A stretch of DNA of 64,000 nt from Actinomadura fibrosa (GTDB lineage Bacteria > Actinomycetota > Actinomycetes > Streptosporangiales > Streptosporangiaceae), in contig NZ_CAACUY010000006.1 of the NCBI RefSeq assembly GCF_900659615.1, positions 1-64,000 of the forward strand, in the 5' to 3' direction. The notes beneath the pieces are model-generated. The model was not told the origin of the DNA and ran no database searches. It saw only the letters and a list, made by a program, of their open reading frames with translations. The first letter of the stretch is position 1. Every line of letters starts with the position of its first letter. Both the position numbers and the translations under genes were made by a program. Shown piece after piece: positions 1 to 64,000 of the stretch.

Positions 1-182
1 GTCCGCGCGTCCAGTGTCCGGGTCGGGCTGGGCGCCTGGCGGCGGGCGTCCGGCGTCGTCGCGCCGTGGGGCAGGTTCGTCACGACCAGCGCGGCGGCCC
101 CGCCCGGGACGGCCGGACCGGCGGAAGCGGCCGGCGCGGCGGGTACGAGCGCGGCGATCAGGGCGGCGGCGAGCAGCTTCAC
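1..182 (-). CDS. Secreted protein, N-terminal fragment
   Basis: Only the first 60 codons lie in the window; the gene runs off the left edge. A GTG start (180-182) follows an AGGAG ribosome site at 4-5 nt. The product starts with Lys, then a hydrophobic Leu/Ala-rich stretch and an Ala-x-Ala-type site (PAASA), a clear Sec signal peptide. The mature start (GGAAALVVTNLPHG) loosely recalls the N-terminus of subtilisin-inhibitor-like (SSI) proteins of actinomycetes. That match is weak, because the conserved Cys residues would lie outside the window. Secretion is well supported; function is not. Confidence 0.6.
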   Translation of the reverse strand, partial: MKLLAAALIAALVPAAPAASAGPAVPGGAAALVVTNLPHGATTPDARRQAPSPTRTLDAR

Positions 183-368
183 GGCACTCCTAGGCGGGAC
201 GTTCGAACGCGGACGGAAACGAACTGAACACAGGGCGTTATCAAGAGGTATCAGAGTGAAGTCCTGCTGCGCGTGTGATCAAGGTAAATGCTTGCCGACC
301 GTTATCGACCTGTTTCGCTAAGTGACGCCCCGGTTCGGGGTGCGCGCGTCGGCGCAGGCAGGGGCCCG

Positions 369-374
369 TAGACT
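369..374 (+). promoter_or_regulatory. Candidate -10 of guaA
   Basis: TAGACT fits the actinobacterial TAnnnT -10 consensus and would place transcription start about 40 nt before the chosen guaA start. No convincing -35 was found. The rest of the 183-422 gap shows no gene. Confidence 0.35.
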
Positions 375-422
375 GGGGGTCCTTCCGCCGAATCCCGTCA
401 TGCCCTGCGAAAGGCGTTGTTG

Positions 423-1991
423 GTGGCCGCAGACCAGTCCTTTGACACCGTTCTCGTCGTCGACTTCGGCGCGCAGTACGCGCAGCTCATCGCGCGGCGC
501 GTCCGCGAGTGCCACGTGTTCAGCGAGATCGTGCCGTCCACCATGCCCGCCGCGGAGATGCTCGCCAAGAGGCCGAAGGCCATCATCCTGTCCGGCGGCC
601 CGTCCTCGGTGTACGAGGAGGGCGCCCCGATCGCCCCCGACGGGCTGTTCGACCTCGGCGTCCCGACGTTCGGCATCTGCTACGGCCACCAGGTGATGGC
701 CCAGGCCCTCGGCGGGACGGTCGAGAACTCCGACGTCGCCGAGTACGGCGGTGCCACCGTCGCGGTGACCGCGCCCGGCATGCTGTTCGCCGGGCTGCCG
801 CACGAGCAGGCGGTGTGGATGTCGCACCGCGACTTCGTCAGCAGCGCCCCCGCGGGCTTCACCGTCACCGCCAGCACCGACGTGACGCCCGTCGCCGGCA
901 TGGAGGACCGCGAGCGCGGCTTCTTCGGCGTCCAGTTCCACCCCGAGGTCCTCCACACCGAGCACGGCATGGAGATCCTCCGGCGGTTCCTCTACGAGGG
1001 CGCCGGCTGCCGTCCCAACTGGACGATGGTCAACATCGCGGACGAGTCGATCGAGGCCGTCCGCGAGCAGGTCGGCGGCAAGCGCGCGATCTGCGCCCTG
1101 TCCGGCGGCGTGGATTCCGCCGTCGCCGCCGCGCTCGTCCAGCGCGCCATCGGCGACCAGCTCACCTGCGTCTTCGTCGACCACGGGCTGCTGCGCAAGG
1201 GCGAGGCCGAGCAGGTCGAGAAGGACTTCGTCGCCGTCACCGGCGTCAACCTCCACGTCGTGGACGCGCAGGACCGCTTCCTCGCCGCCCTCGACGGCGT
1301 CACCGACCCCGAGGACAAGCGCAAGATCATCGGCCGCGAGTTCATCCGCGTCTTCGAGGAGGCCGCCCGGGAGATCGCCGGTGAGCAGGCCGCGGAGCCG
1401 GTCGAGTTCCTCGTCCAGGGCACCCTCTATCCGGACGTCGTCGAGTCCGGCGGCGGCACCGGCGCGGCCAACATCAAGTCCCACCACAACGTCGGCGGCC
1501 TCCCCGAGGACCTCCGCTTCGCGCTGGTCGAACCGCTCCGCACCCTCTTCAAGGACGAGGTCCGCGCGCTCGGCGAGCAGATCGGCCTGCCCCCCGAGAT
1601 CGTCTGGCGGCAGCCGTTCCCCGGCCCCGGCCTCGGCATCCGCATCATCGGCGCCGTCACCCGCGAGCGCCTCGACATCCTCCGCGAGGCCGACGCGATC
1701 GCCCGCGAGGAGCTGACCCGCGCGGGCCTCGACCGCGACATCTGGCAGTTCCCGGTCGTCCTCCTCGCCGACGTCCGCTCGGTCGGCGTGCAGGGCGACG
1801 GCCGCACCTACGGCCACCCGATCGTCCTGCGCCCCGTCACCAGCGAGGACGCCATGACCGCCGACTGGGCCCGCCTCCCGTACGAGCTGCTCCAGCGCAT
1901 CTCGACCCGCATCACCAACGAGGTCCGCGAGGTCAACCGCGTCGCCCTGGACATCACCTCGAAGCCCCCGGGCACCATCGAGTGGGAATGA
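423..1991 (+). CDS. guaA: GMP synthase (glutamine-hydrolysing)
   Basis: Makes GMP from XMP, ATP and glutamine, the last step of guanine nucleotide synthesis, in the cytoplasm. The N-terminal class I glutamine amidotransferase domain shows FGICYGHQ, with the nucleophile near Cys86, and FHPEV. The ATP-pyrophosphatase P-loop SGGVDSA lies near residue 226. The C-terminal dimerisation domain ends KPPGTIEWE, as is normal for GuaA. Length of about 522 residues is typical. TTG codons at 417 and 420 are in frame, but the GAAAGG ribosome site (409-414) is 8 nt from GTG 423, so that start is preferred. Convergent with ahpD. Confidence 0.97.
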
Positions 1992-2004
1992 CCCCAGACA
2001 CGCC

Positions 2005-2037
2005 GAAGGGCCCGGACGCACTGCGTCCGGGCCCTTC
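2005..2037. terminator. Bidirectional terminator between guaA and ahpD
   Basis: A 16-bp perfect inverted repeat (GAAGGGCCCGGACGCA and its complement) lies 14 nt after the guaA stop and 10 nt from the ahpD stop. There is no T-run, which is common for high-GC terminators. Its position between convergent genes supports a shared role. Confidence 0.85.
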
Positions 2038-2046
2038 CGGTTCCCG

Positions 2047-2589
2047 TCAGACGGTCGCGGGAGCCAGCGCAGCCTCCGCGTCCAGCGTCGCCGCCGTCGC
2101 GTTGACGATCGCGGCCACCCGCAGCGCCTCCTGGACGAGCTCGCGCGACAGTCCCGCCTCGCGGACGACCTTCTCGTGCGACTCCAGGCACCGGCCGCAC
2201 CCGTTGATCGCCGACACCGCCAGGCACCACAGCTCGAAGTCGACCTTGTCCACGCCGGGCCTGCCGATGATGCTCATCCGCAGCTTGGCGGGCAGCGTGG
2301 CGTACGTCTCGTCGCCGATCAGGTGCGTGGCGCGGTAGTACACGTTGTTCATCGCCATGATCGACGCGGCGCCCTTGGCGGCCTCGAACGCCTCCGCGGA
2401 CAGGTAGTCGCCCGCCTCCTCGGCCAGCTCGCGGATCACCGTCGTGCTGCGGGTCGCGAGCGCGCAGGCGAGGACCGTCCCCCACAGCTGCTGGTCGGTG
2501 AGCTGCGAGGTGGACGTCAGCGAACCGAGGTTCAGCTTGGTGTCCTTGGCGTACCCGGGCAGCGCGCCCTTCAGTGCGTCAACACTCAT
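2047..2589 (-). CDS. ahpD: Alkyl hydroperoxide reductase AhpD
   Basis: AhpD is the thiol partner of AhpC in actinobacteria: its CxxC pair passes electrons from lipoamide to AhpC for peroxide reduction. The motif CGRCLESH supplies the redox Cys pair (about 131 and 134) and the helper His (about 138). The 180-residue length is normal for the carboxymuconolactone decarboxylase-fold family. ATG 2589 (MSVDALKG) is chosen with AAAGGA 9 nt upstream; ATG 2595 is also possible. It follows ahpC by about 75 nt in the same direction, so the two form an operon with a hairpin between them. Confidence 0.95.
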
Positions 2590-2612
2590 GATCATGCGTC
2601 CTTTCCTGCGGA

Positions 2613-2642
2613 CGGCCGGCCGCGAGGTACCGCGGCCGGCCG
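2613..2642 (-). terminator. Hairpin between ahpC and ahpD
   Basis: A 12-bp GC stem (CGGCCGGCCGCG and its complement) with a 6-nt loop fills the gap between the two genes. It could act as a partial terminator or RNA stabiliser that sets ahpC above ahpD; function is inferred. Confidence 0.6.
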
Positions 2643-2664
2643 CCGTCGTCCGTCCTGCGGGAGG

Positions 2665-3216
2665 TCAGACGCCGGCCATCAGCTTGGTGGCGTCCAGGGT
2701 GCTCTCGCCCTTGTTCCAGTTGCAGGGGCACAGCTCGTCGCTCTGGAGCGCGTCGAGGACCCGCAGGACCTCCTTGACGTTCCGGCCGACGGAGCCCGCC
2801 GTCACCATGGAGAACTGGATCTCGTTGTTCGGGTCGACGATGTACGTCGCGCGCTGCGCCACGCCGTCCTCGGTGAGGATGCCGAGCGCGGAGACCAGCT
2901 CCCGGTTGAGGTCCGACAGCATCGGGAACGGCAGGTCGCGCAGGTCCGGGTGGTCCTTGCGCCACGCGAAGTGGACGAACTCGTTGTCCACGGACGCGCC
3001 GAGCACCTGCGCGTCCCGGTCGGCGAAGTCCTCGTTCAGCCGCCCGAACTCAGCGATCTCCGTCGGACAGATGAAAGTAAAGTCCTTGGGCCAAAAAAAG
3101 ATGACCTTCCAGCCTTCGTACGTCTTGTGGGTGATTGTCTCGAATGCCTTGTCGGCGTCGAGAGAGACGCAGGCGGTCAGCTCGAATTCGGGGAACTGGT
3201 CTCCGACGGTAAGCAC
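2665..3216 (-). CDS. ahpC: Peroxiredoxin AhpC
   Basis: A 2-Cys peroxiredoxin that reduces hydrogen peroxide, organic peroxides and peroxynitrite. The peroxidatic Cys (about 50) lies in FTFICPTE and the C-terminal Cys residues (about 163 and 165) in ELCPCNWNKGE. This resembles mycobacterial AhpC, which has three redox cysteines. The reading frame extends upstream, but GTG 3216 (VLTVGDQFPEFEL) has a GGGAG ribosome site and gives the usual 183 residues. It is transcribed toward ahpD. A candidate OxyR box lies about 110 nt upstream. Confidence 0.96.
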   Translation of the reverse strand: MLTVGDQFPEFELTACVSLDADKAFETITHKTYEGWKVIFFWPKDFTFICPTEIAEFGRLNEDFADRDAQVLGASVDNEFVHFAWRKDHPDLRDLPFPMLSDLNRELVSALGILTEDGVAQRATYIVDPNNEIQFSMVTAGSVGRNVKEVLRVLDALQSDELCPCNWNKGESTLDATKLMAGV

Positions 3217-3248
3217 AGTGCTCCCTCTGCTGGTCTGGATCGTGTGAG

Positions 3249-3265
3249 CGCCGCCTGAGGCGGCG
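3249..3265 (-). other. 5' UTR hairpin of ahpC
   Basis: Seven-bp arms CGCCGCC/GGCGGCG around a TGA loop, between the candidate OxyR box and the ahpC start. It may be an RNA stem in the leader; no known regulatory class was recognised. Confidence 0.3.
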
Positions 3266-3326
3266 GGATGCGTTCGATGTTGCCGCAACTCTCCGTGCCG
3301 GGCCAATCACTTCGACACCTCAGTCC

Positions 3327-3343
3327 GATAGGAACCGCTTATC
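3327..3343. promoter_or_regulatory. Candidate OxyR operator upstream of ahpC
   Basis: GATA-N9-TATC (GATAGGAACCGCTTATC) has the partly palindromic T-N11-A form of LysR-family sites. It resembles the TTATC/GATAA half-sites described for OxyR at mycobacterial oxyR-ahpC promoters. It is centred about 119 nt upstream of the ahpC start. The rest of the 3217-3507 gap has no gene. Confidence 0.45.
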
Positions 3344-3507
3344 AGTCGCGGCAACGCCGCGCTGTCCAGGCGATCGGTCCGCGATGGACGGGTGAAACGC
3401 GGCCGCGTGATGAGGAAGATCACACCGAACTCGGCCCTGGCCTGCTGAAACGGGTGAACGGGGAGTATCCGAAGCAACTCGTCCGCAACGAGAACGGAAC
3501 TACCCTT

Positions 3508-5103
3508 CTACTGCCACACGATCTCGATGAGCTCCGGTTTGAACGGCTGCCGTCCCCTGCCCTGGGGATGGACGACGGCGGCCCGGATGCTCCGCTTGAG
3601 ATGCTGCTTCTTCTCGGCGATCGTGTAGTCCTGCCATTGTCTCAGCAGCGTGGGGTACTCGGTTCTGCGCTTCACCTTGGACGCCTGGAGCGCGCGCCGT
3701 TCATCGCTCAGCCTCAGCCGCTCGCTTTCCAGTTCCTCGATGAGGTCCAGCGCGAGGGAGAGCGGGATGCGTTCGGCCTTTCGGCGCTCATTGATGGCGT
3801 CCATCTCCTTCTCGATCGCCGTCAGGCGCTCGACGTGTACCGACTCGACGACCAGGGATGCGACGACCGGCTCGTCGAGGGAGCGGCGGACCTCGTCAAG
3901 GAATTCCGTTTCGACGAGAGCCTCGACGAGAGGGCCGACCCGGCTCACGCCGCCGCAGCCACCGAGGCTGCTGAGGCATGCGTACCGGTACCCGTAGCGC
4001 TCGAACGAGGGGCTGGCCTTGCTGTACCAGTTGGCGGTGAGGGGGAACATGCATCTGCCGCAGCGGGCGACGCCGGCGAGCAAGTACTTCTCGGAGGTGT
4101 CGTGCGGTTCGGCGAGTCCGTCCCTGCGCTCCTTCTTGCGCTCCGCGATCGTCCTGACGCAGGCCGCCCACTCCTCGGGGGTGACGATCGGTTCCCATGG
4201 CCCGCGTACCGGCTCGCCGTCCCTGTAGACGACGTGGTCGGGCATCCACGGTCTGGTCTTGCGGTTCCGGCGCTCGGATTGAGGCAGGTGTGTCATATAC
4301 CCGCAATTGCGTGGATTCGCCAGGATTGCTTCGACTGTGGAGTGCTCGAAGGGCATGTCCCGTTCGCCGTGTCTCTCCTTACCCTTCCTTGTCTGCCGCT
4401 TCTTGTGGCCCAGGGTGAACCACTCCCTGCGAACGGTTCCGACCTTTTTCCCGCCGGGCACAGCACGGATCGCGGACGCCAGATGTGCGGCCTCTTCGGG
4501 ATGGAGGCTGAGCCGGTCGTCCGCCCAGCCGAACGGACGCGGGGTGCCGCCCATGATGCCGCGTTCCGCCAAGCGCTTCCGCTTACGGGCGACTCGTCGG
4601 CCGGCATTGGCGGCCTCAATGCCGGCCATGGTGGCCTGCATCGTGAACATGGCACGACCCTCCTGCGTGGAGAGGTCGACACTTCCGCTCAGCGAGAGTC
4701 CGACCAGTGTCGGGTTCATCTGGTACAGGCGGTTGACGCGGGCAGCGTCGTACTCCTGCCGAGCGAGACGGTCGGAATGGTAGAAGAGGATGCCTCGGAG
4801 CATCTCCGTCTGGAGGTCTACGAGCATCCGCTCGAAGCCGTCCCGGACGGTGAACGGGTCGGTCGCCGACGTGTCGTTGTCGTCATAGACCTCGGCTACG
4901 GTCCAGCCCAGTTCGGCGGCCAGCCCTTCCAACTCCTCCCGCTGCGCACTCACCTCCTCCCCGATCTCGCGCCAGGGTGCCGCTCTGGATCGCATGCCCT
5001 TGTCTTCTGAGATGCGAAGATACAATCCGACCGTTATTCCTCGAATGGTACTCGCTGAGGAGATCGGCGACAGGGCTTCGGGTGATGTGTCGTGGGGGGA
5101 CAT
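3508..5103 (-). CDS. Large serine recombinase
   Basis: A site-specific DNA integrase or excisionase of the large serine recombinase type, about 531 residues. The N-terminal resolvase domain begins VGLYLRISED, with the nucleophile near Ser32, and holds the DRLARQ arginine region. A long basic helix (GRRVARKRKRLAERG) leads to the recombinase domain. A zinc-ribbon Cys set follows (CGRC, then YAC and GGCGG), then a Glu/Arg-rich coiled coil and a basic tail. ATG 5103 is chosen because it gives the normal N-terminus; no strong ribosome site is seen. No other phage or plasmid genes are beside it. It separates ahpC from oxyR, so it is probably the remnant of an inserted element. Confidence 0.9.
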   Translation of the reverse strand: MSPHDTSPEALSPISSASTIRGITVGLYLRISEDKGMRSRAAPWREIGEEVSAQREELEGLAAELGWTVAEVYDDNDTSATDPFTVRDGFERMLVDLQTEMLRGILFYHSDRLARQEYDAARVNRLYQMNPTLVGLSLSGSVDLSTQEGRAMFTMQATMAGIEAANAGRRVARKRKRLAERGIMGGTPRPFGWADDRLSLHPEEAAHLASAIRAVPGGKKVGTVRREWFTLGHKKRQTRKGKERHGERDMPFEHSTVEAILANPRNCGYMTHLPQSERRNRKTRPWMPDHVVYRDGEPVRGPWEPIVTPEEWAACVRTIAERKKERRDGLAEPHDTSEKYLLAGVARCGRCMFPLTANWYSKASPSFERYGYRYACLSSLGGCGGVSRVGPLVEALVETEFLDEVRRSLDEPVVASLVVESVHVERLTAIEKEMDAINERRKAERIPLSLALDLIEELESERLRLSDERRALQASKVKRRTEYPTLLRQWQDYTIAEKKQHLKRSIRAAVVHPQGRGRQPFKPELIEIVWQ

Positions 5104-5171
5104 GATTCGGACGCTAGCAGCCGGACGAATCCGGTTGGCTCCAAATGCAGGAAAGGCGCGCGCCACTTAGT

Positions 5172-5214
5172 CGAATCTGTATGGATTCGTCTTGATATGA
5201 CCTACGAGTGTAGG
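5172..5214. repeat. Two inverted repeats upstream of the recombinase
   Basis: CGAATC-N6-GATTCG (5172-5189) and CCTAC-GAGT-GTAGG (5201-5214) lie in a lower-GC gap 70-110 nt before the recombinase start. Such sites can be operators or parts of attachment sites; which one cannot be told here. Confidence 0.4.
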
Positions 5215-5223
5215 TGCAGATGG

Positions 5224-6072
5224 TTACTCGGGGTTTTGCCATCTGGGGGCTAGCGGGGCCCATTTGTCTAGTTGGGTTAGGAGGTCTGGCTCGGTTCCGG
5301 ATGGTAGGAGGAGTAGGCAGCGGTCTATGCCGGCGTTGGCTAGTGTGTCCAGGGTTCGGGTGTCCGGTGGGGTGTTGAACACCGTGATCGGGAGCGCTGC
5401 TCGGCCCGCGTCGGCGGCGCGTTGGCGTAGTGTCTGGGCGCGTTTGCTCAGCTGGTCGGCGTCGGCTAGTCCTTCGCACTGGGGCAGCCAGCCGTCGCCG
5501 AATGCCAGGACGCGGTCTTCCGTGCCCGGGCCGTTGCCTGCGACGAGGACCGGTGGGTGCGGTCGCTGGAGTGGCTTGGGCCACGACCAGATCGGCTCGA
5601 AGTCGACGTGGTCTCCGTGGAACTCGGCTTCGTCGGTGGTCCAGATCTGGCGCATCGCCAGCACGCGTTCGGCGAGCAGGGCCATCCGGGTGCGGGGGTC
5701 GGTGCCGTGGTTGGCCAGTTCCTCGCGGTTCCAGCCCGCGCCGACGCCGAACACGAAGCGGCCGCCCGACAGGCGGTCGAGGCAGGCGACCTCCTTGGCC
5801 GTGATGATCGGGTCCCGTTGCGTCACCAGGCACACTCCGGTGCCGAGTGTGAGGGTGCGGGTGGCCGCGGCGACCGCCGACAGCGCCACGAATGGGTCGT
5901 AGGTTTCGGCGTAGCCCCGGGTGGAGGTTCCGTCCCTCCGCCGGCTGCGCACGGGGATGTGCGTGTGTTCGGGGAAGAAGAGGGACTCGAATCCGCGTTC
6001 CTCGACCGCGCGGCCGAGCGCGGGAGGTTCCATGCCGTAGGTGCCGGCGAAGGTGGTTAAGCCAATGTCCAC
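5224..6072 (-). CDS. LLM-class F420-dependent oxidoreductase
   Basis: A luciferase-like monooxygenase-fold (TIM barrel) enzyme of 282 residues, expected to use reduced F420 or flavin. The N-terminus MDIGLTTFAGTYG, the FFPEHTHIP segment, the LTLGTGVCLV strand and the block RDPIITAKEVACLDRLSGGRFVFGVGAGWN are typical of actinobacterial F420-dependent members. GTG start at 6072. It lies between the recombinase and the divergent oxyR-like gene, so it may have come with the insertion or be an older neighbour. Substrate unknown. Confidence 0.85.
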   Translation of the reverse strand: MDIGLTTFAGTYGMEPPALGRAVEERGFESLFFPEHTHIPVRSRRRDGTSTRGYAETYDPFVALSAVAAATRTLTLGTGVCLVTQRDPIITAKEVACLDRLSGGRFVFGVGAGWNREELANHGTDPRTRMALLAERVLAMRQIWTTDEAEFHGDHVDFEPIWSWPKPLQRPHPPVLVAGNGPGTEDRVLAFGDGWLPQCEGLADADQLSKRAQTLRQRAADAGRAALPITVFNTPPDTRTLDTLANAGIDRCLLLLPSGTEPDLLTQLDKWAPLAPRWQNPE

Positions 6073-6292
6073 GGCGACACCCTAGAGAAGCGGGTTCCTG
6101 GCCACAAAGGGTTTTTGTCCGATCCGATACGGGGCGTTGAGGTCCTGTGGACGGCGGGACGTCCGGCGCCGCGCACGGACGCCGAGTGAGGGTGCGGAAC
6201 GTCACTGGTGCCCAGGGGGTTCGTGGGGCTCTTGTGGGGACTTGACCAGGTAACTTTCTCTGAGGGTCGGCGGGGTGTTCGGGGGGTCCTGG

Positions 6293-7222
6293 GTGAGCGG
6301 CGGGCGGCCTTCGGTTGCTCAGTTGCGGGCGTTCGTGGCGCTTGCCGAGCATCTGCACTTCCGGGACGCGGCGGCGGCGCTGCGGATGAGCCAGCCGGCG
6401 CTGTCGGGGGCGGTGGCGGCGCTGGAGGAGACGCTCGGCGCGCGGCTCGTGGAGCGGACGACGCGGAGGGTGCTGCTGACGCCGGCGGGGGAGCGGGTCG
6501 CGCGGCGGGCGGAGGCCGTGCTGGCGGAGCTCGACCGGATGGTCGAGGAGGTCAGGGCGGTGCGGGGGCCGCTGGTGGGGCCGCTCAGGGTGGGGGTGAT
6601 CCCGACCGTGGCGCCGTATCTGCTGCCGGTGGTGCTGCCGAGGCTCGCCGAGGAGTTCCCGGATCTGGACCTGTCGGTGCGCGAGGAGCAGACGGAGCAC
6701 ATCGTCGCGGAGTTGCTCGCGGGACGGCTGGACGTGGTGCTGCTGGCGCTGCCCGTCCGGGTTCCGGGGGTGACGGAGGTGCCGCTGTATGACGAGGACT
6801 TCGTGCTGGTGACACCGTCCTCGCTGAAGCTGGACGAGCCCGTGCCGCGGGCGGCGCTCCGGGAGCTGGACGTCATCCTGCTGAACGAGGGGCACTGCCT
6901 GCGCGACCAGGCCTTGGAGGTGTGCCGCGAGGTGGGGGCCGGGGCGACGGCCACGACGTACGCGACGAGCCTGGCGACGCTGGTCCAGCTCGTGGCCGGG
7001 GGGCTGGGCGCCACGCTGGTCCCGGAGACCGCGCTGCCGGTGGAGACGCGGCGGGCGCCGGATCTCGCGCCGCGCCGGTTCGCGCCGCCGGCGCCGTCGC
7101 GGCGGGTCGGGCTCGCGTTCCGGACGGCGTCGCCGCGCGCGGGCGAGTTCGAGGCGCTGGCCGGGTGCATCCGCGCCGCGGTCGGCCCGCTGCTTTCCGA
7201 GCCGGGCGTCCGTTCCGCGTGA
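6293..7222 (+). CDS. oxyR: OxyR-like LysR-family peroxide sensor
   Basis: A LysR-type regulator with an N-terminal winged helix-turn-helix (residues about 5-65, AAALRMSQPALSGAVAALE). It carries GHCLRDQALEVC: Cys202 and Cys211 are nine residues apart in the same context as the peroxide-sensing Cys199/Cys208 of E. coli OxyR. This makes it an OxyR rather than a generic LysR protein. GTG 6293 follows a G-rich ribosome site at 6-7 nt; a start at 6275 is possible. It is divergent from ahpC but more than 3 kb away because two genes intervene. It is expected to activate ahpCD when oxidised. Confidence 0.88.
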   Translation: MSGGRPSVAQLRAFVALAEHLHFRDAAAALRMSQPALSGAVAALEETLGARLVERTTRRVLLTPAGERVARRAEAVLAELDRMVEEVRAVRGPLVGPLRVGVIPTVAPYLLPVVLPRLAEEFPDLDLSVREEQTEHIVAELLAGRLDVVLLALPVRVPGVTEVPLYDEDFVLVTPSSLKLDEPVPRAALRELDVILLNEGHCLRDQALEVCREVGAGATATTYATSLATLVQLVAGGLGATLVPETALPVETRRAPDLAPRRFAPPAPSRRVGLAFRTASPRAGEFEALAGCIRAAVGPLLSEPGVRSA

Positions 7223-7435
7223 GAATGCGCGGGCGTTCGCCGAAGGGGCGCCGGGGGCGCAAGGTCAGCGCGCGGTAAACGCGGGCCAGGGCGGGTCAAG
7301 TCTGCGTCAGGTGACGGACTGGCAATCGCGATGCGGTTACCCGTCGTGGCGTTCGGTCACCATTCTCTGTGGGGCGAGGTTTCCGTCGGACCGCTCTCCG
7401 GGGCGGCACTTCGCGCGACCGTTCTGGAGGCCGGA

Positions 7436-10400
7436 TTGTCCCCGAAGCTCAGCGTTGTCGTCCCGTTCCACAACACCGAGGAGTACCTCCGGGAATGCCT
7501 GGAGTCGCTGGCCGGGCAGTCCTTCCGCGACCTGGAAGTGATCATGGTGGACGACGGGTCCACCGACAACGGCGCGGTGATCGCCAAGGAGCTGTGCGAG
7601 CGCGACGAGCGCTTCCGGCTGGTGGTGCGGGAGAACGAGGGGCCCGGGCCGGCGCGCAACGCGGGGGTGCGGCAGGCGAGCGGCGAGTACCTGGCCTTCG
7701 CGGACGCGGACGACACGGTCGACCGGGAGGCGTACGCGCGGCTGGTCGGGTCGCTGGAGCGGACGGGGTCCGACATCGCGTGCGGGAACGTCGAGCGGTT
7801 CGACGGCGACCGGACGTGGCAGTCGGTGCTGCACGAGGGCGTGTTCGCCGAGGCGCGCCCGAAGACGCACGTGTCGCGGTACGCGCTGCTCATCCGGGAC
7901 CGGACGCCGTGGAACAAGGTGTACCGGCGGGAGTTCTGGAAGCGCGCGGAGCTGGAATTCCCGGCGGGTTTCTACGAGGATCCGCCGGTGACGGCGAAGG
8001 CGCACGCGATGGCCGGGTCCGTGGACGTTCTGAGTGACACGGTCTATTACTGGCGGAAGCGTCCCGGGTCCATCACGGAGGACCGTTACGCATGGGACAA
8101 CATCTCCCAGCGCATCAATTCCGCGAAGGTGGTCAGGGACGGGCTGGCCGACTACGCGCCGAATCTGCTGGCCGCCTATGACGAGCACGTCCTGGTGGAC
8201 GTGGAGTTGCGGGTGCTGCTGGAGGCCCTGCCGAGGACGGACGACGCGCGCCGCGAGGAGCTCCTCGGGATGGGCGCGGACCTCGCGGAGGGGCTGAACG
8301 CCCGTGTGCTGAAGCGGCTTCCGGCGTTGCAGCGGCTGCAACTGCATCTGCTGTGCCGGCGGATGCTCCCGGAGCTGCTGGAGGTGCTGCGGTTCGTCCA
8401 GTTGGGGATGCCGGTGCAGACGCCTCGGGTGCGGCGGGGGCTGCGGTCCCGCTGGTACGCGGAGTACCCGTTCTTCGAGGACGAGGAGCGGGGCGTCCCG
8501 TCGCACGTGTACGACGTGACGGAGGAGCTGACGCCGGTCGCGGCGATCGACCGGGTGGAGTGGGCGGACGACGGGCGGCTCCGCATCGAGGGGCACGCCT
8601 ACATCCGGCATCTGGACTCCTCCACCGAGGACGGGTCGCGGATCCGGGTGTGGCTGCTGGCGTCGAACCGGCGGGGCCTGATGCGGGTGCCGGTCCGGCG
8701 GGTGCGGCGGCCGGACGTGACGGCGCGGTCGCGGCAGCCGGTGGTGTCCTACGACTGGTCGGGGTTCGTCGCGGAGCTGGACCCGTCCGCGCTGAAGATC
8801 TTCGGGCGGTGGCGGGACGTCGACTGGATCCCGTGCGTGGAGATCGTGAACCGGGGGGTGCGGCGGCGCCGGACGTTCGGCAACCCGAACCTGACCAACC
8901 GGCAGTGGCCCGCCGAGCGGGAGTGCGCGCCGGGCGTGCTCGTGCAGGGCGTCGCGGGCAAGCGGCGGTTCGTGCTCCAGGTGCGGCGGACGGCGGCGGC
9001 GGTCACGGGCTGCGGGCTGGACGGCGACGAGGTGTGGCTGGAGGGCTGGTGCCGGGCGCCGCTGGGTACGGAGCCGCAGGTCACGGCGACGCCGCGGGTC
9101 GGCAGGGCGACGGTGACCGGGCCGGTCGAGCCGGCGCCGGCGCCGCAGGCCGTGGAGGCGCCGGCGGCGTCCCGGACGGTCGGGTACGCGGCCGGGGAGA
9201 TCGCGAACGCGCTGGCGAGCGGCGGTGACACGGTCGTCTTCCGGGCGCGGCTGCCGGTGGCGGCGCTGGCGCGCCGCGAGGGCGACTGGGAGGTGGCGCT
9301 GCCCGGCGGGGTCAGGCCGCATCTGGAGGAGGACGCGGCGGGCGCGCTGTTCCCGATCCCCGGCGGGCAGCTGGAGATCGCCCGGACGCGCCGCAGCACG
9401 CTGCGGATCGTGGTGCGGGGGCGATCGCCGGTGGTGGACGAGGTCCGCTGGTCGCCGGACGGGACGCTGCGGCTGTCGGGGGCGTGCCCCGACGCGGCGG
9501 GGCGCCCGGCGGCGCTGGTGCTGCGGCGCCGGAGGTCCAGCGAGGAGCACACGGTCCCGCTGCGCTGGGACGGCGACCGGTTCACCGCGTCGTTCGCGCC
9601 GTCGCGGATGCCGGTGCTGGGGATGGCGCGGCCGCTCGTCGCGGGGCGGTGGGACGTGCTGGCGCCGCTCGGCGGGCGGGAGCACCCGGTCGTGGTGCGC
9701 CGCCATTCGCTGCGGGACCTGCCGGAGCCGCAGGAGACCGGCCTGCACCGGGTCGGTGTGCGGGTGCGGCTGACCGACCAGCTCGTCCTGCGGGTGGAGA
9801 CGGCGCTGGACGACGACGAGCGCGGCCCGTACGCGCAGAGCAGGCTCCGCTCGGGGCACTACCGGCGGCACCTGAACCTGCCGGTCCGCGAGATGGCCGT
9901 GTTCGACGCGTACAAGGGCCGCCAGTACTCGTGCAACCCGCGGGGCGTCTACGACGAGCTGCGCCGCCGCGGGACGGAGCTGGACTGCGTCTGGGTGACC
10001 GACAACGGCCAGTTCGGCAGGCCGGCGGGGGCCCGGACGGTCCTCGCGGGCACGCGGGAGCACTACGAGGCCCTGGCCCGCGCCCGGTACCTGTTCGGCA
10101 ACTGGACGCAGCAGCGGTGGTTCGCCAAGCGCGAGGACCAGACGTACGTGCAGTGCTGGCACGGGACGCCGCTGAAGAAGCTCGGCTACGACGTCAAGGC
10201 GATGCCGTACAAGCGCACCGAGGGCCACAACTGGATGGAGCACGACGTCCCGCAGTGGGACGTGCTGCTGGCGCAGAACGCGTTCTCGGTGCCGCTGTTC
10301 CGGCGGGCGTTCGGCTACGAGGGGGAGATCCTCGAAAGCGGGTATCCGCGCAACGACGTCCTGAACAGCCCGCACCGGGACGAGATCGCGGCGGCGGTGC

Positions 10401-10978
10401 GGCGGCGGCTCGGCATCCCGAAGGGCAAGAAGGTCGTCCTGTACGCGCCGACCTGGCGGGACGACTTCCATCTCGCGATCGGCAAGCGCGCGTTCCGGCT
10501 GGAGTTCGACGTGGAGCGGTTCCGGGCGGAGCTCGGCCGCGACCACGTGCTGCTGCTGCGCACCCACTACCTGGTGACGGACCGCCCGGCGTGGCGGCCG
10601 GGGGACTGCGTGATGGACGTGTCCGTCTACCCGGACATCTCCGAGCTGTACCTGATCAGCGACATGCTCGTCACCGACTACTCGTCGGCCATGTTCGACT
10701 TCGCGGTCACCGGCCGGCCGATGCTGTTCTACACCTACGACCTGGAGCGCTACCGCGACCACGTCCGCGGCTTCTACTTCGACTTCGAGGCCGAGGCGCC
10801 CGGGCCGCTGCTCGCCACCTCGCGCGAGGTCGTCGAGGCGCTGCGCGAGCCGGCGGCGCTGGAGTCCGGGTACCGCGCGGCGCGCGCCGCGTTCACCGCC
10901 AAGTACTGCCCGCACGACGACGGCCTGGCCGCCTCCCGCGTCCTCGACCGCGTCCTCCAGGGCACCACCGAATCCTGA
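7436..10978 (+). CDS. Fused GT2 glycosyltransferase / TagF-like CDP-glycerol transferase
   Basis: A 1180-residue fusion enzyme for wall or capsule polymer. Residues about 1-220 are a family 2 glycosyltransferase (LSVVVPFHN, VDDGSTDNG, ADADD). The middle 500-600 residues are beta-rich and not recognised. From about residue 800 comes a CDP-glycerol:polyglycerophosphate glycerophosphotransferase (TagF-like) domain with QCWHGTPLKKLGYD, GYPRNDVL, YAPTWRD, LLRTHYL and VTDYSSAMFDFA. TTG 7436 is chosen for the GGAGG site 5 nt upstream. Probably teichoic acid-like polymer synthesis at the inner membrane face. The next gene, 14 nt on, is a paralogue. Confidence 0.88.
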   Translation: MSPKLSVVVPFHNTEEYLRECLESLAGQSFRDLEVIMVDDGSTDNGAVIAKELCERDERFRLVVRENEGPGPARNAGVRQASGEYLAFADADDTVDREAYARLVGSLERTGSDIACGNVERFDGDRTWQSVLHEGVFAEARPKTHVSRYALLIRDRTPWNKVYRREFWKRAELEFPAGFYEDPPVTAKAHAMAGSVDVLSDTVYYWRKRPGSITEDRYAWDNISQRINSAKVVRDGLADYAPNLLAAYDEHVLVDVELRVLLEALPRTDDARREELLGMGADLAEGLNARVLKRLPALQRLQLHLLCRRMLPELLEVLRFVQLGMPVQTPRVRRGLRSRWYAEYPFFEDEERGVPSHVYDVTEELTPVAAIDRVEWADDGRLRIEGHAYIRHLDSSTEDGSRIRVWLLASNRRGLMRVPVRRVRRPDVTARSRQPVVSYDWSGFVAELDPSALKIFGRWRDVDWIPCVEIVNRGVRRRRTFGNPNLTNRQWPAERECAPGVLVQGVAGKRRFVLQVRRTAAAVTGCGLDGDEVWLEGWCRAPLGTEPQVTATPRVGRATVTGPVEPAPAPQAVEAPAASRTVGYAAGEIANALASGGDTVVFRARLPVAALARREGDWEVALPGGVRPHLEEDAAGALFPIPGGQLEIARTRRSTLRIVVRGRSPVVDEVRWSPDGTLRLSGACPDAAGRPAALVLRRRRSSEEHTVPLRWDGDRFTASFAPSRMPVLGMARPLVAGRWDVLAPLGGREHPVVVRRHSLRDLPEPQETGLHRVGVRVRLTDQLVLRVETALDDDERGPYAQSRLRSGHYRRHLNLPVREMAVFDAYKGRQYSCNPRGVYDELRRRGTELDCVWVTDNGQFGRPAGARTVLAGTREHYEALARARYLFGNWTQQRWFAKREDQTYVQCWHGTPLKKLGYDVKAMPYKRTEGHNWMEHDVPQWDVLLAQNAFSVPLFRRAFGYEGEILESGYPRNDVLNSPHRDEIAAAVRRRLGIPKGKKVVLYAPTWRDDFHLAIGKRAFRLEFDVERFRAELGRDHVLLLRTHYLVTDRPAWRPGDCVMDVSVYPDISELYLISDMLVTDYSSAMFDFAVTGRPMLFYTYDLERYRDHVRGFYFDFEAEAPGPLLATSREVVEALREPAALESGYRAARAAFTAKYCPHDDGLAASRVLDRVLQGTTES

Positions 10979-10992
10979 AACGAGGCCCGTCC

Positions 10993-13900
10993 GTGCCGCC
11001 CAAGATCAGCGTCGTCGTCCCGTTCCACGACGTCGAGGAGCATCTCCCCGAGTGCCTGGAGTCGCTCGCCCGGCAGACGCTCCGCGACCTCGAAGTGATC
11101 ATGGTGGACGACGGGTCGGCGGACGGCGGCGCCGTCGTCGCGAAGGAGTACGCCGGCCGCGACCCGCGGTTCGTGCTCGTCCAGCGGGAGAACGAGGGGC
11201 CCGGCCCGGCGCGCAACGCCGGGATCGAGCGGGCCGCCGGCCGCTACCTCGCCTTCTGCGACGGCGACGACGCGCTGCCGCCCTACGCCTACGAGCTGAT
11301 GGTCGGCACGCTGGAGTCGACCGGGTCCGACCTCGTCGGCGGCAACGTGCTGCGCCTGGACGGCGGGCGGGTCTGGCAGTCGTGGCTGCACACCGAGGCG
11401 TACGCGCGGACGGTGAAGGCCACGCACATCACCCGCCACCCCGTCCTGCTCCAGGACCGCACCGTCTGGAACAAGGTGTACCGGCGGGCGTTCTGGGACG
11501 CGCACCGGTTCGAGTTCCCCGCGATGCTGTACGAGGACCCGCCGGTGAGCGTGGCCGCGCACGTCCTCGCGTCCGCGGTGGACGTGCTCGACACGACCGT
11601 GTACTTCTGGCGGCGGCGGCCGGGCTCGATCACGCAGAGCCGGTACGAGATGGCCAACATCACCGACCGGATGGCGTCGCTGGAGATGGTGCGGGGGATC
11701 CTCGGCGACCACGCGCCCGCGCTGCTGCCCGCCTACGACCGGTACGCGCTGGACCTGGACGTCCGCGCGCTGATCCTCGCGCTGCCGGGCGCGCCGGAGA
11801 AGGACCGTGACCGGCTCGCCGAGCTCGGCGCGGGCATCGTCGCGGAGGCCGATCCGTCCGCCGTCGCCGGGCTGGAGGCGGTCAAGCGGCTGGAGACGCA
11901 CCTGCTCGGCGCGGGGAGGCTGCCCGAGCTGCTGGAGGTGCTCCGGTTCGAGGAGGACGGGCTGCACGACGTCCCGGTCGTGGGGCGCGGCAGGTTCCGG
12001 CAGCGCTGGTACGCCGAGCTGCCCTTCTTCGGCGACCGGTCCAAGGGCGTCCCGGACGAGGTCTACGACGTCACGGACGAGTTCCGGCTGTGGACGGAGG
12101 TGGACCGCGTCCGCTGGGACGGCGGGGCCCTCGTCGTCGAGGGGCACGCGCACTTCGACCGGCTGGAGGTCGCCGTCCCGGAGGACTCGCGCATCCGGAT
12201 CTGGATGCGCGACACCGTCACGGCCCGCGAGGTCCGGCTGCCGGTCGAGCGGATCCGCTGCCCCGAGGCGACGGCCCGGTCGGCGCAGTCGCTGGTCTCC
12301 TACGACGGGTCGGGGTTCAGCGTCCGCGTCGAGCAGGACGACCTCCAGACCGCGGACGACTGGCGCACCGCCAACTGGGAGTTCCACGCGGAGGTGACGA
12401 CGCAGGGCCGCAGGGCGTCGCAGCGGCTCGCCTCCCCGAACCCGGCGGTGAACTGGACGCCCGCCCGCCCGGTCGACGAGCACGTGACCGTCCAGCCCGT
12501 CGCCGACGCGGGCGGCGGGTTCGGCGTCCGCGTCAAGCGCGTCAAGGCCATCGTCACCGGGCACCGCCTGGTGGACGGCGCGCTGGAGCTGACCGGCTGG
12601 ACGCGGCGCGCCCTCGGCGCCGGAGCCGCGATCGTGGCGGCGCGCAGGCACGGCGGCGCGGAGGTCCGCGGCGAGGTGACGCTGCGCCCGGCGACCGGCA
12701 TGCGGATGGAGAAGGGCACCGGCTTCGACTTCACGGCGACCCTTCCCCTGGACGCGCTGACGTCCTGCCCCGACGGCGACGACCCGGGGCCCTGCGGCGC
12801 CCACCTGCGCGACGCGATCGACTGGGACATCCGCCTGACCGGCGCCGGCGGCCCGCTGCGCCTCACCGCCGCCCGCACCCTCCCGGGGGCCCGGTACGCG
12901 GTGGGCCGCCGCGAGTTCGCCCTCACCCGCACCGCGTACGGCAACCTCCGCGGCGTCGAGCGCAGCTTCCGGCCGGTCGTGACGTCCGCCGGGTGGACCC
13001 CGGACGGGACGCTCACCCTGTCCGGCGACCTCGCCGACCCCGATCACCGCCCGGACCACCTGATCCTCCGGCGCCGCCGCTCGGGCGAGACGTACAACGT
13101 GCCGCTGACCTGGGAGGACGAGCGGTTCACCGGCGCGTTCACGCCGGGCGCGATGGCGGCCTTCGACGTGGACGCCCCGCTGCGGACCGGCACCTGGGAG
13201 GTTCTCGCCCCGGGCCCCGGCTCGGGCCCCGGCTCCGGCTCCGGCTCGGGGTCCGGCGCGGCCGGGCCGGTGGCGGTCGTCGTCGAACGGGCCGCCATCC
13301 CGGCCCTGCCCGAACGCCAGGCCGTCGGCACGCACGAGTTCGAGCTCGGCGTCTACCAGACCGACGCGCTCCAGCTCCGCAGCCGCACCGCGCTCGCCGA
13401 GGACGAGCGCGGCCGGTACGCGCAGCGCCTCCTCCGGGAGCGCGAGTACCCCGTCCTGCGGAAGAACGCGCTCGCGGACGTCGTCGTCTTCGACAGCTAC
13501 GACGCGTCCCAGTACAGCTGCAACCCCCGCGCGATCTACGAGGAGGTCGCGCGCCGCCGCCCCGACCTCGAATGCGTCTGGATCTCCAAGGACGGGCAGT
13601 TCACCGTGGAGGGCGACGCCCGGACCGTCCTCGCGGAGACCCGCGAGCACTACCGCGTCCTCGCCAACGCCCGGTACATCGTCACCAACTACGGCCTGCC
13701 CGCGTGGTTCGCCAAGCGCGACGGCCAGACCTACATGCAGACCTGGCACGGCACCCCGCTGAAGCGGCTCGCCTACGACCTCAAGGACATGCCGTACCGG
13801 CGCACCGAGAAGCTCGACTGGATGGAGCGCGAGGTCCCGCGCTGGGACGTCCTGCTGTCGCCGAACCCGTTCACGACCGGCGTCATGCGCGGCGCGTTCC

Positions 13901-14550
13901 GCTACGACGGCGAGATCCTGGAGATCGGGTACCCGCGCAACGACGTCCTCAGCGGCCCCGACCACGAGCCGCTCCGGATGCTGACGCGGCGGCGGCTCGG
14001 CATCCCCAAGGGCAAGAAGGTCGTCCTCTACGCGCCGACCTGGCGCGACGACCAGCACCACGCGCCCGGACGGCGGGGCTTCTCCCTCCGCCTGGACGTG
14101 GAGGCCCTCCGCCGCGCCCTCGGCGACGACCACGTCCTGCTCCTGCGCACCCACTACCTGATCACCGACCGGGACCGTCCCGCCGCCGACGGCTTCACGA
14201 TCGACGTGTCCCGCTACCCCGACATCGCGGAGCTGTACCTCGCCGCGGACGTCCTCGTCACCGACTACTCGTCCGCCATGTTCGACTTCGCGGTCACCGG
14301 CCGGCCGATGCTGTTCTACACCTACGACCTGGAGCGCTACCGCGACCACGTCCGCGGCTTCTACCTCGACTTCGAGGCCGAGGCGCCCGGACCGCTGCTG
14401 TCCACGTCCACGGAGGTCGCCGAGGCGCTGCGCTCGATCGACGAGGTCCAGGACGACCACGTCGACGCCTACGACCGCTTCTTCGACACGTACTGCCCGC
14501 ACGACGACGGGCAGGCGTCCGCGCGCGCGGCCGACCGCCTGCTGAGCTGA
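10993..14550 (+). CDS. Second fused GT2 / TagF-like polymer synthase
   Basis: A 1185-residue paralogue of the preceding gene with the same domain order: GT2 (ISVVVPFHDVEEHLPECLESLARQ, VDDGSADGG), an unrecognised middle, and a TagF-like domain (TWHGTPLKRLAYD, GYPRNDVL, YAPTWRDDQ, VTDYSSAMFDFA). GTG 10993 follows CGAGG. A Gly-Ser linker (GPGSGPGSGSGSGSG, about 13210-13260) before the TagF part is absent from the first copy. A 90-nt block (14275-14364) is identical to 10688-10777, a sign of recent duplication or gene conversion. The two enzymes may add different units to one polymer; that is inference. Confidence 0.88.
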   Translation: MPPKISVVVPFHDVEEHLPECLESLARQTLRDLEVIMVDDGSADGGAVVAKEYAGRDPRFVLVQRENEGPGPARNAGIERAAGRYLAFCDGDDALPPYAYELMVGTLESTGSDLVGGNVLRLDGGRVWQSWLHTEAYARTVKATHITRHPVLLQDRTVWNKVYRRAFWDAHRFEFPAMLYEDPPVSVAAHVLASAVDVLDTTVYFWRRRPGSITQSRYEMANITDRMASLEMVRGILGDHAPALLPAYDRYALDLDVRALILALPGAPEKDRDRLAELGAGIVAEADPSAVAGLEAVKRLETHLLGAGRLPELLEVLRFEEDGLHDVPVVGRGRFRQRWYAELPFFGDRSKGVPDEVYDVTDEFRLWTEVDRVRWDGGALVVEGHAHFDRLEVAVPEDSRIRIWMRDTVTAREVRLPVERIRCPEATARSAQSLVSYDGSGFSVRVEQDDLQTADDWRTANWEFHAEVTTQGRRASQRLASPNPAVNWTPARPVDEHVTVQPVADAGGGFGVRVKRVKAIVTGHRLVDGALELTGWTRRALGAGAAIVAARRHGGAEVRGEVTLRPATGMRMEKGTGFDFTATLPLDALTSCPDGDDPGPCGAHLRDAIDWDIRLTGAGGPLRLTAARTLPGARYAVGRREFALTRTAYGNLRGVERSFRPVVTSAGWTPDGTLTLSGDLADPDHRPDHLILRRRRSGETYNVPLTWEDERFTGAFTPGAMAAFDVDAPLRTGTWEVLAPGPGSGPGSGSGSGSGAAGPVAVVVERAAIPALPERQAVGTHEFELGVYQTDALQLRSRTALAEDERGRYAQRLLREREYPVLRKNALADVVVFDSYDASQYSCNPRAIYEEVARRRPDLECVWISKDGQFTVEGDARTVLAETREHYRVLANARYIVTNYGLPAWFAKRDGQTYMQTWHGTPLKRLAYDLKDMPYRRTEKLDWMEREVPRWDVLLSPNPFTTGVMRGAFRYDGEILEIGYPRNDVLSGPDHEPLRMLTRRRLGIPKGKKVVLYAPTWRDDQHHAPGRRGFSLRLDVEALRRALGDDHVLLLRTHYLITDRDRPAADGFTIDVSRYPDIAELYLAADVLVTDYSSAMFDFAVTGRPMLFYTYDLERYRDHVRGFYLDFEAEAPGPLLSTSTEVAEALRSIDEVQDDHVDAYDRFFDTYCPHDDGQASARAADRLLS

Positions 14551-14570
14551 GGGACCGCCCGGCCGCCCGG

Positions 14571-14593
14571 CCGCCCGGGATCACCCCGGGCGG
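14571..14593. terminator. Terminator after the TagF-like genes
   Basis: CCGCCCGGG-N5-CCCGGGCGG hairpin, 20 nt after the second transferase stop. It overlaps the last codons of the convergent methyltransferase gene. Confidence 0.7.
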
Positions 14594-15300
14594 CGGGCGC
14601 GGGCGAACAGCCACGTCCCGGACCGGGACGCGAGCGGCAGCCGCCGCTCCAGCGCCGCCGACAGGCGCAGCAGCTCGTTGGCGACCGGATGCAGCGGGGC
14701 GAGGTCCTCGCGCCGCACGCTGCGGTGCCGGACCAGCCGCAGCAGCGGCCGCAGCAGCACGCCGCGGCTCCACATCCGCTCCAGCAGCAGGCCCGCCCCC
14801 TCGACCAGCTCGACCAGCGCCCGGCGCGTGTACCGGCGGACCCGCCCGACCGCCACGTCGTGCGCGGACCACAGGGCCATGTCGCACGGGACGGAGATCA
14901 GCGCCGTCCCGCCCGGCCGCAGCACCCGCGTGATCTCGGCCGCCGCGCGCCCGTCGTCCTCGACGTGCTCCAGGACGTCCATCGCCAGCGCCAGGTCGTA
15001 CCGCTCGGACGGCAGCGGCAGGTAGCGGGCGTCGCCCTCGTACGCCTCGACGCCCTGCGCGCGCGCCAGCGTCACCGCCGCGGGGTTGAGGTCGATCGCC
15101 GTGGCCCGCCACCCGTGGCCGAGCAGCTCACGGGAGTTGCCGCCCGCCCCGGCGCCGATGTCGACGGCGTCCCCCGGCACGCTGAAGCGCAGCAGCTCCC
15201 GGGACAGCGCCGCGCGCCGCTCGCGGTACCACCAGTTGCCGTCCTCGATCCGCGCGACCCGCTGGAGCTCGATGCTGTCCACGGTCCAAGCCGACGGCAT
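14581..15300 (-). CDS. SAM-dependent methyltransferase, class I
   Basis: A Rossmann-fold methyltransferase of 239 residues. Motif I is VDIGAGAGGNSRELL (near residue 46), followed by AIDLNP, GDARYLPL, then LAMDVLEHVEDD and VLRPGGTALISVP. The C-terminal half has RRYTRRALVELVEGAGL, as in methyltransferases that act on glycans and lipids. It faces the polymer transferases tail to tail, so it may decorate the same envelope polymer; substrate is unknown. Confidence 0.8.
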   Translation of the reverse strand: MPSAWTVDSIELQRVARIEDGNWWYRERRAALSRELLRFSVPGDAVDIGAGAGGNSRELLGHGWRATAIDLNPAAVTLARAQGVEAYEGDARYLPLPSERYDLALAMDVLEHVEDDGRAAAEITRVLRPGGTALISVPCDMALWSAHDVAVGRVRRYTRRALVELVEGAGLLLERMWSRGVLLRPLLRLVRHRSVRREDLAPLHPVANELLRLSAALERRLPLASRSGTWLFARARRPG

Positions 15301-15372
15301 GGCGGGGCGTCCGGGCCAACGTCATCGCCGACCCATGGGGCCGACGCTGCCCATCATTGACCCGCCCTTGAA

Positions 15373-15402
15373 CCCGTCCCGGAGATCTCCTCGCGGGACG
15401 GG
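15373..15402 (-). terminator. Terminator after coxG
   Basis: CCCGTCCCG-N12-CGGGACGGG, 9-bp arms, starting 5 nt beyond the coxG stop. No T-run. Confidence 0.7.
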
Positions 15403-15406
15403 CCGG

Positions 15407-16396
15407 TCAGCGGCCCTTGCGCCCCTTGCGGCGGCGGACCGCGAACCGGACGGCGAGCACCACCGCGACCAGCGCCCCGGCCGCCGGAACCGCCCGCTTG
15501 ACCAGCGACGGCCCCGCGACCTCCAGCAGATCGATCGCGTCATCCTCCTCCCGCACCGGCCGCACAGCCCGAACCGCCCGCGCCCCCGCGCCGCCCGAGC
15601 CCTCACCCGCTGCGCCCGCATCCGTGGCACCCGCGCCCGCGGCGCCCGAGCTCGCAGCGGCCGGGCCTGTGGCGGGCGTGCTCGGCGCGGTCGTGTTCGG
15701 AGTGCCCGCGCTCGGAACGTCCGTGGTCGTGTTCTTGGCGGCGGTCGGCGGCTCGGGCTGATCCGCGCCCGATCCGGCCGCGACGGTGTCGGCCGTTCCC
15801 GCGATGGGCGTTCCGGTCACCGGGGTGTCCGCCTCGGCGGCGTCCGTGACGGGCGTTTCCGCCACCGGCGTCTGGGACACGGGGGTTTCCGCCACCGGCG
15901 TGTCCGCCACCGGGGGGCTCGCCACGGGGGTGTCCGCCTGCGGGGTCCCGGTTCCGGCCTCCAGCTCCTCGGCCAGGGCCTTGGCGAACCGGGCGATGAT
16001 CTTGGAGCCGACCTCGGACAGGATGTTGCGGCCGAACTGCGCGGGCCGTCCGGTCACGTTGAGCTTGGTGTGGACCCTGACGCGCGTCGTCCCGCCGGCC
16101 TCCTCCAGCCGGGCCTGGACGGTCGCGGACGCCGTGCCCGGGCCGCGGGCCTCCTTCGCGGCGGCCTCCAAGGTGACCGTGCGGGACGCCTCGTCCGCCG
16201 CGACGATCCGGGCCGTGCCGCGGTAGGTGATGGCCATCGCGCCGACCTTCACCTTCATGCGGCCCGCGTACTCCTCGCCCTCGACCGAGTCGAGGGTCGC
16301 ACCGGGCATGCAGTGCGCGACGCGCTCCACGTCGAGCAGCACGGCCCACGCCTGGTCCACCGGTACGGGCACGGTGAAATCGTGGTCGAGTTCCAT
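15407..16396 (-). CDS. coxG: CoxG-like SRPBCC protein with membrane tail
   Basis: Residues about 1-150 are a CoxG-type SRPBCC lipid-binding domain (FTVPVPVDQAWAVLLDVERV, CMPGATL, GRPAQFGRNIL). CoxG proteins anchor molybdenum CO dehydrogenase to the membrane and have been linked to quinone delivery. Next is a low-complexity linker with repeated (D/E)TPV(A/T/S) units, then an Ala/Gly/Thr-rich stretch. It ends in one hydrophobic helix (VPAAGALVAVVLAVRFAV) and a basic RRRKGRKGR tail, giving a C-terminal anchor. ATG 16396 follows AAAGGA at 8 nt. A strong hairpin separates it from coxM, so levels may differ from coxSLM. Confidence 0.85.
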   Translation of the reverse strand: MELDHDFTVPVPVDQAWAVLLDVERVAHCMPGATLDSVEGEEYAGRMKVKVGAMAITYRGTARIVAADEASRTVTLEAAAKEARGPGTASATVQARLEEAGGTTRVRVHTKLNVTGRPAQFGRNILSEVGSKIIARFAKALAEELEAGTGTPQADTPVASPPVADTPVAETPVSQTPVAETPVTDAAEADTPVTGTPIAGTADTVAAGSGADQPEPPTAAKNTTTDVPSAGTPNTTAPSTPATGPAAASSGAAGAGATDAGAAGEGSGGAGARAVRAVRPVREEDDAIDLLEVAGPSLVKRAVPAAGALVAVVLAVRFAVRRRKGRKGR

Positions 16397-16529
16397 GGTC
16401 CGAGTCCTTTCGACCGGGAGCTTGCCCGCGACCTTACGACCGTCTCCGGGGCCGCCGCCAGTCGCCTCCCCCTGGAGCGCGCACCCCGGCGGAAAGCCGC
16501 AGGCTGAGCGGGTGCACAGCGCGCTGGAC

Positions 16530-16572
16530 GGCCACGCGGCCGGGCCGGGATGGGCGGCCCGGCCGCGTGGCC
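16530..16572 (-). terminator. 17-bp hairpin between coxM and coxG
   Basis: A perfect 17-bp stem (GGCCACGCGGCCGGGCC and its complement) with a 9-nt loop lies 7 nt beyond the coxM stop. It is among the strongest hairpins seen here and probably ends or attenuates the coxSLM transcript before coxG. Confidence 0.8.
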
Positions 16573-16578
16573 CCCCGC

Positions 16579-17436
16579 CTAGACCGCCGCCGCGGCGGTC
16601 AGCGCCCGGGTGGTGAGCACCTTCGCGAGGTGCGTCCGGTACTCCGGCGAGCCGTGCAGATCGCCCGGCGGCTCCGTGCCCTCGGCGGCGTGCGCGCCCG
16701 CGGAGCGGAAGGCGTCCTCGGACACGCTCCGGCCCTCGATGAACCGCTCGACCGCGCGGGCCCGGACGGGCCGCGGGCCCATGTTGGTGAGCGCGACCCG
16801 GGCGTCCTCGATCGCGCCGCGCTCCCGGCGGACCGCGCACGCGACGCCGACGATCGCCCACGCCTGCGCCGTCCGGTGGAACTTCCAGTAGTGCGAGCCC
16901 CAGCCCGGGCCGAGCTTCGGCACCCGGATAGCGGTGAGCAACTCGTCCGGTTCCAGCGCCGAGGTCATCCAGTCGACGAAGAAGTCCGCCGCCGGGATCT
17001 CCCGCTCGCCCCGCACGGACCGGGCGACGAGCACCGCGTCCAGCGCCAGCGCGACGGCGGGCAGGTCGCCCGCCGGGTCGGCGTGGGCGAGCGAGCCGCC
17101 GAACGTGCCGCGGTGCCGGACGGCGGGGTCCGCCACCGTCGCGGTCGCCTGCGCGATCAGCGGCAGGTGCTCGTTGACGAGGGGGTCGCGCAGCACCTGG
17201 TGGTGCGTCGCCATCGCGCCGATGCGGACCGCGTCGCCCTCGTCCCGGATCTCGCGCAGCTCGTCGATCCGGCCGACGTCGACGAGCGCGTCGGGGTAGG
17301 CGAGCCGCAGCCGCAGCAGCGGCGTCAGGCTCTGGCCGCCCGCGAGGACCTTCGCGTCCTCGCCCGCGTCGGCGAGCGCCGAGACGGCCTCGTCCACCGA
17401 GCCGGGACGCACGTAGGCGAACGTCGCCGAGATCAT
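16579..17436 (-). CDS. coxM: CoxM-like FAD-binding subunit of molybdenum hydroxylase
   Basis: The medium subunit, which carries FAD and passes electrons out of the complex; 285 residues. FAD motifs AGGQSL (about 32-37) and TFGGSLAHADPAGDLP (about 110-125) are present. The N-terminus FAYVRPGSVDEAVSAL is standard. The ATG overlaps the coxL stop (ATGA), so the genes are translationally coupled. Confidence 0.9.
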   Translation of the reverse strand: MISATFAYVRPGSVDEAVSALADAGEDAKVLAGGQSLTPLLRLRLAYPDALVDVGRIDELREIRDEGDAVRIGAMATHHQVLRDPLVNEHLPLIAQATATVADPAVRHRGTFGGSLAHADPAGDLPAVALALDAVLVARSVRGEREIPAADFFVDWMTSALEPDELLTAIRVPKLGPGWGSHYWKFHRTAQAWAIVGVACAVRRERGAIEDARVALTNMGPRPVRARAVERFIEGRSVSEDAFRSAGAHAAEGTEPPGDLHGSPEYRTHLAKVLTTRALTAAAAV

Positions 17437-19874
17437 CGCGCACCTCCCGCCGAGCCGGATCCGCCACCCGCCGGGCCGAGCCCGCCGTCCGCCGAACCGA
17501 GCCCGCCGCCCGCTCCGGGTTCGGACTCGTCCGGTTCCTCCTCCGCGCGCAGGGCTCGCCAGACGCGCTCCGGCGTGCACGGCATCGGGACGTCCCGCAC
17601 GCCGAACGGGCGCAGCGCGTCCACGATCGCGTTGACGACCGCCGGGGTGGACGCGATCGTGCCGGCCTCCCCGACGCCCTTCACGCCGAGCGGGTTGGTC
17701 GTCGCGGGCGTCTCGGTGCGGTCGGTGACGAAGACGGGCAGGTCCGCCGCCGACGGGACGAGGTAGTCGGCCATCGTGGTCGTCGTCAGGTTGCCGTCGG
17801 CGTCGTACACGGCCTCCTCGTACAGGGCCTGCGCGATGCCCTGCGCGAGCCCGCCGTGCACCTGCCCCTCCACGATCAGCGGGTTGACGACCTTGCCGAC
17901 GTCGTCCACGGCCACGTACGACCGCAGCGTCACCATGCCGGTCTCGGTGTCGACCTCCGCCGCGCAGAGGTGCGTCCCGTGCGGGAAGGAGAAATTGTCC
18001 GGGTCGTGGGTCGCGTCCGAGTCGAGGGACGGTTCGATCCCGTCCGGCAGGTCGTGCGCGGCGAACGCGGCGAGCGCGACCTCCTGGAGCGTCCTGCCCT
18101 CGTCCGCGACGCCGCGGACGCTGAACCGCCCGCCGCTGAAGTCGAGGTCCTGCTCGGACGCCTCCAGCAGGTGCGCGGCGACCCGCCGGGCCTTCTCGAC
18201 GACCTTGTCGCAGGCGGAGTACAGCGCCACCCCGCCCACGGCCAACGACCGCGACCCGTAGGTGTCCATGCCCTTCGGCGACACGGCGGTGTCACCGTGC
18301 AGGACCTTCACGTCCTCGAACGGGACGCCGAGCCGGTCCGCGGCGATCTGTGCCCACGCCGTCTCGTGGCCCTGCCCGTGCGCGGACGAGCCCGTGACGA
18401 CCTCGACCTTCCCGGACGGCAGGATCCGCACCGACGCGTGCTCCCAGCCGCCCGCGCCGTACGACAGCGAGCCCAGCACCCGCGACGGCGCGAGCCCGCA
18501 CATCTCGGTGAACGTGGACACGCCGATCCCGAGCTGCACCGGGTCGCGGCGCTCGCGCCGGTCGGCCTGCTCGGCGCGCAGCTTGTCGTACTCGAAGAGC
18601 TGGAGCGCCTTCTCCGTCGCCGACTCGTAGTCGCCGGAGTCGTAGGTCAGCCCCGCGATCGTCTCGTACGGGAACTCGCCGTGCCCGATCCAGTTGCGGC
18701 GCCGCACCTCGATCGGGTCGAGGTCAAGCTCGGCGGCCAGCTCGTCCATCAGCCGCTCGATCGCGTACGTCGCCTCGGGACGTCCCGCGCCCCGGTACGC
18801 GTCCGTCGGCGTCTTCGTCGTGAACACGCCCGTGCACGTGAACGACAGCGCGTCCATCTTGTAGATGCCGTTGTACATGAACGCGCCGAGCAGCGGGATG
18901 CCCGGCGTGACCAGCATCAGGTAGGCGCCCATGTCGGCGAGCAGGTCCACCTTCAGGCCGCGGATCCGGCCGTCCCGCTCCGCCGCGAGCGTCAGCCGCT
19001 GGATCTGGTCGCGCCCGTGGTGGACGGCCATGTTGCCCTCGCTGCGCGTCTCCGTCCACTTCACCGGACGGCCGAGCCGCCGCGCGAGCAGCAGCGCGAG
19101 GACCTCCTCCCCGTACACCTGGAGCTTCGACCCGAAACCGCCGCCGACGTCCGGCGCGACGACCCGGATCCGGTGCTCGGGGATCCCGGTGACCGTCGCG
19201 AGCATCAGCCGCAGGATGTGCGGGATCTGCGTCGCCGAGTACAGCGTGAACTCGTCGCCCTCCGGCACGCACAGCACCGAGCGCGGCTCCATCGCCGTCG
19301 GGATCAGCCGCTGCTGCACGTACCGGCGCTCCAGCACCACCGGCGCGTCCCGCAGCGCCGCGTCGAGGTCGCCGTTCTCGAACACCCACGTGTAGGACGC
19401 GTTCGTGCCGAGGTCCGCATGCACGAGGTTGGCGCCCTCGGCCAGCGCCTCCTCCATGTCCACGACCGCGGGAAGCGGCTCGTAGTCGACGTCGATGTCC
19501 TCCAGCGCGTCCACGGCCGCGTACCGGTCGCGCGCGACGACGCACGCGACGGGCTCCCCGACGTACCGGACCTCCTCCACCGCCATCGGCGGATGCTCCG
19601 GATGCCGCATGTCCTCGGTGACGACCCAGGCGCACGGCAGCGAGCCCTGCTCCTCCGCCAGGTCGGCGCCGCCGAACACCGCGACCACCCCGGGCCGCTC
19701 CTTCGCCCGCGCGGTGTCGACCCGCGTGATCCGCGCGTGCGCCTGCGGGCTGCGCAGGAACGCGACGTACAGCGTCCCGGCGGGCGCCATGTTGTCGGTC
19801 CACCGCGTCCGGCCGGTGACCAGCCGGGCGTCCTCGACGCGCCGCCGCGGCGCGCCCACCTCCTCGACCGTCAT
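17433..19874 (-). CDS. coxL: Form II CoxL-like molybdopterin subunit
   Basis: The large molybdopterin-cytosine-dinucleotide subunit of a xanthine oxidase-family hydroxylase, 813 residues. VAPDVGGGFGSK, the GQGHETAWAQIA segment and the C-terminal GVGEAGTIAS (catalytic Glu) are present. The active-site loop reads AYRGAGR, the form II signature, not the AYxCSFR of proven CO dehydrogenases. The real substrate may therefore not be CO. The C-terminus has an extra Gly/Ser-rich tail. The start overlaps the coxS stop (ATGA). Confidence 0.9.
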   Translation of the reverse strand: MTVEEVGAPRRRVEDARLVTGRTRWTDNMAPAGTLYVAFLRSPQAHARITRVDTARAKERPGVVAVFGGADLAEEQGSLPCAWVVTEDMRHPEHPPMAVEEVRYVGEPVACVVARDRYAAVDALEDIDVDYEPLPAVVDMEEALAEGANLVHADLGTNASYTWVFENGDLDAALRDAPVVLERRYVQQRLIPTAMEPRSVLCVPEGDEFTLYSATQIPHILRLMLATVTGIPEHRIRVVAPDVGGGFGSKLQVYGEEVLALLLARRLGRPVKWTETRSEGNMAVHHGRDQIQRLTLAAERDGRIRGLKVDLLADMGAYLMLVTPGIPLLGAFMYNGIYKMDALSFTCTGVFTTKTPTDAYRGAGRPEATYAIERLMDELAAELDLDPIEVRRRNWIGHGEFPYETIAGLTYDSGDYESATEKALQLFEYDKLRAEQADRRERRDPVQLGIGVSTFTEMCGLAPSRVLGSLSYGAGGWEHASVRILPSGKVEVVTGSSAHGQGHETAWAQIAADRLGVPFEDVKVLHGDTAVSPKGMDTYGSRSLAVGGVALYSACDKVVEKARRVAAHLLEASEQDLDFSGGRFSVRGVADEGRTLQEVALAAFAAHDLPDGIEPSLDSDATHDPDNFSFPHGTHLCAAEVDTETGMVTLRSYVAVDDVGKVVNPLIVEGQVHGGLAQGIAQALYEEAVYDADGNLTTTTMADYLVPSAADLPVFVTDRTETPATTNPLGVKGVGEAGTIASTPAVVNAIVDALRPFGVRDVPMPCTPERVWRALRAEEEPDESEPGAGGGLGSADGGLGPAGGGSGSAGGAR

Positions 19875-20383
19875 GGCGTCGCCTCCCGCTCCTCCGCCGT
19901 CGCGCGCTCCTCCGCCGGGCGCCGCATCTCGCCGGCGGCCCGCCGGACGGCCCGGACGATGTTCTGGTAGCCGGTGCACCGGCACAGGTTGCCCTCCAGC
20001 CCGTCCCGGATCTCCGCCTCGGACGGGTCGGCGTTCTCCCGCAGCAGGTCGATCGACGCCATGATCATGCCGGGGGTGCAGTAGCCGCACTGGAGCGCGT
20101 GCTCCTCGTGGAACGCCCGCTGCATCGGGTGCTCCGCGCCGCCGGCCCCGAGCCCCTCGACGGTCGTGACGTCGTGCCCGTCCGCCTGGACGGCGAGGAC
20201 GGAGCAGCTCTTCACGCTCAGCCCGTCCATCAGGACGGTGCAGGCGCCGCAGTTGCCGGTGTCGCAGCCGACCGGGGTACCGACCTTCCCCAGCCGATCG
20301 CGCAGGTAGTGGACGAGTAGGAGGCGCGGTTCGACGTCGTCCTCGTACGTCGCACCGTCGACCTCGACACGGATTGGGGGCAT
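19871..20383 (-). CDS. coxS: CoxS-like 2Fe-2S subunit
   Basis: Small iron-sulfur subunit, 170 residues. The plant-type 2Fe-2S motif [16 protein letters not shown] lies in the N-terminal half, and the second cluster motifs CGYCTPGM and CRCTGYQNI in the C-terminal half, in the family order. ATG 20383 ([10 protein letters not shown]) with GGGAGAG upstream is preferred over a longer basic extension. First gene of the coxSLM operon. The C-terminal tail is rich in Glu and Arg. Confidence 0.93.
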
Positions 20384-21346
20384 GCGTCTCTCCCTGGGAC
20401 GTCTCGGGGTGGACCGGGAAGGGAACGTCCTCCGGGCGGTGCGCGCTGGTCGGGCCACGTCATCGGGGCCACCTCCGTGGCAGGCGACCTAATGACCGTA
20501 ATCCGAGGTCGAATCCCGTACCAGCCCTCGCGGCCGACCGATCTGCCCCGGTTCGCGCCACCCGCCGCGGCGCGCCGGGCGGACGGCAACCGCGAACCAC
20601 AGCCAAGCCCGCGGCGGAGCGCGGACGAGCCCAAGACGCGACAGAGGCGAAGCGCACACGAGCCCAAGACGCGACCGAGGCACGGCGCACGCGAGACAGA
20701 GGCGCGGCGCACGCGAGACCGAGTAGCGACAGAGGCAAGACGTGCGCGAGACCGCGACGAGACGTGGGGTGGGCCCGGGCGGCGTTCGTTGTGCGCGCCG
20801 TCCACAGATGAACCTTTCTGGAATCCGGTTCGAGCGGTGAGAGCGGAAGAATCGGTACTTCACTCGCAATTGGCCGAACCGCTCGTCCCGTGCCACTCCG
20901 GGACGCGGAGCTTCCGCATGCGACGCGACTGTGGGCGGGCCTTGATGTTCGCCGGTAATTGTTGCTCGCCGCCTACCGGACGATGCCTCGCCTTTGATCT
21001 CGATGGCGCCCGATACCGGATGGCCCGGCTGTTACGGGTCGACCGCAGCAGCGAACACGGAGCGTCACATCGCCCGTGTGGACGGGGCTTCGCGCGCCTC
21101 GACCGGCTCCGCGCGACTTTCGCCGATCGCGGTTATAAATCCCCATTCAGCGTGCATAGCGGACCGGCTGTGTCCAATTTTACGCTGGCCATACCCTGTC
21201 CTTACTCGCTCTATGCACCATGGATGAGTAACTATTTGTGACGCGGAATCGAGACAATTCTGCGGTCGGGTTCTAGAAGCGGCATTCCCGGCGACCCGAC
21301 CGGGATCCGGGATGCCCTCCATCACGCGAGAGCAGAGGAGTGATAC
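20384..21346. other. 963-bp gap without a supported gene
   Basis: It separates coxS from the lyase gene and should hold both promoters. It contains a degenerate 33-nt tandem repeat (20625-20760), an 8-bp inverted repeat CGAGCGGT (20831-20838) / ACCGCTCG (20878-20885) and a small hairpin GTCCCG-N8-CGGGAC (20885-20904). The right part (about 20960-21340) is lower in GC than its neighbours. An open frame at 20477-21241 has Arg-rich repeat composition and no ribosome site, and is not called. Confidence 0.6.
20625..20760. repeat. Degenerate 33-nt tandem repeat
   Basis: Units start at 20625 and 20658 and differ at only three positions (ACGAGCCCAAGACGCGAC, then A/C, then GAGGC). A shortened 22-nt unit (20691), another 33-nt unit (20713) and a partial unit (20746) follow. 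The period is a multiple of three, but no coding role is evident. Confidence 0.7.
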
Positions 21347-22309
21347 GTGAATTACGGAGACGAGCTACGACGCGAGATCATGACGAATGGTGTGACCCCG
21401 CTGATCGGGGTCTTCGACATGTTCTCCGCCTCCGTCGCCGCGCAGCACTACGACGGCCTCTTCGTTTCCGGCTTCGGGTTCGCGGCCTCGTACTACGGCC
21501 TGCCCGACATCGGCTTCATCGCCTGGCCGGACATGGTGGCGTTCGTGCAGCGGCTGCGGCTCGCCTTCCCGGCCCAGCACCTGCTGGTCGACATCGACGA
21601 CGGCTATGTCGACCCGGAGGTCGCCTGCCACGTCGTCGAGCAGCTGGAGATGATCGGCGCGTCCGGCGTGATCCTGGAGGACCAGCAGCGGCCGCGCCGC
21701 TGCGGGCACGTCGAGGGCAAGCGGATCCTCCCGCTTCAGGAGTACCTGGACAAGCTGGAGATGGTGCTCAACACCCGGCGCGACCTGGTCGTGGTCGCGC
21801 GCACCGACGCCACCGACGAGGAGGAGATCCTGATCCGCGCGCGGGCGCTGGCGGAGACCGACGCCGACGTCATCCTCGTGGACGGTGTCCGCAGCGTCGA
21901 GTGGATCCACCGGGTCCGAGCGGTGATCGGCGACAAGCCGCTGTTGTTCAACCAGATCGCCGGGGGCAAGTCGCCCCGCATCTCGCTGCCCGAGCTCGCC
22001 GACCTCGGCGTCAACGTGGCCATCTACAGCACGCCGTGCCTGTTCGCGGCGCAGAGCGCCATGGACGAGGCGCTGCTGCGGCTCAAGGGCGACGACGGGC
22101 GGCTGCCCGAGGTCACCGCCGGCGCCGTCGGCGTGAAGGAGTCGCTCGCGCTGCTGGAGCGCAACATCAGCCGGAACCACGCGAAGCCGGTCGCCGTCCG
22201 GCCGGCGCGCATGGAACCGGCCGACCCGGAACCGGCCTGCTCGGAACCGGTCGACCCGGAGCCGGGCGTCGCCTCGCAGGACAAGGAGCTCGCGGGCGCC
22301 CCGGTGTGA
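21347..22309 (+). CDS. Isocitrate lyase/PEP mutase superfamily enzyme
   Basis: A TIM-barrel enzyme of the isocitrate lyase/phosphoenolpyruvate mutase superfamily, 320 residues, GTG start with a GAGGAG site. It shows the metal-binding DIDDGYVDP, then EDQQRPRRCGHVEGK. The CGH with a Cys at about residue 119 is typical of members that cleave C-C bonds (isocitrate, methylisocitrate and related lyases). The last 50 residues are a Pro/Glu-rich tail with EPADPEP-like repeats and are not part of the fold. It sits about 50 nt before a transporter in the same direction. Substrate not identified. Confidence 0.85.
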   Translation: MNYGDELRREIMTNGVTPLIGVFDMFSASVAAQHYDGLFVSGFGFAASYYGLPDIGFIAWPDMVAFVQRLRLAFPAQHLLVDIDDGYVDPEVACHVVEQLEMIGASGVILEDQQRPRRCGHVEGKRILPLQEYLDKLEMVLNTRRDLVVVARTDATDEEEILIRARALAETDADVILVDGVRSVEWIHRVRAVIGDKPLLFNQIAGGKSPRISLPELADLGVNVAIYSTPCLFAAQSAMDEALLRLKGDDGRLPEVTAGAVGVKESLALLERNISRNHAKPVAVRPARMEPADPEPACSEPVDPEPGVASQDKELAGAPV

Positions 22310-22361
22310 CACCGCCTGGGATCGATGACGGCAAGGCACGTTGTAAGGAGCACAGGACGAG

Positions 22362-23372
22362 ATGCGCGTTGTCACCGCGGCGCTGACGCGGCTGCACATC
22401 GATCCCTACATCGCGGCGATTCTCTGTTCGGTGGGAATCGCCGCGATGATCCCCGCCCGCGGCCCGGCCGCGACCGCCCTGGACCATGCCGGCACGGTCG
22501 CGATCACCGTGCTGTTCTTCCTCTACGGCGCCCGCCTCTCCACCGCCGAGGCCCTGCGCGGGCTGCGGCACTGGCGCCTGCACACCGCCATCACGTCCGT
22601 CACCTTCCTGGTGTTCCCGGCGCTGGCGGTCGCGTGCGCGCTGCTCGTCCCCGAGATCCTCGACGAGCCGCTCTACGCCGGTGTCGTGTTTCTGTGCGTG
22701 CTGCCGTCGACGGTCCAGTCGTCCATCACGCTCACCTCGATGGCCCGCGGCAACGAGGCGGGCGCGATCTGCAGCGCCTCCCTGTCCAACCTGCTCGGCG
22801 TCCTGCTCACCCCCCTGCTGGCCGCCGCGCTGATCGAGGCCGGGCACGGCGGCGGGTTCTCGCTCGACGCCCTCGGCGACATCGCCGTCCGGCTCCTGCT
22901 GCCGTTCCTCGCCGGGCAGCTCGTCCAGCGCTGGATCGGCGACCGGGTGCGGGCCCGCCGCGGGCTGCTGTCGCGCTACGACCGCGGCGTCATCCTCCTG
23001 GTCGTCTACACGGCCTTCAGCAAGGGCGTCGTCGCTGGCGTCTGGGACGGCCTCGCGCCCGCCACCCTCGGCGTTCTGGCGCTGGTCATCGCGCTGCTGC
23101 TGGCCGTCGCCCTCGCCATCGCCGAACTGATCGCGCGGGCCGCCGGCTTCTCCGGCGAGGACCGCGTCGCCATCCTGTTCTGCGGCTCGCAGAAGAGCCT
23201 CGCGAGCGGCCTCCCCATGGCGGCCGTCCTGTTCGCCGACGCCACCGTCAGCACCACCGTCCTCCCGCTCATGCTCTACCACCAGATGCAGCTGCTGGTC
23301 TGCTCGTGGCTGGCCCAGCGCTTCGCCACGCGCCCGGCGCCCGTACCGGACGCCGCCACCGCCGCCGCCTGA
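22362..23372 (+). CDS. Bile acid:sodium symporter-family transporter (SBF-like)
   Basis: An integral membrane protein of 336 residues with about ten hydrophobic segments. It matches the SBF-like (YfeH-type) branch: PYIAAILCSVGIAAMIP at the start, FFLYGARLS, FLCVLPSTVQSSIT, and FCGSQKSLASGLPMAAVLF near the end. It probably moves an organic anion with sodium. The lyase-like gene just upstream suggests the two act on the same acid, by inference. Confidence 0.85.
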   Translation: MRVVTAALTRLHIDPYIAAILCSVGIAAMIPARGPAATALDHAGTVAITVLFFLYGARLSTAEALRGLRHWRLHTAITSVTFLVFPALAVACALLVPEILDEPLYAGVVFLCVLPSTVQSSITLTSMARGNEAGAICSASLSNLLGVLLTPLLAAALIEAGHGGGFSLDALGDIAVRLLLPFLAGQLVQRWIGDRVRARRGLLSRYDRGVILLVVYTAFSKGVVAGVWDGLAPATLGVLALVIALLLAVALAIAELIARAAGFSGEDRVAILFCGSQKSLASGLPMAAVLFADATVSTTVLPLMLYHQMQLLVCSWLAQRFATRPAPVPDAATAAA

Positions 23373-23392
23373 ACATCCCCCGGAGAACACCC

Positions 23393-23713
23393 ATGCGTAC
23401 TGTCGCCACGACCCTTCTGACCGCGGCGGCCGCCACCGCCCTCCTCGCGGCGGCGCCGTCCCCGGCGTCCGCCGACGCGAAGGCCATCGACGTCCACGCG
23501 TTCAACTTCACCAACAGCGGTGAGGACGCCGGCAACGACAGCTGGCTGGAGATCGACCGCTCCTTCAACCTCGCCAAGGGCGACGGCAGCCCCGGAAGCG
23601 ACGTCATCAACGAGGTGAGCGGCGCGTCCACCGCGATGTCCCCGGGCTCGGCCAGCGGCGCGCTGACCGGCTCGTCCACCACCCTGACACCCGGCGAATC
23701 GGACGACGAATAG
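23393..23713 (+). CDS. Small secreted protein, unknown
   Basis: 106 residues, ATG after a CGGAG site. Residues 1-27 are a Sec signal peptide (MRTVATTLLTAAAATALLAA, cleavage after ASA). The mature part is acidic and Ser/Gly-rich, with no Cys and no recognised domain. It starts 21 nt after the transporter stop, so it is probably co-transcribed. Signal peptide, ribosome site and GC pattern support a real gene. Confidence 0.65.
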   Translation: MRTVATTLLTAAAATALLAAAPSPASADAKAIDVHAFNFTNSGEDAGNDSWLEIDRSFNLAKGDGSPGSDVINEVSGASTAMSPGSASGALTGSSTTLTPGESDDE

Positions 23714-23866
23714 CCAACCGGACGCCCACCGCCGGGCTTTGCCGTCACTTGGGTCACTCGTGGCGTCGTCCAAAGGCAAAACCGGTGAAGAGAGGGGGGA
23801 CTCATTACGTTCGGTCGGTGACCGCCCACGCAGAGAGACGGTCACAGTCGACGGTCCGGAGGCGCA

Positions 23867-24031
23867 GTGACCCCCCAGACGAGACAAGACGCCAACGAAC
23901 TCACCCGTATGGACGCGGTGGACGCGCACCCCGACGTCCACCGCGCCACCGAGTCCGACGAGGAGCAGGTCCTCGAAGAGCTGTACGGCGCTCCCGATTC
24001 CGACGGGTACTTCCGCGGGGAGGATGCCTGA
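23867..24031 (+). CDS. 54-residue acidic protein coupled to lysin gene
   Basis: GTG start with GGAGG 4 nt upstream. The product is 54 residues and acidic in its second half (ESDEEQVLEELYGAPDSDGY), with no membrane segment. Its TGA overlaps the ATG of the next gene (TGATG), so translation is coupled. No family was recognised. It might be a chaperone, an inhibitor or only a coupling leader for the lysin. Confidence 0.6.
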   Translation: MTPQTRQDANELTRMDAVDAHPDVHRATESDEEQVLEELYGAPDSDGYFRGEDA

Positions 24032-24738
24032 TGAGCGCCGCGCGGATGCTCTCCGAGGCCCGCAAGTGCATCGGGATGTCGGGCCGGCCGAACCGGATCA
24101 CCCGCGAGTACGCGTCCCGGCACGGCGACGAGTTCCTCGAAGCCTCCTGGTGCGACATGGCCGTCACCTATTGGGCCCGGCACAGCGGCAACGCGGCCAC
24201 GGTCCTCCCGGCCGGCGACCGCGCCTACACCCCCTGGCACGCCGAGGACTTCCGCAAGATCGGACGATGGCACGCCGGCACCACGGCCCAGCTCAGAGCG
24301 GCCAGACCGGGCGACATCGTCTTCTTCGACTGGGACGCCACGAACCGGATCGACGCCATCGACCACGTCGGCATCGTCGAGAAGGTCCTCAGCGGCGCCC
24401 GGGTGCAGACCATCGAGGCCAACACCGGCGACGCCTGCCGCCGCCGCGTCCGCGACGCGTCGGTGATCGCCGGATACGGACGTCCCGCCTACGGCGGCGG
24501 CGACTGGACGGAGGAGATCGTGAGGAAACTACCCCAGCTCGGCAAGGGCGACTCGGGCGAGCACGTCGAGAGCGTGCAGGGCCTGCTCATGGCCCGCAGC
24601 CACCCGGAGGTCACCATGAACGGCCGCTTCGACGCCACCACCGAGGCCGCCGTGAAGGCCGTCCAGAAATGGGGCGGCGTCACCGCGGACGGCGTCGTCG
24701 GCCCGAAGACCTGGCCGATCCTTCTCCGCGTCCACTGA
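24031..24738 (+). CDS. CHAP amidase/endopeptidase with peptidoglycan-binding domain
   Basis: 235 residues. The N-terminal CHAP domain has its Cys in ASWCDMAVTYWAR, His in IDHVGIVEK and a polar residue in IEANTG, the expected catalytic set. The C-terminal peptidoglycan-binding repeat is LGKGDSGEHVESVQGLL to DGVVGPKTWPILL. The protein should cut peptidoglycan peptides. No signal peptide or membrane segment is seen, which is phage-endolysin-like, so export would need another route. No phage genes lie nearby. Confidence 0.85.
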   Translation: MSAARMLSEARKCIGMSGRPNRITREYASRHGDEFLEASWCDMAVTYWARHSGNAATVLPAGDRAYTPWHAEDFRKIGRWHAGTTAQLRAARPGDIVFFDWDATNRIDAIDHVGIVEKVLSGARVQTIEANTGDACRRRVRDASVIAGYGRPAYGGGDWTEEIVRKLPQLGKGDSGEHVESVQGLLMARSHPEVTMNGRFDATTEAAVKAVQKWGGVTADGVVGPKTWPILLRVH

Positions 24739-24774
24739 GCCCCGCGAGGCTTGCCGCGCACGTGAGCCCTGCCC

Positions 24775-24780
24775 TACGGT
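24775..24780 (+). promoter_or_regulatory. Candidate -10 for a leaderless transcript
   Basis: TACGGT ends 9 nt before the ATG at 24790. That is the spacing of leaderless actinobacterial promoters, and no ribosome site is present. Confidence 0.35.
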
Positions 24781-24789
24781 GCGTTCGCC

Positions 24790-25413
24790 ATGGAGTACTG
24801 GCTGCTGTTCCTGCCTGACCGACCGGTCGAGTGGGCGATCTGGATCCCCGTCCTCGCCGCCCTGGCCTGGTGGGCGTACCGCGAGGTGCCGCGGCTGCTG
24901 TTCGTCCTGTTCCTCGCGCGCCGCATGGCCCGCGAGAACGGCTGGTCACTGCGGTTCCACCGCCGCTGGTGGTGGAACCGCGGCGAACGGCCGCGTGACG
25001 GCGCCGCGCGCTGGGACGACGGTCCGCTCCCCGACACCCACATCGAACTGCTCGGTGAGTACCGGGGGCACGTCTTCCACGCGCGCCAGCGGCGGGTCAA
25101 GGTGTCGCCCCGGCGCGTCTGGCGCTACGACCACGTCGTCACCCTCGCCATGACCGCGCCGCCCGCCGCGTCCGGCGAAGACCTCAGGCTCGCCTGCTAC
25201 CCCGCCTTCATGGCGTGGGAACGCGACCGGTTCGAGGTCATCGACGTCCTCCAGCCGGGCGGCCTGGACGGTCTCCGCCGCGGCGACGACCTCGTGTCCG
25301 TGGAGAAGTACGACGGCAGGCTCTCGCGCGGCCTGCTCCTGAAGTACCTGGACGCGCTCGCCGACGCGGCCGGCCGTCCAGCCGACCTACCGCAGCCGGA
25401 CCGTTCACCCTGA
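24790..25413 (+). CDS. Membrane-anchored protein, unknown
   Basis: 207 residues. One hydrophobic helix (about 12-45, IWIPVLAALAWWAYREVPRLLFVLFL) is followed by a basic, Trp-rich stretch and a soluble domain with several beta-strand-like segments. No family recognised. It stands alone between the lysin and methyltransferase genes. Confidence 0.6.
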   Translation: MEYWLLFLPDRPVEWAIWIPVLAALAWWAYREVPRLLFVLFLARRMARENGWSLRFHRRWWWNRGERPRDGAARWDDGPLPDTHIELLGEYRGHVFHARQRRVKVSPRRVWRYDHVVTLAMTAPPAASGEDLRLACYPAFMAWERDRFEVIDVLQPGGLDGLRRGDDLVSVEKYDGRLSRGLLLKYLDALADAAGRPADLPQPDRSP

Positions 25414-25497
25414 CTCCGCGGGTTTCCGGGTCTGGCGGGCGGACGGACGGCGATGTTCCATGGAGACCGTCGGCCCTCCGCCGGAAGGGAGACCGCG

Positions 25498-26514
25498 ATG
25501 CACACCGAGAACGGCACGGCCGCTGAGGCGGCGTCCGCCCTCATCGACCAGGCGCTCGACTTCGTCTTCCCCGCCGCACTCCGCGCGACCGCCCTCCTGG
25601 GCCTGGCCGACCACCTCGCGGACGGCCCGCTCCCCGTCGCCGACCTCGCCGCGCGGTCCGACGTGCACGAGGGCAACCTCCTCCGCATGCTCCGCGTCCT
25701 CGCCACCCGCGGCGTCGTCGAGGAGCTCGACGACGGCCGCTTCCGCCTCACAGACCTCGGGCAGCCCCTCCGCTCGGACGCCGAACCGCCCGCCGGGCCC
25801 GCGATCCTGATGATCACCGACCGGTCGCTGTGGGCGCCCGCCGGCGAGCTCGACCGCTGCGTCCGGCGCGGCGGCCCGATCTTCGACGACCTCTTCGGCA
25901 TGCCGATCTTCGAGTACATCGGCAAGGAGGAGCGCACCGCGACCGCGTTCCACAACGGCATGGCCGCCTTCTCCGACCAGGAGAACGGGCCGATCGCCGC
26001 CGCCTACGACTTCCCGGAGACCGGCACGGTCGTGGACGTCGGCGGCGGCCAGGGCGGCCTGCTCCTGGAGGTCCTGCGCCGCCGCCCCGGCCTGCGCGGC
26101 GTCCTCCTGGACGAACCGCACGTGGTGCCCGGCCACCGCCTGGACACCGAGGAGACCGCGGGCCGCTGGGAGGTCGTCCCCGGCGACTTCTTCACCGAGG
26201 TCCCTTTCGGCGACGTCCACATGGTGAAGCGCATCCTGCACGACTGGGACGACGAGCGGTGTGTCCAGATCCTGCGGAACTGCCGCCGCGCCCTCGCTCC
26301 CGGCGGCCGCGTCCTCGTCTTCGACGCGGTCGTCCCGCGCGGCAACGAGCCCCACCAGGCCAAGGCCCTGGACGTCCTGCTCATGGCGGCCTTCACCGGC
26401 AGAGAACGCACCCAGGCCGAATTCGAGCACCTCTTCACCGCGGCCGACCTGCGCCTGACGAACATCGTCCCCACAGGAACGGTCGTCTCAATCCTGGAAG
26501 CCCACCCCGCCTGA
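25498..26514 (+). CDS. O-methyltransferase (AcbOMT/hydroxyindole type)
   Basis: 338 residues with the two-domain plan of small-molecule O-methyltransferases. An N-terminal winged-helix dimerisation domain (ADLAARSDVHEGNLLRMLRVLATRGVVEE) is followed by a SAM domain with VVDVGGGQGGLLLEVL, PGDFF, MVKRILHDWDDERC (His as general base) and APGGRVLVFDAVVP. ATG 25498 follows GGAAGGGA. Such enzymes often methylate phenols or polyketides, but no biosynthetic cluster surrounds it. Confidence 0.88.
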   Translation: MHTENGTAAEAASALIDQALDFVFPAALRATALLGLADHLADGPLPVADLAARSDVHEGNLLRMLRVLATRGVVEELDDGRFRLTDLGQPLRSDAEPPAGPAILMITDRSLWAPAGELDRCVRRGGPIFDDLFGMPIFEYIGKEERTATAFHNGMAAFSDQENGPIAAAYDFPETGTVVDVGGGQGGLLLEVLRRRPGLRGVLLDEPHVVPGHRLDTEETAGRWEVVPGDFFTEVPFGDVHMVKRILHDWDDERCVQILRNCRRALAPGGRVLVFDAVVPRGNEPHQAKALDVLLMAAFTGRERTQAEFEHLFTAADLRLTNIVPTGTVVSILEAHPA

Positions 26515-26524
26515 CCGGCGCCCG

Positions 26525-27592
26525 TCACCAGATGCCGGTCGTACCGTCGTTGCGCACACGCTTGGACTCCACCTTCGTGCCCCGGACGCGGTAGAAGCGG
26601 TCACCGATCGCGAACACGACGTCGTCGGTCCCGGCGCCGGCGATCATCGGGACGTTCGCCGGACCGGCGCCCAGGGACACCTGGTGCGTGACGGCCAGGG
26701 AGGTCAGCGAGTACCACACGATCCGCCGCTCCCCGCCCGTGGAGACGATCGCCACCAGATGCCCGCCGTCCGGTGTGATCTGGCCGATCTCGAAGCTGGA
26801 CCCGGCAGGCCCGAGCGAGATGGGAGTCCTCGCGCCCGTGGCGAGGTCGAAGAGGTTCATCTGCCATCCGTCCCACCCGTCCGCGGCGAGCCGGAAGGTG
26901 AGCCGGCGGCCGTCGGGCGCCCACCGAAGGTCCTCGGCCTGCGCCCCCCGGGGCAGGCCGACCTCGTGCCGGACGCCCGTCGCGACGTCCACGACGGTGA
27001 TGTGCCCTTGGGGCTTCCCGGCGCCGCAGCCCACGGTGGAGTACGCGAGCCTGCCGCCCCCCGGCGCCGCGGCGAGCTGGTCCGGGCCGTCGCCCTGCCT
27101 TCCCGGGACGGTCGCGGAGGGCAGCGCGGTCAGCCCCTCCGGCGTCCCGTTCCCACGGAGCGTCAGCCGGTAGAAGTACGTCCGGCAGGCCCTGGCGTCG
27201 GCGGTGGTGAGGAGGAACGTCCGGTTGTCCCCGGTACCGGCGGCGTCGATGAAGCCGGAGGAGCCCGCGGGCGCGGGGACGCGCCCGACGATCCGGTCGG
27301 TGGAGACCTCGCTGATCGTCAGCTCCTTCCCGCCCGTGGGCCAGGCGCCGTCCACGACGTACCGGGCGCCGACGTAGGACGCGAGGGACATCTCAGGCTC
27401 ACCGCGTTGATGCGGCACGGCGAACACGGCGGCCACCGCCGCGGCGGCCGCGGTGACGGCGGCGCACGCCGGAATCACCCAGCGGCGCCGCGAACGGGCG
27501 GGCGCGGCGAGGGGACGGAGGCCGTCGCGGTCGACGGTGCCGGCGCCGTCCCGCAGCGCGGCGCGGACGAGATCGTCGGTCAAGCGGGTCAT
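26525..27592 (-). CDS. Membrane-anchored beta-propeller-like partner of sigma factor
   Basis: 355 residues. A cytoplasmic N-terminus (about 40 residues), one membrane helix (VIPACAAVTAAAAAVAAVFAV) and a C-terminal extracytoplasmic domain with TolB/WD40-like repeats (LAYSTVGC, DLRWAPDGRRLTF, GQITPDGGHLVAI). The ATG overlaps the sigma factor stop (ATGA) after a GGAGGA site. This position is typical of a SigE-family partner, possibly an anti-sigma-like sensor. No classic anti-sigma zinc motif is seen. Confidence 0.7.
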   Translation of the reverse strand: MTRLTDDLVRAALRDGAGTVDRDGLRPLAAPARSRRRWVIPACAAVTAAAAAVAAVFAVPHQRGEPEMSLASYVGARYVVDGAWPTGGKELTISEVSTDRIVGRVPAPAGSSGFIDAAGTGDNRTFLLTTADARACRTYFYRLTLRGNGTPEGLTALPSATVPGRQGDGPDQLAAAPGGGRLAYSTVGCGAGKPQGHITVVDVATGVRHEVGLPRGAQAEDLRWAPDGRRLTFRLAADGWDGWQMNLFDLATGARTPISLGPAGSSFEIGQITPDGGHLVAIVSTGGERRIVWYSLTSLAVTHQVSLGAGPANVPMIAGAGTDDVVFAIGDRFYRVRGTKVESKRVRNDGTTGIW

Positions 27593-28125
27593 CGTTCCTC
27601 CTGGTAGCGCTCGCCGAGCGCGTTCAGCCCGCGGGCCACGGTCGACTTCACCGTGCCGCGGCGCACGCCCATGGCGGCGGCGATCTCGGCCTCCGACAGG
27701 TCGAGGTAGTAGCGCAGGACGATCGCCTCGCGCTGCCTCGGCGGCAGCTTGAGCAGGGCCTGCAGCACGCGGCGCCGGTCGTCCGCGATCAGCACGTCGT
27801 TCTCCGCGGACCACACGGGGTCGGGCGCCTGGACGAGCCTGCTCATCAGGGCCCTGCGGCGCAGCAGCGTCCGGCACGCGTTGAGCACGGACGCGCGGGC
27901 GTAGGCGAGGAGCTCATCGGGGACGTCCGGCACCGCCCGGCGGCGCCGGTGCAGGCGGGCGTAGACGTCCTGCACCACGTCCTCGGCGCCCGCCCGGTCG
28001 CCCAGCATCAGCAGAGCGAGCCGGACGAGCGCCAGATGATGGACGCGGAACAGTTCCGCCACGCCGTCACCGGGCGTCCCGGCGTCCCGGGCGACCGCGG
28101 CGGTCGGACTTCGGTCGAACGTCAT
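27589..28125 (-). CDS. SigE-family ECF RNA polymerase sigma factor
   Basis: 178 residues. Region 2 is HHLALVRLALLMLGDRAGAEDVVQDVYARLHRR and region 4 is ALLKLPPRQREAIVLRYYLDLSEAEIAAAMGVRRGTVKSTVARGL, of the actinobacterial SigE (ECF41-less) type. ATG 28125 (MTFDRSP) is chosen; upstream in-frame codons have poor coding character. It is coupled to the downstream membrane protein. The regulon is unknown. Confidence 0.9.
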   Translation of the reverse strand: MTFDRSPTAAVARDAGTPGDGVAELFRVHHLALVRLALLMLGDRAGAEDVVQDVYARLHRRRRAVPDVPDELLAYARASVLNACRTLLRRRALMSRLVQAPDPVWSAENDVLIADDRRRVLQALLKLPPRQREAIVLRYYLDLSEAEIAAAMGVRRGTVKSTVARGLNALGERYQEER

Positions 28126-28272
28126 GCACTGACAACCACCGAACGCCCCAAAGGTTGCTTCGCCCCCGGAACTTCCCGACCGGAAGGGGGACATCGGTGG
28201 TGCGGCGGCGAGTCGAGGCACCCCGCCAACTCACGGAAGACGGTCTCGTGGAAGCCCACCCCGCCTAACGGG

Positions 28273-28836
28273 TCACCCGGACTTCTCACGCTGCTTGGCG
28301 TTGAACCGCGCCTTCTTCTGCCGATTCCCGCACGTGTTCATGTCGCACCATTTGCGGGTGCGGCTCTGGCTCGTGTCGAAGAAGGCGGCCCGGCAGGTCG
28401 GTGATGCGCACAGGGCCAGCCGCCCGTCCCGCTCACCCGCGATGATGCTGACCGCATCGGCGGCGATCACGCCAAGGGCATCCTCCACGCGAGCCGAGCC
28501 GAGCCGCCATTCCCGCTTGCCCTCGGACGTCAGGACCGCCGCCGCCCGTCCGTCAACACTGCGGTCATTGATGACCTGAATAGCAGAAACGGGAAGAGGC
28601 TCCTGGACCGCCGCCGCCGTCGCGGCAGCGTGAATCGACTCCCTCAACTCCCGAGCGAGGTCGAGCTGGGCAGCCGTGCAGGAGTCCACGGCCAGACCGC
28701 TCACCGCCAGCCAGTCGACGAGCCGCTGCGGCGTCGGAATGCGCTCCACAGAGTCGCCGCACCGCTCCGTCAGGGTCGCCGTGAAGCTCGTTGCCAGCAC
28801 GCTACCCAGGCGGAACTCAGGGAACCCGGCACGCAT
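28273..28836 (-). CDS. CGNR zinc finger regulator
   Basis: 187 residues. The C-terminal CGNR zinc finger reads LCASPTCRAAFFDTSQSRTRKWCDMNTCGNRQK, with four Cys and the CGNR signature. The N-terminal stress-induced (ABATE-like) domain covers about residues 10-140. It is divergent from the epoxide hydrolase gene, and two matching operator-like sites lie between them. It is therefore probably an autoregulated repressor of that enzyme. Confidence 0.9.
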   Translation of the reverse strand: MRAGFPEFRLGSVLATSFTATLTERCGDSVERIPTPQRLVDWLAVSGLAVDSCTAAQLDLARELRESIHAAATAAAVQEPLPVSAIQVINDRSVDGRAAAVLTSEGKREWRLGSARVEDALGVIAADAVSIIAGERDGRLALCASPTCRAAFFDTSQSRTRKWCDMNTCGNRQKKARFNAKQREKSG

Positions 28837-28838
28837 GG

Positions 28839-28897
28839 AACCACCTTAGCCGGTTGCACCTGCCCGCGGACACCTGTTAGAACCGTCTTAGCCGGTT
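28839..28897. promoter_or_regulatory. Two operators for the CGNR regulator
   Basis: AACC-N9-GGTT occurs twice, at 28839-28855 and 28881-28897, with the shared core CTTAGCC; only two bases differ over 17. The starts are 42 nt apart, about four helical turns, on the same face. They fill the gap between the divergent starts, and the right copy ends 12 nt before the hydrolase ATG. Confidence 0.65.
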
Positions 28898-28909
28898 CTA
28901 GGAGGTTCC

Positions 28910-30076
28910 ATGTCCCCGCACGACGTGCAGGCGTTCAAAGCCCGCGCGACCGACGCCGACCTCGACGATCTGCGCGCCCGCCTGGCCGCCGCCCGGCTGC
29001 CGGAGCCCGAGACGGTGGACCGCACCGCGTCCGGCCGCCGCCGATGGGACCAGGGCGTCCCCCTCACCGACCTCGCCGATCTCGTGCACTACTGGCGCAC
29101 CGGATACGACTGGCGGTCACTCGAAGAGCGCCTCGACCAACTCGGCCAGTTCCGCACGACCATCGACGGCCTGGGCATCCACTTCCTGCACCGCCGATCC
29201 ACACGCCCGGACGCCACCCCTCTCGTCCTGACCCACGGCTGGCCAGGCAGCATCGTCGAATTCGTCGACGTCATCGACGAACTATCGGACCCGAAAGACA
29301 CGGACGCGCCGGCGTTCCACGTCGTGGTCCCCTCACTGCCGGGCTTCGGCTACAGCGACAAGCCGTCCGCCACCGGCTGGGGAACCGAGAAAATCGCGTC
29401 CGCATGGGTGGAACTGATGGAAAGGCTCGGCTACAGCGAGTTCGTCGCCCACGGCGGAGACTGGGGAGGCGTCATCACCACGGTCCTCGGCGGCAGATTC
29501 CCCGAGCACGTCCTCGGCATCCACTCGACCTTCGCGCAGGCACCGCCCGGACTGACAACGGACGGCCTGACAACGGCCGAGCGCGAATGGACCGAGCAGA
29601 CCCGCGACTTCTGGCACAACCGCGCGGCCTACGCAAAGCAACAGGCGACCCGCCCACAGACCATCGGCTACTCCCTCGTCGACTCACCCGTAGGCCTTCT
29701 CGCCTGGATCCTCGACAAGTTCGCCGAATGGTCGGACACCGAAGAAACCCCGTTCGAGACGATCTCCAGAGACCGCGTCCTCGACAACGTCACCCTCTAC
29801 TGGCTGACCCGAACCGGCGCCTCAGCAGCCCGCATCTACTACGAAAGCCACAACTCCCTCGACCCCGACCTCCGAGTCGACGTCCCCTCAGCGATCACCA
29901 TGTACCCCCGCGACATCGAGAAGTACCCCCGCCCCTGGGCACAAGAGCGCTACCGCCAAATCGTCCACTGGAAAACCCCCGAACGCGGAGGCCACTTCCC
30001 CTCCCTAGAAGTCCCCGAGTACTTCCTAAAAGACCTACAAAAGGGCCTGAAGGCAGTACTAGCCGCCACGCGCTAA
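28910..30076 (+). CDS. Epoxide hydrolase
   Basis: 388 residues, alpha/beta-hydrolase fold with the N-terminal EHN domain (FKARATDADLDDLRARLAAARLP). LTHGWPGS is the oxyanion motif, GGDWGG holds the nucleophile Asp, and ERGGHFPSLE the catalytic His. The Tyr residues that activate the epoxide are expected in the lid. ATG 28910 after CTAGGAGG. It converts epoxides to diols, perhaps as detoxification controlled by the divergent CGNR protein. The last third has visibly lower GC at third positions than its neighbours (runs such as GACCTACAAAAGGGC), a possible sign of recent acquisition. Confidence 0.92.
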   Translation: MSPHDVQAFKARATDADLDDLRARLAAARLPEPETVDRTASGRRRWDQGVPLTDLADLVHYWRTGYDWRSLEERLDQLGQFRTTIDGLGIHFLHRRSTRPDATPLVLTHGWPGSIVEFVDVIDELSDPKDTDAPAFHVVVPSLPGFGYSDKPSATGWGTEKIASAWVELMERLGYSEFVAHGGDWGGVITTVLGGRFPEHVLGIHSTFAQAPPGLTTDGLTTAEREWTEQTRDFWHNRAAYAKQQATRPQTIGYSLVDSPVGLLAWILDKFAEWSDTEETPFETISRDRVLDNVTLYWLTRTGASAARIYYESHNSLDPDLRVDVPSAITMYPRDIEKYPRPWAQERYRQIVHWKTPERGGHFPSLEVPEYFLKDLQKGLKAVLAATR

Positions 30077-30113
30077 ACACGGCCAACCACCACACGACAA
30101 TCCGTACGTGAGC

Positions 30114-30137
30114 CACCGACACTTCGGCCGGTCGGTG
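30114..30137. terminator. Hairpin between convergent genes
   Basis: CACCGAC-N10-GTCGGTG between the epoxide hydrolase and the pterin dehydratase gene. Confidence 0.45.
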
Positions 30138-30171
30138 TTGAGCCGCCGCGTAGTGAACCATCAGGCGCAGG

Positions 30172-30483
30172 TCAGACCGGCTCCGCGCCATGCCCCGCGG
30201 CGATCGAGTCGATGTGCGCGGCCAACTCGAAGTCCTTGGCCGTGAGCCGGTGTCCGGCGTCATGTGTGGTGATCTCGAACCGAATCCGCTGCCACGTGAT
30301 GTGGATGTCCGGGTGATGCCCGACCTCGCGGGCCTTCGCCGCGACGTACATCGCCAGGTGCACCGTCTCGTGGTAGGTGTGGGCGAACGTCCGGGTGATC
30401 GCGTTCCCGTCGCGTTCCCATCCGGGAAGGGACGCGAGGCGCTCGGCGATCTGCCGGTCCGTCAAAGGCTCGGGAATGGGCAC
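30172..30483 (-). CDS. 4a-hydroxytetrahydrobiopterin dehydratase (PCD-like)
   Basis: 103 residues. It has the pterin-4a-carbinolamine dehydratase pattern EVGHHPDIHITW, FEITTHDAGHRLTAKDFELAAHIDSIA, with the HHP active-site pair intact. The family recycles pterin cofactor or acts as a transcription coactivator. GTG 30483 has GGGAGG 5 nt upstream, better than TTG 30498. It lies downstream of a frameshifted small gene and a second PCD-like gene in the same direction. Confidence 0.88.
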   Translation of the reverse strand: MPIPEPLTDRQIAERLASLPGWERDGNAITRTFAHTYHETVHLAMYVAAKAREVGHHPDIHITWQRIRFEITTHDAGHRLTAKDFELAAHIDSIAAGHGAEPV

Positions 30484-30498
30484 GGCAACCTCCCGCAA

Positions 30499-30725
30499 TC
30501 AGGCGATGGACGCGATGATCCCAGCGAGCTCGCGTCCCGCCGAGTTGTGGGCCCAGGCCGCCGCGCGCGCAGGCAGCGCGCCCAACTCCTCGCGAAGGCG
30601 CTCGGACCCCGTCTCACCACACGCCGCGACAGCCCGCCCCGCGATCTCGACAACTCTCTCGGCCAAGGATCACAGGCCCCAGCCAACGCTGCGGCGAACG
30701 CCTTCAGCGCCTCGACGCGTTCCAT
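30499..30725 (-). pseudogene. Small unknown gene with one-base frameshift
   Basis: From ATG 30725 the frame gives MERVEALKAFAAALAGACDP. After one missing base near 30668 the next frame gives LAERVVEIAGRAVAACGETG and ends AGRELAGIIASIA with TGA at 30499. Joined, the two parts make a sensible helical protein of about 75 residues with normal codon use. The length (227 nt, 3n+2) fits a single deletion or a sequencing error. No family recognised. It lies between two PCD-like genes. Confidence 0.5.
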
Positions 30726-30790
30726 GGGAGTCGCGGTTCGGCGATGCCGTCGTCACGACGGCACAGCCAGGCCTGGCCGCTGTCGGGTGG

Positions 30791-31117
30791 TCATCCGGTC
30801 TGGTCGTCCGGTACCGACTTCGCGCCGTGGCGCGTGGCTATCTCGTTGATCCGTTCGGCTGTCTTGAAGTCGAGTTCCGTGACCACGTCGCCGGCAGTGT
30901 GCGTGGTCATCGAGAAGCGCAGCCGGTCCCAACGGATGTCGATGTCGGGGCGGTGTTCCAGCTCGATGGCGGCGACGGCGACCTCGGAGACGATCCGCAT
31001 CGCCACGTCGTACTCCACGGCGAAGACCCGATAGATCGACGTGGTGTCTCCTGACCACCCGGTTCGGGCGAGCCGCTCGGTGACCTGCTCGGCGGTGAGG
31101 GGCGTCCGCAGACTCAC
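30791..31117 (-). CDS. Divergent PCD-like protein
   Basis: 108 residues from GTG 31117, which has GGGAGG 6 nt upstream. It aligns along its length with the pterin dehydratase downstream (RPDIDIRWDRLRFSMTTHTAGDVVTELDFKTAERI). However, the HHP active-site motif is HRP and LTAKD is VTELD. Catalysis is doubtful, so it may be regulatory or redundant. It is divergent from the XRE regulator gene. Confidence 0.75.
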   Translation of the reverse strand: MSLRTPLTAEQVTERLARTGWSGDTTSIYRVFAVEYDVAMRIVSEVAVAAIELEHRPDIDIRWDRLRFSMTTHTAGDVVTELDFKTAERINEIATRHGAKSVPDDQTG

Positions 31118-31263
31118 GTCAATCCTCCCAAGGTGGACGAGCATCTCCACGAGCTGGGCGCCTGCGCAGTGGCCAGCGGAAGACCCGATCCGCATGCTCC
31201 TGTAAAAGGCACACGCCCCACGCCTAGCCTGGGAGTGTCGAGTTTTCCGGGAGGTTCCGGCCT

Positions 31264-32499
31264 ATGCGTGACCGTAGCATCGATCCCGCTGATCCAGGCC
31301 TGTCCGTCGGGCAGCGCATCCAGTACTACCGGGAGCGACGTGGGATGCCTCGGGACGTTCTGGGCGGCCTGATCGGCAGGAACGGACGATGGATCAAAGC
31401 CGTCGAGCGCGGCGAGATCGGCCAGCCCAAGCTTCCCACCCTCCTGAGCATTGCCGAGGCGCTGAGGCTCCGCGACGTCGCCACGCTCACCGGCGGCAAG
31501 CCGGTCCCCATGAGCATGTTCCGCGGACCCGGTCATCCCGCGCTGTCGACCGTCCGGGCTGCGATCAACACGGTCGCCGTGTCGACGGCCGACGCGCCTC
31601 CGCCGCTGAGGCACCTTCAGGCCCGGCTGGACGCGGCCTGGCGGGCTCGGCACGCGGCACCCGATCACCGGACGGTCCTCGGTTCGCTGCTGCCCGAGCT
31701 GATCCGCGACGCCAAGCGCGCGTCCCGTGCCCTGGAGGGAGCCGACCGGCGTCGAGCCTTGGCCATTCTCTCGGAGGTCTACTCTCTCACCCAGTTCTAT
31801 GCGGCCTACCAGCCGGATTCCGGGCTGCTCTGGCGGATCGCCGAGCGGTCCATCATGGCGGCTGAGGAGTCAGAGGATCCGCGCGCGTTCGGCGGCGCGG
31901 TGTGGCTGCTCACCGAAGCGCACCGCGACGCCGGAGACTTCGACGCCGCCGAGACGGTGAACCGGCAGGGACTCGACGCTCTTCGCCCGCATATGGACAA
32001 CGCCGGAGCCGAGCTGCGCGCGATGTGGGGCGCACTGCACGTGAGTGCCGGATACACCGCAGCGCGGTCTGGGCAGCGTGGTGTGGCGTGGGGGTGGTGG
32101 GAGGAGGCCGACCGCATCGCTCGCGGCCTGCCCGCCGACCACTACGACCCGATGACGTCGTTCTCACGGATCATCATGGGCGCCCATGCCGTCACGTTCG
32201 CCGTCGAGTTGAGGCAGGGCGGCGAAGCCCGCAAGCAGGCGCGCAAGGTGGAGCAGGCCGCCATCCCGTCACAGCCGCGGCGAGGCCGGCATCTCATCGA
32301 GGTCGCGCGCGCGTGGCAGCTCGCCGGGGACCGGACCGAGGCGCTCGGCAGCCTCGTCACGGCGTACACCGTGGCGCCCGAAACGATCCGCTGGAACGGG
32401 TATGCGCGCCGCATGACGACGGAGATGGCGCAGGACGGCCCACCGTCGATCCGGCACGGTGCCCGGGACCTCGCTGATCGGATCGGGCTGCTGGTCTGA
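31264..32499 (+). CDS. XRE-family regulator with TPR-like C-terminus
   Basis: 411 residues. The N-terminal helix-turn-helix (about 14-70: VGQRIQYYRERRGMPRDVLGGLIGRNGRWIKAVERGE) is followed by a long helical region with TPR-like repeats (RRALAILSEVYSLTQ, RAFGGAVWLLTEAHRDAGDFDAAE). This build is common in actinomycete regulators that sense peptides or partner proteins. ATG 31264 follows GGGAGG at 9 nt. Three small genes follow after a gap with two palindromes and may be its targets. Confidence 0.85.
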   Translation: MRDRSIDPADPGLSVGQRIQYYRERRGMPRDVLGGLIGRNGRWIKAVERGEIGQPKLPTLLSIAEALRLRDVATLTGGKPVPMSMFRGPGHPALSTVRAAINTVAVSTADAPPPLRHLQARLDAAWRARHAAPDHRTVLGSLLPELIRDAKRASRALEGADRRRALAILSEVYSLTQFYAAYQPDSGLLWRIAERSIMAAEESEDPRAFGGAVWLLTEAHRDAGDFDAAETVNRQGLDALRPHMDNAGAELRAMWGALHVSAGYTAARSGQRGVAWGWWEEADRIARGLPADHYDPMTSFSRIIMGAHAVTFAVELRQGGEARKQARKVEQAAIPSQPRRGRHLIEVARAWQLAGDRTEALGSLVTAYTVAPETIRWNGYARRMTTEMAQDGPPSIRHGARDLADRIGLLV

Positions 32500-32508
32500 T
32501 GACGTGGG

Positions 32509-32567
32509 GACAGGAATCCTGTCTCTGCGTGTGTGCCGCCGGGCTGACCCTGTGTCCTACGACACAG
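32509..32567. promoter_or_regulatory. Palindromes upstream of three small genes
   Basis: GACAGG-AAT-CCTGTC (32509-32523) and CTGTGTC-CTAC-GACACAG (32550-32567) are both perfect and lie between the XRE gene stop and the first small gene. They are candidate operators; the second could also form an RNA hairpin. Confidence 0.5.
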
Positions 32568-32631
32568 AAGCGGCCCCGGCCGGCGCGGGAACGCCGGGGA
32601 TCCGGGGCCTGACCGGAAACGAGGTCCGGCT

Positions 32632-32958
32632 ATGCGACAGCGTACGGGTGATCAGGATCGTCCTGCCGAGTCGGTCGCGCGATCGTCGATCACGCCGAGC
32701 GGCGGTGCTCAGGTGCCGGTGTTGTATGCGTGGGACGTTGATGGGCCGCGCGGTGGCGAATGCGGGGTCACCGACGATCGGGATCGGGCTATCTCGCGCG
32801 TCACTCGCGGGTTGCGGGACGCCGGGTCCGGTACGTCCGGCAGGGTTCGGAAGGTCGTCGCGTCGGCGAGCGGGTCGGTCGAGTACCTCGAGCTCGATCG
32901 GGTCGGTGAGGCCCGCCGGGACGAGGGCACCGGCGCCGTGGTCTGGACGGGCGGATGA
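32632..32958 (+). CDS. Small protein, unknown (first of three)
   Basis: 108 residues, no membrane segment. The central part (VPVLYAWDVDGPRGGECGVTDD) and the end (VEYLELDRVGEARRDEGTG) look conserved in style, and I believe similar uncharacterised proteins occur in other actinomycetes. It is coupled to the next gene by ATGA overlap. Function unknown. Confidence 0.65.
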   Translation: MRQRTGDQDRPAESVARSSITPSGGAQVPVLYAWDVDGPRGGECGVTDDRDRAISRVTRGLRDAGSGTSGRVRKVVASASGSVEYLELDRVGEARRDEGTGAVVWTGG

Positions 32959-33305
32959 GGGACACCGACTACCTGCTCCGTCTCGCCCGCGTCCTCGCCG
33001 CCGCCGGGTGGACGTGCCGCCCACGGATCGCGAGCACTCCGCCGCTGGTGATCGTGGCTGCGTCCGAGAAGGCCACGGTCGGGGAGAGCATCCGCGTCAA
33101 GGCCGGGGTCGGGGGCGTGCCGTGGTTCGTCACCTCGACCGGGCACCCGCTCGCGCCGTGCCACGACCTGCTTGAGGCGTGTGCCGCCGTCATCGGGTGG
33201 ATGGAGTCGCTCACCGAGGCGGCCTGCCACGCGATGGTGTCCGCAGCGGTTCCCGTCGAGCCGCGGGGGTTGGTCGCTCGCGTCCGCGATCTCACGAGGA
33301 GGTGA
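32955..33305 (+). CDS. Small protein, unknown (second of three)
   Basis: 116 residues, starting MRDTDYLLRLARVLAAAGW. Soluble, with a mixed helix/strand pattern and Cys residues at CHDLLEACAAV. It overlaps the upstream gene by 4 nt, and the next gene starts 3 nt on. No family recognised. Confidence 0.6.
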   Translation: MRDTDYLLRLARVLAAAGWTCRPRIASTPPLVIVAASEKATVGESIRVKAGVGGVPWFVTSTGHPLAPCHDLLEACAAVIGWMESLTEAACHAMVSAAVPVEPRGLVARVRDLTRR

Positions 33306-33308
33306 ACC

Positions 33309-33611
33309 ATGGCCATGGACGGGCGTCGGGACGCTGGCCGTCAGGGGTATGGGCCCGATGATGCTCTGTATGCCGCCCTTCGGCGCGGTGCGCCGCAGAT
33401 GGGTGTGAAGCGCATCGACCGGCCAGCTTGTGGAAGCGCCGTGTTCATCACCTACCAGGACCGTCCGGCGGTTCACGTGGGGTGGGACGTCAAGTGTGAC
33501 GCGTACGCGTGGCAGGACGGCCCCGACGCTGGCACGCAGATCAGCCGGGATCCCGAGGATGCGGCCGAGTTGATCGCGCACTCTTTCGGTGCCGTTTACT
33601 CGCGGGCGTAG
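33309..33611 (+). CDS. Small protein, unknown (third of three)
   Basis: 100 residues with a strand-rich middle (SAVFITYQDRPAVHVGWDVKCDAYAWQDGPDA). GAGGTG lies just before the ATG. It is the last gene of a tight three-gene unit behind the XRE regulator. Such sets with an XRE/TPR regulator resemble actinomycete signalling or mobile-element cargo. Function unknown. Confidence 0.6.
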   Translation: MAMDGRRDAGRQGYGPDDALYAALRRGAPQMGVKRIDRPACGSAVFITYQDRPAVHVGWDVKCDAYAWQDGPDAGTQISRDPEDAAELIAHSFGAVYSRA

Positions 33612-33663
33612 GGGTTGGGCGGCGCGGTTTGTTGTGGGCCGCGCCGCCCTTGTTCGGGGTGCC

Positions 33664-35190
33664 TCAGTGCTTTGGGGTTAGGGGTTGGGTGTGGAGGGTT
33701 TTGCCGTTCAGGTCGTGGAGGTGGACGGTCAGGACGGACGTGTGCGCGTCGATCTCTACTTCGCCGAAGAACTGCGAGCCCTCAAGGGGGGACGTGTTCG
33801 CGTGCGGGGGTGCGGCGACGAACTTGGCCGTCGGGCCGAAGGTGCCGTCGAGGGTGTTGGGGCCGAAGGCGCCGGCGTTGAGGGGGCCGGAGACGAACTC
33901 CCAGAAGGGGTCGAAGTCGGTGAAGGACGCCTTGGACGGGTCGTAGTAGTGGGCGGCCGCGTAGTGGACGTCGGCGGTGAGCCAGACGGTGTTGCGGACG
34001 CGGTGGTGCTTGAGGAAGGAGAGGAGGTCGGCGATCTCGCGTTCGCGGCCGAGGGGGGCGCCGTTGTCGCCCTGGGAGGCGGATTCCTGGGCGGTGCCGT
34101 CGGGGACGACGAGGCCGAGGGGGAGGTCGGCGGCGATGACCTTCCAGGTGGCCTTGGAGGCGCGGAGCTCGCGCTTGAGCCAGGCGGCCTGCTCGGAGCC
34201 GAGGAGGCCGTCCTTCTGGGTGGGGGACGTGCCGGCGTCGTTCGGCGACTTGTAGGTGCGCATGTCGAGCATGAACACGTCGAGCAGCGGGCCGTAGGCG
34301 ATCTTGCGGTAGAGGCGGCCGGAGCGGGCGGTGCGGACGGGCGTGTACTCGGACATCGCGCGGCGGGCGCGGGCGGCGAGGACGTCGACGCGCTTCTCGG
34401 TGTACTGGGGGAGGTCGAGGATCTCGCCCGGGTACCAGTTGTTGAGGGTCTCGTGGTCGTCCCACTGGTAGAGCATCGGGACGTTCGCGTTGAACGCGCG
34501 GAGGTTGGCGTCCTGGAGGTTGTAGCGGAACTGGCCGCGGTACTCGGGGAGCGTCTCGGCGACCTTGGACTTCTCGGCGGTGACGAGGTTGCGCCAGGTG
34601 CGGCCGTCGGGGAGCTGGACGGTCTCGGTGAGGGGGCCGTCGGAGTAGACGAGGTCGCCGCTGCACAGGAAGAAGTCGGGGTCGACGGCGTTCATCGCGC
34701 GGAAGATGCGGTAGCCGCCGACGTCGGGGTTGATGCCCCAGCCCTGGCCCGCGAGGTCGCCGGACCAGACGAAGCGGATGTCGCGGCGGGTGCGGGGCGC
34801 GGTGCGGAACCGTCCGGCGGCGGGCGCGGACGTGAGGCGGCGGTCGAGGTCGGTGAGGCGGACGCGGTAGTGGATCTCCTCGCCGGGCGGCAGGCCGTTC
34901 AGGAACGCCTTGCCGGTGAGGTCGGTGTCCGGGGTGAGGACCGGGCCGAGGACGGTGCGGGCGCCGCGGAAGTCGGGGCGGCGGCTGAGGTCGACCAGCA
35001 TCCGGGACGGGCGGTCGGCGCGGGCCCAGACGACGGCCTCGCGGGCGGTCACGTCGCCGCTCTGGACGCCGTGGGTGAGGCTCGGGCGGCCCGTCCGGAC
35101 GAGGGCGGACGCCTGCCCGCCCGTGAGCAGGGTCAGTGCGGCGCCGCCGCCCGCGGTGAGCCCACCGCGCAGAACGCTCCGACGGTCCAT
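33664..35190 (-). CDS. PhoD-like alkaline phosphatase/phosphodiesterase, Tat-exported
   Basis: 508 residues. The Tat signal is MDRRSVLRGGLTAGGGAALTLL, with RR and a hydrophobic stretch. An N-terminal Ig-like PhoD domain (LTHGVQSGDVTAREAVVWARAD) precedes the metallophosphatase domain with WSGDLAG, FLCSGDLVYSDG, QWDDHETLNNW and WLTADVHYAAAHYYDP metal-binding motifs. Acts outside the membrane on phosphodiesters, with Ca and Fe in known PhoD. ATG 35190 has GGAGA upstream. Confidence 0.92.
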   Translation of the reverse strand: MDRRSVLRGGLTAGGGAALTLLTGGQASALVRTGRPSLTHGVQSGDVTAREAVVWARADRPSRMLVDLSRRPDFRGARTVLGPVLTPDTDLTGKAFLNGLPPGEEIHYRVRLTDLDRRLTSAPAAGRFRTAPRTRRDIRFVWSGDLAGQGWGINPDVGGYRIFRAMNAVDPDFFLCSGDLVYSDGPLTETVQLPDGRTWRNLVTAEKSKVAETLPEYRGQFRYNLQDANLRAFNANVPMLYQWDDHETLNNWYPGEILDLPQYTEKRVDVLAARARRAMSEYTPVRTARSGRLYRKIAYGPLLDVFMLDMRTYKSPNDAGTSPTQKDGLLGSEQAAWLKRELRASKATWKVIAADLPLGLVVPDGTAQESASQGDNGAPLGREREIADLLSFLKHHRVRNTVWLTADVHYAAAHYYDPSKASFTDFDPFWEFVSGPLNAGAFGPNTLDGTFGPTAKFVAAPPHANTSPLEGSQFFGEVEIDAHTSVLTVHLHDLNGKTLHTQPLTPKH

Positions 35191-35283
35191 CGACGTCTCC
35201 GTTTCCCTAGGGTGATCCGTGCCGCATGCTGCACCGTTACGGCGGATCATCGGGTGGACGGGCGGTGAACAACGCCGATCGAC

Positions 35284-35289
35284 TTGACA
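35284..35289 (+). promoter_or_regulatory. -35 element before the Cys leader peptide
   Basis: A perfect TTGACA lies 32 nt upstream of the leader ATG. A matching -10 is not clear; the spacing region is GC-rich. Confidence 0.35.
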
Positions 35290-35320
35290 ACGCTCGGTGA
35301 CGGAGTGTCTCCTAGAGCCC

Positions 35321-35401
35321 ATGTCAGCGCGTGTCTCCTCCGACAGCCCCGTGGCGCTCCGCCGCGTGGCCAGCGCGCTGTGTCCTTCGTGTCGCCGCTA
35401 G
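35321..35401 (+). CDS. Putative cysteine leader peptide upstream of cysteine dioxygenase gene
   Basis: A 26-codon ORF (ATG to TAG) ending RRVASALCPSCRR, with two Cys codons within eight codons of the stop. Short ORFs with R-V-A-S-x-x-C near the end are found upstream of sulfur metabolism genes in actinobacteria and are annotated there as putative leader peptides. Ribosome stalling at Cys codons is a known attenuation device in mycobacteria. Placement 62 nt before the dioxygenase ORF fits such a role. Confidence 0.6.
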   Translation: MSARVSSDSPVALRRVASALCPSCRR

Positions 35402-35462
35402 TTCCCCTTTCCCCGGGTGAAGCGTCCCCGGATACCGGCCGACACGAAATGGACCTCTGGAC

Positions 35463-35888
35463 ATGGTTCCCGATCTGACGATGCGCGGGCAGGACGACCC
35501 GCACGGCCGTGCGACGATCGCGCGGCAGCCCACGGTGGGGCAGCTCGCCGCCCGCCTCGGCGAGCTGGCCGCGCGGCCCGCCGGGTGGTGGCGGCTGGTC
35601 GGCTTCGACGCCGTCCCCGTGAAGATCCTGCTGGACGAGCTGGACGGCGTCCGGGTGTGGCTGACGACCTGGCCGCCCGGGCACCGGACGCGGGTCCACG
35701 ACCACACCGGGACCGCGGTGAGCACGCTGATCGCGGGGGAGCTCGCCGAGGTGGTGATCGCGAGCGACGGGGTGACCGAGCGGCCGCTGCGCGCGAACCG
35801 GGTCCGGGTGCACGGGAGCCGCACGCACGCGTTCAGCAATCCCGGTCCGGCGTTCGCGGTGAGCCTGCACGCCGACCTGGCGTCCTAG
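35463..35888 (+). CDS. Cysteine dioxygenase-like cupin
   Basis: 141 residues, cupin fold. RVWLTTWPPGHRTRVHDHTGTAVSTLIAGELAEV contains the HxH iron ligands, and RVHGSRTHAF the third His. This matches bacterial cysteine dioxygenase-like proteins, which oxidise cysteine to cysteine sulfinate with ferrous iron and oxygen. A short Cys-rich leader ORF lies upstream. Its TAG overlaps the stop of the convergent TetR gene within the palindrome CTAG. Confidence 0.85.
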   Translation: MVPDLTMRGQDDPHGRATIARQPTVGQLAARLGELAARPAGWWRLVGFDAVPVKILLDELDGVRVWLTTWPPGHRTRVHDHTGTAVSTLIAGELAEVVIASDGVTERPLRANRVRVHGSRTHAFSNPGPAFAVSLHADLAS

Positions 35889-36598
35889 TCGGTGTCGGTG
35901 AGGTAGGGGGCGGCGGCCTCGCGTCCGATCAGCGGGAGCAGCGCGAAGTAGGTCAGGGACGGCAGGAGCGACGGCAGCCGCTCCGCCTCGCCCGTTTCGA
36001 GCTGGATGTAGATCGCGGTGTGGATGCCGCCGACGATCGCGTCGACGACGGGCACCGGGACCGGCGGCAGGCCGTAGGCGGGGTCGGTGAAGAAGGCGCG
36101 GAAGCGGGCGAGGGTGCCGATGCTCGCGTGCCGGACGCGGGGGCCCGCCGCGTTCACCTCCACGAGGGACGCGCGCGCGAAGCGGGGTTCGCGGGCGAGG
36201 ATCGCCAGCAGCGCGCGGAGCGCCGCGCGGATGCCCTCCGGCCAGGACGGCGCGGCCGCGTAGACCTCCAGCATCCGGCCGAGGAGGATGTCGATGCCGC
36301 GCTCGTAGGCGGCGAGGAAGCAGGCGTCCAGGTCCGCGAAGTGCGCGTAGAAGGTCTTCTTCGTGACGCCGGCGGCCTCGGTGACCCGGCCGATCGTGGT
36401 GTGCGCGAAGCCGCGCTCGGAGACGACCTGGACGAAGGCGTCGATGAGCCGTTCCCGCTGGATGTCCGCGACGGCCTCGGGGGAGAGGCCGTGCCGTCCC
36501 GGTTTGATGGCGCGGCCGGGGTCCAGCGCCGAGCGCGAGCCGGGGAGGAGCATGTCCTGGCCGCTGTTCTCGGGCGTGCCGGGCTGGCGTGGCGTCAC
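35885..36598 (-). CDS. TetR-family regulator
   Basis: About 237 residues from GTG 36598; ATG 36553 would give 222. The helix-turn-helix is RLIDAFVQVVSERGFAHTTIGRVTEAAGVTKKTFYAHF, followed by a helical ligand domain. It follows the symporter gene in the same direction after 119 nt, so it may be co-transcribed and control that unit. Confidence 0.85.
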   Translation of the reverse strand: MTPRQPGTPENSGQDMLLPGSRSALDPGRAIKPGRHGLSPEAVADIQRERLIDAFVQVVSERGFAHTTIGRVTEAAGVTKKTFYAHFADLDACFLAAYERGIDILLGRMLEVYAAAPSWPEGIRAALRALLAILAREPRFARASLVEVNAAGPRVRHASIGTLARFRAFFTDPAYGLPPVPVPVVDAIVGGIHTAIYIQLETGEAERLPSLLPSLTYFALLPLIGREAAAPYLTDTD

Positions 36599-36717
36599 GA
36601 GCTCGCGGTTCCCTCGCTTCCGGTCCGCCCGCGCCGGGACGGGGTGGTCACCTGCCGTCGGGGACAGACTACTTCCCGTACCCGGCGCGGCGGGACGGCC
36701 GGATCGTGCGTAACGGG

Positions 36718-38052
36718 TCACACGGGCTCGGGCGTCCGCTCCCGTTCCGGCTCGGGCTCGTGCGCCTCGGTCCGGGCCACGTCGGCCTGGCCGGACGTCA
36801 GCTCGACCGGGCGGCCGTTGAAGACGTCCTCGTCCAGCAGGCCCTCGGACCGCGCGACGAGCACCGGGACGGTGAGCTGGCCGGTGACGTTCAGCGCCGT
36901 CCGCGCCATGTCGATGACCTTGTCGATCGCGATGAGGTAGCCGACCGCCTGGAGCGGCAGGCCGACGGTGGTGAGCGTCAGCGTCAGCGCGACGAGGGCC
37001 GGGCCGGGCGTGCCGCCGGTGCCGAGCTGGCCGATCACCGCGGCGAGCGCGATCAGCGCGTAGTCGGCGATGCCGAGGTGGACGCCGGTGTACTGGGCGA
37101 CGAACACCGCGGCGACGGCCGGGTAGATCGCGCCGCAGCCGTCGAACTTGATCGTCGCGCCGAGCGGCTGGGCGAAGCTCGCGTACTCGCGCTGGACGCC
37201 GTTGCGCTCGGTCGACACGCGCTGCGCGATCGGCAGCGTGGCCAGCGAGGAGGACGAGACGAACCCGAACTGGATCGCGGGCCAGGAGTTGCGCAGGAAC
37301 TTCAGCGGGCTGACGCGGCCGAACACGCGCAGCAGGACGGGGTAGCCGGCCAGCAGCATGATCGCGACGGCGAGGTAGATCGCGCCGGTGAACTTCGCGA
37401 GCGGTTCGAGGGAGCTCGGGCCGTAGGTGGCGACCACCGAGCCGATCAGGAAGAACGAGCCGATCGGGGTGAGCCGCACGACCCACCAGACGGCCTTCTG
37501 CATGACCACGTACAGGTCGTCGATGAGGCCGGTGAGCCGCTCGCCGCGCTCGCCGATCGCGACGAGCGCCGCGCCGAACAGCACCGCGAACGTGACGACG
37601 CCGAGGACGTTGCCGTCCGCCATCGCCTGGACGATGTTGGACGGGAACAGGTTGTGCAGGACCTGCGTCCACGTGACCGGGTCGGTCTCGGCGGACTCGC
37701 TCGCCAGCTTCCCGAGGCCCTTGCCCGGCTCGATGAGCAGCGCGACGGCGAGGCCGATCGCGGTGGCGATCGCCGAGGTGACGACGAACCAGCCGAGGGT
37801 CTTCGCGGTCAGCCGCGCGACGCTGCCGACGCCGCGGAGCCGTCCGACGCTGACGACGATCGCCGCGAACACCAGCGGCACCACGACGACCTTGAGCAGG
37901 CTGACGTAGACGTCGCCGAACGGATCGAGCCAGTCCTCGGCGGTGGCGCCGCCGTCCGCGAAGGTGTTGATCAGGGCGCCGGCGATGACGCCGAGCACCA
38001 GTGACAGCACGATCTGCTGCCAGAACTGCCACTGCCAGACACGAGGGTTCAC
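36718..38052 (-). CDS. Dicarboxylate/amino acid:cation symporter (DAACS)
   Basis: 444 residues with the SLC1/DAACS fold: about eight membrane helices, two re-entrant loops and the serine-rich motif FVSSSSLATLPIA. AQPLGATIKFDGCGAIYPAV is the second conserved block. GTG 38052 follows GGAGAG. The family includes glutamate, dicarboxylate and L-cystine (TcyP) carriers. The Cys-containing leader ORF upstream hints at cystine, but the sequence alone cannot decide. Confidence 0.9.
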   Translation of the reverse strand: MNPRVWQWQFWQQIVLSLVLGVIAGALINTFADGGATAEDWLDPFGDVYVSLLKVVVVPLVFAAIVVSVGRLRGVGSVARLTAKTLGWFVVTSAIATAIGLAVALLIEPGKGLGKLASESAETDPVTWTQVLHNLFPSNIVQAMADGNVLGVVTFAVLFGAALVAIGERGERLTGLIDDLYVVMQKAVWWVVRLTPIGSFFLIGSVVATYGPSSLEPLAKFTGAIYLAVAIMLLAGYPVLLRVFGRVSPLKFLRNSWPAIQFGFVSSSSLATLPIAQRVSTERNGVQREYASFAQPLGATIKFDGCGAIYPAVAAVFVAQYTGVHLGIADYALIALAAVIGQLGTGGTPGPALVALTLTLTTVGLPLQAVGYLIAIDKVIDMARTALNVTGQLTVPVLVARSEGLLDEDVFNGRPVELTSGQADVARTEAHEPEPERERTPEPV

Positions 38053-38144
38053 TGAAGTCTCTCCAGGCGCGAGGGACCGCCGCGCCCGGGAACGGGGGGC
38101 GCGGCGGACGCGTTGGACGGAACGAGAAGGGGGCGGGAGCGCGT

Positions 38145-38231
38145 TCAGGCGCTACACAGCACGCTGGCCAGGCGGCACAGGTCGATGTGCAGCCGGGCCA
38201 CGAGCACGACGCTCTTCTCGGAGAACTCCAC
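38145..38231 (-). CDS. Putative cysteine leader peptide upstream of symporter
   Basis: A 28-codon ORF, GTG to TGA, ending ARLHIDLCRLASVLCSA. The H-(I/V)-D-L-C-R-x-A-S-x-x-C pattern is the one I know from actinobacterial putative leader peptides of sulfur genes. Cys codons fall 10 and 3 codons from the stop. It lies 92 nt upstream of the symporter. No ribosome site is obvious. It shares R-(V/L)-A-S-x-L-C with the leader at 35321. Confidence 0.6.
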   Translation of the reverse strand: MEFSEKSVVLVARLHIDLCRLASVLCSA

Positions 38232-38307
38232 GGGTCGCTTCAACGACGGCGCATGCGCGGAGGCTTCCCGTTCCCCCGCATGACCTCCCTCACAGCCCGT
38301 CCGCAGG

Positions 38308-38556
38308 TCAGCGGAGGGTGCGGCGGCGCGACCGGGTGATGACGCGGACCGTCCCGACGGCGCCGAGGCCGATCAGCACCACCGGGACCATGATCTCGGC
38401 GCGCAGGGTCAGGTCGCCGGACAGCCCGTCCGCGAGGAAGAGCCCGGCGAGGACGAGGAAGAACAACCCCGTGACGGGGCCCGCCGGGTCGAACCGGCGG
38501 CGGGCGCGGGCCGGGCGCCCCGCGTAGGGGCGCCCGCCGGAGTAGTCGTCAGACAC
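38308..38556 (-). CDS. Small two-helix membrane protein
   Basis: 82 residues with two hydrophobic helices (VTGLFFLVLAGLFLADGL and IMVPVVLIGLGAVGTVRVI) and a basic end. It overlaps the upstream PspC gene by 8 nt, so it is in that operon. Unknown role in envelope stress. Confidence 0.7.
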   Translation of the reverse strand: MSDDYSGGRPYAGRPARARRRFDPAGPVTGLFFLVLAGLFLADGLSGDLTLRAEIMVPVVLIGLGAVGTVRVITRSRRRTLR

Positions 38557-39928
38557 GCTTCACGTCCACATCTCCCAGCCTCCCGCGGATGCGCAGGACG
38601 ATCTCGGGCGGGTTCTTCACCGGGGTCTCGGGCTCCAGCACCTGGACGGCCTTGGCGTTCGGGCCGCTGGTGGTCCGCAGCTCGATGCGGAGGTCGCCGA
38701 GCCCGATCCGGGCGTCCAGCCGGACGCGGGCGTCGCGGGGCAGCCGGACCACCAGCCCGCCGACCGTCACGCCGGCCTCGATCGAGACGCTCTGCCCGGC
38801 GGCGAGGGGCAGCGCCGTGAGGTCGAGCGTGCCCTGGCCGAACGCGACCCGGTACTGCTGCTGGGCGGAGCCGACGTCGGTGGGCCGCCATTCCACCTCC
38901 CCGAACCGGGAGTCGCGGGGGATCTCGGCGGCGGCGGTCGAGGTCACGAGCGCGAGGGTGAGGACGGTGCCCGCGGCGGCGAGCCCGCGCGTCCGGAACC
39001 AGCCGCCGAGCACGAGGCCGAGGCCGATCACCGCGAGGGCGGGCGCCATCACCAGCATCCACGCGTCCGGCGTCGGATGCGTCCGGGCGAGGGGGATCAT
39101 CGCGGCACCGGCGGCCATGGCGGCGAGCAGCGTGATCGAGGCGACCGGCGAGCCGGGCCGTTCCCGCCGCACCGTGTCCGTCTTCCCGGCATACCGGGCG
39201 GCGGACGCGTCCGTTTCGGCCGTCTTGACCGAGGCCGACCACGCGGTCCCGTACGCGGCGAGGTCGATCATGCCCTCGGGCAGGCCGCCGGGGCCGTCCT
39301 TGCCGAGGGAGACGCCGCCCGGCGAGGTGCTCGCGGACGAGGCGTGCGCCGACCGGGCCGCGGACGGCTCCGGCGGATGCCCGGCCAGCCGTTCCGGGAC
39401 GGTCCGGGCGACCGAGAGCAGGTCGACGCCCCTGGCGTGCGAGACGAGCAGCACGAGCCCGAACACCACGACGATCGCGACCGCGTCCGTGGTGACGCCG
39501 CCGAACACGCTGCCGACGACGCCCAGGGCCAGCAGCGCGCCGAGGATCGTCAGGACGGCGGAGGCGTCGAACCACCGGCGGAGGACCTGCTCGGCGACCG
39601 ACGACCCGCCGGGACGGGCCGGCATCAGCAGCGCCGCCGCGACGTAGAGGATGATCCCCTGCCCGTGCGCGAGCACGAGGACCGCGAACCCGACGCGGTA
39701 GACGACCGGGTCGATGCCGGTGTAGCGGCCCAGCCCCGTGCACACCCCGGCCAGCAGGCGGCGCTCCGGATCGCGGGCCAGCCGCCGGTACCCGGGCCCG
39801 GACGGCGTCTCCTGCGCGGATTCCTCCCGGCGCGCACGCGTCGCCCCCTGCCGGGGCTCCTGCGCCGGGTCAGGCTGCGGCTCGGCGGGTTCCCCCGCCC
39901 CGGTGGTGGCCTTCTGCTCCTCGCCCAT
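38549..39928 (-). CDS. PspC-domain membrane protein
   Basis: About 459 residues. The N-terminal PspC domain (RRLARDPERRLLAGVCTGLGRYTGIDPVVYRVGFAVL) is followed by several membrane helices and a C-terminal strand-rich domain (SVSIEAGVTVGGLVVRLPRDARVRLDARIGLGDL) like the adhesin/LiaF-type domain. The family works in phage-shock and cell-envelope stress sensing. The start is unsure (39928 or 39937; no ribosome site). It is divergent from the kinase gene, which also has a PspC domain. Confidence 0.85.
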   Translation of the reverse strand: MGEEQKATTGAGEPAEPQPDPAQEPRQGATRARREESAQETPSGPGYRRLARDPERRLLAGVCTGLGRYTGIDPVVYRVGFAVLVLAHGQGIILYVAAALLMPARPGGSSVAEQVLRRWFDASAVLTILGALLALGVVGSVFGGVTTDAVAIVVVFGLVLLVSHARGVDLLSVARTVPERLAGHPPEPSAARSAHASSASTSPGGVSLGKDGPGGLPEGMIDLAAYGTAWSASVKTAETDASAARYAGKTDTVRRERPGSPVASITLLAAMAAGAAMIPLARTHPTPDAWMLVMAPALAVIGLGLVLGGWFRTRGLAAAGTVLTLALVTSTAAAEIPRDSRFGEVEWRPTDVGSAQQQYRVAFGQGTLDLTALPLAAGQSVSIEAGVTVGGLVVRLPRDARVRLDARIGLGDLRIELRTTSGPNAKAVQVLEPETPVKNPPEIVLRIRGRLGDVDVKRV

Positions 39929-40069
39929 GGTGACCATCGTGGCGGGCCGCGTCCCCGCGCGGTATCCGGGACGTCCCTGACCCGACCCTGAACAGGACCA
40001 GGGTGCCGCCCTGATGCGCGCCGGGCGCGGGCGTGTGACGATCGATGACGTGGGAGATCGCAAGGGACC

Positions 40070-41326
40070 ATGGGAACGGCGGCGGTGAGCGAGCGGGACG
40101 CGAGCGGACCGGCCGCCACCGGCGCGGACACCGGCGGCCGGGAGCGGCCGGTGCCGCGGCTGGAGCGCGCCGCGAGCGGCCGCCTCGTCGCCGGGGTGTG
40201 CCGCGGGCTGGCCGCGCACCTGGGCGTGGACGTGCTGGTCGTCCGCGCCGCGTTCATCCTGCTGATGGCGGCGAGCGGCCTCGGCCTCGCCGCGTACTCC
40301 GCGTTCTGGGTGCTGGTCCCGCGCGAGACCACCGCCGAGGCCGCGGACACCCTCGCGGGCGCGCCCGCGGAGGCCGCCCGGTCCGGGTCGCGCCGGGACT
40401 GGGGGCAGCTCCTCGCCTACGCGGCGGTCGCCCTCGGCCTGCTGGCGCTGCCGTGGGGCGCCGGGTTCGTCCAGTGGGCGCTGTGGCCGTTCGTGATCGG
40501 CGGCATCGGCGCCGCGATCCTGTGGCAGCAGGCCGACCGCGACCAGCGGCAGCGGTGGGTGCTGCCGCTGCGGCAGCGGTGGCTGCGCAGCCTCCTCGGC
40601 CTGCTGCTGGTCGTCGGCGGCATCGGCGGCTTCGTGGCGCAGAAGGTGGACGCCGGGCAGGCCCGCTCCGTCGTCATCGCCATGCTGATCATCCTCACCG
40701 GGGTCGCGTTCATCGTGACGCCGTGGGTGGTCCGGCTCTGGCAGGACCTCGACGCCGAGCGGCACGAGCGCATCCGCTCCCAGGAGCGCGCCGAGCTCGC
40801 CGCGCACATCCACGACTCGGTACTGCACACGCTCACGCTGATCCAGCGGAACGCGCACGACACCCGCGAGGTGCAGCGGCTCGCCCGCTCCCAGGAGCGG
40901 ACGCTCCGCACCTGGCTCTACCAGCCGCGCGCCGACCCCGACCAGACGTTCGCCGCCGCGATCCGGGAGGCCGCCGGGGAGGTGGAGGACGACCACGGCG
41001 TCCCGATCGAGGTCGTCTGCGTCGGCGACACCGCGCTGGACGAGCGGCTCGGCTCGGCGTTGCAGGCCGCGCGGGAGGCGATGGTGAACGCCGCCAAGTA
41101 CGCCGAGGCCCCGTCGGTGTCGGTGTACGCGGAGGTCGAGGGCGACGAGATCGCGATCTTCGTCCGCGACCGGGGCAAGGGATTCGACCTGGATCAGGTC
41201 CCGGCGGACCGGATGGGCGTCCGGGGGTCCATCATCGGACGTATGGAGCGCAACGGCGGGAAGGCGACGGTCCGCACCGCCCCCGGTGAGGGCACCGAGG
41301 TGCGCTTGGAGATCAGGAAGTCGTGA
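40070..41326 (+). CDS. PspC-domain sensor histidine kinase
   Basis: 418 residues. PspC domain (LERAASGRLVAGVCRGLAAHLGVDVLVVRAAFIL), then about five membrane helices, then a NarL-type kinase core. The phospho-acceptor is in ELAAHIHDSVLHTL (about His247), and the ATPase has AAREAMVNAAKYAEA and RDRGKGFD. It is paired with the response regulator 40 nt downstream and with the divergent PspC protein: an envelope-stress two-component module. Confidence 0.93.
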   Translation: MGTAAVSERDASGPAATGADTGGRERPVPRLERAASGRLVAGVCRGLAAHLGVDVLVVRAAFILLMAASGLGLAAYSAFWVLVPRETTAEAADTLAGAPAEAARSGSRRDWGQLLAYAAVALGLLALPWGAGFVQWALWPFVIGGIGAAILWQQADRDQRQRWVLPLRQRWLRSLLGLLLVVGGIGGFVAQKVDAGQARSVVIAMLIILTGVAFIVTPWVVRLWQDLDAERHERIRSQERAELAAHIHDSVLHTLTLIQRNAHDTREVQRLARSQERTLRTWLYQPRADPDQTFAAAIREAAGEVEDDHGVPIEVVCVGDTALDERLGSALQAAREAMVNAAKYAEAPSVSVYAEVEGDEIAIFVRDRGKGFDLDQVPADRMGVRGSIIGRMERNGGKATVRTAPGEGTEVRLEIRKS

Positions 41327-41366
41327 GCGACGCGAGGCGGGGTGAGGCGGAGCCGTGGGTGAGGCG

Positions 41367-41996
41367 ATGACGAGGGTCGTGCTGGTCGACGACCACCAGA
41401 TGTTCCGGACCGGCGTGAAGGCCGAGCTCGGCGGCGGCGTCGAGATCGTCGGCGAGGCCGGCGACGTCGACGAGGCGGTCGCGGTGATCCGCGCCGCGGA
41501 ACCGGACGTCGTGCTGCTGGACGTGCACCTGCCGGGCGGCGGCGGCATCGAGGTGCTGCGGCGGCTCCACGGCGCCGTCCGGTCCCGGTTCCTCGCCCTG
41601 TCGGTGTCGGACGCGGCGGAGGACGTCATCGGCGTCGTGCGCGGCGGGGCGCGCGGCTACGTCACCAAGACGATCTCGGGACCGGAGCTGACCGACGCGA
41701 TCGGCCGCGTCGCGGACGGCGACGCCGTGTTCTCGCCGCGGCTCGCCGGCTTCGTCCTGGACGCGTTCGCGGCGACCGACGCGCCCGCCGTCGACCCGGA
41801 GCTCGACCAGATCACCCAGCGGGAGCGGGACGTGCTGCGGCTGATCGCCCGCGGCTACGCCTACAAGGAGATCGCGAGAGAACTCTTCATCTCCGTCAAG
41901 ACGGTGGAAACTCACGTCAGCAGCGTCCTGCGCAAGCTCCAGCTCTCGAACCGGCACGAGCTGTCGCGGTGGGCGGCGGCACGCCGTCTGGTCTGA
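41367..41996 (+). CDS. LuxR/NarL-type response regulator
   Basis: About 209 residues. The receiver has VVLVDDHQMFRTGV and the phospho-Asp in VVLLDVHLPGG (about Asp52). The C-terminal LuxR helix-turn-helix is ITQRERDVLRLIARGYAYKEIARELFISVKTVETHVSSVLRKLQL. A GTG four codons earlier (41355) is also possible. Partner of the preceding kinase. Confidence 0.95.
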   Translation: MTRVVLVDDHQMFRTGVKAELGGGVEIVGEAGDVDEAVAVIRAAEPDVVLLDVHLPGGGGIEVLRRLHGAVRSRFLALSVSDAAEDVIGVVRGGARGYVTKTISGPELTDAIGRVADGDAVFSPRLAGFVLDAFAATDAPAVDPELDQITQRERDVLRLIARGYAYKEIARELFISVKTVETHVSSVLRKLQLSNRHELSRWAAARRLV

Positions 41997-42099
41997 GCGG
42001 AAGCACCCTCCGTGATCGCGGTGCCACACTACGGGGCTGTTGTGAGCAAATCGTAATGCCCCCATTTTCTAGCGACATGATCTCCCTTGTCGTACCGAT

Positions 42100-42927
42100 A
42101 TGGGACAGTCGCTGCTCATGACCTATCCCTCTGAACCGCCGCGCGGCGGATTCGACTCCCAGCACAACCCGCCCCCGCCGCCCCCTCCGCCCGGCGGCCC
42201 CGGCCAGCCGTCCTACGGCGCACCCCCGCCGCCCATGCCCGGCGGCCCCTCCTACGGCGGCCACGGCCGCCAGTCGAACGAGGGCAAGACCAACGGCCTC
42301 GCCATCGCCTCCCTCGTCACCGGCCTCCTCGGCTGCTTCGGCATCCTCGGCGCCGTCCTCGGCGCCATCGCGCTCCGCCAGATCGGCCAGCGCGGCGGCA
42401 AGGGCAAGGGCATGGCCATCGCCGGCATCGCCCTGTCCGCCGTCTGGGTCGTCGGCGGCATCATCCTCTACGCCATGGCCAGCGGCTCCGACGACGACTC
42501 CGGCAGCACCGGCGCGAAGCCCAAGACGTCCTCCACCAAGCCCAAGGACGTCGACGCCGCCAAGATGAAACTCGGCGACTGCATCAACGACAACTCCGGA
42601 GCCGCCACCTCCGACCCCACCGCCGGACCCGTCGAGGTCGAAAGCGTCAAGGTCGTCCCCTGCACCGGACCCCACGACGGCGAAGTCCTCGCGGTCTTCA
42701 AGCTCTCCGGGCTCTTCCCCAGCGAAAAGGAGATGAGCCAGAAGGCATCCACCGGCTGCAAGGCCCGCATCGGCGCCCGCCTCGCCCGCGACCCCGCCGC
42801 CAACAGCCTCGCGACCTCCTACTACTACCCCACCGCCGAATCCTGGACCCGCGGCGACCGCACCGTCACCTGCGTCGCCGTGCACGCCACCGAAGGCAAG
42901 AAACTGACCCGCCGCATCCACGCCTGA
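42100..42927 (+). CDS. DUF4190 membrane protein with septum-formation-like domain
   Basis: 275 residues. A Pro/Gly-rich cytoplasmic N-terminus (PPPPPPPPGGPG) precedes two membrane helices of the DUF4190 type (GLAIASLVTGLLGCFGILGAVLGAIALRQI and GMAIAGIALSAVWVVGGIILY). The extracytoplasmic domain with Cys at GDCIND, VVPCTGPHDGEVLAVF, GCKAR and VTCVAV resembles the septum-formation (PF13845-type) family. Start at 42100 or 42118. Common in actinomycetes; role not settled. Confidence 0.8.
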   Translation: MGQSLLMTYPSEPPRGGFDSQHNPPPPPPPPGGPGQPSYGAPPPPMPGGPSYGGHGRQSNEGKTNGLAIASLVTGLLGCFGILGAVLGAIALRQIGQRGGKGKGMAIAGIALSAVWVVGGIILYAMASGSDDDSGSTGAKPKTSSTKPKDVDAAKMKLGDCINDNSGAATSDPTAGPVEVESVKVVPCTGPHDGEVLAVFKLSGLFPSEKEMSQKASTGCKARIGARLARDPAANSLATSYYYPTAESWTRGDRTVTCVAVHATEGKKLTRRIHA

Positions 42928-42977
42928 TCCACCGGGTCCACGCAAGCCGGGCGGCCGGCCCGCCGTCCGGGTTTATT

Positions 42978-43028
42978 GCAAAGCCCTTGGCGGTCGGCGC
43001 TGGCGCGCCTCCCTTCAACGGGCTTTGC
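42978..43028. repeat. Inverted repeat in the 42928-43217 gap
   Basis: GCAAAGCCC (42978-42986) pairs with GGGCTTTGC (43020-43028) around a 33-nt GC-rich loop. It may act as a terminator for convergent genes. The rest of the 290-bp gap has no supported gene; short Arg/Leu-rich open frames there lack ribosome sites. Confidence 0.4.
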
Positions 43029-43217
43029 GGCGATCGCTGCATCGCTTCGGCTCGCCTGGCGGCTCACTTCGCGATCAGATCCTCGCAAGCTCGGATCTGG
43101 CTTCGCACGCGATCGCAACGCCCCGGCTCGCCGACACTTCGGTTCATACCTTGCCCCGACCGTGTCCCCGCTGGTCCGTGCTCCTGCGGTTTGTCCCTCG
43201 CCGCTTCGCGGCTTCGG

Positions 43218-44156
43218 TCAGGCTTCTTGGCGCTTCTTGGTCAGGGTGCCTAGGGTTTGCCAGGTCTTTTTGCGGGTGTCTGGGCCTGCTAGGTCTGTTT
43301 GGGTTAGGACCACTTCTGTGGCGCCTGCGTCGAAGTAGCGTGCTACTTCGGCTGACAACTTCTTCTCGTCGCCGACGACCACTAGTTCTGCGGCCTTGGT
43401 CTTGCCTTCCAGGGCGATGACTCGCTGGTAGGACGGGATTCTGTCGTAGAAGGCGGTTTGGGTGGCGGCGGCTTCTTGGGCGGTGTCGATGTCGTCGGTG
43501 ACTACGCCTGCCAGGAGGGCCACGATGCGGGGGGCGGGGCGGCCGGCTTGTTCGGCGGCCTTGGTGATGGCTGGGACGATGTGCTCGCTCAGCGTCCGGG
43601 GGCCGGCCAGGAAGGGGAGCGTGCCGTCGGCCAGTTCGCCGGTGACGCGGAGGGCCTGCGGGCCCATCGCCGCGACCAGCAGCGGGACGGGGGGTTCGGC
43701 GCCCGGGACGGTGGTGGGCAGCGGCGGCGCGGCGGTCAGGGTCTCGCCGTGGAGGTCGGCGGTGCCGGTCTCGACCAGAGAGCGCAGGGCGGTGAGGAAC
43801 TCCGCCAGCCGCGTGATCGGGCGCTCGTACGGGACGCCGAAGACCGGTTCCACGAACGCCTTCGCGCCGAGGGCGAGGCCGAGGTGGTAGCGGCCGCGGG
43901 TCGCGGCCTGGGCCGTCTGCGCCTGGCTCGCCACGAGGATCGGGTGCCGGGCGAAGATCGGGACGGCGGAGGTGCCGACGTGCAGGGCGGGCACCTCGCG
44001 GCCGACGATGGACGCCAGTCCGACCGAGTCGTAGTCGAAGCGCTGGCCCAGCCAGGCGGAGGCCAGGCCCGCGTCGGCGGCCTCCTTCGCCAGGGTGACG
44101 GTCTCGTCGACGAGGTTGCCGGTGGGGGAGGGGTGCAGGGCTACGCCGATGGTCAT
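43218..44156 (-). CDS. F420-dependent LLM-class oxidoreductase
   Basis: 312 residues. Luciferase-like fold with MTIGVALHPSPTGNL, ADAGLASAWLGQRFDYDS, GTSAVPIFARHP and GRYHLGLALGAK, typical of an actinobacterial F420-dependent subfamily. It ends in a Lys/Arg-rich tail. Substrate unknown. No operon partners. Confidence 0.88.
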   Translation of the reverse strand: MTIGVALHPSPTGNLVDETVTLAKEAADAGLASAWLGQRFDYDSVGLASIVGREVPALHVGTSAVPIFARHPILVASQAQTAQAATRGRYHLGLALGAKAFVEPVFGVPYERPITRLAEFLTALRSLVETGTADLHGETLTAAPPLPTTVPGAEPPVPLLVAAMGPQALRVTGELADGTLPFLAGPRTLSEHIVPAITKAAEQAGRPAPRIVALLAGVVTDDIDTAQEAAATQTAFYDRIPSYQRVIALEGKTKAAELVVVGDEKKLSAEVARYFDAGATEVVLTQTDLAGPDTRKKTWQTLGTLTKKRQEA

Positions 44157-44208
44157 GTCGGCGGCAACCCCTCAGTGATTTCCTTGTATTCCCATCGGCA
44201 TTATTTTT

Positions 44209-45147
44209 TCAGCGCATGCTGGAGACGACCATGGTGGTCAGCTGCTCGATCGTGGTCACGCCGGACTCCATGGTCGGGCTCTCCGCGCTGCACGCCGCGA
44301 CGAGGAAGTCGTGGTCGGGGCCGGTGATGCGGCCGATGCTGTTGACGGCCCAGCCGTGGCCCTGGTGGTGGACGGGCGTCCAGCCGTTCTTGAGCGCGAC
44401 GCGTTCGCCGCTCAGGGCGGCCTTGCTGATGCCCCACGCCTGCTCGTGGAGGACGGAGCCCATGAGGCCGAGCACGTAGGCGCGGCCGGGGGCGCCGAGC
44501 GGGCTCGTGGACGTGGTCAGGGCGCTGAGCAGGCGCACCTGGTCGGCGGGGCTCGTCAGCGAGGAGCCCCAGGACGTGGTGAACGGGGTCGTGCTCCGCA
44601 GGCCGAGGTGCCGGTTCGCCCTTTGGATGCCCGTCCCGTAGCCGGATCTGGCGTACAGGGCGTCGGCCGCCGTGTTGTCGCTCTCCCTGATCATCCGGTC
44701 GGCGAGGTCGCGCTCCTCGGTCGACAGGTCCCGGTGGCGGCCCTGGCGCTGGAGGAGCAGGCCGGTGAGGATGTCCACCTTCATGACGCTGGCGATGACG
44801 AAGCGGGCGTTCTCGTTGTGCCCGAACGCCCTGCCGGTGCGCAGGTCGAGCGCCATCACGCCCGCCTTGGCCGGACGTCCCGCGAGGTACGCCTGGACGG
44901 TCCGCCGCAGTCTCGCGGGGTCGAACCGGAGCCGTCGCAGCGTGTCCTTCGCGGTGTCCCGCGATCCGGCCGCGATGTCGGCGGCGTGGTCTCCGGAGTG
45001 CGGGGTGCGGGGGGCGTCGGCCTGCTCGGCGGGGCGTGTGCGGTCGGTGTCCGGTCCGTCCCGCATGACCAGGGCGGCCATGAGGCCGGCTCCGGTCGAC
45101 ACCACGGCGGACGCCGCGATGAGGAGCACGGTGAAGTGGCGCCGCAT
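44209..45147 (-). CDS. Class A beta-lactamase-like serine hydrolase
   Basis: 312 residues. An N-terminal hydrophobic segment (FTVLLIAASAVVSTGAGLMAALV) is a signal or anchor. The beta-lactamase fold has SVMK (SxxK), ESDNTA (SDN) and KNGW in place of KTG. This is the beta-lactamase2 (PF13354) pattern often seen in actinomycete secreted proteins. Beta-lactam hydrolysis is not shown; peptidoglycan-related roles are possible. Confidence 0.85.
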   Translation of the reverse strand: MRRHFTVLLIAASAVVSTGAGLMAALVMRDGPDTDRTRPAEQADAPRTPHSGDHAADIAAGSRDTAKDTLRRLRFDPARLRRTVQAYLAGRPAKAGVMALDLRTGRAFGHNENARFVIASVMKVDILTGLLLQRQGRHRDLSTEERDLADRMIRESDNTAADALYARSGYGTGIQRANRHLGLRSTTPFTTSWGSSLTSPADQVRLLSALTTSTSPLGAPGRAYVLGLMGSVLHEQAWGISKAALSGERVALKNGWTPVHHQGHGWAVNSIGRITGPDHDFLVAACSAESPTMESGVTTIEQLTTMVVSSMR

Positions 45148-45333
45148 CGATCCCCCGATCCGCGCGACGGCGGCGGTCCCGCCGGACCACCATGATCACT
45201 CGCGGCCTACCCGGGGGGCTTCGTCCTTCACCCGGTGCCCTTCGACCCGTACGGAGTCTTTGTCGTCCATTACCGGATTGAGGGTGCCCGGAGGGTCGAG
45301 CAGTGCGACCTCTGGGGGCAGATCTTCTCGGGA

Positions 45334-45789
45334 TTACAGGATTCCCGGCAGGCGGGCCGGGCAGCCGGGTTCGCAGCGTTCGGAGTGCCAGGCGACCCGG
45401 CGGGCGTAGCCGTTGAGCCTGCGGCGCAGCACCGCCCGTGTCAGGGGGCCGGCGCCGGGGAGGCCTCCCTCGAAGACGCCGCGCCACCGGATCAGCGTGT
45501 TGGAGCCCTGCGGGACCAGCGTGATCTCGGCGCGCAGGCCGCGGGACGGGCCGGCGAGCGCGACGTAGCCGTAGCGGCGGGGCGGCTCGTAGACGACGAC
45601 CTCCTCGCGCCACGGCGGGATGTACCGGATGGCCCCGATTCCGTTGGGATGCTCCCGGCCCGCGCGCTCGCGCCGCGGGCGCGTCCAGAATCCGCCCCAT
45701 TCGCCCCACGCCTCCGCCACGCAGAGGTGCTTGAAGATCACCTCGGGCGCGGCGAAGCAGGTGGCGGTCGCCTCGATCTCGTACGGCAT
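45334..45789 (-). CDS. SRPBCC-family protein
   Basis: 151 residues. MPYEIEATATCFAAPEVIFKHLCVAEAWGEW begins a START-like fold, with WREEVVVYEPPRRYGYVAL and NTLIRWRGVFEG. Binds a small hydrophobic ligand, probably; polyketide cyclase-like annotations are common. ATG 45789 with GGGGAAGG upstream. Alone. Confidence 0.8.
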   Translation of the reverse strand: MPYEIEATATCFAAPEVIFKHLCVAEAWGEWGGFWTRPRRERAGREHPNGIGAIRYIPPWREEVVVYEPPRRYGYVALAGPSRGLRAEITLVPQGSNTLIRWRGVFEGGLPGAGPLTRAVLRRRLNGYARRVAWHSERCEPGCPARLPGIL

Positions 45790-45969
45790 GCCTTCCCCCG
45801 CTTCCCGGCCGCCCGCGCGGCGGACGGGCGCCGGCAAGGGCTCCGCCGCGCGAGCGCGACAGGGGGGTACATGCCCGCTCTGGCGAAGATAACGGCCCGT
45901 GACCGCGAGCTTTTGGAACGTGACAACCGCGTGGGGCGCCCTTTCCTCCCGCTTCAGCCCGTTCTCGAT

Positions 45970-46713
45970 TCAGGCCGTGTCGACGACCTGGAACGCCTCC
46001 GCCAGGCGGCCCCCGGGCAGGCCCGCGGCGGTCGCGTTGGCGGACAGCCAGCCGCGCAGCATGTCGTGGAGCCCGTCGCCCATGTGGCCGGTCTGGCTGG
46101 CGTGGGCGCGCAGCGCGTTGACCTTCCGGTCGTACTGGTCGGTCATGTCGACGTGGTGGTTCACCGCCGGGCCGCCGCTGATCCACACCTCGCGGGCCGT
46201 CCAGGCGTCGAGGCCCTCGGCGGAGAGCAGCTCGGGGAACGCGTAGGGGTTGCGCGCGTCCGGGTACACGGCGTCCAGGGCCGCGGACCCCACCGCCCGG
46301 TGGTCGGGGTGGCTCGGGTAGATCCGCTCGTAGTTGCGCTCCGGGCTCGGCATCAGCACCCGGTCGGGCCGCACCTGGCGGATCACCCGCGCGATGTCGC
46401 GGCGCAGGTCGAGCGTCGCCTCGACGCGGCCGTCGGGATAGCCGAGGAACCGGACGTCGGTCACGCCGACGCACTTGGCGGCGGCGCGCTGCTCGTCGCG
46501 GCGCAGCACGGCCATGTCCGCCCGAGTGACCGCGTCGTCGAACCCGCCCGCGTCGCCGTCGGTGACGATGAGGTACACCACCTCGATGCCCCGGTCCGTC
46601 CAGCCCGCCACCGTCCCGGCCGCGCCGAAGTCGACGTCGTCGGGATGCGCCATCACGGCGAGGATTCGCCGCACCTCACTGTCGTCCAGAACATCGGTCA
46701 CGGTTTCAACCAT
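45970..46713 (-). CDS. PIG-L family deacetylase
   Basis: 247 residues. ILAVMAHPDDVDFGAAGT provides the zinc-binding AHPDD motif. RRDEQRAAAKCVGVTDVRFLGYPDG and IYPSHPDHRAVG are typical of the LmbE/MshB-type N-acetylglucosaminyl deacetylases. Substrate may be a glycan or thiol conjugate. Divergent from dhaK. Confidence 0.9.
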   Translation of the reverse strand: MVETVTDVLDDSEVRRILAVMAHPDDVDFGAAGTVAGWTDRGIEVVYLIVTDGDAGGFDDAVTRADMAVLRRDEQRAAAKCVGVTDVRFLGYPDGRVEATLDLRRDIARVIRQVRPDRVLMPSPERNYERIYPSHPDHRAVGSAALDAVYPDARNPYAFPELLSAEGLDAWTAREVWISGGPAVNHHVDMTDQYDRKVNALRAHASQTGHMGDGLHDMLRGWLSANATAAGLPGGRLAEAFQVVDTA

Positions 46714-46821
46714 AAGCGGCGCGCGCGGCACCCGGCACTCCGTGCGATCAAGAAGCGCGCTTTCCGCGCTGATCGCCCTTTGGGCCTGGGACGCCGCGTC
46801 CGGGCGGGGTAGAGCTGAGAC

Positions 46822-47817
46822 ATGCGCAAACTCATCAACGCCCCCGCGGACGTCGTCTCCGACGCGCTGCGCGGACTCGCCGCGGCCCACCCCTCGTTGC
46901 GCGTTGATCCCGGGAGCGGGACGGTCCTGCGGGCGGACGCGCCGCGCGCCGGGAAGGTCGCCCTCGTGTCCGGCGGCGGCTCCGGCCACGAGCCGCTGCA
47001 CGCCGGGTTCGTCGGCCACGGGATGCTCGACGCGGCCTGCGCCGGGGAGGTGTTCACCTCGCCGGTGCCCGACCAGATCATCGCCGCGACCATGGCGGTC
47101 AGCGGCGGTGCGGGTGTCGTGCACATCGTCAAGAACTACACGGGCGACGTCCTCAACTTCCGGATGGCCGCCGAGCTGGCCGAGGACGAGGAGATCGAGG
47201 TCGCCACCGTCCTCGTGGACGACGACGTCGCCGTCGAGGACAGCACCTACACCGCGGGCCGCCGCGGCACGGGCGCCACCCTGTTCGTCGAGAAGATCGC
47301 CGGGGCGCTCGCCGAGGAGGGCGCCGACCTCGCCGCCGTCGCCGCGGTGGCGCGCGAGGTCAACGAGCGCAGCCGCTCGTTCGGCGTGGCCCTGTCGCCC
47401 TGCACGGTGCCGGCGGCGGGCACGCCCACGTTCGAGCTGGGCGAGGACGAGATGGAGCTCGGCATCGGCATCCACGGCGAGCCCGGCCGCGAGCGCGTGA
47501 AGGCGGGCACCGCCGCGGAGATCGTGGACGCGGCGCTGACCGCGATCGACGCCGACATGCCGCTCGCCGGGGAGGAGCTGCTCGTCCTCGTGAACGGGAT
47601 GGGCGGCACCCCGCTCATCGAGCAGTACGTCGCCTACGCGGCGGCGGCCGAGTGGCTCACCGCGCACGGCGCCGCCGTCGTCCGCCCCCTGGTCGGCGGT
47701 TACGTGACGAGCCTGGAGATGGCCGGCTGCATGGTGAGCGTGTGCCGGCTGACGCCGCGGCTGACCCGGCTGTGGGACGCGCCCGTCGAGACGCCCGCGC
47801 TGAGGTGGGGCCGATGA
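46822..47817 (+). CDS. dhaK: Dihydroxyacetone kinase subunit DhaK
   Basis: 331 residues. It binds dihydroxyacetone through a covalent hemiaminal to the His in [26 protein letters not shown] and NYTGDVLNF are further signatures. It works with DhaL and DhaM to phosphorylate dihydroxyacetone with PEP-derived phosphate. The last codons overlap the dhaL start (ATGA). First gene of dhaKLM. Confidence 0.95.
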
Positions 47818-48500
47818 GCGCCGGGGCGGCGGGCGGCCGCGCGCTGGACGGCGCGGGCGTCGCGTCCTGGATCCGGCACGCGGCGCGCCTGGTCTCCGCC
47901 GACGCCGAGCGCCTCACCCGGCTCGACGCGGCCATCGGCGACGGCGACCACGGCCTCAACCTCGACCGCGGGCTCACCGCCGCCGTCGAGGCCGTCGAGG
48001 CGCTGCCGGGCGGCACGCCGCCCGGCAAGGTCCTCATCGCCGCCGGGCGCGCGATCGTCTCCAAGACCGGCGGCGCGTCCGGGCCCCTGTACGGGACGGC
48101 GCTGCGCCGCGCGGGCAAGGCGCTCGGCACCGCCGACACCGCTGACGCCGCTGCCCTCGGCGACGCGCTCGCCGCCGCGCTGGAGGGCGTCCGGGAACTC
48201 GGGCAGGCCGCCGAAGGGGACAAGACCATGGTGGACGCGCTGCTCCCCGCGGTCGCCGGGTACGAGGCCGCGCTGGCGGACGGCGCCGACCTCGCCGCCT
48301 GCGCGCGCGCCGCCGCCGACGGCGCCGCCCGGGGCGCCGAGGCGACCGTCCCGCTCCAGGCGCGCAAGGGCAGGGCCAGCTACCTGGGCCCGCGCAGCAC
48401 CGGGCACATGGACCCCGGCGCCTCGTCGACCGCGCTCGTCCTGCGCGCGCTCGCCGACGTCACCGCGGAAGGGGGTGCCGCGTGGTCGGGCTCGTCGTGA
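47814..48500 (+). CDS. dhaL: Dihydroxyacetone kinase subunit DhaL
   Basis: 228 residues. ADP-binding subunit with [14 protein letters not shown] (Asp residues for Mg), [11 protein letters not shown] and [12 protein letters not shown]. The C-terminal [22 protein letters not shown] is conserved. It overlaps dhaM by 19 nt. All-helical cytoplasmic protein. Confidence 0.95.
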
Positions 48501-48886
48501 TCTCGCACAGCCGCATCCTCGCCGAGGGCGTGGCCGAGCTCGCCCGCGCGCTCGGCGTCGGGAAGGCCGTCGTGGAACCCGCCGGAGGCGACGCCGACGG
48601 CGGGTTCGGGACCAGCATCGACCTCGTCGAGCGCGCCGTCGCCGCCGCGGACGGCGGCGACGGCGTCGTGCTGCTCGCCGACCTCGGCAGCTCCGTCCTC
48701 ACCGCGAAGATGTACATCGAGGACGCCGCCGAGGACGACGAGGACGGCGTCCAGGGCGGTGTCGTCCTCGCGGACGCGCCGCTCGTCGAGGGCGCCGTCG
48801 CGGCGGCCTCGATGGCCGCGGCTGGCGCCGACCTGGCCGCCGTGCTCGCCGCCGCCGAGTCCGCCCGCGACCACCGCAAGAGCTGA
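48482..48886 (+). CDS. dhaM: PTS-dependent phosphotransfer subunit DhaM
   Basis: 134 residues, single EIIA(Man)-type domain. The phosphorylated His9 is in [13 protein letters not shown], and VVLLADLGSS and MYIEDAAEDD follow. Actinobacterial DhaM usually has only this domain, so the length is normal. It receives phosphate from HPr and passes it to DhaL-bound ADP. GTG start within dhaL. Confidence 0.93.
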   Translation: MVGLVVISHSRILAEGVAELARALGVGKAVVEPAGGDADGGFGTSIDLVERAVAAADGGDGVVLLADLGSSVLTAKMYIEDAAEDDEDGVQGGVVLADAPLVEGAVAAASMAAAGADLAAVLAAAESARDHRKS

Positions 48887-48904
48887 GGCGGCGGCGCCGG
48901 GAGC

Positions 48905-49210
48905 TCAGGAACCCGAGACCTCCAGGAGGGTGGCCAGGGGCGCCTTCGCGTCCGCGGACGGGTCGCCGCGCAGCTCGTACGTCCGCGAGCCGGCGGCGCC
49001 CGGGTCGTCCGGGTCCTCCACCGTGATCCGGTAGGAGGGGATGTCGGCGCCGATCTCGCTCGTGCCGCCGCGGGCTTCCGCGGCGGCCAGCTCGTCCACC
49101 GCCTCCCTGATGCGCTTGGCCTCGCCCGGCGGCAGGTCCGCGGTGTCGTACTGCGCGACGACCACGTCCCGTCCCGCGAAGCCGCCGCTGCTCTCGATCG
49201 TCACGCGCAT
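48905..49210 (-). CDS. Emfourin-like protease inhibitor
   Basis: 101 residues, starting MRVTIESSGGFAGRDVVVAQYDT, then DLPPGEAKRIREAVDEL and ITVEDPDDPGAAGSRTYEL. This resembles emfourin, the small protein inhibitor of protealysin-type M4 metalloproteases, usually encoded beside its target. A zinc metalloprotease gene starts the same unit just upstream (130 nt gap). No signal peptide, in line with a cytoplasmic pairing. Confidence 0.7.
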   Translation of the reverse strand: MRVTIESSGGFAGRDVVVAQYDTADLPPGEAKRIREAVDELAAAEARGGTSEIGADIPSYRITVEDPDDPGAAGSRTYELRGDPSADAKAPLATLLEVSGS

Positions 49211-49340
49211 GGCACGCCACCTTTCCGGCGGGCCTCCGCAGGACCGCCTCCCCGGTCGTCATGCCCGCCTTCGGGCGTGACGACCGGGAAGACCGGTCTT
49301 TTCGTACGGGACCGCCCGGCTCACCCGCCGGAGGCGCGGC

Positions 49341-50834
49341 TCACTTGCTGAACGCCCTGCTCAGCTCGTCGAGTTCGTGCCGGAGGATGTCGTCGTCCTC
49401 CAGCGTGCCGCGCTTGGCGAGCTTCTTGGCGTCCACGACCCGGTACTCGGGCATCTGCATCGTGCCGCAGCACCGCGAGCGGTCCTGCTCGGCCCGCAGG
49501 CTCGCCGAGTGCTCGTCGTGGGTCTCGACCTCGGTGACGTCGCGGCCGTCGCCGGTGTAGTCGGCCTCGGTCATCTTGACCCGCCCGCTCATCAGGTCCC
49601 GCAGCGGCGTCGCCGCCGTCGTGATCTCGCGGACCGCGAACCGGTTGCGGATGAACGTCCGGTAGATCGCGGGGTCGCCGCGGCTCGCCGAGATCTGGAG
49701 CATCTTGTTCGCCACGTCGACGTACGTCGCGCCCGTCGCCGGGGCCGCCACGATCGCGTCGAACAGCAGCTTGCAGAGCCTGGACGCGACCTCGATCAGG
49801 ATGATCGTCGGGTCCTTCGCGCGCCGCTGGGCGGCCAGCTCGAAGGTGAAGACGTCCGCGAGCACGTCGTAGATCGCCCCGGTGAACACCTGGGAGATCG
49901 CGTGGACCTCGTTGCCGACCTGGCTGAGCTTGAGGTCGTTGTCGGCGTTGCGGAGGCCGGTCGGCAGGCCGAGGGCCCGGCCGAACTCCTCGGCGAGCGC
50001 CGGCAGGAACGACCTGTCGTGCAGGTTCGCCTTGGTCAGCGCCACCAGCGCCTCGGCCTGGTCGGGCTGCGACAGCGCCAGGAAGATCGCCGAGATGTCG
50101 CCGAACGCCTCGTGCAGGCCGCCGGTCTGCGGCGGGTTGCCCGCGGCGAGCCAGCCGGGCTTGAGACCGTCCAGCACCGCGTGGCCCGTCTCGTGGGAGA
50201 CGATGTCGAGCGAGCGGCAGGTGTAGACGGTCGCCGTCGGAGGCTGCCCCTGCGGCGTGAAGAACAGGAACTTCAGCGCCTTGGCCGTGCGGCTGTAGAA
50301 GGCGTTCGCGCCCGTGCCGGCGCGGGGGAACACCGTGATGCGGTCGGTGTTGCCGCCGACGTTCCAGGCGAACGGGATCGGATTGCCGCCGTTGTGCCGC
50401 TCGTACATCGTCAGGGTCTCCCGGACGACGGCGAACGTGTGCGCGCAGTCGAACTGCGGCGAGTTCGGGGGGAAGACGAAGTCGCCGTTGGCGTTCCGCG
50501 CGACCGGCGCGGTGCCCGGCAGCTCCGTCGTGATGCGCGCGTCCGTGGGGCCGTTCAGCACGACTGTCGGGACGAAGACCAGCCGGACGCCGAGCTCGGC
50601 GACCGACGGGTCCTGCTTGTAGATGAGGAAGCGGTGGCCCGCCGCCGCGGGCACCGGGATCGGCACCTCCCGCTCGGCCGGGCGGCGGGTGGCGCGGAGC
50701 GCCCCCTCGACGCGGAGCTGCGGCGCCAGCCGCTCGATGCGCGACTCGGGGACCTCCGTCCCCCGCCCGGGCATGGACTGCACCGGGGCGTACTGCTGTT
50801 GCTGCTGCTGAACGAGCTCCTCCTGGTGGATCAT
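49341..50834 (-). CDS. M4-like gluzincin metalloprotease
   Basis: About 497 residues. VSHETGHAVLDGL (HExxH, about residue 210) and GGLHEAFGDISA about 30 residues on (Glu as third zinc ligand) form an M4-like gluzincin active site. The N-terminus has a Gln run (VQQQQQQYAP). No signal peptide and no M4 propeptide of normal form. ATG 50834 is chosen; GTG 50846 is possible. The downstream emfourin-like gene suggests a protealysin-type enzyme and inhibitor pair. Confidence 0.85.
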   Translation of the reverse strand: MIHQEELVQQQQQQYAPVQSMPGRGTEVPESRIERLAPQLRVEGALRATRRPAEREVPIPVPAAAGHRFLIYKQDPSVAELGVRLVFVPTVVLNGPTDARITTELPGTAPVARNANGDFVFPPNSPQFDCAHTFAVVRETLTMYERHNGGNPIPFAWNVGGNTDRITVFPRAGTGANAFYSRTAKALKFLFFTPQGQPPTATVYTCRSLDIVSHETGHAVLDGLKPGWLAAGNPPQTGGLHEAFGDISAIFLALSQPDQAEALVALTKANLHDRSFLPALAEEFGRALGLPTGLRNADNDLKLSQVGNEVHAISQVFTGAIYDVLADVFTFELAAQRRAKDPTIILIEVASRLCKLLFDAIVAAPATGATYVDVANKMLQISASRGDPAIYRTFIRNRFAVREITTAATPLRDLMSGRVKMTEADYTGDGRDVTEVETHDEHSASLRAEQDRSRCCGTMQMPEYRVVDAKKLAKRGTLEDDDILRHELDELSRAFSK

Positions 50835-51082
50835 CCTCGACGCCACCTTCCGTCACTGTGCGTGGGCCCCTGCTGGCCCTGCGCGGCTGAGGGCGGACGC
50901 GCGAGGACGCCTCCAAGGGGGGATTGAGCCCAGTGGGGCCACCTCAAGGGGCCGACGGGCCGTGGTGCGCGTCGCCCTACGCGGTTCACGCTCCGCCCGT
51001 CACAAGGTCGAGTCAACCCGGAAAGGCGCCGAGTAGCGTCGATTGTCCTAATGCGGACTGGTGACCATGAGCGGACGCCGTG

Positions 51083-51147
51083 TGACCGCAGGCGGCCGCC
51101 CGGATGACCGGAGGCGGCCGTCCGGGTGACCGCGGGCGGCCGTCCGG
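51083..51147. repeat. 22-bp tandem repeat upstream of pcrA
   Basis: Three units (22, 22 and 21 bp) of TGACCG-n-(A/G)GGCGGCCG-n-CCGG. Unit starts are 51083, 51105 and 51127, and a partial fourth begins at 51148. They lie about 60 nt before the pcrA -10. No gene is seen in the 50835-51206 gap. Confidence 0.75.
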
Positions 51148-51195
51148 TGACCGGCGTGTAGCGGCGAGCGCGCCGAAAACGTCCGGGCGGAGCCG

Positions 51196-51201
51196 TACAC
51201 T
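51196..51201 (+). promoter_or_regulatory. -10 of leaderless pcrA promoter
   Basis: TACACT ends 5 nt before GTG 51207 and 8 nt before ATG 51210. No ribosome site is present, so a leaderless pcrA mRNA is likely. Confidence 0.5.
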
Positions 51202-51206
51202 CGCAC

Positions 51207-53471
51207 GTGATGTCGAAGACCGAAGCTCACCCCTTGCTCGACGGCCTGAACCCGCAGCAGCGGGCCGCCGTCGTGCACTCCGGCGGCCCCCTGCTCATCG
51301 TCGCGGGCGCCGGCTCGGGCAAGACCCGCGTGCTCACCCACCGCATCGCCCACCTGCTGGGCGAGCGGGACGTGCACCCCGGCCAGATCCTGGCGATCAC
51401 GTTCACGAACAAGGCCGCCGCGGAGATGAAGGAGCGCGTGGACGCCCTCGTCGGCCCGCGCTCGCGCGCCATGTGGGTGATGACGTTCCACTCCGCCTGC
51501 GTGCGGATCCTGCGCCGCGAGGCCAAGCGGCTGGGCTTCCCGACGAGCTTCTCGATCTACGACCAGGCCGACGCGCAGCGCCTCATGGCGCTCGTCTGCC
51601 GCGAGCTCGACCTCGACCCCAAGCGGTACCCGCCGAAGTCGTTCAGCGCCCAGGTCTCGAACCTGAAGAACGAGCTGATCGACTACGAGACGTTCAAGAA
51701 CCGCGCGTCCACGCACATGGAGCAGACGCTCGCCGAGGCGTACGAGATGTACCAGGCGCGGCTCCAGCAGGCCGGCGCGATGGACTTCGACGACCTGATC
51801 ATGATGACGGTCAACCTGCTCCAGGTCTTCCCCGAGGCGGCGGAGCACTACCGGCGCAGGTTCCGGCACGTCCTCGTCGACGAGTACCAGGACACCAACC
51901 ACGCGCAGTACGAGCTGGTGCGCGAGCTGACCGCTCCCGTGGAGGGTGTGGGGGCCGCCGAGCTGTGCGTCGTCGGTGACGCCGACCAGTCGATCTACGC
52001 GTTCCGCGGCGCGACGATCCGCAACATCCTGGAGTTCGAGCGCGACTACCCGAACGCCACCACGATCCTGCTGGAGCAGAACTACCGCTCGACGCAGACG
52101 ATCCTGTCCGCGGCCAACGCCGTCATCGAGCGCAACGCCGACCGCAAGCCCAAGAAGCTCTGGTCCGACCAGGGCGAGGGCCACAAGATCACCGGCTATG
52201 TGGCCGACAACGAGCACGACGAGGCCGCCTTCGTCGCGTCCGAGGTCGACAAGCTCTCCGACGCCGGCGACGCCCGTCCCGGCGACGTCGCCGTCTTCTA
52301 CCGCACCAACGCGCAGTCCCGTGTCTTCGAAGAGGTGTTCATTCGCGTCGGCCTGCCCTACAAGGTCGTCGGCGGCGTCCGCTTCTACGAGCGCAAGGAG
52401 ATCCGCGACCTCCTCGCCTACCTGCGCGTTCTCGCCAACCCCGAGGACACCGTCTCCCTGCGCCGCATCCTCAACGTCCCTAAGCGCGGCATCGGCGACC
52501 GCGCCGAGGCGTGCGTCGAGGCCCACGCGTCCCGCGAGCGCGTCTCGTTCTGGCAGGCGCTCCGCGCGCCCGAGGACGTCCCCGGCATGGCGACCCGCTC
52601 CACCAACGCCGTCCGCGAGTTCGTCGCCCTGCTGGACGAGCTGCGCGCCGCCGCCGAGTCCGCGACCCCGGCCGAGCTGGTCGAGCAGATCCTCGTCAAG
52701 AGCGGCTACCTCGCCGAGCTCCAGGCCTCCAAGGACCCGCAGGACGAGACCCGCATCGAGAACCTCCACGAGCTTGAGGCCGTGGCCCGCGAGTTCGAGG
52801 AGCGCCTCGACGGCGAGTCCGCCGAGGGGCGCCTGCCCGACTTCCTCGAACAGGTCGCGCTCGTCGCCGACGCCGACTCCATCCCCGGCGGCGCCAAGGG
52901 CAACCCGGTGCCGCCCGGCGAGCAGCCCGAGCAGACCGAGCAGGGCGTCGTCACGCTGATGACCCTGCACACCGCGAAGGGCCTGGAGTTCCCCGTCGTC
53001 TTCCTCACCGGCATGGAGGACGGCGTCTTCCCGCACCTGCGCGCCATGAGCAACCCCAAGGAGCTCGAAGAGGAGCGCCGCCTCGCCTACGTCGGCATCA
53101 CCCGCGCCCGGCAGCGCCTCTACCTCTCCCGCGCCACGATGCGCAGCTCGTGGGGCGCCCCGCAGGTCAACCCGCCGTCCCGGTTCCTCGGCGAGGTCCC
53201 GTCGACGCTGATCGACTGGGAGCGCGAGGCCTCGTCCGCGTCCACCTCGGCGATGTCGCGGATGGCGGCCCGCCCGGGCGTCCGCTCGCCGGGCAACCGT
53301 GACGTCCCATCCCTGTCGCCGGGCGACAAGGTCACGCACGACTCGTTCGGCCTCGGCACCGTCGTCTCCGTCGACGGCGCGGGCGACAAGGCCGCCGCCA
53401 GCGTCGACTTCGGCGGCGAGTACGGCGTCAAGCGCCTCGTCCTCCGCTACGCCCCAGTCGAGAAGCTCTGA
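51207..53471 (+). CDS. pcrA: ATP-dependent DNA helicase PcrA (UvrD family)
   Basis: 754 residues, SF1A helicase acting in repair and replication. Walker A AGAGSGKT, ITFTNKAAAEMKER, VDEYQDTN (Walker B), GDADQSIYAFRGA, QNYRST, TLHTAKGLEF and YVGITRARQRLYL are all present in order. The C-terminal Tudor-like domain (VTHDSFGLGTVVSV) is typical of PcrA. Starts at GTG 51207 or ATG 51210. Convergent with the Ser/Thr kinase gene. Confidence 0.97.
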   Translation: MMSKTEAHPLLDGLNPQQRAAVVHSGGPLLIVAGAGSGKTRVLTHRIAHLLGERDVHPGQILAITFTNKAAAEMKERVDALVGPRSRAMWVMTFHSACVRILRREAKRLGFPTSFSIYDQADAQRLMALVCRELDLDPKRYPPKSFSAQVSNLKNELIDYETFKNRASTHMEQTLAEAYEMYQARLQQAGAMDFDDLIMMTVNLLQVFPEAAEHYRRRFRHVLVDEYQDTNHAQYELVRELTAPVEGVGAAELCVVGDADQSIYAFRGATIRNILEFERDYPNATTILLEQNYRSTQTILSAANAVIERNADRKPKKLWSDQGEGHKITGYVADNEHDEAAFVASEVDKLSDAGDARPGDVAVFYRTNAQSRVFEEVFIRVGLPYKVVGGVRFYERKEIRDLLAYLRVLANPEDTVSLRRILNVPKRGIGDRAEACVEAHASRERVSFWQALRAPEDVPGMATRSTNAVREFVALLDELRAAAESATPAELVEQILVKSGYLAELQASKDPQDETRIENLHELEAVAREFEERLDGESAEGRLPDFLEQVALVADADSIPGGAKGNPVPPGEQPEQTEQGVVTLMTLHTAKGLEFPVVFLTGMEDGVFPHLRAMSNPKELEEERRLAYVGITRARQRLYLSRATMRSSWGAPQVNPPSRFLGEVPSTLIDWEREASSASTSAMSRMAARPGVRSPGNRDVPSLSPGDKVTHDSFGLGTVVSVDGAGDKAAASVDFGGEYGVKRLVLRYAPVEKL

Positions 53472-53475
53472 ACGA

Positions 53476-55011
53476 TCACACGAGCCTGATCGTGATGACG
53501 GCCGCGTCCGTCCACTTCCCGCCGACGTAGGCGCGGGCCCACACGTCCACGCTGCCCTTGTGGAAGCGGGCGTGCGCGGCGGTGCCCTTCGCGATCACGT
53601 ACTCGGGTCCGGACAGCCGCTTCTCGTCCCGGTAGTTCTCCCAGACCATGGAACCGTCCTGGAAGAACCCGAACAGGTAGCCGGACGAGCCCCGCACGGG
53701 CGTGACCTCGACCCGGTAGTCGCCGTCGGCGTCGACGCGCTGCCCGTTCGACGGGGTGATGTACTCGGGGACGTCCCCGGCGCGCTCGTCCTTCTCCGGC
53801 GCGGCGGGTTCGGGCGCCGTCGTCGACTTCCGCGGCGCGCGGGCGGACGTGGAGGCCGGAGCCGGGGACGGAGTGCGCTCGGCGGAGATCGTCGGGGACG
53901 GGCTCGCCTCGGGCGACGGTGACTCCGGCGGCACCGACGGCACGGCGGCGGAACTCTGCTGGGGCGCGTTCGCCGCGGTCACGTGCCGCGTCCCGTGACC
54001 CGCCGGATGCAGGAACAGGGCCGTCGCCGCCGCGGCGGCCAGCACGACGGCGGCGCCCGCGCCCGCGATCCACCACGCCCGGCGCCTGCGCGCACCGGCG
54101 GGCTCGGGGCGGGGCTCAGGGCGGGGCTCGGGCCGCCGCGGCAGCATCGTCGCCTGCCTGGCGCCCTGGTGCAGCGCCTCCTCCGGCCGTCCGCCCGCGC
54201 TCTCGCGGCCGAGCAGCCCGAGCACCAGGTCCGTGCTGGACGGCCTGCGCTCCGGCCGCTTGTCCAGCGCCGCCGTCACCAGATCGTGCAGCGGACCGGG
54301 CGCCCGCGCCATCCCCGCCAGCTCGGGAGGCTCGTGCAGGATGCGGTTCATCACCGCGGGGACGGTGTCCGCGCCGAACGCCGGACGCCCCGTCGCGGCG
54401 AACACCATCGTGACGCCCCACGAGAAGACGTCGGACGGCTCGCCGACCGGGCCGCCGGAGATCTGCTCGGGCGACATGTAGGCGGGCGTGCCGACCGGCC
54501 CGCGCGACACCGTGGTCAGCGTGTCCAGCGGCCGTGCGAGCCCGAAGTCGATCACCCGTGGGCCGTCCGGGCCGATCAGCACGTTGCTCGGCTTGAAGTC
54601 CCGGTGCACGACGCCCGCCCGGTGGATCGCCGCGAGGGCGGTCGCGGTCCCGACGGCCAGCCGCTCCAGCGTGCCCCCGGTCCGCGGGCCGTCCCGCGCG
54701 ACGACGGTGCTGAGCGGCTCGCCGTCGACGTACTCGCTGACGATGTAGGGGGCGGGCCCGTCGGTGGAGACGTCCAGCACGGCCGCCGTGCAGAACCCGG
54801 CGACCCGCCGCGCCGCGGTGATCTCCTGCGTGAAGCGGTCGAGCGTGGCCTCGTCCTCGGCGAACCGGGCGTGCAGGACCTTCACCGCCACCCGGCGGCC
54901 GTCCGGTGCCTCCGCCAGGTAGACCGTGCCCTGCCCGCCCTCGCCGAGCAGGCCGGTGAGCCGGTAGGGGCCGAGCCGTTCGGGGTCACCACCGCGCAAC
55001 GATGCCGCCAT
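53476..55011 (-). CDS. Membrane Ser/Thr protein kinase
   Basis: 511 residues. The N-terminal kinase domain (about 12-270) has GEGGQGTVYLAEA, VAVKVL, GVVHRDFKPSNVLI, DFGLARP and GTPAYMSPEQ. Then come a Pro/Arg stretch (RPEPRPEPRPEP), one membrane helix (IAGAGAAVVLAAAAATALFL), a Pro/Ser-rich linker and an extracellular strand-rich domain. PknB-type layout without PASTA repeats. ATG 55011 follows GGAGG. Ligand unknown. Confidence 0.93.
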   Translation of the reverse strand: MAASLRGGDPERLGPYRLTGLLGEGGQGTVYLAEAPDGRRVAVKVLHARFAEDEATLDRFTQEITAARRVAGFCTAAVLDVSTDGPAPYIVSEYVDGEPLSTVVARDGPRTGGTLERLAVGTATALAAIHRAGVVHRDFKPSNVLIGPDGPRVIDFGLARPLDTLTTVSRGPVGTPAYMSPEQISGGPVGEPSDVFSWGVTMVFAATGRPAFGADTVPAVMNRILHEPPELAGMARAPGPLHDLVTAALDKRPERRPSSTDLVLGLLGRESAGGRPEEALHQGARQATMLPRRPEPRPEPRPEPAGARRRRAWWIAGAGAAVVLAAAAATALFLHPAGHGTRHVTAANAPQQSSAAVPSVPPESPSPEASPSPTISAERTPSPAPASTSARAPRKSTTAPEPAAPEKDERAGDVPEYITPSNGQRVDADGDYRVEVTPVRGSSGYLFGFFQDGSMVWENYRDEKRLSGPEYVIAKGTAAHARFHKGSVDVWARAYVGGKWTDAAVITIRLV

Positions 55012-55134
55012 GCCGCCTCCGCGTCGGGTCGTCCGCGCATGTTGGCCGACACCATCATCGCCAAGCGGGTACGGAAGATCCACCATGCGACCGGCACCGG
55101 ACCGCCGCCCCCGACGGCGCTGCAGCGCCTCAGG

Positions 55135-56004
55135 TCACTCGGCTTCCAGGGCGTCGAGGAACGCGGTGGCGGGCGGGGAGGGCCGCGAGCGGCTCCAGAT
55201 CATGTGCTCCACGCGGGTCGGGGGATCGCGGAGCTCGATGACGTGCACGCCGGGCACCTCGGGCGCGAAGGCGGCGGGCAGCATGCCGACGCCCAGGCCG
55301 AGCCGGACGAGCCGCGCCAGCAGGTCCGCGTTCGTCACCTCGTAGGCGACCTCCCGGGTGAGGCCCGCGGCGGCGAACGCCTCGTCCGACTGGACGCGCG
55401 CGGCCGTCCCGGCGGGATAGTCCACGAACACCTCGGCCGACAGCCGCCGCAGGTCCACGTCCGCCTCCCCGGCCAGTGGGTGGCCCGGCTCCACTGCCGC
55501 GACCAGCTCGCCGCGCGCGAGGACCCGCCCGGAGACGCCTTTCGGCCGCACGCTCGGCGGCAGCCCGAGGAACGCGACGTCCAGGGAACCTTGCCGGACC
55601 TGCTCGGCCAGCTCGTCGCTCGCCCCGACCCGCAGCGTGATCCGCACCTGCGGATGGCGCACGTGGAAGCCCTTCAGCGCGCTCGGCAGATCGACCGCCG
55701 TCACGGTCGGGATGGTGCCGATGGCGAGCCGGCCGCGCAGCTCCCCGGAGGCCGCCGCCACCTCGGCGCGAGCGCGTTCCGCGGCGTCGAGCGCCTGCCG
55801 GGCCGCGGGCAGGAACGCCTCCCCGGCGGGCGTCAGCCGCACCCGGCGGCTGGTGCGCTCGAACAGCCTCGCCCCGAGCTCCCGTTCGAGGCGCGCGACC
55901 TGATGGCTCAGCGCGGACTGGACGACCTGGCAGCGTTCGGCGGCGCGGGTGAAGCTGCTCGTCTCGGCGACGGCGACCACGTAGCGCATCTGCTGGAGCT
56001 CCAT
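55135..56004 (-). CDS. LysR-family regulator of the divergent MFS gene
   Basis: 289 residues. The helix-turn-helix is MRYVVAVAETSSFTRAAERCQVVQSALSHQVARLERELGARLF, and the effector domain starts at about residue 90. It is divergent from an MFS exporter gene with a palindrome between them. It probably controls the exporter and itself. No OxyR-type Cys pair. Confidence 0.9.
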   Translation of the reverse strand: MELQQMRYVVAVAETSSFTRAAERCQVVQSALSHQVARLERELGARLFERTSRRVRLTPAGEAFLPAARQALDAAERARAEVAAASGELRGRLAIGTIPTVTAVDLPSALKGFHVRHPQVRITLRVGASDELAEQVRQGSLDVAFLGLPPSVRPKGVSGRVLARGELVAAVEPGHPLAGEADVDLRRLSAEVFVDYPAGTAARVQSDEAFAAAGLTREVAYEVTNADLLARLVRLGLGVGMLPAAFAPEVPGVHVIELRDPPTRVEHMIWSRSRPSPPATAFLDALEAE

Positions 56005-56021
56005 GCATCCATCGTGGATGC
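56005..56021. promoter_or_regulatory. LysR operator in the LysR/MFS gap
   Basis: GCATCCA-TCG-TGGATGC, a perfect 7-bp inverted repeat directly before the LysR start. A half-copy TGCATCCA occurs at the MFS start (56078-56085). Confidence 0.6.
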
Positions 56022-56083
56022 AGATCGATCGGATGACAAACATGTGTTGGACTCATCGATCGCTCCGGCGTGAGACTGCATCC

Positions 56084-57298
56084 ATGACGAACCACGGCCT
56101 TCTCAGGGCGTGGCTGGGCGTTTCCGCGATCACAGCCAGCCTCTTCGTTTTCCTCACGACCGAGCTGATGCCCGTCGGCCTGCTCACCCCCATCAGTTCG
56201 AGCCTGGACATCTCCGTGGGCGTCGCCGGCCTGATGGTCACCCTGTACGGCGTGTCGGCCGGGCTCGGCGTGCCGTTCATCGTGGCCTGGACGAGACGCG
56301 TCGACCGGCGCGTCCTGCTGTCCGCGCTGCTGGCGGTCCTGACGCTGGGCAACCTCGTCACGGCCGTCGCACTGAACTACCCGCTGGTCCTGACCACGCG
56401 GCTCGTCATGGGCTTCGCCAGCGGCGTCTTCTGGGCCATCGGCGTCAGCATGGCGATGCGCTTGGTGCCCGAACGGCACGCGAGCAGGGCCGCGGCGGTC
56501 GTGATGTCCGGCATCTCGATCGCCGCCGTGGTCGGGATCCCGCTCGGGACGGCCGTCGAAGACCTCACCGGCTGGCGGACCACCTTCCTCATCTGGTCCG
56601 CCCTAAGCCTCCTGGTGTTCCTCGCGGTCGCCGCCCTGGTCCCGTCGCTGCCGTCGGCGAACGCGGTCCCGGTCCGCGACGTCTTCGGGCTGCCGCTCAG
56701 GAACGCGCCGCTGCGCACGGTGCTGATCACCGTCGTCCTCTTCGTCCTCGGCCACTTCGGCGCCTACACGTTCGTCCGGCCCTACCTGGAGGACCACGCG
56801 TCCGCCTCGTCCGGCTTCGTCACCGCGGTGCTCATGCTCTACGGCCTCGGCGGCGCGGCCGGGAACTTCGCCGCCGGCTACGCCGTGAGCAGGAACCCGA
56901 GGGCCGGCTTCGCTATCGGCTGCGCGGGGCTCGTCGCGTCCCTGCTGCTCCTGATCACCATCGGGGACGGACGCGCCAGCGCGGTCGTCGCACTGGTCCT
57001 GTGGGGGATCTCCTTCGGCGTCGTGCAGCTCTGCCAGGTCAACCTGACCCAGGCCGCCGCGCCCGACACGTTCGAGGCCGCGATGTCGCTGAACACGATG
57101 GCCTACAACACGTCCATCGCCCTCGGCGCCCTGTTCGGCGGCCTGTTCGCCGACCACGCGGGCGTCCCGAGTGTCGTCTGGTTCGGCGTCGCGCTGACGA
57201 CGGCCTCCCTGCTCTTCACCCTGACCCCCGCCCGAAAGCCCACCCGCCCCACCTCGGACGACGCCATGGCGCCCGGTCCCGGCGCCGCAGTCCGTTGA
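56084..57298 (+). CDS. MFS exporter (DHA1 type)
   Basis: 404 residues, twelve predicted membrane helices. Starts LLRAWLGVSAITASLFVFLTTELMPVGLLTPISSSLDISVG, as in the AraJ/YdhP/SotB-type sugar and drug efflux branch. Motif A-like TRRVDRRVLL and the GIPLGTAVEDLTGWRTTF motif C region are visible. ATG 56084. Probably under the divergent LysR protein. Confidence 0.9.
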   Translation: MTNHGLLRAWLGVSAITASLFVFLTTELMPVGLLTPISSSLDISVGVAGLMVTLYGVSAGLGVPFIVAWTRRVDRRVLLSALLAVLTLGNLVTAVALNYPLVLTTRLVMGFASGVFWAIGVSMAMRLVPERHASRAAAVVMSGISIAAVVGIPLGTAVEDLTGWRTTFLIWSALSLLVFLAVAALVPSLPSANAVPVRDVFGLPLRNAPLRTVLITVVLFVLGHFGAYTFVRPYLEDHASASSGFVTAVLMLYGLGGAAGNFAAGYAVSRNPRAGFAIGCAGLVASLLLLITIGDGRASAVVALVLWGISFGVVQLCQVNLTQAAAPDTFEAAMSLNTMAYNTSIALGALFGGLFADHAGVPSVVWFGVALTTASLLFTLTPARKPTRPTSDDAMAPGPGAAVR

Positions 57299-57335
57299 CC
57301 TCGTCCTCCGCCGCCGGGCCGAGCGCTTCCGGTGA

Positions 57336-57830
57336 TCAGGTGGGGCGGCGGCGTAGGAGGTTCATGGGGAGGGTGTGCAGGACGACCTGGTCGTCCTGGT
57401 TGAGGAGTTCGGCTCGGGTGCGGACGATGCCGCGGTCGGGCTTGGAGCGGGACGGGCGGGCCTCAAGGACGGCCACGCGCAGGCGCAGCTCGTCGCCGGG
57501 ACGGACGGGCGCGGGCCAGCGCAGCTCGTCCACGCCGGGGGACGCGAGGCTCGCCACCCGGGACAGGACGTGGTCGGCGAACAGCCGCATCATGACCGAG
57601 CCGGTGTGCCAGCCGCTGGCGATCAACCCGCCGAACGGTCCCGCGTTCGCATAGTCCGGGTCGATGTGGATCGGCTGCGGGTCGAACCGGTGCGCGAACT
57701 CCAGGATCTCCTGCTCGGACACCTTGACGTGGCCGTACTCGTAGGTGGCGCCCTCGGCGTAGTCCTCGAAGTAGCGGTCGTCGATGGGGGCGGCGAAGTC
57801 GCCGCCGAGGGCGCGGGTGATCGTCGTCAT
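57336..57830 (-). CDS. MaoC-family dehydratase
   Basis: 164 residues, hot-dog fold. RYFEDYAEGATYEYGHVKVSEQEILEFAHRFDPQPIHIDPDYA holds the hydratase motif (Asp and His), with GGLIASGWHTGSVMM. Acts on enoyl-CoA or similar thioesters. It follows a TetR gene in the same direction, so it may be its target. Confidence 0.88.
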   Translation of the reverse strand: MTTITRALGGDFAAPIDDRYFEDYAEGATYEYGHVKVSEQEILEFAHRFDPQPIHIDPDYANAGPFGGLIASGWHTGSVMMRLFADHVLSRVASLASPGVDELRWPAPVRPGDELRLRVAVLEARPSRSKPDRGIVRTRAELLNQDDQVVLHTLPMNLLRRRPT

Positions 57831-57908
57831 GGGGACAGCATGACGCGGCGGCCTTGCCCGAGCACGGGCGAGGGCGGCGCGCGGGGACGGGCGCGCCGTC
57901 GTCGCAGT

Positions 57909-58493
57909 TCAGTGGGACAGGGATGTCAGAAAGGCGTCGAGGAGCTCGATCTGGCGGTTGGGCGGGTAGGCGTCCGGGTCGAACAGGGCGTGGACGACGA
58001 GGCCGTGGGTGAAGGCGGCGGCGGTGGCGACCAGGCCGTCCGGGTCGGTGCCGGGCAGCTCGCCCAGCCGGACCGCGGCCTCGACGTGCGGGCGGAGCCG
58101 GTCGCGCCACTTCGCGTACCGCACCCGCTGCCGGTCGCGGAGCTGGGGATCGGCGAGCGAACCGTCCCAGGAGCCGACCCAGACGCGGTTCATGTCCACC
58201 GCGTCCGGGGTGAGGGGCAGGACGTCGAGGAGCGCGGCGCGGAGGGCGGGCAGGCCGGGCGCGGGGGCGTCGCGGAGCGGGCGGTTCGCGGTGCGCTCGT
58301 CGGCGACGTCGAGGGCGTAGGCGACCAGGGCCTTCTTGCTCGGGAAGTAGTGCGTGAGCAGGCCGGTGGACGCGTCCATCGCCGCCGCGACCGCGCGCAG
58401 CGTCAGGCCGCCGAAGCCGCGGTCGGCGAGGACCCGCCACACCGCCGCGGAGACGTCCCGGCGCCGGGCATCGTGATCACCGCGTGCGGGCAT
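57909..58493 (-). CDS. TetR-family regulator
   Basis: 194 residues. VLADRGFGGLTLRAVAAAMDASTGLLTHYFPSKKALVAYAL is the helix-turn-helix. The ligand domain has the WVGSWDGSLADPQLRDR pattern of BetI-like TetR_C members. The start ATG 58493 is close to a TACTAT -10-like hexamer on its strand, so the mRNA may be leaderless. Divergent from a GNAT gene; MaoC follows. Confidence 0.88.
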   Translation of the reverse strand: MPARGDHDARRRDVSAAVWRVLADRGFGGLTLRAVAAAMDASTGLLTHYFPSKKALVAYALDVADERTANRPLRDAPAPGLPALRAALLDVLPLTPDAVDMNRVWVGSWDGSLADPQLRDRQRVRYAKWRDRLRPHVEAAVRLGELPGTDPDGLVATAAAFTHGLVVHALFDPDAYPPNRQIELLDAFLTSLSH

Positions 58494-58497
58494 GGCC

Positions 58498-58531
58498 GCT
58501 ATAGTACATAACAAACGTTCGGTACGTATTT
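58498..58531. promoter_or_regulatory. Divergent promoter of TetR and GNAT genes
   Basis: A low-GC stretch with TATAGT (58500-58505) as a + strand -10, overlapping TACTAT on the - strand. AACGTT lies at the centre and a GTAC/GTAC pair flanks it. A likely site for the TetR protein. Confidence 0.4.
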
Positions 58532-58545
58532 CGAGGAGCCCCCCC

Positions 58546-59091
58546 ATGTTCGCACTGCCGCTCGCCGAGAACGCCGAGCTCAGGCCGCTGGAACCGTGGC
58601 AGGCCGCGGAGTTCGCCGCGCACGCCGACCGCGTCCGATCCGACATCGCCAGATACATCCCGTGGGCCGGTTTCGTCGTGGACGAGCCGAGCGCCCGCGG
58701 CTTCCTCCAGACCTACGCCGACCGCGCGGCGGCCGACACGGGCCGCCTCTACGGCATCTGGGTGGACGGCGTCCTGGAGGGCGGGACCGTCTTCCGCGTC
58801 TTCGACCCGGCGATGGGCGTGTGCGAGATCGGCGTGTGGCTCTCGTCCGCCGCCCGCGGCCGCGGCCTCGTCACCACCGCGGCCCGCCACATGGCGGCCT
58901 GGGCGTTCGGTCCGCGGGGGATGCACCGGGTCGAGTGGCGCTGCGACCCCCGCAACGCGCCCAGCGTCGCCGTGGCGAAGCGCCTCGGGATGACCCTCGA
59001 AGGCACCCTCCGCGAGTCCTTCCTGCTGGACGGCGAGCGCCGCGACGAGCAGATCTGGGCCCTCCTCGCCTCCGAATGGAATGCCGCCTGA
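58546..59091 (+). CDS. GNAT acetyltransferase (RimJ/RimL type)
   Basis: 181 residues. The acetyl-CoA site is SSAARGRGLVTTAARHMAAWAF. RCDPRNAPSVAVAKRLGMTLEGTLRESFLLDGERRDEQIW is typical of RimJ/RimL-like N-acetyltransferases. ATG 58546 follows GAGGAG. Substrate may be a protein N-terminus or an antibiotic; not decided. Confidence 0.92.
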   Translation: MFALPLAENAELRPLEPWQAAEFAAHADRVRSDIARYIPWAGFVVDEPSARGFLQTYADRAAADTGRLYGIWVDGVLEGGTVFRVFDPAMGVCEIGVWLSSAARGRGLVTTAARHMAAWAFGPRGMHRVEWRCDPRNAPSVAVAKRLGMTLEGTLRESFLLDGERRDEQIWALLASEWNAA

Positions 59092-59209
59092 GCCACCCCG
59101 GGCGCGGCCTCCGGGAGCCGCTTAGGGCGGGCGGCCTGGTAAACGGGTTGCGGCCGGTCGGTAGGTTAAGGGGTGATCTTGTTTTATCCCTTACTCCCCG
59201 GGGGCGCCC

Positions 59210-59977
59210 GTGCATGCCGAGCAAGTCGTCCTGCTCCTGCTGGCCGCGATCTCCGCGGGCTGGGTCGACGCGGTCGTCGGCGGTGGCGGGCTGATCCAGC
59301 TCCCGGCGCTGCTGCTGCTCAACCCCGGCCAGCCCGTGGCGACGGCGCTCGCCACCAACAAGCTCGGCTCGATCGCGGGCACCTCGTCCGCCGCCTACGC
59401 CTACCTGCGCAAGGCCAAGCCGGACCTGCGCGTCGCCCTGCCCGCCGCCGGCCTCGCGGTGTGCTTCGCCGCCGTCGGAGCGCTGTGCGCCGCCGCGATC
59501 TCCTCGGACGTGCTGAAACCCGTCATCATGGTCGTGCTGCTCGCGGTCGCCGCGATTGTGGTGCTCAAGCCGGACCTCGGCCGCGTCCCCGCGATGGTGC
59601 TGCGGACCCGCCGCCGCCTCGCGCTCGCCGTCCTCGTCCCGGGCGTCGGCATCGCCTTCTACGACGGCCTCGTCGGGCCCGGAACTGGAACGTTCCTCGT
59701 CATCGCGTTCACGACCCTGCTCGGCATGGACTTCGTCGACGCGTCCGCGACCTCGAAGATCATCAACACCGGTACCAACCTGGGCGCGCTCCTCGTCTTC
59801 GCCGCGCAGGGCCACGTCCTGTGGGCCATCGGCCTCGCCATGGCCGCCTGCAACATCGTCGGCGCGCAGCTCGGCGCCCGGATGGCGATCAGCCGCGGCG
59901 CCGGCTTCGTCCGCGCCGTCCTCCTCTGCGTCGTCACCGCCCTCGTCCTGAAGCTCGGCTACGAACAGTTCACGTAA
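59210..59977 (+). CDS. TSUP-family membrane transporter (TauE/SafE)
   Basis: 255 residues with about eight membrane helices. AGWVDAVVGGGGLIQLPALLLL and the second repeat YDGLVGPGTGTFLVIAFTTLLGMDFVDASATSKIIN show the two TSUP halves. Moves anions such as sulfite, sulfonates or organosulfur compounds. GTG start. Confidence 0.92.
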   Translation: MHAEQVVLLLLAAISAGWVDAVVGGGGLIQLPALLLLNPGQPVATALATNKLGSIAGTSSAAYAYLRKAKPDLRVALPAAGLAVCFAAVGALCAAAISSDVLKPVIMVVLLAVAAIVVLKPDLGRVPAMVLRTRRRLALAVLVPGVGIAFYDGLVGPGTGTFLVIAFTTLLGMDFVDASATSKIINTGTNLGALLVFAAQGHVLWAIGLAMAACNIVGAQLGARMAISRGAGFVRAVLLCVVTALVLKLGYEQFT

Positions 59978-59980
59978 CTG

Positions 59981-60505
59981 GTGAGGAGCTTCCGCCCGAG
60001 CGTGACCGGGAACGACGTCGGGGTGACTCCCCATCCTCCGCCGCTCGCCCTCGACGATCGCGGCAATGCCCTGGTCTCCTTCGCCCCGGGAGCGGAGGAC
60101 GAGCCCCCCGGTGACGCGCCCATGGGCGTCGCGCTGGCGGCCATGTGGAACGGTGACCGCCTGCTGCTGGTCTTCAACCGCTTCCGGCAGTGCTGGGAGC
60201 TACCGGGCGGAGTGATCGACCCGGGTGAGACGCCTCGTCAGGCGGCGGCGCGCGAGCTGGTGGAGGAGACCGGTCACGCACCCGCCGGACGGCTCCGCTT
60301 CGTCGGTTTCGCGCGCTTCACCCTGGCGCCTGACCAGCGCACCGAGCACGGTGCCCTGTTCACCGGCCACGCCGAGGACGTCTCGCGATCGTTCCGGCCC
60401 AACGACGAGATCGCGGCCATCCGATGGTGGAACCGGCGAGAGCCCCCACCGGAGCGCCTGCACCCCTTGGACGCCTACCTCGCGGACCTCAGTTCGGCGC
60501 GGTGA
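59981..60505 (+). CDS. Nudix hydrolase
   Basis: 174 residues. The Nudix box is GGVIDPGETPRQAAARELVEETG, written here as G-x5-E-x7-REL-VEE-TG, and is complete. It starts 3 nt after the TSUP stop (GTG), so the two are co-transcribed. Hydrolyses a nucleoside diphosphate derivative; substrate unknown. Confidence 0.92.
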   Translation: MRSFRPSVTGNDVGVTPHPPPLALDDRGNALVSFAPGAEDEPPGDAPMGVALAAMWNGDRLLLVFNRFRQCWELPGGVIDPGETPRQAAARELVEETGHAPAGRLRFVGFARFTLAPDQRTEHGALFTGHAEDVSRSFRPNDEIAAIRWWNRREPPPERLHPLDAYLADLSSAR

Positions 60506-60597
60506 GAACCAGGGCCTCGCGCAACTCGTCCGAGGACGAATCCGACGGCCAGGCGCCGTTCTGGATAGTCCGATCAAGCTCGGGTAGGGCAGCGGCC

Positions 60598-60894
60598 ATG
60601 GACAGAGACGACAAGCACGCGCGCGAGCTCGCCGAGGAACTCGCCGAGCATCCCGATGATCCGCGGTTCCGGAACCGCCGTCCCGGCATCCGGGCGTCCC
60701 GGAAGATCTCCCGCGAGGAGGCCGACGCGGACACGGCCGGAATCGTGGGCGGCACCGGCGTGAGCGGCGGCAGCGGCGGAACGGCGGGGGCGGAGTTCGG
60801 GCGTACGGAAGGACGGCCTGCCCCGAACGTCCCTCCGGAGGACGAGCTCGACGACACCGTGCAGAGCGGCGAGTCGTTTCCGCGCGAGACCTGA
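60598..60894 (+). CDS. Small acidic protein, unknown
   Basis: 98 residues, charged N-terminal helix (MDRDDKHARELAEELAEHPDD), then a Gly/Ser-rich middle and an acidic end. Probably partly disordered. No family recognised. It follows the Nudix gene after 92 nt. Confidence 0.55.
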   Translation: MDRDDKHARELAEELAEHPDDPRFRNRRPGIRASRKISREEADADTAGIVGGTGVSGGSGGTAGAEFGRTEGRPAPNVPPEDELDDTVQSGESFPRET

Positions 60895-61023
60895 TGCAGG
60901 AGTCGTCGTCCGAACGAGGCGGCTTGCAGGATGGGGCGTGCAGATCAGACGGGCCGGGCCTGACGATGTCGCGGTGACCGGCGGCCGGGGCGCTGTAAGC
61001 CGACACCACGGCCAGCCCCGGTA

Positions 61024-62328
61024 CTACAGGACGGCGGCCAGCTCCCGCGCCCCAGGCACCCGCCGATGCTGCTGCACGAGTTGAACGGCCACGTTGCGGA
61101 TCGAGGTCCGGTCCCGGACCTCACTGGGCGCCTGCTGATGGGCTTCCAGCAGCCGCGCGATCGCCTGCTCGGCCCAGCCCCGCTGGACCAAGGCGCGGGC
61201 CATGTCGGTGTGCAGCCGCGCGCGCCGCTCAACGGTGTCGAATTGCTCGGGCCGCAGCCGCTCACCGGCGGCGATCGCGGCGCCGGCGTCGCCCAGGCCC
61301 CAGTACACCCCGACGCGGTACAGCTCGATTTGGGCGGGGGTGATGCGAAACGGCGCGTCCGGGGTCGGCGCGGCGGGCATCCGTGCCGGTAGCCGCGTGG
61401 CGGCTTTGCGGGCCTCGGCCATCATCTCCAGCGCGTCCGCGCGCCGGTTGGCCAGGGCCGCGTTGTACCCGGTTGTGCAGAGCGTTTGAGCGTAAGCGGC
61501 CGCCTGTGCCGGGGTGGTCAGGCCGGTGCGCTCCAGCTGTTCCACGGCCCGCAGGGTGACGTGCTGCGCGACCACCTGGCGGCCCTCATGGCGCAGCACG
61601 ATCCCCAGCGATCTGGCCGCCGCCGCCTGAGCGACGGGGTCCTCGGAACGCTCGGCGTACAGCACCGCCCGGTCGGCGGTGATGCGGGACTGCTCCCGGG
61701 CGCCGACCTTGTTGAGCGCGTCGGCCGCCAAGTCGTACACGCCCGCGACCAGCACCCAGGTGTCCGGCTCGTCGGGCGCGTCGCCGGCGGCCTGGTGGGC
61801 GTCGGCCAGCAGCGCAGGCAGCCCGGTCACCAGCTCGCGCAGCGCCCCGCTGTCGAACAGGGTCCGGAAGCGGCGCAGGCGAGTGGCGAGTTGCTCGCGT
61901 GTGATGGGTCCGGCCGCGTCCGGGGTCAGCGCCAGCGCGTCGTCTAGACGGGTCAGTGCCGCCACCGGCACGGCGGCCAGCCCGGCGGCGAGCAACGAAC
62001 GTCGGCGCATCGGATCCTCCTGGACCACCGGAGCCACTGTGGTGTCCACCGTAACCTTCGGCCGCGGGCTGACGCCGAGCAACGCGGCGGCCAGGAGTGC
62101 AGGCGGCATCTCGATGGCCTCGGCGACCGCCCGGATCTTCGCCACGTGCAGACCGGTCTTGCCCTGCTCCAACCGGCTGATGGTGGCGGCCGAGTAGCAC
62201 GCGGCTCGGCCTAGGTCGGCCTGCCGCCAACCGCGTCGCTCCCGTGCGAGACGGATCACCTCACCCACGTTCCCGGCGTCGATCAGCGACCTCACCACAG
62301 CACCGTGCCACCACGGGTCCGTCATCAC
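61024..62328 (-). CDS. XRE-family regulator with TPR-like domain
   Basis: 434 residues. Helix-turn-helix at about 20-75 (VIRLARERRGWRQADLGRAACYSAATISRLEQGK), a linker with a Tat-like RRRSLLAAGLAAVPVAALTRL stretch, and a C-terminal TPR-like helical region. It is divergent from a RiPP precursor gene and probably controls it. The same protein type is often found beside actinomycete peptide clusters. Confidence 0.88.
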   Translation of the reverse strand: MMTDPWWHGAVVRSLIDAGNVGEVIRLARERRGWRQADLGRAACYSAATISRLEQGKTGLHVAKIRAVAEAIEMPPALLAAALLGVSPRPKVTVDTTVAPVVQEDPMRRRSLLAAGLAAVPVAALTRLDDALALTPDAAGPITREQLATRLRRFRTLFDSGALRELVTGLPALLADAHQAAGDAPDEPDTWVLVAGVYDLAADALNKVGAREQSRITADRAVLYAERSEDPVAQAAAARSLGIVLRHEGRQVVAQHVTLRAVEQLERTGLTTPAQAAAYAQTLCTTGYNAALANRRADALEMMAEARKAATRLPARMPAAPTPDAPFRITPAQIELYRVGVYWGLGDAGAAIAAGERLRPEQFDTVERRARLHTDMARALVQRGWAEQAIARLLEAHQQAPSEVRDRTSIRNVAVQLVQQHRRVPGARELAAVL

Positions 62329-62397
62329 GTCTCCGGAGCTACCGGGAGTCCAGACCCCACCACGCTACGAGATCAACCAGCGGGTGCCCAGACCCGC

Positions 62398-62433
62398 GTG
62401 CAGATCCTGCACACGCGCGCACGTCCTGCACAC
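62398..62433. promoter_or_regulatory. Candidate operator between XRE and RiPP genes
   Basis: GTGCAG-ATC-CTGCAC is a perfect palindrome (62398-62412). TCCTGCACAC repeats directly at 62405 and 62424, 19 nt apart. Confidence 0.45.
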
Positions 62434-62515
62434 CACCCGCCGAACCGCGGCCCGGCGCGTTCCACTGAACACCGAGCGGCGCCGCCCCGGGCGTCCACCC
62501 TCGGAAGGAACCGAC

Positions 62516-62764
62516 ATGCTCCCCACTCCCGCCACCACGGCGACGATCACCCAGCCGCCGGCGCTGCGCCCCTACGGGCTCCGTTTCGCCCAGCGGCTGT
62601 CCGCCGCGGTCACCCAGACGCCACCGGACCTGACCTACTGCCCGCGTCGGCAGCAGACCCTGGCCGGTGGCAGTCCGCTCGCCGCTCAGCCCGGCCTGCT
62701 GCGCGCCTACTCGGTCACCTGGGGCACCACCGATCGGGACAACAAGACCGACGACAACGGCTGA
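62516..62764 (+). CDS. ATP-grasp-modified RiPP precursor (graspetide-like)
   Basis: 82 residues, ATG after GGAAGGA. The leader has ALRPYGLRFAQRLSAAV, close to the RP(W/Y)GLR motif of the putative ATP-grasp-modified RiPP family (TIGR04186). The C-terminal part YSVTWGTTDRDNKTDDNG mixes Thr with Asp, as needed for omega-ester or amide cross-links made by ATP-grasp enzymes. It lies 13 nt before an ATP-grasp gene. Confidence 0.82.
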   Translation: MLPTPATTATITQPPALRPYGLRFAQRLSAAVTQTPPDLTYCPRRQQTLAGGSPLAAQPGLLRAYSVTWGTTDRDNKTDDNG

Positions 62765-62777
62765 CTCGGAGGGCCAG

Positions 62778-63743
62778 ATGAACCGCGGCACGGTGCTCAT
62801 CCTCACCGACACCACCGACCACACCGTCGACCTCATCGTCCACGAGCTCCAGCAGCGCGAGGCGACCGTCGTCCGCCTGGACCCCGGCGCTGGACCCATC
62901 CGGATCGACGCCCGCCTGGACGGCGACCGGTGGCGCGGCCACGTCGGCGATGAGCACCGCGCTGCCCGCCTGGAGGAGGTGACCTCGGTGCTGTGGCGCT
63001 GGCCCGGCCTGCCCACCGGGCACCCCGCCATTACCGACCCGGCCGCCCGCGCCTGGGCCGCCCGCGAGGACCTCCTGGCGCTGCGCGGCATCCTGCGCAC
63101 GCTGCCCGCCCGCTGGATCAGCCACCCCGCCGCGATCGCCACCGCAGGCGACAAGGCGGGGCAGCTCGTCACCGCCCGCCGCTGCGGGCTCGAAGTCCCC
63201 GACACCCTCATCACCACCAGCGGCGCCCCCGTCCCTGCCTGAGCGTACGGCCGCGCCATCCTCTACAAGGCCTTCCACGCCCAGGGCGCCGACCCTGAAT
63301 CAATGGTCACCGCGAGCGCTACCGACGCCGCCGCGCTACCCGCCGAACTGGCCGCCGCCTCCACCTTCCAGCCGATCGTGCGGGGCACCAGCATCCGTCT
63401 CACCGCCGTCGGCCCGCACCTGTTCGCCGTCCGCATCACCGGCACCGACCTGCTCGACTGGCGGCCCGTCCAGGACCGCCTGACCTTCACCGCGACCGAA
63501 ATCCCGCCCGCCATCGCCACCGGCGTGCACGCGTTCCTGCGTGCCTACGGCCTGGAGTACGGGGCCTTCGACTTCATCGACCCCGGCCCCGGTCGTCCGT
63601 GGAGCTTCCTGGAGTGCAATCCATCCGGCATGTACGGGATGGTGGAGATCCAGTCCGGCCTGCGCATCACCGCGGCGATCGCCGACCGGCTCCTGACCCC
63701 ACTCAACCAGGGCTCGGCCGGATGCTCGATCGGTTCGCCGTGA
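62778..63743 (+). pseudogene. ATP-grasp RiPP maturase split by in-frame TGA
   Basis: Both halves share one frame: MNRGTVLILTDTTDHTVDLI to SGAPVPA, then TGA at 63240-63242, then AYGRAILYKAFHAQGADPES on to 63743. Without the stop the protein is about 321 residues, the family's usual size (ATP-grasp ribosomal peptide maturase, SAV_5884-like). The second half holds the ATP-grasp core (YKAFHAQG, LEYGAFDFIDPGPGRPWSFLECNPSGMYGMVE). The stop falls in the linker between the N-terminal and ATP-grasp domains. A CGA to TGA change would explain it. The second half lacks its own ribosome site, so this is probably a recent pseudogene. Confidence 0.8.
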
Positions 63744-64000
63744 CGGACCGTGCCGACGCTGACACAGTGGGACCCATGGGCCTCTACTTCTTCCCTCCAT
63801 CGCTGAAGCTGCGCGCCACCTTCCTCGCTGCGCAGGCCGAGTACGCCGAGCACGACGGCCGTCCCGACGCCGACGGCCTCACCCTCGCCGACCTGACCGA
63901 AGGCACGCTGCGCAGCTACGTCGAGGGCATGGCGGCCGGGACGTTCCCCCGCGACGGCATCAGGATCGGCGTCGCGGGGACCGAGCTGTGGTGGTGCGAG
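63740..64000 (+). CDS. GNAT-like acetyltransferase, N-terminal fragment
   Basis: Runs off the right edge. GTG 63740 overlaps the maturase TGA (GTGA), so it is coupled; ATG 63776 is also possible. The 87 visible residues (FPPSLKLRATFLAAQAEYAEHDGRP, then DGIRIGVAGTELWWCE) resemble the N-terminus of a GNAT family acetyltransferase. It might modify the peptide or be an unrelated neighbour. Confidence 0.6.
   Translation, partial: MTDRADADTVGPMGLYFFPPSLKLRATFLAAQAEYAEHDGRPDADGLTLADLTEGTLRSYVEGMAAGTFPRDGIRIGVAGTELWWCE

Follow-up and report, generated by a model that had tools for sequence, protein, structure and literature searches.

A recent nonsense mutation has likely silenced the ATP-grasp synthetase of a graspetide cassette in the soil actinomycete Actinomadura fibrosa that is composed of an XRE-type regulator, a precursor peptide, the synthetase itself and a GNAT acetyltransferase. 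The window, i.e. the whole stretch of 64,000 nucleotides analyzed here, is the start of a contig of 133,599 bases in a draft genome of 10.9 Mb (568 contigs, 97.5% complete). Recent loss is supported by the presence of a single stop in an otherwise intact frame, by the signature of purifying selection on the gene and by the independent damage that the gene has suffered in the two nearest relatives. Judged from its sequence, the locus is a broken member of a graspetide cluster family, provided that the TGA is neither translated through nor a wrong base. The break is ordinary in kind, one of several separate losses of this synthetase, here by a probably inactivating nonsense mutation.

The cassette opens with a divergently transcribed, intact XRE-type regulator of 434 residues (61024–62328, reverse strand), which matches the HTH_31 model PF13560 with 48.9 bits (cut-off 27). 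It is followed on the forward strand by the precursor gene (62516–62764) and, after a gap of only 13 bases, by the ATP-grasp synthetase gene (62778–63743). The intact GNAT acetyltransferase gene downstream (180 residues; PF00583, 24.0 bits, cut-off 20.7) starts at 63776 on the same strand and runs past the end of the window at 64000 to contig position 64318. Precursor and synthetase are flanked by a regulator and an acetyltransferase and not by a methyltransferase: no isoaspartyl O-methyltransferase was recognized by eye in the lists of open reading frames around the cassette, which reached about 12 kb into locus L004. The gap between regulator and precursor contains an operator-like palindrome, GTGCAG-N3-CTGCAC (62398–62412), which is the only exact match within the window, where four other sites occur with one mismatch. 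Read by eye, the palindrome is kept with changed spacer bases in the corresponding gaps of Actinomadura xylanilytica KACC 20219 and A. atramentaria and with one mismatch in that of a further relative, G020. It is likely the operator of the XRE regulator.

The precursor is an intact open reading frame of 82 residues that starts with ATG, carries the leader motif ALRPYGLRFAQ and ends in the Thr/Asp/Lys core AYSVTWGTTDRDNKTDDNG. This agrees with a preliminary description of the same DNA, which had noted an intact precursor with an RPYGLRF leader and a core rich in Thr and Asp. The match to the NCBIfam precursor model TIGR04186 is weak (15.2 bits against a cut-off of 25, E 0.017). Relatives keep the position of the gene as well as leader and core; the core is common to G020, A. 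xylanilytica, A. violacea and Spirillospora albida and, for the most part, to A. alba. The locus accordingly has a short precursor, whose leader is conserved and whose core is rich in Thr/Ser/Lys and Asp/Glu, next to an ATP-grasp synthetase of the MvdC/MvdD/GRASP_SAV_5884 kind. What the locus lacks of a graspetide cluster is a synthetase that is translated whole.

The frame of the synthetase gene is open from 62778 to 63743 except for exactly one internal stop, the TGA at 63240–63242 (forward strand), which is codon 155. When this codon is read through, the protein matches TIGR04187 over positions 1–311 of 312 with 245 bits, below the strict cut-off of 350 for that model. Both the single in-frame TGA and a full length equal to the family norm had been claimed in the preliminary description and are borne out here, whereas its placement of the stop between the domains of the enzyme does not hold. 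The match to the pre-ATP-grasp domain (PF21068) already ends at residue 118, and the stop lies inside the ATP-grasp fold, between two lysines, Lys126 and Lys164, that are invariant in 28 of 28 aligned proteins (the protein of the window and those of 27 out of 59 loci). We take these residues to be the ATP-binding lysines of the ATP-grasp family. When the read-through protein is modeled with AlphaFold2 (mean pLDDT 91.2), residue 155 ends the helix formed by residues 151–155, and the stop thus falls just before the strand 161–164, at the end of which Lys164 is located. The closest solved structure, by sequence profile as well as by fold (E 4.6e-28), is the graspetide synthetase PruB (9bou), which argues against a chance open reading frame; further fold matches are AMdnB, MdnC, CdnC and PsnB.

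By analogy with working relatives, the PYGL leader would bind the ATP-grasp enzyme, which would activate Asp side chains of the core and join them to Thr or Lys as lactones or lactams, and the GNAT protein may acetylate the product or protect the producer. In the window, translation of the synthetase would end after 154 residues. As this point lies within the ATP-grasp fold, neither an active enzyme nor a cross-linked peptide is to be expected. A backup from elsewhere in the genome is not apparent. The whole genome yields one match to TIGR04187 and hence no second maturase of this family, and a RimK search led to three other places, of which the strongest, the one that was classified, is LysX-like; supply of a second maturase in trans found no support in these searches.

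Homologues were searched in 65 genomes of the genus and in 341 genomes of the family (E at most 1e-50). Nine loci, including that of the window, make up the clade, and its full-length synthetases are at least 43% identical to the protein of the window. The gene is a single open frame in six of the nine copies, namely those of A. violacea, S. albida, A. alba, A. atramentaria, A. rupiterrae and a Streptosporangiaceae metagenome-assembled genome. The other three are broken in three different ways: by the TGA in the window, by a TAG in A. xylanilytica at the column of Trp228, which is Trp in all other copies, and in G020 by a frameshift near residue 90 combined with the loss of the 3' end, unrelated sequence following after approximately residue 250. 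At this last locus (L070 on contig C7), the unrelated sequence takes the place of the 3' part of the maturase gene and of the GNAT gene. A comparison of the stop region among relatives, which had been suggested as a check, shows Trp at the column of the window's stop in all eight other copies. That both stops replace Trp is unremarkable because many of the single transitions that create a stop start from Trp codons, 14 of 22 such routes in the frame of the window and 14 of 28 in that of A. xylanilytica.

In the protein tree, the broken copies form a group of three (bootstrap 95), with the window next to G020 (bootstrap 100). As the lesions differ, the three losses are regarded as separate events. 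It is possible that an earlier loss of activity, invisible in the sequences, was shared by all three, but the selection results given below speak against this. The neighbors of the synthetase were followed with tblastn, using the proteins of the window against the loci of the eight relatives. A homologue of the XRE regulator adjoins the cassette in G020, A. xylanilytica, A. atramentaria and A. rupiterrae, and a GNAT homologue does so in A. xylanilytica, S. albida, A. alba, A. atramentaria and the metagenome-assembled genome. Neither was found beside the cassette of A. violacea, and no GNAT homologue beside those of G020 and A. rupiterrae. This patchy distribution indicates that the cassette is held together loosely; the methyltransferase typical of graspimiditides is not part of it.

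Elsewhere in the family, too, stop codons occasionally abolish the synthetase. Among the matches listed in the family-wide search (338 genomes), at least three contain an in-frame stop. These three synthetases belong to other genera and carry one stop each, at the column of Lys126 in G151 (locus L210) and at codon 49 of the respective gene in both G274 (L211) and G199 (L212), the codon in G199 being aligned with Trp52 of the window's protein. Precursor-like frames upstream of these three synthetases still look open by eye. Among 71 matches spanning at least 250 of the 312 model positions, as counted by eye, an internal stop occurs in two of six from the clade and in none of the 65 others. The corresponding p value of 0.006, calculated by hand, rises to 0.07 when the window's own copy is left out, and for this reason no enrichment is claimed for the clade. 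Decayed fragments of the synthetase are also seen outside the clade. In another genome of the genus (locus L076; G042:C161, 10342–11271), the two outer parts of a synthetase are encoded on the forward strand and its middle third (model positions 113–231) on the reverse strand, as if inverted in place; this may represent a rearrangement, a switch or an assembly fault.

Selection was assessed with a codon model of the GY94 type (F3x4) on a fixed tree of the nine copies. On the branch leading to the window, omega is 0.121 compared to 0.106 for the rest of the tree; the data reject omega = 1 (LRT 13.4) and, at the 5% level, any value from 0.3 upwards. The part of the gene before the stop yields an omega of 0.138 (LRT 8.7 against omega = 1) and the part after it an omega of 0.06, with a weak rejection of omega = 1 (LRT 4.5). 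The branches of A. xylanilytica (omega 0.072, LRT 49.7) and G020 (omega 0.19, LRT 6.2) are constrained likewise. Purifying selection thus acted on the synthetase of the window until recently. If evolution has been neutral since the break, the upper bound on omega would roughly imply that at most about one fifth of the branch has elapsed thereafter. Substitutions at otherwise fixed columns were counted as well. The copy of the window departs at 2 of 71 such columns, which is no more than in the intact copies of A. violacea and S. albida (2 of 72 each), and a long decay preceding the stop was rejected on these grounds. The remaining counts are 0 of 69 for A. xylanilytica, 0 of 51 for G020, 0 of 70 for A. 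alba, 4 of 74 for A. rupiterrae, 10 of 80 for A. atramentaria and 13 of 83 for the metagenome-assembled genome. Codon models for the GNAT and XRE genes were saturated and were not used.

An intact precursor, regulator and acetyltransferase fit a break too recent for the rest of the cassette to have decayed. On the other hand, the conserved core and the constraint after the stop would be expected just as well if the TGA were read through or if it were a base error, the selection test for the region after the stop is weak, and the preservation of the core wherever the synthetase is broken, in three genomes out of three, goes beyond what simple decay needs. An error of base calling or assembly at 63240–63242, which would leave gene and pathway intact, could be sought in a draft of this many contigs; a single base change would suffice, and the constraint on the window's copy resembles that on intact copies. 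We nevertheless consider it unlikely, since this gene is damaged in the nearest relatives as well, each time in a different way, stops interrupt synthetases in other genera too, and none of the neighboring genes examined beside the synthetase is broken. Bacterial tRNA-Trp is known to decode UGA as a near-cognate codon, and Trp is the very residue found at this column in relatives; together with the constraint on the downstream half, this would suit read-through at a rate that is useful for making some full-length enzyme, for example by the ordinary tRNA-Trp. Such read-through appears distinctly improbable, given that no structure follows the UGA (fold z +1.43, 191 of 200 shuffled sequences being at least as stable) and that the lesions in A. 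xylanilytica, G020, G151, G274 and G199 are of other kinds or at other places. Because the stops of other family members fall elsewhere, there is no shared recoding site. A suppressor tRNA was sought with ARAGORN among all 71 tRNA matches of the genome, read in 60 loci plus that of tRNA-Sec (tRNA-Sec is listed twice because two loci overlap), and was rejected: both tRNA-Trp have a CCA anticodon, and no UCA, CUA or UUA anticodon occurs other than the UCA of tRNA-Sec.

The existence of this tRNA-Sec (77.6 bits, confirmed by ARAGORN) is the one point in favor of UGA encoding selenocysteine at codon 155. A selenoprotein would call for a hairpin after the codon and for Cys in relatives, both of which are absent, the column being occupied by Trp, so that this reading was rejected as next to negligible. 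The tRNA-Sec gene itself is located at contig positions 9133–9224 of the same genome (G000:C116; locus L209), where nearby frames look by eye like selD and fdhD. A split enzyme assembled from two separately made halves is very improbable as well. Each half does match TIGR04187 separately (positions 1–146 and 159–311), and an ATG is available at 63303, which opens the only frame usable by restart after the stop (63303–63743, forward strand, 146 residues). Since no ATG, GTG or TTG is present between the stop and this position, however, a second protein started there would miss the strand that holds the invariant Lys164, and the stop separates two invariant lysines of a single fold. Furthermore, two separate genes are not the rule in relatives: of the eight other copies, six consist of a single open frame, two are otherwise broken and none is a clean gene pair. 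The preliminary description had left the choice between a recently dead pathway, read-through and a split enzyme; recent death is the best supported of these, read-through gained no positive support and the split enzyme is contradicted.

Of more general interest is the question why the precursor and the regulator stay where the maturase is broken. The three genomes in which the synthetase is broken (those of the window, A. xylanilytica and G020) all have an intact precursor with a nearly unchanged core and an intact divergent XRE regulator, even in G020 with its loss of the synthetase 3' end and the GNAT gene. It is conceivable, but we rate the chance as small, that the precursor keeps a job without the maturase, the unmodified peptide serving as a signal or acting on the regulator of its own cassette. 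In that case, the system would not end with the maturase but would go over from a modified product to a plain signal peptide. Young breaks are the simplest explanation. Omega of the precursor is higher on the three tips with a broken maturase than elsewhere (0.185 versus 0.009, LRT 10.2), although the other tips are long and possibly saturated, which may inflate the difference; the maturase exhibits no such split in the same six taxa (0.108 versus 0.070, LRT 1.8). This leans towards young breaks and counts mildly against a function of the precursor that is independent of the maturase.

The silenced cluster and its relatives add a small graspetide family with a GNAT protein and without a methyltransferase in Actinomadura and relatives. 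Its intact copies, among them those of A. violacea, S. albida and A. alba, offer a better prospect of finding the peptide than the cluster of the window does. Repeated loss of the maturase next to a conserved precursor offers a natural test for the use of unmodified precursors, and it is a warning for genome mining, where a live pathway should not be deduced from an intact precursor. Neither this cassette nor a graspetide synthetase containing a stop is described in the titles and abstract openings that literature searches listed among openly licensed PMC papers.

The closest known kind are the actinobacterial graspetide clusters defined by TIGR04187 (GRASP_SAV_5884) and TIGR04186, with PruB of Streptomyces coelicolor (9bou) as a relative of solved structure. 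The cassette shares with them the synthetase family, the fold, the leader motif and the order of precursor followed by ATP-grasp gene. It differs in that its synthetase is interrupted by a stop and scores below the curated cut-offs, and in the presence of a GNAT gene and the lack of a methyltransferase gene. Branch 8 graspetide loci with a naturally truncated ATP-grasp protein, as outlined in a Makarova-type phylogenomic survey (PMC8939145), likewise have an N-terminal piece only. There, truncation is described as typical of the branch, whereas six of the nine copies compared here have their full length, and the window retains the half downstream of the stop in conserved form. An acetyltransferase gene beside the synthetase is reminiscent of graspetide group 7 of Carter et al. 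(PMC13097080), a comparison based on the description of the group; according to that article, acetyltransferases are often found in this group, and a role in self-resistance is suggested for such co-occurring genes. Finally, the graspimiditides (group 13 of Carter et al.), exemplified by the fuscimiditide system ThfA/ThfB/ThfM, also combine a precursor with a single ATP-grasp enzyme, and the links of fuscimiditide are Thr-Asp esters (PMC12291112). Graspimiditides are almost always accompanied by an isoaspartyl methyltransferase (PMC13097080). The cassette described here departs from them both in its core sequence and in its gene content, no such methyltransferase being recognized among the open reading frames around it.
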